IMG/VR virus record: IMGVR_UViG_3300010158_000310
Coordinates: 1 to 24,180 of that record
Length of the DNA stretch: 24,180 nt
Source: a virus
Strand: one strand, 5' to 3'
The first letter of the stretch is position 1. Each line of letters starts with the position of its first letter. The position numbers and the translations under genes were made by a program. Below the pieces are notes generated by a model. That model saw nothing but the letters and a program-made list of their open reading frames with translations, did not search any database and was not told where the DNA came from. Shown here in pieces: positions 1 through 24,180 of the stretch.

Positions 1-370
1 AAAACTCGCGCTTGGCTATGGTCTGCACGCTGGCAATTTGAAATAGCTCATCTGGTCTACGTCGGTAATGTTTTGCCTGAATCACACCATGGTTTTTCAT
101 GCCATAGCGGTCAGCTACAGCCGAAGTCTGGTTAATTAAGGTGGTGCGATCACACAAAAAGACTGCACGCTTGCCCTTTTGTATTGCTTCGTTGCAGATC
201 CGCAAACCAAGGTAAGTCTTGCCGGCACCAGTAGGTGCCATGATCAATTGATTCTTATGCCCTTCCCTAAACCCTTGGCGCAACTGATTGTGTGCAGTTA
301 CTTGGAAGGGTCTTGGGTCGGGAAATTTTTCTCCATCATCACGCTCGTCTGGCGCTAGGGTTTGGTTCAT
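1..370 (-). CDS. Superfamily 2 DEAD/DEAH-type helicase, N-terminal part (cut by window edge)
   Basis: The first 123 residues of a leftward gene run off the left edge. Residues 45-52 read APTGAGKT, a Walker A/motif I P-loop. Just before it is a Q-motif-like segment (FQVTAHNQLRQG). A motif Ia-like stretch (FLCDRTTLINQTS) and an IASVQTIAKR segment follow. This order is typical of superfamily 2 helicases of the UvsW/RecG/type III restriction-helicase kind. Motif II (DEAD/DEAH) and the second RecA lobe lie outside the window, so the subfamily and any fused domain cannot be judged. The start ATG at 370 overlaps the stop of the ParB-like gene as ATGA, so the two are probably translationally coupled. 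The likely role is DNA unwinding or remodelling during phage replication or recombination; this is inferred from the family. Confidence 0.85.
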   Translation of the reverse strand, partial: MNQTLAPDERDDGEKFPDPRPFQVTAHNQLRQGFREGHKNQLIMAPTGAGKTYLGLRICNEAIQKGKRAVFLCDRTTLINQTSAVADRYGMKNHGVIQAKHYRRRPDELFQIASVQTIAKREF

Positions 371-1170
371 TTTTGTGCTTTCAGTTTGTCATTTTCTTTT
401 TGCAACTTTTTGATCATCTTGATCGCTTCGTTACGTTCATTGGTAATTCCGCGCAACTGGATTTCAAGTTGGGAGTTCAAATGATTCAATCTTTTTATTT
501 CTTGGTGCGCATCCTTTAAAGGCTCATCAGACTCCAACAACTTGTACATTGCTTCCTGATCAGCTTGCATGGCAAGCTCAGTTGCTTGCATCTCCGCCTC
601 ATCAGGATTCTGTCCATCAGTAGGTATTTTGTCGGTGTTTTCCCCTACTGTTGTTTCTTTGCTACTAGTCCGACTAGTAGTGTTCAACTCTTCAACTTTT
701 TTAATGGCGTGCTTCAATTTGTTGGCAGCTTGCTTCTTCTTTCTCGCAGGGTCACGCACCGAGGCAACAAATGACTGAGACAACTCACAAAGCTTGGCGA
801 TCTCGTAATTCGACATTTCTGAGACCCCCTCAATCTTGAGAGCCATTTCTACTTTGTTGCGCTTGTCCTCGTTGGTAAGAGCTTTGCCATGTTTATTATT
901 GGCTTTGAGGGCTTCAAGCTGGGCATCCCGCAGGGTACCGGGCTTGTACTTAATCTCAATCTCTTTGATTCCAATCAGTTTGAAGGCGTGGTAGCGATGG
1001 AATCCATCTGTCAGCCAGTATGTGGAGCCATCAAATACAGTCTCAATCAATGGGAACTCATCGCCCTCTTTCATTGACTCCAAATAGTTGTAGACCGTGG
1101 GCTGGTCAATCACTAGTCGGCACTGCGTCCCACCATCAATCCTGATGGCATCAAGTTTTACTTTTCTCAT
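367..1170 (-). CDS. ParB-like DNA-binding protein (ParB/Srx N-terminal domain, HTH, coiled coil)
   Basis: This 267-residue protein has three parts. Residues 1-80 form a ParB/sulfiredoxin-like domain with the motif GFHRYHAF (56-63), equivalent to the GxxRxxA nucleotide-contact motif of ParB. ANNKHG at 90-95 occupies the place of the ENxxR motif and resembles the NxxHG version of phage and actinobacterial ParB-like proteins. Residues 118-142 (NYEIAKLCELSQSFVASVR) look like the ParB helix-turn-helix. A polar Ser/Thr linker follows, and from about 215 to the end a Lys/Glu-rich coiled coil probably gives dimerisation. No ParA is in view, so partitioning is not implied; the protein could be a regulator or replication accessory. 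The start ATG has a good ribosome site (AGGAGA). It lies 30 bases downstream of the repressor gene and overlaps the helicase start, so the three probably form one operon. A perfect inverted repeat lies inside the gene. Confidence 0.85.
   Translation of the reverse strand: MRKVKLDAIRIDGGTQCRLVIDQPTVYNYLESMKEGDEFPLIETVFDGSTYWLTDGFHRYHAFKLIGIKEIEIKYKPGTLRDAQLEALKANNKHGKALTNEDKRNKVEMALKIEGVSEMSNYEIAKLCELSQSFVASVRDPARKKKQAANKLKHAIKKVEELNTTSRTSSKETTVGENTDKIPTDGQNPDEAEMQATELAMQADQEAMYKLLESDEPLKDAHQEIKRLNHLNSQLEIQLRGITNERNEAIKMIKKLQKENDKLKAQK
662..680. repeat. 19-bp perfect inverted repeat inside the ParB-like gene
   Basis: CTACTAGTCCGACTAGTAG is a perfect 8-3-8 inverted repeat. It lies in the part of the ParB-like gene encoding the flexible Thr/Ser linker (TTSRTSS). 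A 17/19 match with an intact 7-3-7 palindrome occurs at 22562-22580. A half-site sharing nine bases (ACTAGTCGG) occurs near 1112-1120, also inside the ParB-like gene. It could be a binding site for the gene's own product or an RNA hairpin in the message. Part of the sequence could also be a by-product of repeated ACT-AGT (Thr-Ser) codons. Confidence 0.5.
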
Positions 1171-1200
1171 CTTCTCTCCTGTTAAAAATCCAATATCGGA

Positions 1201-1401
1201 TCAATCAAATAAATCTGGGCGCAACTCTTTGGCAGTTACAAGACCCACAGTTGCTACCTCAATTCTTTTCGCCAAAGCAGGGGACGCTTTGCGCTTGTTC
1301 TTAATCAAAATACCGAGCCACGTTGGCGTAATGCCAAGATGTCTAGCCATTTCTTTCTTAGCGCCATAAGGTTCATCTTTAAAATATTCTTCTAGGTTCA
1401 T
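1201..1401 (-). CDS. YdaS/Cro-like helix-turn-helix repressor
   Basis: This is a 66-residue protein, starting at MNLEEYF. Residues about 14-46 (AKKEMARHLGITPTWLGILI and what follows) form a helix-turn-helix like those of the YdaS/Cro antitoxin-repressor family. The C-terminal RPDLF motif is typical of YdaS-like proteins. An upstream GTG at 1431 would add ten residues. I chose the ATG at 1401 because it has an AAAGGA ribosome site about seven bases upstream and matches the family's usual N-terminus. It is divergent from the ssb-exonuclease operon and sits beside the 1458-1472 palindrome, so it probably controls the early switch and its own expression. No partner CI-like repressor or toxin is visible in the window. 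Confidence 0.85.
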   Translation of the reverse strand: MNLEEYFKDEPYGAKKEMARHLGITPTWLGILIKNKRKASPALAKRIEVATVGLVTAKELRPDLFD

Positions 1402-1441
1402 ACAAATCCTTTCTGTGAAGAAGTCTAACACACTAATTTCA

Positions 1442-1450
1442 TGTTATAGT
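1442..1450 (+). promoter_or_regulatory. Extended -10 promoter of the rightward early operon
   Basis: TGTTATAGT fits an extended -10 element (TGn followed by TATAGT). No convincing -35 hexamer sits at the right distance upstream (around 1422-1428), as is common for extended -10 promoters. Transcription would start near 1457, at the edge of the 1458-1472 palindrome and about 50 bases ahead of the ssb start. Confidence 0.5.
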
Positions 1451-1457
1451 CTGCTTG

Positions 1458-1472
1458 CGATCAAGTTGATCG
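1458..1472. promoter_or_regulatory. Perfect 15-bp palindrome, probable repressor operator
   Basis: CGATCAAGTTGATCG is a perfect 7-1-7 dyad between the divergent repressor and ssb genes, immediately downstream of the predicted rightward start point. Its size and place suit a dimeric HTH regulator such as the neighbouring YdaS/Cro-like protein. Each arm contains a GATC, so binding could be sensitive to adenine methylation if the host methylates this site; that is speculation. Confidence 0.55.
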
Positions 1473-1509
1473 TGTGAATGTCCTAAGGGACTGTTTAACA
1501 GGAGAAATC

Positions 1510-2160
1510 ATGAGCTTTATTGTTGAAGACAAGGGTGGCGAGTTTGAGCGTTGCCCACCGGGTATGCACCTTGCGCGGTGTTACCGAATCATTGACCTTG
1601 GCACCCAAAAGAAAGAATTTTTAGGTGTAGCCAAGCTTTTGCACCAGATCACAGTTTATTGGGAAATTCACGGCACGGGTGACGATGGTCAACCATTGAA
1701 GATGAAGGATGGTCGTCCTTTTGGTGCATTCCAAAACTACACACTGTCATGGTCATCCAAAGCCAACTTGCGTATTGATCTCCAATCTTGGCGTGGTAAG
1801 CCATTTACCGAAGAAGAGATGCGCCGCTTTGATTTGAAGACTGTGCTGGGTGCATGGTGCATGTTGAATTTGATTGAGAGCAAGGGCAATGATGGTAAGA
1901 CTTACATCAACGTCAAGGGTGTAACTCCAGTCCCTGCAATGATCAAGCAGTCAGGCATGCCTGAGCCTGTAAACAAGTTGGAAATCTTCCAACTCGACAA
2001 GCCCGACATGGCAATGTTTGAGACGTTCCACGAGAAGCTCAAGGGCAAGATCATGCAGTCACCTGAGTGGCAGAAGTTGCAGGGCAAGACACCTGCACCA
2101 ACACCCGCGCCAGCAAAACTTGCGTTCGACGAAGATGATTTATCTGATATTCCGTTTTGA
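1510..2160 (+). CDS. Single-stranded-DNA-binding-like protein with SSB-type acidic tail
   Basis: This 216-residue protein is first in the rightward early operon. The C-terminus is a proline/alanine linker (PAPTPAPA) followed by DEDDLSDIPF. That is the layout and near-consensus of the bacterial SSB tail, which recruits replication and repair proteins. The body (about residues 1-185) is rich in aromatic and basic residues, as expected for an OB-fold-like ssDNA binder, but I do not recognise a canonical SSB OB signature. The coding frame stays open to a GTG at 1474, but the ATG at 1510 has a strong AGGAG seven bases upstream and is preferred. The exonuclease follows after 10 bases, so together they make a plausible replication/recombination pair. 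An Erf/RecT-type annealing role cannot be excluded. Confidence 0.7.
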   Translation: MSFIVEDKGGEFERCPPGMHLARCYRIIDLGTQKKEFLGVAKLLHQITVYWEIHGTGDDGQPLKMKDGRPFGAFQNYTLSWSSKANLRIDLQSWRGKPFTEEEMRRFDLKTVLGAWCMLNLIESKGNDGKTYINVKGVTPVPAMIKQSGMPEPVNKLEIFQLDKPDMAMFETFHEKLKGKIMQSPEWQKLQGKTPAPTPAPAKLAFDEDDLSDIPF

Positions 2161-2170
2161 GGACTAAAGT

Positions 2171-2959
2171 ATGACAACAATAATTGCAAGAGCCGCAGAG
2201 TCGGTGCATTGGTATCGACAAGATGGTGGTCCACAGTACACCGTGAAGGCAAAGGATGGTTCAGATCGTCCTACAACCCTCAGAGACGCACGCAAGATGG
2301 ATCTGATACCTTCTGTCACCACCATCCTCAAAATCGCCGCAAAACCCGCGCTAGAGGCGTGGAAACAAGAGCAGATGCTTCTTGCCGCACTCACCCTGCC
2401 GCGCAACGCAGGCGAGACCGAGCAGGATCTGATCGCTCGGATTGTGTTCGATTCCAAAGAAACCGCCAAAACCGCCGCAGAGCGTGGTACTCGCGTTCAT
2501 GAGTCCATTGAATCTTGGTTCATGGGCAAGAAGGATGTGGAGCATGTGGAGATATCTAAAGCGTTTGAGGAAAAGATCTTCACCCACTTTGGTACCCATC
2601 CATTCCAACCATGGCTCACTGAGCGTGCATTTGCTTCACCCTTGGGCTATGGCGGCAAGATTGACTTGCACTGCATACCTGATGAGCACGCCCCTTTAGG
2701 GATTGTCATTGATGCCAAGACCAAGCAGTTTGATGAAGATGATGCAGTGATTGGTTATGACGAGCACTTGCTCCAGCTTGCGGCTTACCGCCATGGTTTG
2801 GGCATGCCGCATGCACGCTGTGCAAACGTGTTTGCTTCGGTCACAAACCCCGGACTCATTCGAGTCGTTGAATGGTCTGAAGAGGAACTGGTCAAGGGGT
2901 GGGAGATGTTCCAGTGTCTCTTGCGCTATTGGAAACTAAAAAATAATTTTGGAGTTTAA
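2171..2959 (+). CDS. PD-(D/E)XK family exonuclease (RecB/Cas4-like)
   Basis: This is a 262-residue protein. The nuclease motifs are visible in order: GTRVHE (106-111) in the helix before the core, an acidic residue in TERAF (about 151), GGKID with D165, IDAKTK with D181 and K183 (the D-x-K part of PD-(D/E)XK), and QLAAY (202-206), the RecB-type motif IV. The spacing fits phage recombination exonucleases of the RecB/lambda-exonuclease class. The ribosome site GAGGA overlaps the ssb stop, so translation is coupled. The likely job is resecting DNA ends for recombination-dependent replication with the upstream ssDNA-binding protein. A role in degrading host DNA is also possible. Confidence 0.85.
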   Translation: MTTIIARAAESVHWYRQDGGPQYTVKAKDGSDRPTTLRDARKMDLIPSVTTILKIAAKPALEAWKQEQMLLAALTLPRNAGETEQDLIARIVFDSKETAKTAAERGTRVHESIESWFMGKKDVEHVEISKAFEEKIFTHFGTHPFQPWLTERAFASPLGYGGKIDLHCIPDEHAPLGIVIDAKTKQFDEDDAVIGYDEHLLQLAAYRHGLGMPHARCANVFASVTNPGLIRVVEWSEEELVKGWEMFQCLLRYWKLKNNFGV

Positions 2960-2961
2960 AA

Positions 2962-3180
2962 ATGTTAACCAAAGAACAAGTAGTCGAGGCTTTTATGAAC
3001 ATTCAACTCAAAGAGAACTACAACTTTCTTGAAGAGGATCTTGTCATGCTGGCTGATGCTTTTGTAAGAAAAGCAATTCCAGAGATTGTTAAGGCAGAGC
3101 GTGATGCATGCGTAGATATTGCTCGTGCTTACAACACTTTGGTAGCTGACAAGATCATTGAGATAAGGGTACAAATATGA
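2962..3180 (+). CDS. Small early protein of unknown function
   Basis: This 72-residue protein begins two bases after the exonuclease stop, with GGAG upstream. It is predicted to be mostly helical. The segment KAERDACVDIARAY resembles a short motif (ERDACV-I-) I recall in many small uncharacterised phage proteins. I see no membrane segment and no metal-binding motif. Its stop overlaps the start of the 21-residue microprotein as ATGA, so it belongs to the same rightward early operon. I cannot assign a function. Confidence 0.7.
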   Translation: MLTKEQVVEAFMNIQLKENYNFLEEDLVMLADAFVRKAIPEIVKAERDACVDIARAYNTLVADKIIEIRVQI

Positions 3181-3242
3181 GCGGACTATTGCTTTGGCTT
3201 GCGTGCGCTGTACTTGTGGTGGTGATTGCAAGTTACTTTTAA
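3177..3242 (+). CDS. 21-residue single-pass membrane microprotein
   Basis: An ORF of 21 codons starts at an ATG overlapping the preceding stop (ATGA) and ends with TAA. After the short MSG head, nearly the whole product is hydrophobic (LLLWLACAVLVVVIAS) and ends in YF, so it would be a minimal single transmembrane helix. The tight coupling, the lack of polar residues and its position as last gene before the terminator argue for a real microgene. Such small phage membrane peptides can act on host envelope functions or lysis timing, but nothing here shows which. Its TAA lies in the A tract that begins the terminator hairpin. Confidence 0.55.
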   Translation: MSGLLLWLACAVLVVVIASYF

Positions 3243-3271
3243 AAAAACCCCCTCTGTTTAAGGAGGGGGTT
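3240..3271 (-). terminator. Intrinsic terminator of the leftward late operon
   Basis: A nine-base-pair stem (AACCCCCTC at 3246-3254 with GAGGGGGTT at 3263-3271) encloses an eight-base loop. On the minus strand the stem is followed directly by a run of T (complement of the A run at 3240-3247). This is the form of a Rho-independent terminator for leftward transcription, placed about 30 bases after the last late gene. There is no T run on the plus-strand side, although the hairpin may still slow the convergent early transcript. Confidence 0.85.
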
Positions 3272-3302
3272 AAAGACCATCTAGAAGGTCTAAGGCAATT
3301 CT

Positions 3303-4640
3303 TTAAGGTTGCGCCATGGGGTTACCAGTGTTATCTGGATATTCCCTTGCAAGTCTAGCTTGCTCTTCGCGTGAAGATACTGGCAAATAAGAATTTTTAT
3401 AAACATCTCGAATAGCAAGACCAGCAGGTATAGCCATTGATAAACCGCCTGCATATGGAACAAATGGAGCCAAAGCACTAGCAACCCCACCAATACCTGC
3501 TGCAACAGATCCAGAAGTGTCACCTGCTCGTGCACGGTTGTAGGCATCCAAGCCCCCAAACCCAGCACCAAAGCCAGCCATCGCGCCTTGAAGGGGAATC
3601 AAGAAGTTTTTTGTTATTTGACCTAATGATGATCGTATAGGGCCTTGGGTACGAGCGGCTTGTTGTAGCGCAAGCGCTTGTGCCTCTGCAAGCGCCTGAG
3701 CTTCTGCTTGAGCTAGTGCCGCCGCCTCACGCATTGTTGAGGTTCCACCCAGTCTTTCAGCGTATGCCCTTGCAAGTTTTCCTTTTGGCATAGTTCTTTG
3801 ATAACGTTGACTTTGCTCCCTTGTAGAGCCTTCGCCAATGCCATAACCAGTTTTTTTGCCCCATGCACCTTCATTTGTTTCAATTGGTGGCTCAACACCC
3901 ATTGTTGGGTCAACACGAGGCAACATGCCTGTTGCCGATTTTGCAAGATCGTAATAGGTCTTGTATTGTCCAATAGGGTAACCCAGACTTGCGCCAACAG
4001 TTGCGCCAAGAACGCCACCAACCAGTGGATTGATTGGCCTTTCCTCAGGCTTTGGTCGAGGCTTTCCATGACCTTCGTTAGAGTGATCCGCAGTTTCAGC
4101 TTGAGAGTCACTAGTTTCTTCTGAAGCCTGCGTGTTTTCAGTTTGTAACTTTCCCCCAAATGTTGCGCTTGGCAAGTCACCACCATGAAAATCCATGATG
4201 TTTGCAATATGGGTTTGAGTTCTATCAGGAAGCAAATGCAAATGCTTTTCAGGGTGCTCAGGGTCAGTGTCGTATGCGTCTAAAAATTTATTTAACGTAT
4301 CTGATCTTGTGTTGTAAGCAATGATATTTTTGTATGGGTCATTTCCAATTCTTGGATTGTCAACATGTGACTTTATGAGCTTCATGCCACAGTCTATGTT
4401 CTCATCCAAATTTGTTGGATCGCATTTCATTGACTTTGCTGTATCAGGCTCAAGTTGCATTACGCCAAAAGCAGGTCCATTGATTTGCTTGACATGCTTA
4501 AAACCACTTTCTGCGTAAACCAAAGGCAGAACAAAATCTGGATTCAATCCATATTTTTCTGCGGCAAGAAAAACCTTGTCGGCAATATTTTGTTGATCTG
4601 AGTCTAAAGAATCGTAATCAAGTGGTTTTTTCTTTGCCAT
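3303..4640 (-). CDS. Ejection-type virion protein with N-terminal lytic transglycosylase domain
   Basis: This is a 445-residue protein. Residues about 15-145 form an SLT-type lysozyme fold: the catalytic glutamate lies in YAESGF (E44), followed by GVMQLEPDTA (59-68) and IIAYNTRSD (106-114), the three usual transglycosylase motifs. Next comes a Gln/Glu/Pro-rich linker, then a glycine-zipper-like hydrophobic stretch (NPLVGGVLGATVGASLGYPI), an Ala/Gln helix and two more small-residue hydrophobic segments. The layout (cell-wall hydrolase at the N-terminus, membrane-active C-terminal part) resembles phage internal virion proteins such as T7 gp16. The protein probably opens a local path through peptidoglycan during DNA delivery. 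It is the last gene of the late operon, just before the terminator. The upstream gene's stop overlaps its start as TAATG. Confidence 0.85.
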   Translation of the reverse strand: MAKKKPLDYDSLDSDQQNIADKVFLAAEKYGLNPDFVLPLVYAESGFKHVKQINGPAFGVMQLEPDTAKSMKCDPTNLDENIDCGMKLIKSHVDNPRIGNDPYKNIIAYNTRSDTLNKFLDAYDTDPEHPEKHLHLLPDRTQTHIANIMDFHGGDLPSATFGGKLQTENTQASEETSDSQAETADHSNEGHGKPRPKPEERPINPLVGGVLGATVGASLGYPIGQYKTYYDLAKSATGMLPRVDPTMGVEPPIETNEGAWGKKTGYGIGEGSTREQSQRYQRTMPKGKLARAYAERLGGTSTMREAAALAQAEAQALAEAQALALQQAARTQGPIRSSLGQITKNFLIPLQGAMAGFGAGFGGLDAYNRARAGDTSGSVAAGIGGVASALAPFVPYAGGLSMAIPAGLAIRDVYKNSYLPVSSREEQARLAREYPDNTGNPMAQP

Positions 4641-6091
4641 TATTCTTCCCTACCTAGTTTCTTGCTTATTGCTTTTCCAATAGAAGATCTTGGTGCTTGA
4701 TTAGTTGCAGAGACTCCCGAAGGCACCACAGGGGCTGGAGGTTCAGCAGATCTCTGCATTTTTGCATCTGATGGAATCGTTACTGTTGAGCCTTTATACC
4801 AACTTGGTTCGCGTGAATATGGATTTGACTTAAGTAAGCTTTCAGCTTCTTTGTCGTACTTTGCTTCGAGCACTTGCCTTTCAGGGCTATCAAATATTTC
4901 ACGCGAAGCCACACCACTTTTAATCCGCAAGTTGTGCAAATCAACATTTCGCTTTTCAGCCAAGCCCATTTGATCAATGATTGATAAAAATCCTTGTTGC
5001 GAATTATCAATACCCGGTGAGCCTGCTAGTGCCAATTCTTGTGAAGCAACACCCGGATTCTTTGCAGAATTTCTATTTTCAGCCGCTATACGAGCAATCG
5101 TTTTGAACAACAGGTCAGCCTTAGCTCGCTTCGTGCCATCAGGGTCATTCTCAGTGGTGTATTGCGAGCGAATGGCATTTTGCAAACCTTGCATTACAGC
5201 ACCTGAATTACCGCCAACTTCGTCAGTAATTTTCTTTACTAAGCTCATTGCATCTGCTTTATTCAATACAGCAAACACAGGAGCCATGTCTACATCTGAT
5301 GCAAGCTCACGAGCAGTGCGCAAAAGCTTTAAGCGTTGCATAGAAGAATTTGCAACGTCTTCTGAGATTTGCTCTTGATCCATGCCTTTTTGGCGCTGCT
5401 TGTCGGCATATACCGCAATTTCATCCTTTTTTTGATTAGGAGTCATAGCAGCCCAAGTTTCTGGCTGTGTTTGAGGTGGTTTTGCTTTATTTAATTTATC
5501 CATCTGCGCTTGGAATGCTTCTGGAGAATCTGGGATTACATTCAACAACGATTTATCCAATTCTGGATAATCATATTGAAGTTTTTTGGCAGCACCAGTG
5601 ACCTCAAGACGTTTTTGTTCTTGATCAAGATATTGCTTGGCTGCAGTAGCTATTTCAGTTGAATTACCCAAACTTGCAATTGTTTGGTAAGTTGTTGCAT
5701 CCATGGGTTGTTTAGATGCTAGCCATTTATCGTAAATATCTCTTTGTTTAATTTTTTGATTTAACAAAAGATTTTGTTGCTCGCGAGCAATTTTCATATT
5801 TGCTATTGGCAAAATATTTTCGCGCTGTTGCTCAACATTTTCTGCTAACGCTTCAGCAGCACTTCCTAGTGAAGCCGCAAAACCACCCAATTGCGGTTTA
5901 CCAAAAGCTGCAGAAACCTTAAACCAATTTGGATTAGCATAACGATCTTGCAAAGCTTTGATTGCTTCATCAGTAGCATCTCGAATTGTTTGAATATCTT
6001 CTGGATTTGCTCCTTCAACATTCATATTTGCCATGTTGGCAAGACCACCTGTATATCGAGGATCTGAAGGAGGTATTGTTTTTTCTGCCAT
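4640..6091 (-). CDS. Large helical structural protein, probable internal/ejection protein
   Basis: This 483-residue protein has no enzymatic motif I recognise. It is largely helical and rich in Gln, Lys, Glu and Ala. Near the N-terminus, NPNWFKVSAAFGKPQLGGF (about 54-72) and the following small-residue helix SLGSAAEALAENVEQQRE resemble an N-terminal pattern I remember in proteins encoded next to ejection genes of other podoviruses. The C-terminal region is Pro/Ser-rich. Start and stop are tightly coupled to both neighbours: AGAGG lies inside the end of the upstream gene, and a TAATG overlap joins it to the transglycosylase gene. Position and composition suggest an internal virion protein delivered with the DNA. 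This is inference. Confidence 0.7.
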   Translation of the reverse strand: MAEKTIPPSDPRYTGGLANMANMNVEGANPEDIQTIRDATDEAIKALQDRYANPNWFKVSAAFGKPQLGGFAASLGSAAEALAENVEQQRENILPIANMKIAREQQNLLLNQKIKQRDIYDKWLASKQPMDATTYQTIASLGNSTEIATAAKQYLDQEQKRLEVTGAAKKLQYDYPELDKSLLNVIPDSPEAFQAQMDKLNKAKPPQTQPETWAAMTPNQKKDEIAVYADKQRQKGMDQEQISEDVANSSMQRLKLLRTARELASDVDMAPVFAVLNKADAMSLVKKITDEVGGNSGAVMQGLQNAIRSQYTTENDPDGTKRAKADLLFKTIARIAAENRNSAKNPGVASQELALAGSPGIDNSQQGFLSIIDQMGLAEKRNVDLHNLRIKSGVASREIFDSPERQVLEAKYDKEAESLLKSNPYSREPSWYKGSTVTIPSDAKMQRSAEPPAPVVPSGVSATNQAPRSSIGKAISKKLGREE

Positions 6092-6093
6092 GA

Positions 6094-7278
6094 TTAACCT
6101 CTAGGTAAGCCGCCACGATGACGTGTAGATGAACAACCCATTGCGCCAATTTTTCGTGAATGAATCAATCCGCCTCGTGCATACACAATATCACCCATGC
6201 AAATACCGCCACCAGAAAGTGGGTCAGCTGTACAACAATTGCGTATGTTGCATTCATTGACACCCGGATTATTGGGTTGACCCGGTACTGGTGTATCAAT
6301 TTTAGAATCACTTGGCAAGCCCGGATCACCCGTAACATTTGTAACGTCAGTAGGAAATTTCTTGCAAAAAAAGTTTCCAATGTCTTTAAGCAAATCAGGA
6401 TATTGTTTTAATACAGCCAAACCGCCTGTGCCAATTTGAGCCGCTAAAGACAAAGGAGACATGCACATAGTTGTCTTGACTCCTGTTGGAATCTGTGCAC
6501 CTTGCAAGATTGCCGCCTGCTTGGCAATTTTTGACAAGTTATAACATTGAGCATTTTGCAAAATAGTTTGTTGTTGCCCACCAAGCGTAGCCAAAGCATT
6601 CTCACAGGCAATATTAGCGTTTGTGAGGGCTGTCCCCAACTGACCCATACCTAAGCCTGCCGCTTGCTTGGCGTTTGCGCATTGAGTCATAGCTGTAGCC
6701 GCTGTAGACCCCAACTGGTTTAGCAATGCTTGACGTTGAGTTGCGGCATTCATTGCAGTGCTATAGCCAGTATTCATCAAATTGGCAATTTGACTGTTCA
6801 AGTCCTGCATCGCATTGGCTTGCACTTGCCCTGTCACTTGTGAACCACGAAGAGATCCAAACTGACCAGAACCTAAAGCCGCCGCATTAGCTTGAGGTGT
6901 CAAGTTTTGCTGGATGTTCCTCATCGCCGTATTGGACATGCCTTGAACAGCATTATTGATGTAGGGACTCATGTAACACTGAGCCAATTGACCAGTGTTT
7001 GTTTGCTGCGCCTCATTTAAATAAGGTTGTGCCGCACCTGAAATATTCTTGTTTGCCGCACAACCGAGATACCCCATACCTGTTTGAAATGCAGGTTGAG
7101 CCATACCAGCATTGGCTTTAGCAGTCTCAAATGCTTTGGTTTGTAAAGGTTGCTCCCCAACATAAGATGCGCCTTCTGCAGCCGCTTTTCCCTTGGTCGC
7201 AAGGTCAGTTAAGTAGTCGGTATAAAACGATGGAACCGTTGTTGTTTTATTCTGTGATGACTGAAGCATGTTCGCCAT
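6094..7278 (-). CDS. Cys-rich ejection/tail-associated virion protein
   Basis: This is a 394-residue protein. Residues 1-240 are Ala/Gln/Asn-rich helices with the segment GSGQFGSLRGSQVTG (about 136-150), which resembles phage proteins placed between the tail hub and the transglycosylase (T7 gp14-like position). The C-terminal third is Pro/Gly/Asn-rich and ends with an ARGG motif and an Arg/Gly tail. It has twelve cysteines spread along the chain, including NECNIRNCC near residue 340. That is many for a virion protein of this type and may indicate disulphides or metal binding. The start ATG has AAAGGA, which overlaps the end of the upstream gene. The exact role is unknown. Confidence 0.65.
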   Translation of the reverse strand: MANMLQSSQNKTTTVPSFYTDYLTDLATKGKAAAEGASYVGEQPLQTKAFETAKANAGMAQPAFQTGMGYLGCAANKNISGAAQPYLNEAQQTNTGQLAQCYMSPYINNAVQGMSNTAMRNIQQNLTPQANAAALGSGQFGSLRGSQVTGQVQANAMQDLNSQIANLMNTGYSTAMNAATQRQALLNQLGSTAATAMTQCANAKQAAGLGMGQLGTALTNANIACENALATLGGQQQTILQNAQCYNLSKIAKQAAILQGAQIPTGVKTTMCMSPLSLAAQIGTGGLAVLKQYPDLLKDIGNFFCKKFPTDVTNVTGDPGLPSDSKIDTPVPGQPNNPGVNECNIRNCCTADPLSGGGICMGDIVYARGGLIHSRKIGAMGCSSTRHRGGLPRG

Positions 7279-7281
7279 GAT

Positions 7282-9471
7282 TTATCCTTTTGCCTTCTTA
7301 ATGTAATCAATTGGGTCTTTTGCTTTTGGTGGAATTTTATCCAATGAACCACCCCTTTTGTGAGCACGCAATTTTGTGCGTAGTCCATCAAGAACCTCTG
7401 CACCGCGCTTATTATCCCCCCCACCCAATGCTGTGACAAACGCCGCTGGGAAAACATATTCCCCATCAGCAATTTTTGCTGGGACTGGATTACTGCCGCC
7501 ATCTGCCTTGTGGGGTATGCGAGTACGAAACCCCTCTAAAACGTGCTTTCCTGCCTTGCTAGAGCCGTCTCCAAGGGCCGAAACAGTCTCAGCGTCCATA
7601 ACGTAGTCGCCATCATGAAGCATGGCTGGAATGTCGTCTGATTGACCTGTGCCACGTCCACAGGCGTAATACCCTGTGACCCCAGTAATGAATTCAGGAT
7701 TGTGCCCTTTGGGTGCCGCCGCGTGGTACTTTTCAGGCAAGCCACCTTTGGCGTAACTGCCTTGCATCGAACTGTAAATATGTTTCAATGGATTAAGACC
7801 ATGGGTTTGTGAAGTACCTTTATGGTAAAGAAACTCAGGCTTATCGCACACAAATTTGGGTGTAATGTTTTTAAAACAGAACGTATCTTTCCAAATATCT
7901 AAAAGACTTTTGCATTCATCTTTATCGTTTTTATCTGCAGTACCACCCCCTGCAAAATTTGCTTCATGAGAATATTCGGGTGGAGGAGCAGCGCTATAGA
8001 TTTGTTGCAATTTTTCTAAACCACCTTTATAACCAGAACCGCCACCTGTGGTCAAAAAATCAGCCCTGCCGCAAAGAGCAGGCATGTTAATGGTAGTGCC
8101 ACCAGACAATCCACTAGTGGGTGTGGAAGATCCTTTTGGTGTTGTAGGAGTTAAAGTTTTAATAGTACTTAAAACTTTTTTTGCCGTATCAATAGCATCT
8201 TTTAAGTTTGGAAGACTGGTTGTTGGCAAATCAGAATTTAATCCGGGTTGCCCAGTTACATTAGGATCATTGATGAATGACTTTGGATTGCCAAGATCAG
8301 GTACAGCATTTATAGGCGTGAGTCCCTTAGCGCCGACTGTTCCGGGATCGCCAAATGCGGGAGTTGTTAACCCCTGTGCGCCATTCATTGAATTTAATGC
8401 TGGCATTGTTGGTAGTTTTAGACCCGGCCCTCCTGTCGTTGTAGGATTGATCGAATAATCAACAGGATTGATTGAAAAATCTACCCCCTCAACAATTCTT
8501 GTTGGGTCTAATGTTGCTTTTATTCCAGTTTTGTCTAAACCCGACGATAGGTTGTAATTAGGATTAAAAGTATAAGGGTCAGTTGGGGGTAAACCTCCAC
8601 TGCCTCCTATAGTATTAGCACCATAATTTGTATCAAGATTTACTTTTGCAAGCAGATCACTAGCAAGCGTGCCGGGTGCAGTTGCGGCAAATTGTGTGCC
8701 AACATAATTAGCCATATTTGCATTAGCCAATGCATTACTAGCAGCAATGTCGCTTGCAGTTGCACCACCTAAACCGCCTGCCGCCGCACCAGCATCACCA
8801 AGCAAATTAAGACCACCAAACAAGTTAGCGCCTAATCCTGCAAGGATCATTGGCCCAAAGTCACTTATAAAGTCGCTAAAAAAGCCTTTGTCTGCATTTG
8901 CATCATAAACTCCATAATTAGTAATTCCACCAGTTCTATTAAATGTTGGCACAGCTTGAATGTTAGGCCGACTTGGGTCAGGAGTTAGAGCTTTCCCCAA
9001 TTCAAGCGTTACATCTTTAAAATTACCTTTTTCGTCATATCTAGCAATTAATGGTTGACCTTGAAATGTTTGATCAATTGGGATTAAGTAACCCTTGACT
9101 GGACTTGCACCGCGTGGATTAAAATCGCGTTGTGCATATTGGTCGTATTCTGATGAAATTACATCACGGGCTGGTTGTATACCTAGACCAAACCCTTGTT
9201 GTGGAATGTGAGTTTTCTTTAATTCGTCAGCAACATCTTTAAATGCATCAGGTTTGAATGCTTGACTCAAAACAGGTTCATCTTGAGGCGGCCTTTGGTA
9301 CGCTTCAAAACCCATAGGGCCAAAAAACTCAGGCAAACCAGTTTGTGGATTTATAGTGCCAGAGCCACCTCTAGCTTTTAACAATGCCGCTTCTTGAGGA
9401 TTGATATGGGCAAGCATAGTGTCGCCATATCTGCCTTTTGATGCTAAGTCTTCTAATCTATTATTTGGCAT
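7282..9471 (-). CDS. Large modular virion protein with duplicated C-terminal DGDYV motif
   Basis: This is a 729-residue protein. The N-terminal 200 residues are soluble-looking. Residues 200-245 are Gly/Ala-rich and hydrophobic (FGPMILAGLGANLFGGLNLL), possibly membrane-active. Residues 280-460 are a Pro/Gly/Thr-rich low-complexity linker. The C-terminal 120 residues contain two related units, the first with TGQSDDIPAMLHDGDYVMDA and the second with NPVPAKIADGEYVFPAAFV, each followed by a helix. I recall this motif in many phage structural proteins encoded beside the tail hub. Five cysteines cluster in the last 270 residues. Its place between the hub and the Cys-rich ejection-type protein suggests a virion or DNA-delivery role. 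No enzymatic motif is evident. Confidence 0.65.
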   Translation of the reverse strand: MPNNRLEDLASKGRYGDTMLAHINPQEAALLKARGGSGTINPQTGLPEFFGPMGFEAYQRPPQDEPVLSQAFKPDAFKDVADELKKTHIPQQGFGLGIQPARDVISSEYDQYAQRDFNPRGASPVKGYLIPIDQTFQGQPLIARYDEKGNFKDVTLELGKALTPDPSRPNIQAVPTFNRTGGITNYGVYDANADKGFFSDFISDFGPMILAGLGANLFGGLNLLGDAGAAAGGLGGATASDIAASNALANANMANYVGTQFAATAPGTLASDLLAKVNLDTNYGANTIGGSGGLPPTDPYTFNPNYNLSSGLDKTGIKATLDPTRIVEGVDFSINPVDYSINPTTTGGPGLKLPTMPALNSMNGAQGLTTPAFGDPGTVGAKGLTPINAVPDLGNPKSFINDPNVTGQPGLNSDLPTTSLPNLKDAIDTAKKVLSTIKTLTPTTPKGSSTPTSGLSGGTTINMPALCGRADFLTTGGGSGYKGGLEKLQQIYSAAPPPEYSHEANFAGGGTADKNDKDECKSLLDIWKDTFCFKNITPKFVCDKPEFLYHKGTSQTHGLNPLKHIYSSMQGSYAKGGLPEKYHAAAPKGHNPEFITGVTGYYACGRGTGQSDDIPAMLHDGDYVMDAETVSALGDGSSKAGKHVLEGFRTRIPHKADGGSNPVPAKIADGEYVFPAAFVTALGGGDNKRGAEVLDGLRTKLRAHKRGGSLDKIPPKAKDPIDYIKKAKG
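7357..7650 (-). repeat. Two tandem copies of an about 47-residue DG(D/E)YV module
   Basis: Residues 608-654 and 658-705 of the 729-residue protein align: DDIPAMLHDGDYVMDAETVS with PVPAKIADGEYVFPAAFVT. Both then continue with a Gly-rich turn (ALGDGSSKAG / ALGGGDNKRG) and a helix ending LEGFRTR or LDGLRTK. The copies are clearly diverged, so the duplication is old. Confidence 0.75.
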
Positions 9472-9479
9472 TTTTTACC

Positions 9480-9731
9480 TCAGTACATTGTTCCTAAGTT
9501 TGGCATGATCGACATAATCCCTGCCACTGCTTTTGCCCAATCTTGCCAGTTTTCAAACCCACGATGGTCTGGCACGCCTGATTGCACAAAGTATCCAATA
9601 CCATTCAGTCCATCAACCCACTGCCGCCAGTTCTCTTCTGGCACATTACCCAACTGGTTTGATGCAAACAATTCTTCCATCAGCTTGCAATACTGATCCC
9701 AAGTCATGCCTCTAGGGTCGTACGCTATCAC
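9480..9731 (-). CDS. Small Trp-rich protein of unknown function
   Basis: This is an 83-residue protein with five tryptophans (for example NWRQWVDGL and FENWQDWAKAV), giving two similar Trp-containing helical segments. The start is a GTG at 9731 overlapping the stop of the tail hub gene (GTGA). The upstream ribosome site is weak, so translation is probably coupled to the hub. An internal ATG at 9707 has a purine stretch too close to serve as a good ribosome site. Its position suggests a small tail or ejection accessory protein. I do not recognise a family. Confidence 0.6.
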   Translation of the reverse strand: MIAYDPRGMTWDQYCKLMEELFASNQLGNVPEENWRQWVDGLNGIGYFVQSGVPDHRGFENWQDWAKAVAGIMSIMPNLGTMY

Positions 9732-12289
9732 GGGTTGCCCGTTCCGCGAATATCGCCAGTCTCAACATTGAGCACTACACGTCCCATGAAGTAATCCCCA
9801 TTCACTGTATTGCTGGTAAAACGCAAACGCATTTCACGGCGTTGCTCTTTGAGGTCAATTTTAAGCGTGGTGGGATCAAAGTTGTAAGGATCAGAAGCAA
9901 TATCAGTATCGTCCGCAAAGCCTTTACCTGTCACCACCATGCTCATGGTTCCTGCTTGTTGGAAGTCAGGCTCAACACGATCCAAACGAGTCCATAAATT
10001 CTCTCCAGCGCCTTGTGGATTTCCAACTAATCCCATGTTAGAACCCAAAACATTGGTTTCAAAATAAGATTCAATGGCATTAACATTATTCAAGTACGTC
10101 GAGTTTGTCCCAGACTCTTGCACCCACAATGTATAGTTGCCTGTGCTGTTTGCCACATTGCCAGCCCAAATAGGCTTGCGAAACACCTCAGAAAAATATC
10201 CTGCAGAACGATTGGCACCATCAGCTAATCCAGCGTCATACCAACATTGTTCACGCACGTTGTAAATAATGGCATCGTTGCATTCAACAGAGGTACCGCG
10301 AGGATAGAACCACCATATCTCACCCCAACGAGGAATCTTGCTTGCCCATACTTTTTGTCGCTGTGCAACATTTAATCCGTCAAAAAACCAGTTAAGGTTT
10401 TGAGTGTTTTTCACTTCTTGGACAACGCCGTTGTACATCAGGAATCTATCAATACCCGCCCAGTAAATGATTCCATCGTATTCAATACAACATTGGCTTG
10501 ACATGATGGAAGACTGATTTGTAACTAAGTCGTAGCGCCAATACAAAGTAGCAGTACCTACATTTTGAGGCGCATAGCTGACACGAATAACCGAATCAGT
10601 GCTCCAAAACAAGCCTGCTGGAGATGTTGTACCGCCACGCAATGCCATGCCCTTGACAATCTTTGTAGAGGCTACATTGTTTGCATTTGCATCAGCAGAT
10701 GTCCAATTAAGAAAATTGCCGGCAGAACAGTTTTGAATCAAGCCATTGTTACCATACACAAATAAGTATGGGAACAACATACAAACACCACCAGACACAC
10801 TGATGTTGTTGTCAAAAGTCAAAAGAACAGTGCCAGATGCTGTGGCATTTGCTGACAAAGTTACTGACCATAAGCTAACTGCTTGCGCAACAAATGTTAA
10901 GCCTGCGGTTGTTCCTGCCGTGGTAGTGAGCGCTCCTCCATTTGGAAGAGTCAAGGTAAATGTTGTGCTTCCATTTGTAGTGCTGATGAAATATGAGCCA
11001 GCAGAAATACCTGATGCTGTACCTGTCAGAGTACCTGTGACAATCACTTGTTGACCAGAAACAATTGTTGTAGCACTACAAGAAAATTGACCTGCTGTTC
11101 CTGTAACAGCAACCGATGCCAAAGTAATGTTGTTGCTGATTAGGTTAGAAGAAACAATAGTCGTGCTTGCAGGAATACCTGTTCCTGTGACTGTTACGCC
11201 TGCGCCCATAGCCAAATTTGTAGTTGCAAAAGTAACTATGGCTGATCCATTTGTTGTAGTGCCTGTCGCCGTAAACACACCGACAGGAGTCAATGTGGTA
11301 CCAGTCAGCGTTCCAAGAAGAGGTCTAGTGTTAACAGTACTGTCAATGTTGGCTAAATTAATACCGGGGTGCCCAATCAAATTCAAGTTGCCTGTGCCAC
11401 CAGAATCAAAGCCAACATCCCATTGCCATAATGTGTTTGAATTTGATTGGTAGTAGTTGCTAGATGGAGCAACATTCACCCCATAGTAAGTAACTGAATT
11501 GATAGTCCCTTGGAAAGCAGTCACAGGATTGAAAGTCAGTCCTGTTGTGGTTCCAGCAGTAGTTGTAATTGCACTCCCGCCCAATGATGCGGACAAAGTA
11601 AAAGTTGTTGTTCCGCCAGTTATGACGTAATAGGTGCCCGGTCCAATTCCAGTGGCAGTTCCTGTCGATGTGCCTGTAACAATGATTTGTTGGTTTGCTA
11701 CAAGAGTAATTGTGCTTGCACAAGAAAACTGACCAGCAGTACCTGTCACAGCAACAGTGGATAAGTTGTTGCCGCCTATGCTTGAGTTTAAGAACGTGAA
11801 AGTGTCCCCATAACCATAACCTGTACCATTTGCCGTCGCTGTGATGCTTGTTACAACATTACCAGACACAACAACAGTAAATGTGGCTCCTGTGCCATTG
11901 CCGCTAGTGGTAACAGGAGATATGCCAGTATAAGTGGCGTTTACATATCCTAAACCAGCCGTTGTGATGGAGTAAGTAGTGATGCTACCAATGACATAAA
12001 TTTGCTGTGGGCCTGTACCGATTGCTTGATCATTGGCAATTGCCCATCTTTGAACACTACTTGCAAATCCAGATATTACATAGGTAAGACCATTTTGGGA
12101 TTGATTAATCATCCCTCTGCTTATTTCTGGCGAATTTAAAAAAGCTCCTGAATAGCCCCCTATCTTTCGTGGGCGACCATATTGAAACCTTACCCACTTT
12201 CCATCTCGATAGGAAGATGAGGCAAACTCGGTGCCATCTCTTTCAATGCCTGCTTTTACCTGTATGACAGCAACTTTTTGAGTTGTCAT
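9728..12289 (-). CDS. P22 gp10-like tail hub / DNA-stabilisation protein with two inserted beta-modules
   Basis: This is an 853-residue protein. The N-terminus (GIERDGTEFASSSYRDGKWV and what follows) and the region from about residue 500 to the end (PYLFVYGNNG, STDSVIRVSY, YDGIIYWAG, VWASKIPRWGEIWWFYP) match what I recall of packaged-DNA-stabilisation/tail-hub proteins of P22 gp10 type in podoviruses. Such proteins seal the head-tail channel. P22 gp10 is about 470 residues; this protein is nearly twice that. The excess is Thr/Gly/Ser-rich beta sequence at about 95-280 and 335-495, each holding one copy of a shared 77-residue module. Backbone-like sequence (NTLWQWDVGF, HPGINLANID) lies between them. 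Start ATG with GGAG; overlaps the upstream fibre stop as TAATG. Confidence 0.75.
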   Translation of the reverse strand: MTTQKVAVIQVKAGIERDGTEFASSSYRDGKWVRFQYGRPRKIGGYSGAFLNSPEISRGMINQSQNGLTYVISGFASSVQRWAIANDQAIGTGPQQIYVIGSITTYSITTAGLGYVNATYTGISPVTTSGNGTGATFTVVVSGNVVTSITATANGTGYGYGDTFTFLNSSIGGNNLSTVAVTGTAGQFSCASTITLVANQQIIVTGTSTGTATGIGPGTYYVITGGTTTFTLSASLGGSAITTTAGTTTGLTFNPVTAFQGTINSVTYYGVNVAPSSNYYQSNSNTLWQWDVGFDSGGTGNLNLIGHPGINLANIDSTVNTRPLLGTLTGTTLTPVGVFTATGTTTNGSAIVTFATTNLAMGAGVTVTGTGIPASTTIVSSNLISNNITLASVAVTGTAGQFSCSATTIVSGQQVIVTGTLTGTASGISAGSYFISTTNGSTTFTLTLPNGGALTTTAGTTAGLTFVAQAVSLWSVTLSANATASGTVLLTFDNNISVSGGVCMLFPYLFVYGNNGLIQNCSAGNFLNWTSADANANNVASTKIVKGMALRGGTTSPAGLFWSTDSVIRVSYAPQNVGTATLYWRYDLVTNQSSIMSSQCCIEYDGIIYWAGIDRFLMYNGVVQEVKNTQNLNWFFDGLNVAQRQKVWASKIPRWGEIWWFYPRGTSVECNDAIIYNVREQCWYDAGLADGANRSAGYFSEVFRKPIWAGNVANSTGNYTLWVQESGTNSTYLNNVNAIESYFETNVLGSNMGLVGNPQGAGENLWTRLDRVEPDFQQAGTMSMVVTGKGFADDTDIASDPYNFDPTTLKIDLKEQRREMRLRFTSNTVNGDYFMGRVVLNVETGDIRGTGNP
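10889..11116 (-). repeat. Beta-module copy 2 inside the tail hub gene
   Basis: This encodes residues about 392-467 of the hub. It begins SVAVTGTAGQFSCS, passes through QQVIVTGTLTGTASGI and GSTTFTL, and ends TTAGTTAGLTF. It corresponds along its whole length to copy 1 at 11528-11758. The module resembles a Thr/Gly-rich unit I have seen inserted in other phage structural proteins. Confidence 0.75.
11528..11758 (-). repeat. Beta-module copy 1 inside the tail hub gene
   Basis: This encodes residues about 178-254 of the hub. It begins TVAVTGTAGQFSCA, passes through QQIIVTGTSTGTATGI and GTTTFTL, and ends TTAGTTTGLTF. It is preceded by a Gly/Thr stretch (GTGATFTVVVSGNVVTSIT) that belongs to the same insertion but has no second copy in this gene. 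Confidence 0.75.
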
Positions 12290-13608
12290 TAGAAAGCTCC
12301 AGCGCTGACACCAACAGTCATTCGCAAACCAGTTGAGGTCAGTGTTCCTGCACTAGCTCCAGAAATTGCAAATCCCAACTGCCCAGAAGCAGCTAAATAA
12401 AAACCAGTTCCTGTATCAGTTTGAAAACTGATTGATGGGTTTGCTGCAGATCCATTGCCTACTGTTAGAGCAACTATATAACTGGCTGCTGAAGAATTAG
12501 CGTTGTAAAGATTGGTGCCATCACTGATTGCAATAACTGTTTGACTTGCCCCAACAACCAAGGTAGTGCCCAATGCAGCAGTACCAGTACTGTTTGCAAT
12601 ACCAAAAGTCAGTGTGTTTGCTCCTGTGGTTGCGTTTCGTAAAGAATACAACTGCACAGTCTGTGGCAATAGCACTGTTAAGTTAAGACCAAGAGCACCT
12701 TGGTATTGTTGAATTACGCTTTTGGCATTTGCCTGCGAGACAACAAATGGTGAAGAAACCACCGAATCTAGAGGAGCCACATACTGCGTGTAATTGAACA
12801 CATTGGTCTGTGCCAATGCATAAGTAAACCAGTTGTACCCATCGGTCACAAATACGCTGGAATTAGCAATTTGTATCTGCACAGAGGCTGTGCCACCTGT
12901 AGGCGAGCTTCCTGATGAGACTGGATCAATCTTAATAGCGCCGCCAGAAACAGCTACTGTTAATATGCCAGTACCATTGTTTTTAACGATGACAAACCAG
13001 CCTGCGCCAACGCCTCCTGTGCTTGCAATTGGATTTGGTAAAGTCGCAGTGCCTACACCACCACCCCATGTATAAAGGTCTGCTCTATCTGAACTAATGA
13101 ATGTGTAGTTAGAAGAGAAAGTTGTAACTGGTATAGATTCATTTAACGTATTACTGATTGCTACAAGACCAGAACCAGCTAATGTCGCCGCACTCGCGGA
13201 TGAAGTACCAATACCCATGGCGACGTTGGACCATGTACCGTCTTGGGTTAAATTACTTGTTAAATAAATGTAATAGGTGTTTGATACTGTGCTCGATGCC
13301 GATAAGGGAATGTTGACAATGACAGTATTGGCAACACTTGTAACGACATTAAATGCGTAGTTACCGTTACCCCCTATGTTTCGGATGATGATTGCTTGAC
13401 CATTGGAAACTTGCGTTGCCGCTGGAAGAATCAACTTTAAGTTTGCCGCAGTAGCAGTTACTTCAATAATGTTAGCTACGACATTACCTGTGGTAGTACC
13501 GTTTATAGGCCAAGTCAGAGTGGTGTCTGAACTGATCGTAAGACTTTCATAACCCACTTGTGATGGGTTGAGGGTTTGGCCCGTGTAGGGGTTGGTATAT
13601 GTAGGCAT
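12289..13608 (-). CDS. Modular tail fibre or tail appendage protein
   Basis: This 439-residue protein is rich in Ser, Thr, Gly, Ala and Asn and built of short beta-strands, as in phage fibres and receptor-binding appendages. It starts MPTYTNPYTGQTLNPSQVGY. A segment around residues 57-130 (LILPAATQVSNG followed by TVIVNI and DGTWSNVAMG) resembles a module in the 656-residue fibre (QLPDATTLPNG, TLIVSV, AGSWDYHAG). The C-terminus contains NPSISFQTDTGTGFYL, a sequence style typical of fibre ends, and finishes GVSAGAF, nearly the same ending as that fibre. It lies between the adaptor and the hub. Function is inferred from composition and place; no enzymatic or chaperone domain is seen. Confidence 0.7.
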   Translation of the reverse strand: MPTYTNPYTGQTLNPSQVGYESLTISSDTTLTWPINGTTTGNVVANIIEVTATAANLKLILPAATQVSNGQAIIIRNIGGNGNYAFNVVTSVANTVIVNIPLSASSTVSNTYYIYLTSNLTQDGTWSNVAMGIGTSSASAATLAGSGLVAISNTLNESIPVTTFSSNYTFISSDRADLYTWGGGVGTATLPNPIASTGGVGAGWFVIVKNNGTGILTVAVSGGAIKIDPVSSGSSPTGGTASVQIQIANSSVFVTDGYNWFTYALAQTNVFNYTQYVAPLDSVVSSPFVVSQANAKSVIQQYQGALGLNLTVLLPQTVQLYSLRNATTGANTLTFGIANSTGTAALGTTLVVGASQTVIAISDGTNLYNANSSAASYIVALTVGNGSAANPSISFQTDTGTGFYLAASGQLGFAISGASAGTLTSTGLRMTVGVSAGAF

Positions 13609-13610
13609 GA

Positions 13611-14249
13611 TTAGCTGTCCACTGCAATTGTTTGTCTGTCTGCAACTCTAGATACATCCTCAGTCTTTAGAGACTTAATTGCCTCCATGTACTTCTGTTG
13701 GAATATCTGTCGTTGGTCGTTTTTAAGAAAAGGCATCGCTTGCAACAAGGTGCCAAACAACATGGCGTTGGGTGCATTCTGCGTCAACCAATTAGTCTGA
13801 TTTTCTGAAGACAAAGGTTGGATTCGTTCGTAATACAAAATTTCAAACGCATATGCTTGATCAGGCGTTGGAGAGATATACCACCAGTCCCAACTTGTGT
13901 CTGCATAGTACAAGGGAGCGCCAGTGGTCGCACTAGATTGCGAGTAGTTGATCAGGTACTCATACTTGCGAAGCAAAACAGGATTCTTGTTTCCACTTGC
14001 ATCGGTGTAGTTCATAGACACTGTCTTGCGCCAACGTGCTGGCTTAGGCAGGTTAGGGCTTCCTGCCGACATGTTGGACTCTGCAATCTGAAGCTGACCC
14101 AAGGTTTTAATCTCTTGAGCAATCTCAAATTCAGCCAGCGTGATGAATGTTGGGACAGCATTGATCGTTGCCTGATCAGAACGCTCCAAATATTGCAGAA
14201 CGTAGTAGTTCAGGCTGTCATAAGTCATCACCCATGATGGTGTGGTCAT
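13611..14249 (-). CDS. Head-to-tail adaptor protein (SU10 adaptor / gp4-like)
   Basis: This 212-residue protein matches the pattern I recall for podoviral adaptor proteins that ring the portal. It has an N-terminal helical part (LQYLERSDQATINAVPTFIT, AEFEIAQEIKTLG), a middle strand-rich part (PARWRKTVSM, LLRKYEYL, PLYYADTSWDWWYISPTP) and a C-terminal part (EILYYERIQPLS, NWLTQNAPNAMLFGTLLQA). The C-terminal motif, in which tyrosines precede NWLT-x(3)-P-x(2)-LL-x-G, is the best family marker. Length is normal. The ribosome site AAGGGA precedes the ATG. It would connect the portal to the gp10-like hub encoded two genes downstream. Confidence 0.75.
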   Translation of the reverse strand: MTTPSWVMTYDSLNYYVLQYLERSDQATINAVPTFITLAEFEIAQEIKTLGQLQIAESNMSAGSPNLPKPARWRKTVSMNYTDASGNKNPVLLRKYEYLINYSQSSATTGAPLYYADTSWDWWYISPTPDQAYAFEILYYERIQPLSSENQTNWLTQNAPNAMLFGTLLQAMPFLKNDQRQIFQQKYMEAIKSLKTEDVSRVADRQTIAVDS

Positions 14250-14261
14250 TGCGTCGTCCCT

Positions 14262-14603
14262 TTATCCAACATTGCGCTCAAAATGAGGGCAATCAACGAG
14301 TGATTTGAAATTTCCTCCCCAACGATTTTTGGAGTTCAATGTTTCCCAAAATGCGCCCAATGGAGCAAGCACTTCCTTGTCCCAAATTATCTTCCCATCC
14401 TTGAAGAAATTCAAATCGATTGCGCACCGCTTCAAGTGGATAGAGTTCATGGTCTTAGACCGACCTGTTTTGAAGTAAATAGCTTGTTGTTCAGGTGTCC
14501 GAGCCAATTCACCACCGGTCACCACAAAACCTTGGTCAGTGGCGTATTGAATCAGTTTGCAGGCATCCAGCAGGAATGCGGCTTGTTCGGTGTTTAGGCT
14601 CAT
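14262..14603 (-). CDS. Endolysin, M15-type L-alanyl-D-glutamate / D-Ala-D-Ala peptidase
   Basis: This 113-residue protein has the zinc ligands of peptidase family M15. SIHLKRCAIDLNFF gives H56 and D63 in the H-x(6)-D arrangement, and RWGGNFKSLVDCPHFE gives the conserved Trp and third ligand H107. The length is that of a compact single-domain endolysin without a cell-wall-binding domain, and there is no signal peptide, so export would need the holin. Its ATG overlaps the holin stop (ATGA), which confirms a lysis cassette. The expected action is cleavage of peptide bonds in peptidoglycan, between L-Ala and D-Glu as in T5-type endolysins; the exact bond is inferred. Confidence 0.9.
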   Translation of the reverse strand: MSLNTEQAAFLLDACKLIQYATDQGFVVTGGELARTPEQQAIYFKTGRSKTMNSIHLKRCAIDLNFFKDGKIIWDKEVLAPLGAFWETLNSKNRWGGNFKSLVDCPHFERNVG

Positions 14604-15109
14604 TTCTTCCTCATTTCTGCCAGCTTTTCAACTGTGCGACCACCAAAATATGCACCCATAATGAGCATTCCCCAGTTACCCAACAAGGTAACGTAGGACT
14701 CATTTGCGTTTAATCCGTAGGCTGACATCATGGCAAACAAGAAATACCCCAAAAAGATGGCTATAAGGCTCATAGGACGGATATTCTTGGACAGCCAAGA
14801 GTCAGATGACATATCCGCTTGCCAGCGGTCTGTGATGTTGTCAGCATCGTTCTGAGCGGCTTTTGCCAACAAGTCCAACTCAGCCAGCTCCATCTTTGCC
14901 TTCTCAATACCCAGCTCGAGCAGGCGTTCTTCGTGCTCAAACTGAAGCTGGCGCAAGTTGCTAACGTCTTCTGCGGTCGGGTTGTCGGGGATCTTTACGC
15001 CCAACGTGTTCTCTACCACCTCTTTGCCCTTGGCTTGGATGGCACTAGAGAGTAGTGTTAACCCGTTTTGGGCTAGGCTACCTAGGAGGGATGCGACTAT
15101 TGGGATCAT
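14600..15109 (-). CDS. Holin, 3-TM gene-transfer-release type
   Basis: This is a 169-residue protein. A hydrophobic or amphipathic N-terminus (MIPIVASLLGSLAQNGLTLL) is followed by a long charged helix (about 45-95, with RLLELGIEKAKMELAELDLL). Then comes DRWQADMSSDSWLSKNIRP and two clear membrane segments (SLIAIFLGYFLFAMMSAYG; YVTLLGNWGMLIMGAYFGG) and a basic tail. The DRW-x(3)-M/D-x-WLSK-x-RP junction before the membrane pair is what I recall of the GTA_holin_3TM family. It stands directly upstream of the endolysin with ATGA coupling. It would form the membrane lesion that releases or activates the endolysin. Confidence 0.85.
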   Translation of the reverse strand: MIPIVASLLGSLAQNGLTLLSSAIQAKGKEVVENTLGVKIPDNPTAEDVSNLRQLQFEHEERLLELGIEKAKMELAELDLLAKAAQNDADNITDRWQADMSSDSWLSKNIRPMSLIAIFLGYFLFAMMSAYGLNANESYVTLLGNWGMLIMGAYFGGRTVEKLAEMRKK

Positions 15110-15110
15110 G

Positions 15111-15464
15111 TTAGTCCTTTCCTGTCAGAGTTTTTATAGGTTTGTTTACCACCACTTTTTCTTCCAAGATGGCAATGTGCATTCGGTTCTCAGCAATCTG
15201 GTCTCGATTGCGCTGAATCTCTTTCTCAAGGTCTTGGCGTAACTTTTCCCTAGCCAACTCAGCGCCTGTATTGCTGGCTTGCTTATTGTCTGAAGTCACC
15301 ACTAAACTAATTTTGCTGTTAAGGATGGTCACCTCATGGGCTAGATTGGACAGCGCAGACATAAGGTAGACAACGCAAGAAAACAATAAAGGCAACAAAG
15401 CAAACGTGATTTTCTCAATCAACGCGCCCTTGCTTTCCATTGCTTGTATTTTTTCTTCACTCAT
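15111..15464 (-). CDS. Membrane-anchored coiled-coil protein, candidate inner-membrane spanin
   Basis: This 117-residue protein starts MSEEKIQ, with AGGAAG upstream and an eight-base overlap with the previous gene (ATGAGTGA). A TTG-type upstream start at 15488 is possible but less well placed. It has one transmembrane segment (ITFALLPLLFSCVVYLMSAL, about 19-38) followed by a long charged helix (AREKLRQDLEKEIQRNRDQI, continuing to LEEKV). An N-terminal membrane anchor with a coiled-coil ectodomain next to holin and endolysin is the layout of i-spanins (Rz). However, I found no lipoprotein partner with a convincing lipobox. It could instead be a holin-associated or antiholin protein. Confidence 0.65.
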   Translation of the reverse strand: MSEEKIQAMESKGALIEKITFALLPLLFSCVVYLMSALSNLAHEVTILNSKISLVVTSDNKQASNTGAELAREKLRQDLEKEIQRNRDQIAENRMHIAILEEKVVVNKPIKTLTGKD

Positions 15465-15621
15465 TCTGGCTCTTCCTTTCCTTTTCAACTTCTTTGCGTA
15501 CTTTTTCCATTTTTTCTATCTGCTGTTTGGCCTCATGCTTGGTCTGCATAACGTCCACGTACAGCATCCCAAGGAGCGGAAGCAGTAACACAACAAGAAC
15601 ACAAGCAGCAATCCAGCCCAC
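15457..15621 (-). CDS. Small membrane/coiled-coil protein; start uncertain (54 or 95 residues)
   Basis: The preferred form is 54 residues from a GTG at 15621, two bases after the stop of the upstream gene and with GGGAG six bases ahead. It has one membrane helix (WIAACVLVVLLLPLLGMLYV) and a charged coiled-coil tail (KQQIEKMEKVRKEVEKERK). The same frame is open to an ATG at 15744, giving 95 residues with a Pro/Gly/Arg-rich head, but that would overlap the upstream gene by 121 bases and has only a weak ribosome site. IAAC looks like a lipobox but is buried in the membrane helix, so lipoprotein processing is unlikely. It is probably part of the lysis region; function unknown. Confidence 0.55.
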   Translation of the reverse strand: MGWIAACVLVVLLLPLLGMLYVDVMQTKHEAKQQIEKMEKVRKEVEKERKSQNE

Positions 15622-15623
15622 AA

Positions 15624-16289
15624 CTATCTCCCAATCCTGTGCAAGAGGCCGAGGAGCAACCACATATATAGGAGGAATAGGAAAGTCGCCAGCAGATACG
15701 CCTGCCTTTCTTTTAGGAGCCGCTCCTCCTCTTTGCGTTGCCATGACTCATCATCCCGTTTCTTCCTTGCCTTGTCCTGCTCTACTTTAATGACATCGCG
15801 CATATCAAAAACTTTGCTATACAAAGCCCCCATCTCTTTAGGAGCGCCGTACACCATTGCCTCTCTGATCTCCACCTCCAACGCAGCCATCTGGTCTTGA
15901 GCCATTACCCGCTTCAGGGCGGCTTCCATTAGGTTAGCATCAGGGTCGTAGACATTCTTGCTCTTCTCTTCCTCTTCCCTTATGTGGTCAGCAAGCTGTT
16001 CCTGCAACTTAAAGAACGTTGAAAGCTGGGTAACGATGTCTGCCATGACTTGGGTTTCGTCAACGGCAACGTAGGCTTCCTTCTTTTTCGCCACAGGCTT
16101 GGGGCTTGAGGCGGGCGTTCCGAAGAGCTTTGCCCAGAATCCTCTGACTGCTTTGACATCTGAGACAACCTCATCAGCAGTTTTCTTGATTTCCATGAAA
16201 GACGTTTTGGCGTCTTTATAGAGTTTGCACCCCTGCTTGATAGCGGCAACGCAAGCGTTAGCTGCAAAAAGGATGCTGAGCGGATCAAT
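15624..16289 (-). CDS. Tail-anchored helical protein beside the lysis genes; probable ATT start
   Basis: The frame is open from an ATT at 16289, directly after a TAA, to 15624, giving 221 residues. The first ATG is at 16196 (190 residues), but it has no ribosome site. The ATT has GGGG six bases upstream. The added N-terminus (DPLSILFAANACVAAIKQGC) looks like the typical start of a family of phage proteins I recall beginning DP-[IL]-[ST]. The middle is charged helix (HIREEEEKSKN, KRVMAQDQMAALEVEIREAM, KARKKRDDESWQRKEEER). The C-terminus is a membrane anchor (YLLATFLFLLYMWLLLGLLH). The family and function are unknown. Its place ahead of the small membrane proteins and holin suggests a lysis or envelope role, but a structural role is also possible. 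Confidence 0.65.
   Translation of the reverse strand: MDPLSILFAANACVAAIKQGCKLYKDAKTSFMEIKKTADEVVSDVKAVRGFWAKLFGTPASSPKPVAKKKEAYVAVDETQVMADIVTQLSTFFKLQEQLADHIREEEEKSKNVYDPDANLMEAALKRVMAQDQMAALEVEIREAMVYGAPKEMGALYSKVFDMRDVIKVEQDKARKKRDDESWQRKEEERLLKERQAYLLATFLFLLYMWLLLGLLHRIGR
15628..15632 (-). promoter_or_regulatory. Ribosome site supporting the GTG start at 15621
   Basis: GGGAG on the minus strand, six bases ahead of the GTG, lies within the last codons of the upstream gene. It is better than anything upstream of the competing ATG at 15744. Confidence 0.5.
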
Positions 16290-16295
16290 TTATGG

Positions 16296-16299
16296 CCCC
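16296..16299 (-). promoter_or_regulatory. Ribosome site supporting the ATT start at 16289
   Basis: GGGG on the minus strand lies six bases ahead of the ATT codon. The only in-frame ATG (16196) is preceded by ACGTCTTTC with no purine-rich element. This favours the non-standard start. Confidence 0.45.
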
Positions 16300-16315
16300 A
16301 AAAGTTTCTTGGTGA

Positions 16316-16747
16316 TTAGGGCGCATCAGGCCAAGTAATGTCCCAAGGGAAGCCAGCTTGCGTAGGTACATCGCGCAAGGCTTGGCGCAGGGTGGCAGCA
16401 GGGCCACTAACTGATTCAGCTATGTCTTTGCCTTGAGTCCAGTCCAACGCCTTTAATTTTTCATCACGGGTTTGGCGGATGCTCTTAGCTTGTTCCACAT
16501 CTTTAGCAGCGATACCATCTGCGTCAAGATCAACCAGTTTGTAGAAGGTGAACCACTGACCATCGACGTTAGTCACGCCATCACGCACCACGATCTGGTA
16601 GCGTCCGGCTGATGGGTATGGACCTTCCAAAACTGGGTCGGCGTTGTGTTGATTTAAAACATCTGGTGTGATTGGCAATGTGCAGACAACTCGGTTGAAT
16701 TCATCTGATGTCATCAATTGACCAGTGTTACGCATACGAATTTCCAT
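16316..16747 (-). CDS. Phage tail assembly chaperone-like protein
   Basis: This is a 143-residue protein. The C-terminal half follows the pattern of the Phage_tail_APC family: SIRQTRDEKLKALDWTQGKD, then LRQALRDVPTQAGFPWDITW and a final P. This corresponds to the family's R-x(2)-RD-x-L-x(2)-[ST]DWTQ and R-x-ALRD-[IV]P-Q-x-GFP-x(3)-WP. The N-terminal part (EEIR-like start, TSDEFNRVVCTLPITPDVLN) is variable and may contact the fibre. It has a strong AAGGAG site. It follows immediately after the two paralogous fibres, so a role in their folding or attachment is likely. Such proteins are also called fibre assembly proteins. Confidence 0.8.
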   Translation of the reverse strand: MEIRMRNTGQLMTSDEFNRVVCTLPITPDVLNQHNADPVLEGPYPSAGRYQIVVRDGVTNVDGQWFTFYKLVDLDADGIAAKDVEQAKSIRQTRDEKLKALDWTQGKDIAESVSGPAATLRQALRDVPTQAGFPWDITWPDAP

Positions 16748-16758
16748 GATTTGCTCCT

Positions 16759-18807
16759 TTAAGCGATTGCGAGAAAGATATAAGTGCCGGCACTGACGTT
16801 GATAGCCGCAAGAATGGTTGAATTCAGTGCAAAGCCTGTTGATACTGTGGTCACTGAGCCAAGGGTTGCTACTTCAGCCGCTGTGCTGTTTAAAAGCAAA
16901 TATGGGTCTGTCAATGTAGTCATACCACGGGCTGTGTCGTAGACGTACCAATCACCAGTGCTGTCTGTACGTTTGATAAGAACAAACCTAGCGCCACCAG
17001 CACCAAAGCCACAGTCGATGGTTTGAGTTGTTCCATTGCCTGTGTAAGTTCCTACTTTGCTTACGCCAGCACAAGTGGCAAACAAGTAAGCCACAAAAGT
17101 TGCTGCTGAAGCGTTTGAATCAGTATTTGTTCCTACACTAAATACTGTTGATGTTGGTGCTGTTGAATTCCATGCAGTTGAATCAGCGGCACTTGCATTG
17201 GTTAAGTTTAAATATAATTTATTTGCATAACCAAGCGTACTAGCGCCAATAAGCCATCCTGTAGTTGATGCTGCACTACGTTTTTTTACAATTACTAACT
17301 CAGGAGCAACGCCTAAATTATGGCTAAACGTAGTTGCACTTCCCGTACCCGTATAGCAAACCTCATCAAAGAAGCTAGGGGCGCGACCAAATGACCAAAC
17401 GATGTTGTTGGCAACTGTATTTTGTTCAAGAAAACCATTCTGAATGGTTGTTGTTCCAGTCAAAGCCACACGACCAGAAGATGCTACTTCAGCAGAAGTA
17501 GTGTTTGTAGAAATTGTTTGTTGTTCTGTACTGTTGTTTGAGCCTCGAAGCCTATCAAAAACAAAGTTATTACCTGTTGTGGCAGTACCATTTTTATTAA
17601 TTGCCATATCAACCACATAACCAGTATCAGTTACTGTCGTTCCGCTAAAGGTGGCTTTTGTTGGTGTAAACACCTTAGTCGCATCCGTAGGCACTTTCAT
17701 CGGGCCTCTGCGGATGGCTATGTAGATGTAGTTATTAGCAGATGCGTTGACGGTAGCATTAGCGCCGTATGGATAGAAACCTGTTGCAGTAATACCCATC
17801 CAATTATTTGATATTTCTGCTCCGGAAGTGTTTGCATAAATCAGAGCATCATTACTAACTGCTGGGTCTGGCATCCCACGCATATTGTCTAACATTACCC
17901 AGTTAGCTGTATTGCTTGAATTCTTAACCATAACAAATTGTGGTTCATACCCAAGCGTAACAGTTGGGCCGACAGTTGATCCATTGCCTGTATAAGACCC
18001 ACAGCTAATCACATTGTCCGCATTCGTCAGGCCAAAGCCACCGGCGTTGTGGGCAAATAAATACATGACATAAGTGCCACCTACAACATTTACCCCAGAG
18101 GCTTGACCAACAGTAAATGTTGAACTTGTGGCTGGGCTTAAGGGCCAAACACTAGGAGACCCGGCTGTGGCGGAATTAGTTCCATCTAAAATTAAATAAT
18201 CACCATTAGTCAGGCTTCTATGCCAAACATACCAGCTTGTACCTGCGGAATCTGTACGTTTAATAAGCACACAACCGGGGACGGAGTCAAGAGAATGCGA
18301 AACAGCCTGAGTACTGAGTCCATTTCCACTGTATGTCACAACATCAAAGAACTTTGTTTGTTTGCGAAATGTCCATGAGACAAAACTTCCAGTGTTACTG
18401 TTCACATCTGCGTATGAGCCTAGCGAGAACCCAGTACTGTTGAATGCGGTTATGGCATTTGCGTTTGTTTGTTCTGCACCAGTCGTATTGCTTATCAGGT
18501 ATTTAGTTGCACCACGAACAGTGTCTTCCAAATGGTGGTCTGTAGCAGAACCTCTTCTGCGAATCCAAACCAACCCACCCTTTGTAGACAAGTCAATCCC
18601 ATTGGTAATTGTCTGTGTAGAACCATTACCCGTATAGAGATACGTCGAGAAAACATCTTCAATGTAATTAAACGGACCGCCAAAGGGCCAGATGCCAGCT
18701 TGCTGCGCTTGTTCTTGTTGGTCAAGCGTCCAGATACCCGGCGCTGACGATGGTGTAGGCGCTACGTAATTCTTCGTAATAATCCCGCCGGGGTACTTGG
18801 TGCTCAT
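16759..18807 (-). CDS. Tail fibre-like protein A, about six DUF7483-type repeats
   Basis: This 682-residue protein is built from an N-terminal attachment segment (residues 1-53, containing WPFGGPFNYIEDVFSTYLYT) and about six units of 80-105 residues. Each unit has a GNG-type strand, a P-x-(L/F)V-x-(I/V)K-x-R hairpin, a W-x-(V/L)-x-D-x(2)-RG motif, an N-x-(S/T)-x-(A/G)E turn, a GF-[SA]-L strand and a Y-(V/I)-x(2)-A/L-F end. Units begin near residues 54, 153, 266, 396, 479 and 586. This matches what I recall as DUF7483, common in phage appendages and thought to be a carbohydrate-binding-like beta-sandwich. It is paralogous to the next gene upstream. The C-terminus TYIFLAIA is nearly the same in both. 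Confidence 0.75.
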   Translation of the reverse strand: MSTKYPGGIITKNYVAPTPSSAPGIWTLDQQEQAQQAGIWPFGGPFNYIEDVFSTYLYTGNGSTQTITNGIDLSTKGGLVWIRRRGSATDHHLEDTVRGATKYLISNTTGAEQTNANAITAFNSTGFSLGSYADVNSNTGSFVSWTFRKQTKFFDVVTYSGNGLSTQAVSHSLDSVPGCVLIKRTDSAGTSWYVWHRSLTNGDYLILDGTNSATAGSPSVWPLSPATSSTFTVGQASGVNVVGGTYVMYLFAHNAGGFGLTNADNVISCGSYTGNGSTVGPTVTLGYEPQFVMVKNSSNTANWVMLDNMRGMPDPAVSNDALIYANTSGAEISNNWMGITATGFYPYGANATVNASANNYIYIAIRRGPMKVPTDATKVFTPTKATFSGTTVTDTGYVVDMAINKNGTATTGNNFVFDRLRGSNNSTEQQTISTNTTSAEVASSGRVALTGTTTIQNGFLEQNTVANNIVWSFGRAPSFFDEVCYTGTGSATTFSHNLGVAPELVIVKKRSAASTTGWLIGASTLGYANKLYLNLTNASAADSTAWNSTAPTSTVFSVGTNTDSNASAATFVAYLFATCAGVSKVGTYTGNGTTQTIDCGFGAGGARFVLIKRTDSTGDWYVYDTARGMTTLTDPYLLLNSTAAEVATLGSVTTVSTGFALNSTILAAINVSAGTYIFLAIA
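17667..17731 (-). repeat. 65-base block shared with fibre B (copy in fibre A)
   Basis: It matches 19737-19801 at 64 of 65 positions, the single difference being at 17675. It encodes YIYIAIRRGPMKVPTDAT and two or three further residues. Neighbouring homologous stretches of the two paralogs have many synonymous differences, so this block stands out. Confidence 0.85.
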
Positions 18808-18816
18808 GTGTTGTCC

Positions 18817-20904
18817 TTATGCAATGGCGAGGAAAATGTAGCTGCCGCCAGAGGCGTTAATTCCTGCCGCCGTACTGACAATCTGGAATCCGCCTGTGGT
18901 TGTGTAGATGCTGTTAGCGTTAACTTCAGCGGCGGTAGAGTTCAACAACAATGATGGGTCTGTACCGCTTACCATTCCACGAGCAGTGTCCCACACATAC
19001 CAATCGCCTGTTGTGTCTGTGCGCTTAACAAGAACAAACCGAGCACCACCAGTGAAGCCACACGCTATTGTTTGGGTTGCACCTGTACCGCTATAACTGC
19101 CGACTTTGCTCACACCAGCGCAAGTTGCAAACAAATAGGAAACGTAAGTAACTCCAGATGTGTGAATATTTGCACTACTATTATCCATAGCCATCAAAGT
19201 GCTGGTTGGTTGACTACTTAAACCTATTCCATCAGTCCACAAATACGCGCCAGCCGCATTAGTCAAATTTAAATACGACCTGTTTACTCCCGAAGAAGTC
19301 ATTTGGCTGAATACTTGCCAGTTTCCAACAACAGACCTTGATTTAAAGAAAATCAACTCAGGTACTACGCCTAAATTGTGATTAACGTTTTGCGGTGTTG
19401 TTCCAGTCCCCGTATAGCAAACCTCATCAAAGAAGCTGGGGGCGCGTTGAAAAGCATAGTTGATGTATGTATTTGGGCTTGTATTAACAGAGTAATTGTT
19501 TACGTCGCTACCTAAACTAAAACCAACATTGCTTGCAAAAGAAGTTAAGGTATACGCGTCTGAAACTTCGGCGCTGGTTGTATTTGAATACAACAAGTTA
19601 GTAGCGCCGCGCAAACGGTCAAAAAACTTAGACGCTTGCCATCCACTTTGGCGCTGTTGAATCCAAGTTGAATCTACAACAAAATTAGGAGTTGTAATAA
19701 CTGCGTTTGCACTAGTACCAGTACGAGCAATAGGACTAAACACCGTAGTCGCATCCGTAGGCACTTTCATCGGGCCTCTGCGGATGGCTATGTAGATGTA
19801 GGTTGAGCCAGAACCATTAAGCACGGTACTTGTACTTGTCAAAGTAAAGCCAGTTGCACTTGGGGCTATTCCATCAGAATTTGCTGTTTCTGCGTTAGAC
19901 GTGTTTGCATTTAAAGTATTTGTGTTTGCTCCTGAATTTGCCGTCATGCCACGCATATTGTCGAATAAATACCAAGAACCAGTGGTGCTTGATGCTTTAA
20001 CCATCACCCATTGCGGTTCATAACCCAACGTAACGGCAAGCCCTACTGCTCCTGTACCCGTATAAGACCCACACGAAATCACATTGTCTGAATTAGTCAG
20101 ACCAAAGCCGCCTGCGTTGTGGGCGAATAGGTAGGCTACGTAGGTTGCGCCATTGATGTTTCCATTATTACCTGCGGCATCATTTACCCATGCTGGCTGA
20201 AAAGTTGTAGCTGATTGGTAGGTTGTTGCGTTAAGTGTGTAAAGAAAGGCATTTGTTGCATTTAAACTACCACCCGTTTTACTGGTTGTAATTCCGCTTG
20301 CAATGTGCCATACACCCCAATCACTTGTTGAATCTGTGCGTTTCCAAATAATGCAACCAGGGACGCTTTGCAAATTGTGCGGGACTTCGTGACTTAGTAC
20401 CCCATCCCCCGTATAAGTCACCACATCAAAGAACTTAGGCTGCTTGCGGAATGTCCATGAGGCGTACGTATTGGGAGATAGGTTAGTGTTTGAGTATTGC
20501 TCAACACCAAGAGAAAAACCAGTAGTGTTAAAAGATGTTAAATCATTAGACACTCCAGAAGGGCCAGTTTGTGCAGCAGTTGAATTTGAACTAAGTTTAT
20601 AACTTCTAGTACGGGCAGTGTCGTACAAATTATGCCCAAACGCATTGGAGCGTGCTTTTATCCAAACTAAGCCACCATAGGTGGACAGGTCAATGCCATT
20701 GACAATGTTATTTGTAGTATCGTTACCTGTATAAAGATACGTGCTAAACACATTTTCAATGTAGTTAAACGGTCCACCAAAAGGCCATGTGCCCGCGCCT
20801 TGAGCCTGAGCCTGAGACTGCAAAGTCCACTCTCCAGACGCCGATGTTGTAGACGTAGTTGGTGGGGTTGCGCTAATTATTGCGCCTTTGTAGCGTCGGC
20901 TCAT
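18817..20904 (-). CDS. Tail fibre-like protein B, paralog of fibre A
   Basis: This 695-residue protein has the same layout as its neighbour: a start with GEWTLQSQAQAQGAGTWPFG, then WPFGGPFNYIENVFSTYLYT, then repeated units with the same markers (GGLVWIKARS, GCIIWKRTD, PQWVMVKASS, ELIFFKSRS, ARFVLVKRTD). The end is SYIFLAIA. It clearly arose by gene duplication. Divergence is strong in the loops between motifs and low in the framework, suggesting that the two proteins bind different ligands or form a hetero-oligomer. It is in tandem with fibre A, with a good GGAG site and a 9-base gap between the genes. Function is inferred from place and composition. Confidence 0.75.
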   Translation of the reverse strand: MSRRYKGAIISATPPTTSTTSASGEWTLQSQAQAQGAGTWPFGGPFNYIENVFSTYLYTGNDTTNNIVNGIDLSTYGGLVWIKARSNAFGHNLYDTARTRSYKLSSNSTAAQTGPSGVSNDLTSFNTTGFSLGVEQYSNTNLSPNTYASWTFRKQPKFFDVVTYTGDGVLSHEVPHNLQSVPGCIIWKRTDSTSDWGVWHIASGITTSKTGGSLNATNAFLYTLNATTYQSATTFQPAWVNDAAGNNGNINGATYVAYLFAHNAGGFGLTNSDNVISCGSYTGTGAVGLAVTLGYEPQWVMVKASSTTGSWYLFDNMRGMTANSGANTNTLNANTSNAETANSDGIAPSATGFTLTSTSTVLNGSGSTYIYIAIRRGPMKVPTDATTVFSPIARTGTSANAVITTPNFVVDSTWIQQRQSGWQASKFFDRLRGATNLLYSNTTSAEVSDAYTLTSFASNVGFSLGSDVNNYSVNTSPNTYINYAFQRAPSFFDEVCYTGTGTTPQNVNHNLGVVPELIFFKSRSVVGNWQVFSQMTSSGVNRSYLNLTNAAGAYLWTDGIGLSSQPTSTLMAMDNSSANIHTSGVTYVSYLFATCAGVSKVGSYSGTGATQTIACGFTGGARFVLVKRTDTTGDWYVWDTARGMVSGTDPSLLLNSTAAEVNANSIYTTTGGFQIVSTAAGINASGGSYIFLAIA
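19737..19801 (-). repeat. 65-base block shared with fibre A (copy in fibre B)
   Basis: Partner of the block at 17667-17731, with one mismatch (19745). A second shorter shared block pairs 19409-19446 with 17348-17385 (37 of 38 bases, coding for the RAPSFFDEVCYTG region). Confidence 0.85.
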
Positions 20905-20916
20905 GTAATGCTCCGA

Positions 20917-21312
20917 TTATGAAATTACTTCGTAACTTATCGTGTAGGTAATAGCGCTGGCTGTACCTGATGTAATCGAGATACTTGTGCCCTCCATCAA
21001 ATAGATGGCTGTAGTCTTATCGGTGACAATCAACGAGGCGTTAGTAGGGACAGAAACCGCGCTAACGATTGGGTATGCCGTACCACTTGATGGAGCAGAG
21101 CCTTGAGCCACAGCGCCGTTAGTATAGATTGCAACCGTGGCATTGGCAGCAGCAGAACCACTCACGTTAGCCGCAACAATCTGGTTAATCTTATAGACCA
21201 GACCAGATGCGGCGGCGTTAGCCAACAACACAACAGCAGTTGTGCCAGTTGGGGTGTAATACGTTGTCGTGCCAAGAATGGACGTTACGTTGACAATATT
21301 TGGATTTGCCAT
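20917..21312 (-). CDS. Small beta-rich virion protein of unknown function
   Basis: This 131-residue protein starts MANPNIVNVTSILGTTTYYT. The markers LLANAAASGLVYKINQI, SAVSVPTNASLIVTD, YLMEGTSI and the end ISYEVIS match a small protein I recall next to fibre genes in many aquatic phages. It is probably a single beta-sandwich of the capsid or tail decoration type. It lies in the fibre cluster with an AAGGA ribosome site. No precise role can be given. Confidence 0.7.
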   Translation of the reverse strand: MANPNIVNVTSILGTTTYYTPTGTTAVVLLANAAASGLVYKINQIVAANVSGSAAANATVAIYTNGAVAQGSAPSSGTAYPIVSAVSVPTNASLIVTDKTTAIYLMEGTSISITSGTASAITYTISYEVIS

Positions 21313-21321
21313 GATGGTTCC

Positions 21322-21555
21322 TTATAAACCGAAAATTATTGAGAAGGCTATTGCTTGGCCCTTGGTAGCGCTTCCGCCAGCAGTTGCCAGTAAGGTAACG
21401 ACACCAGAGCTATTTTTGTAATAAAGCTTTCCGTCGTTATAGTTGAGCGCCAATTCTGCGCCTGACGCACTGCTTGTCATGTTGGCGGCAAGAGGAACCG
21501 CTGAAGCCGTGCCGCTTCCATAAATCAGAATTGGTGTATATCCACTTTGTGCCAT
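21322..21555 (-). CDS. Short fibre-type structural protein
   Basis: This is a 77-residue protein. It resembles the N-terminal unit found at the start of many phage fibres and minor structural proteins: MAQSGYTPILIYGS, then ELALNYNDGKLYYKNSSGVV, with the NYNDGKLYYK hairpin as the key motif. Here it stands alone rather than as the head of a long fibre. It may be a small attachment or decoration protein, or a remnant whose downstream part was lost. It has an AAGGA site; the next gene follows after 9 bases. Confidence 0.7.
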   Translation of the reverse strand: MAQSGYTPILIYGSGTASAVPLAANMTSSASGAELALNYNDGKLYYKNSSGVVTLLATAGGSATKGQAIAFSIIFGL

Positions 21556-21564
21556 GATGTTTCC

Positions 21565-23535
21565 TTAAAAAGCGCCACCAGAAATACCCGCTGTGAGGGC
21601 ATTGTTGGTGTAATTGTAAGTGAGAAGGGTGTTTGTTGTTAACGGCTGATTGCCTGTTGCTGTTGCTGAAAACGTCAAATAATTTGTTGCTCCAGTACCT
21701 GCTGCTAATGCCAAGTTTGATGCTGTTAAGTTGGCAACCGCAGTAGTACTTGCAACTGTCAAAGGCGCTGTGCCTGTGGCAATTGTTGAAATTAATCTTG
21801 TGCCTTGAACAGTCTGGCTTGAAACAATTGCCGACCCTGTGGAGAGGGTGTTGGTAGACCATGAGGTGCCAGAAGGAATGCCAGCATGGTAGTCCCATGA
21901 ACCTGCCGCAGTTGCATTTGAAATCAGGCTTACATCAACAAAGCTTCCAGAGGGCACAGAAACAATAAGTGTTGCTGAATTATTATTAACAGTTATTGCG
22001 CCACTGCTTTGATTATTGTTGAATGTAAAATTAGTTCCATTGGGCAGTGTAGTCGCATCAGGTAATTGGAATGTCTGACCACCAGATCCAGTAACCACAT
22101 AATTTGGCACCGAAGACGCTGTAAGCGTAGTGGTTGTACCTGCGGCAACAACACTTGAATATCCTTCAAAAATTGAATTTGTAGTGATGTTGCTGTTGGC
22201 ATCCTTGACAACAATGCCACTTGCCGCATTGGTTGTATTGCCCAATGCTGTCAAAACACCTGTGCCAGTAGTTGTCGTGGCTGGAGCGGTACCTGCACCA
22301 CCGCCAATCACAATTGCGTTTGCCGCTAGTGCCGCACTAGATGCCCATGTGGTTCCGCTTGAAAAGTAAGGAATGCCACCCGAAGTCCCAGCAATCGTAA
22401 ATGCTGGTGTTGTGGTTGGGTTTGCAACTGATACGATGCCACCTGTCCATCCAACGGATGTGACTGTGCCACCACCACTTGCCGACAATGTGCCAGTTGA
22501 AAATGTAAGACCACTTCCAATGGTTACATTGCTGAAGCCACCAGAGCCATTTCCATACAAAATACTAGTCCCACTAGTAGCAGGTGCATAGTCAGTTCCA
22601 GATGTTGCCGCACTGATAGCCGTACCATTGCCTTTCAACAATCCTGTAATACTTGTTGACAAAGTAATTGCCGGAGTACTTGTTGGATTGGTAACGGTTC
22701 CCGCAAAACCATTTGCAGAGGCAACCGACACATTTGTTACCGTACCACCACCCGAAGCACTAACTTGCTGAAGAACAAATGCCGTTGTTGCTAACTGAGT
22801 GGTATTTGTATTTAATGCCGCAGTTGGTGCCAGTGGTATGCCCGTTAAAGTTGGGCTTGTTGCTAAGACCACATTCCCAGTACCAGTGGTCGATGCGTTA
22901 GAGGCCGATGTGGCACGTCCATAAGCATCCAAAGTCAATGTAGGTAATGTGTAAGAACCAGCAGTCACCGTTGTTGTTTCAAGTCCAAATGTTGGTGCTC
23001 CACCCACACCATTACCATTTGTAACATTGATTTGACCTGAAACACCTTGTAATGTGTTTGCAGTAATGGTTGTGCCATTGAGACTAATCATGCCTGCTGA
23101 TAAGGTGCTGGCAAGGTTTTGCAAAATGGTGCTTAAACCAAAGGTAGGATTGCCAGAGAGTCCATCAGCATTGGATAGAGTCATACCTGAGCCAACCGCA
23201 AATGAGCGGCTTGTGACCGTACTGGCGCTATCCTTGACGATAAATCCTGTGCTTGCCGCATTAAGACTTGATGCTGATCCAGTCATGTTAATCGTGACTG
23301 AACCACCTGCTCCTGAGTCGGTCAAAGACAGCCCAGTGGTTGTAAGTAGTTGTCGTGCTGTTGTCAGACCTGATGTTGATCCAATTGTGACAAGTGGATA
23401 GTTCAATGCACCGGCACCAGCAACAGCGCCTGTAGTGGTTTGAACTGTCACCCCATTTTGGACAACAGGTACTGCCTCTGTTCCTGTAAGAGCAGAAGCG
23501 GTTGGTAGTTGAAGTATCGTTACTTGTCCGCTCAT
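21565..23535 (-). CDS. Long modular tail fibre protein
   Basis: This is a 656-residue, Thr/Ser/Gly/Ala-rich beta protein. The N-terminus (VTILQLPTASALTGTEAVPV, then VQNGVTVQTT) is the common head of phage fibres. Repeated fibre units follow, with GGGTVT(N/S)V motifs near residues 263 and 355, PAITLS and PAFTIA strands, and KDSAST / KDANSN turns. The C-terminal part has QLPDATTLPNG and a TLIVSVPSG/AGSWDYHAG module shared with the 439-residue fibre, and ends GISGGAF. The short gap after the zinc-ribbon gene and the weak ribosome site suggest coupled translation. Host recognition is the likely job; no depolymerase motif is visible. Confidence 0.75.
   Translation of the reverse strand: MSGQVTILQLPTASALTGTEAVPVVQNGVTVQTTTGAVAGAGALNYPLVTIGSTSGLTTARQLLTTTGLSLTDSGAGGSVTINMTGSASSLNAASTGFIVKDSASTVTSRSFAVGSGMTLSNADGLSGNPTFGLSTILQNLASTLSAGMISLNGTTITANTLQGVSGQINVTNGNGVGGAPTFGLETTTVTAGSYTLPTLTLDAYGRATSASNASTTGTGNVVLATSPTLTGIPLAPTAALNTNTTQLATTAFVLQQVSASGGGTVTNVSVASANGFAGTVTNPTSTPAITLSTSITGLLKGNGTAISAATSGTDYAPATSGTSILYGNGSGGFSNVTIGSGLTFSTGTLSASGGGTVTSVGWTGGIVSVANPTTTPAFTIAGTSGGIPYFSSGTTWASSAALAANAIVIGGGAGTAPATTTTGTGVLTALGNTTNAASGIVVKDANSNITTNSIFEGYSSVVAAGTTTTLTASSVPNYVVTGSGGQTFQLPDATTLPNGTNFTFNNNQSSGAITVNNNSATLIVSVPSGSFVDVSLISNATAAGSWDYHAGIPSGTSWSTNTLSTGSAIVSSQTVQGTRLISTIATGTAPLTVASTTAVANLTASNLALAAGTGATNYLTFSATATGNQPLTTNTLLTYNYTNNALTAGISGGAF
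22562..22580. repeat. Second copy of the 19-bp inverted-repeat motif
   Basis: ATACTAGTCCCACTAGTAG contains a perfect 7-3-7 inverted repeat (22563-22579). It matches the motif at 662-680 at 17 of 19 positions; one change is in the outer base and one in the spacer. It lies in the long fibre gene, where it encodes ATSGTSI. Confidence 0.45.
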
Positions 23536-23536
23536 A

Positions 23537-23923
23537 TTATTGGCTCGTTGGTGTAGGTGGTGCTGGAGAGATGATGTCTATGTTGCCATTTTGCTGAGGC
23601 ACAGAACTTCCATTCTGTGTGCTGATATAGGTCTGGCTTGGGTTTCCACCGGGGATATTTGTCCCATTTGGAGTCAATACCAGCCCACTATCATCAGTGG
23701 CAACACTGACATCGGGACGAGGAAATTGGAGCGCAATTCGCTCAGTTTGTCTAGCGGGTAGGCGGTATGGGTCTTTCTGATCTGCGCACCCCTGCTGGCA
23801 CACTTTAAGACCGGGAAAATTAGGGTCAGGCTGTGCCTCAATAATTGCCCTTTTCATCTTGCACCTATCGCAGATGAAGATTGCAATTATTGCGTTGCCA
23901 GTGGTATCAAGGAATCTTGGCAT
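23537..23923 (-). CDS. Zinc-ribbon-like virion-region protein
   Basis: This is a 128-residue protein. The first 70 residues contain a four-cysteine site (CDRCKMKR at 18-25 and CQQGC at about 42-46) followed by DQKDPYRLPARQTERIAL and FPRPD. I recall this pattern (C-x2-C, C-x2/3-C, DPYR-PPRQ, L-x-PRPD) in small proteins encoded near head-tail joining genes of other phages. The rest is a Pro/Gly/Asn-rich tail without structure. It lies 2 bases from each neighbour, inside the late operon. It probably binds zinc; its role in the virion or its assembly is unknown. Confidence 0.7.
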   Translation of the reverse strand: MPRFLDTTGNAIIAIFICDRCKMKRAIIEAQPDPNFPGLKVCQQGCADQKDPYRLPARQTERIALQFPRPDVSVATDDSGLVLTPNGTNIPGGNPSQTYISTQNGSSVPQQNGNIDIISPAPPTPTSQ

Positions 23924-23925
23924 GA

Positions 23926-24180
23926 TTACTTGGTATAAACAGAAATGTTTGGGCTGAAATAAATTGGCGACTTATCACGTTCTTCATTCTCAGCCATGAT
24001 GAAGTATTTTTGTGCTAGACCATCTAAGTATTGAATTCGCGTAAGCTCTACCGATGGCATAATCAAGCTCATTTCATGAGCCAGCAAATATTGGATGCAT
24101 TGGTTCCATCGCTGTGGAATTTCTAGTTGACCATTCAATGCGCCAACGTCATCAATCTGGCGCGAGTACCACACCACCAT
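23926..24180 (-). CDS. Structural protein, C-terminal part (cut by window edge)
   Basis: Eighty-four residues and the stop are visible. The frame is open to the right edge, and the ATG at 24180 is probably internal. The segment QIDDVGALNGQLEIPQRWNQ is followed by a helix (LLAHEMSLIMP) and AENEERDKSPIYFSPNISVY. It has the feel of the C-terminal part of a podoviral head-completion or adaptor-type protein (a P-x-RW helix followed by an acidic helix and PNIS-Y end), but I am not certain. It is the most upstream gene of the late operon in this window. Confidence 0.55.
   Translation of the reverse strand: MVVWYSRQIDDVGALNGQLEIPQRWNQCIQYLLAHEMSLIMPSVELTRIQYLDGLAQKYFIMAENEERDKSPIYFSPNISVYTK

Follow-up and report, generated by a model that had tools for sequence, protein, structure and literature searches.

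The tail hub encoded by the virus IMGVR_UViG_3300010158_000310 consists of a nozzle core into which four inserts of three module types, termed B, C and D, have been placed. Among related phages these modules are inserted, gained, lost and moved between lineages, and module C is present in other virion proteins as well; on the sequence evidence, modules are moreover nested inside modules. It is probable that the conserved core of ~510 residues tolerates insertions at a few sites, and that B, C and D are in-frame cassettes which are exchanged between phages. The window denotes the whole 24,180-nt stretch of this record, and all coordinates are window positions, while residues follow the numbering of the hub (Table 1).

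Identity and core fold of the hub

Judged from its single-chain prediction, the hub belongs to the podovirus-type tail nozzles and resembles gp10 of P22. The protein matches phrog_3287 (E 8.8e-21), and a profile built from its alignment reaches the PDB nozzles 9nwi (E 4e-16) and 8zkk (E 2e-11), the nozzles concerned being those of Pa223 and VP1. Predicted alone from a 58-sequence alignment, the hub adopts the nozzle fold (pLDDT 84.6, pTM 0.72), with platform and beta-propeller matching solved nozzles over 420–476 residues at Z 20–24. The highest value was obtained with the Pa223 nozzle (Z 24.0, 450 residues, 4.0 Å), followed by VP1 (22.7), SU10 (21.7), P22 gp10 (21.3) and Sf6 (20.0), and these comparisons refer to the whole hub and say nothing about the modules by themselves. 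The gp10-like identity put forward in the original prediction thus holds, and it is backed by an SU10_adaptor gene in the tail cluster near the hub. The same applies to the expected lengths of ~850 residues for the hub and ~470 for P22 gp10, which are 853 aa and 471-residue chains, respectively.

The best viral structure match to the hub model is a 587-residue protein that aligns at a TM of 0.91 of its own length, which argues that the hub core is intact and that the inserts are additions. Without its inserts the hub comprises ~510 residues (94+50+362 of core), and insert-free homologs measure 510–549 aa. The modules are therefore not integral parts of the core, given the 587-residue match and the existence of homologs of ~510–550 residues that have no inserts. 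Elsewhere in the window, two neighbouring fibre-like paralogs (16759–18807 and 18817–20904), each with two DUF7483 stretches, apparently represent a tandem gene duplication.

Table 1. Positions of the hub gene, its core segments and modules, and neighbouring genes in the window.
Feature	Window positions	Strand	Evidence and remarks
Tail nozzle (gp10-like hub), 853 aa	9728..12289	minus	ORF, phrog_3287, PDB profile matches, predicted fold
Core segment 1, residues 1-94	12008..12289	minus	Alignment and HMM; in all homologs
Module B, residues 100-173, site 1	11771..11992	minus	HMM 96 bits; missing from many homologs
Module C copy 1 (C1), residues 179-253	11531..11755	minus	Site 1, immediately after B
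Core segment 2, residues 286-335	11285..11434	minus	Alignment and HMM
Module D N-terminal part, residues 336-386, site 2	11132..11284	minus	HMM 63 bits
Module C copy 2 (C2), residues 393-466	10892..11113	minus	Nested in D; presence/absence pairs among relatives
Module D C-terminal part, residues ~467-491	10817..10891	minus	Aligned to unbroken D of L003, L044 and others
Core segment 3, residues 492-853	9731..10816	minus	HMM 719 bits
Third insertion site, empty here, residues ~715-720	10130..10147	minus	B there in L089, L091, L103 and others
Adjacent tail gene, without module C here	12289..13608	minus	Homologs elsewhere carry C
SU10-type adaptor	13611..14249	minus	PF24175 E 3.4e-22; one gene from hub

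Architecture of the inserts

The ~350 extra residues of the hub are owed to its four inserts, which follow one another in the order B, C1, D and C2, with C2 lying within D. Insert sites were defined by HMM segments built from homologs; fixed regular-expression anchors failed on many of these. The original prediction had recognized two copies of one module in the hub, and both are present where it had placed them, with 70% protein identity, although their sizes and spacing differ slightly from the 76–77 residues and 137 residues proposed (C1 and C2 measure 75 and 74 aa, respectively, and 139 residues separate them). At the DNA level 146/228 positions are identical. The alignment of C1 with C2 scores 239, far above all of 2000 shuffles (mean 27, sd 11, maximum 77), so that a chance likeness is excluded. 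The record of the window contains exactly two copies of module C. A recent duplication within the hub gene was considered as their origin and rejected, each copy being closest to the same-site module of other hubs.

The stretch between the copies had been taken for hub backbone, which is correct for residues 286–335, but residues 336–386 belong to D. Likewise, the idea of one mobile domain in two loops of the core stands with respect to insertion and mobility, but not for the number of inserts, which is four, or for the second site, where C2 is inside D. At site 1 the HMMs also separate B as a further insert just before C1. C1 is missing from the near-relatives L044 and L006 (237-nt gap), and D is uninterrupted where C2 is missing, e.g. 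in the homologs L003 and L044. In the window itself an A1-B1-C-B2-A2 order is found, with C2 within D forming a one-level nest. Module B also occurs at sites 2 and 3 of other hubs; at the third site the match to core segment 3 is broken at model position ~227, with B between the halves. By analogy, this place may be likened to the fibre-dock loop of SU10 (residues 839–857).

When module C was searched against Pfam, no family reached a meaningful E-value, and neither PHROG nor the PDB, the latter by sequence, gave a convincing match. A tblastn search of phage and plasmid records returned no match to it either, which is weak evidence with the low-complexity filter on.

Gain, loss and exchange of modules among hubs

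Hub homologs in IMG/VR range from insert-free proteins of ~510–549 aa up to 1704 aa. They do not all carry both copies of module C at the same places: homologs with both, with C1 only, with C2 only and with neither were found. The place of C2 within D holds B, or nothing, in other hubs, and the short homologs have no trace of module C as judged by HMM segments. The number of changes was estimated by parsimony on a tree of 117 hub representatives made from core columns only. Module C was gained or lost at least six times at site 1 (seven carriers) and at least 13 times at site 2, B changed a minimum of nine times at site 1, and the whole content of site 2 changed a minimum of 24 times, all of these being minimum counts that are not independent, since the hubs, and likewise the nested arrays, are related among themselves. 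Among one-per-species genomes only two relevant contigs were present.

Two near-isogenic pairs capture single events. The hubs of L016, which has C2, and L082, which lacks it, are 97.1% identical in DNA save for one in-frame stretch of 261 nt, and those of L013 and L071 are 97.4% identical save for one in-frame, C2-bearing stretch of the same 261 nt. The module DNA of L016 and L013 is 95.6% identical, whereas the DNA of their hub C-termini is only 68.7% identical. A sliding comparison of these two hubs displays an island of 88–98% identity from residue ~340 to 425, with sharp edges and flanks mostly at 55–85%. The near-isogenic pairs also differ over a few tens of bases on either side of the indel, indicating that the replaced tract reached into D; this suggests that the replacement arose by recombination between shared D sequences.

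Since C1 and C2 of the window are each nearest to same-site modules of other hubs, and not to each other, exchange appears to take place mostly between equal sites, with jumps being rarer. Resolution is poor in the tree of module copies (16/152 branches well supported), so that only ~4 jumps between hub and non-hub proteins are forced, which is a lower bound. In the 1704-aa hub homolog (L138:2303-7414), site 1 contains roughly twelve B modules together with a single C, which represents an extreme expansion via a module other than C.

Module C in other virion proteins

A profile search for further genes with the module, as suggested in the original prediction, was productive. Homologs of the adjacent tail gene carry module C at residues ~69–145 (L089, L091, L092, L128, L129, L134, L137 and L164), and further hosts are an S74-chaperone tail fibre, a pectate-lyase-like tailspike, the head closure protein Hc3, a large tail-fibre-like protein and another nozzle family. 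Module C is found at high identity in otherwise unrelated virion proteins. The genome of L007 has a third copy of C in a 415-aa ORF (L402:943-2190) that immediately follows what resembles the major capsid gene, suggesting that a head protein uses the module too. In one pectate-lyase tailspike (L145:2570-4387), one copy of C seemingly interrupts a second copy at another loop, further along the module. A contig binned with a Crenarchaeota-group MAG (L165:3423-5846) also encodes a phage-like nozzle containing module C, and is probably a viral contig in that bin.

Nesting of module C in itself, as read from sequence

In some relatives the copies of module C are broken into halves whose order resembles that of brackets. 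The array of L113 reads N N N N N F C C C C F C: five halves open, one full copy follows, four halves close, and then come a second full copy and a last closing half. Among complete ORFs with at least four half-modules, 27/31 form balanced words, whereas putting the same halves in random order gives 6.4 on average and 15 at most; the ORFs are partly related, so this serves as a descriptive control. Self-nesting in relatives would be five to seven levels deep. Two hub clades, the L113 group and L137/L141, have deep arrays, in both cases at site 2; other families (L148, L115, L338 and L293) contain nested words as well. Smaller nests span ORF residues 219–473 in L338 and 216–632 in L137.

The distance matrices of halves that would pair by nesting correlate in 12/14 deep arrays (r 0.43–0.79), while L252, a truncated ORF, and L336 (2/14) display no clear nested co-variation. 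Parallel pairing of the halves gives r ~0 or less in the L113 group. In the separate clade of L137/L141, nested pairing yields r 0.58–0.67 and parallel pairing r 0.43–0.47, and these arrays are weaker evidence for nesting because the parallel pairing correlates too. The model of the L113 array (696 residues, 11 sequences) reached a pLDDT of 36 and is unusable, so that the nested fold is read from the sequence alone. On this basis it is a serious possibility, if not quite an even one, that module C is a self-nesting cassette that enters a fixed loop of its own fold, giving a stacked arm with its paired ends at the core. Copy number, which is one here and five to seven levels in relatives, would then set the length of six tip arms and change fast as module copies recombine with one another.

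Alternative explanations

Were the modules ancestral to the nozzle subfamily, their distribution would reflect repeated loss with no movement between lineages. The closeness of C1 and C2 to same-site modules elsewhere fits vertical descent at each site, and several of the changes counted on the core tree may have been losses, but such descent fails to explain why the modules of L016 and L013 are so nearly identical when their hubs are ~69% identical elsewhere. For this pair the explanation is already contradicted, and the occurrence of C in unrelated virion proteins, together with the lack of any trace of it in short homologs, makes ancestral loss very unlikely overall. Although nearly all carriers are uncultured contigs, it is extremely improbable that the variable architectures are chimeras of metagenome assembly: the identical hub sequence is present in a second IMG/VR contig (L005), the two-module form recurs in contigs of several metagenomes (L007–L012, L018 and L020), and every reading frame stays open.

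As for the arrays, the N- and C-halves could have grown by separate tandem duplication of each half, with the need for pairing keeping their counts equal. Their very regular spacing (N ~37–38, C ~48–51 residues) is in line with such growth, as is the fact that outer halves are alike and unlike the inner full module. By contrast, counts are balanced at several depths and in different hub clades, nested pairing correlates where parallel pairing in the L113 group does not, and C2 in D is a one-level nest with empty-site counterparts in relatives, so that we regard separate duplication as somewhat unlikely. A different question is whether the modules are specific carbohydrate-binding domains that set the host range. 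They are shared by tail fibres and a pectate-lyase tailspike, and the recent shuffling of phage domains centres on receptor-binding proteins (PMC10684548). However, the Pfam and PHROG searches give the module no binding function, and its presence in a head-closure protein and in the ORF following a capsid-like gene suggests a generic surface domain instead; the carbohydrate-binding role is thus unlikely.

Comparison with known systems and proposed role

The nozzles of P22 (gp10), Pa223 and VP1 resemble the hub in fold (over ~420–450 residues), in the size of the core and in the place of the gene beside the adaptor, but their chains have 471–521 residues, the hub being ~350 longer through its four inserts. 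The original prediction regarded insertions in a nozzle as less expected, an assumption that finds no support in SU10 and crAss001, whose nozzles are known to carry extra domains. The propeller of the SU10 nozzle gp17 has four extra Ig-like domains inserted after blade 2 and before blade 3; when the phage adsorbs, these domains straighten and the tail becomes longer. Blades 1–3 point away from the axis, and blades 4–6 line the channel (PMC9509320). The SU10 core is homologous to that of the hub by sequence and by fold (Z 21–22), with hub residues 586–712 corresponding by sequence to SU10 residues 712–843, and the profile alignment spanned this shared core stretch only. Counted back in residues from there, the SU10 insert would fall at site 1 of the hub. 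The inserts of SU10 have no sequence match to B, C or D, and the text of the SU10 account does not mention one module being exchanged or nested (PMC9509320).

The muzzle gp44 of crAss001 contains an Ig-like domain between blades 2 and 3 and another in blade 3, the latter with a further large domain inside it, and insertions account for variation in length (PMC10172136). Its bulk is a unique crass fold, however, and no copies of one module passing from gene to gene are described (PMC10172136). With the SU10 insert placed at site 1, the blade-3 insertion of the muzzle may be the counterpart of site 2. Outside phages, the SI3 domain of cyanobacterial RNA polymerase consists of small related domains nested several levels deep by recursive domain insertion (PMC13114784), but SI3 is part of a cellular enzyme, whereas module C occurs in a phage tail and is also gained, lost and transferred. 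Domain mosaicism, in which phage proteins that are otherwise unlike have come to share fragments recently, has likewise been reported (PMC10684548); the word nozzle does not appear in that text, and the shared unit is here a small internal nesting cassette.

The small beta-rich modules B, C and D have entered sites in the core and are probably swapped between phages as in-frame cassettes, an exchange that would proceed mainly by recombination where module sequences are shared. Site 1 of this phage has B and C1, and site 2 has D with C2 inside. The modules would lie on the exterior of the nozzle, taken as a hexamer, and off the DNA channel, as the extra domains do in SU10 and crAss001. The most economical reading by analogy is that they are outward or tip-facing surface domains, six-fold if the hub is a hexamer, that can be exchanged with the channel untouched. 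Because nesting in a distal loop leaves both chain ends at the base, an arm could extend from a loop of the core with the core unbroken. The modules may lengthen or decorate the tail tip, so that tail parts can dock there or the tip can make loose contact with the cell surface.

Significance

Insertions in nozzles, domain shuffling in phages and recursive domain insertion are each already known. The published literature searched yielded no case in which they come together in a single module that moves, is common to several virion proteins and repeatedly nests in itself. Module C, for which there is so far no Pfam or PHROG model, can help to annotate many large structural proteins of uncultured phages, and near-isogenic hub pairs isolate single module events. 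One small module moves in frame, as a cassette, through the conserved protein of the DNA channel and through other virion proteins. If self-nesting is structurally true, it would provide a simple rule by which insertion into a loop builds a long arm and leaves the host fold undisturbed, and this bears on the diversification of tail tips: swapping and nesting of modules may change the exterior of the tail tip, with the DNA channel untouched.
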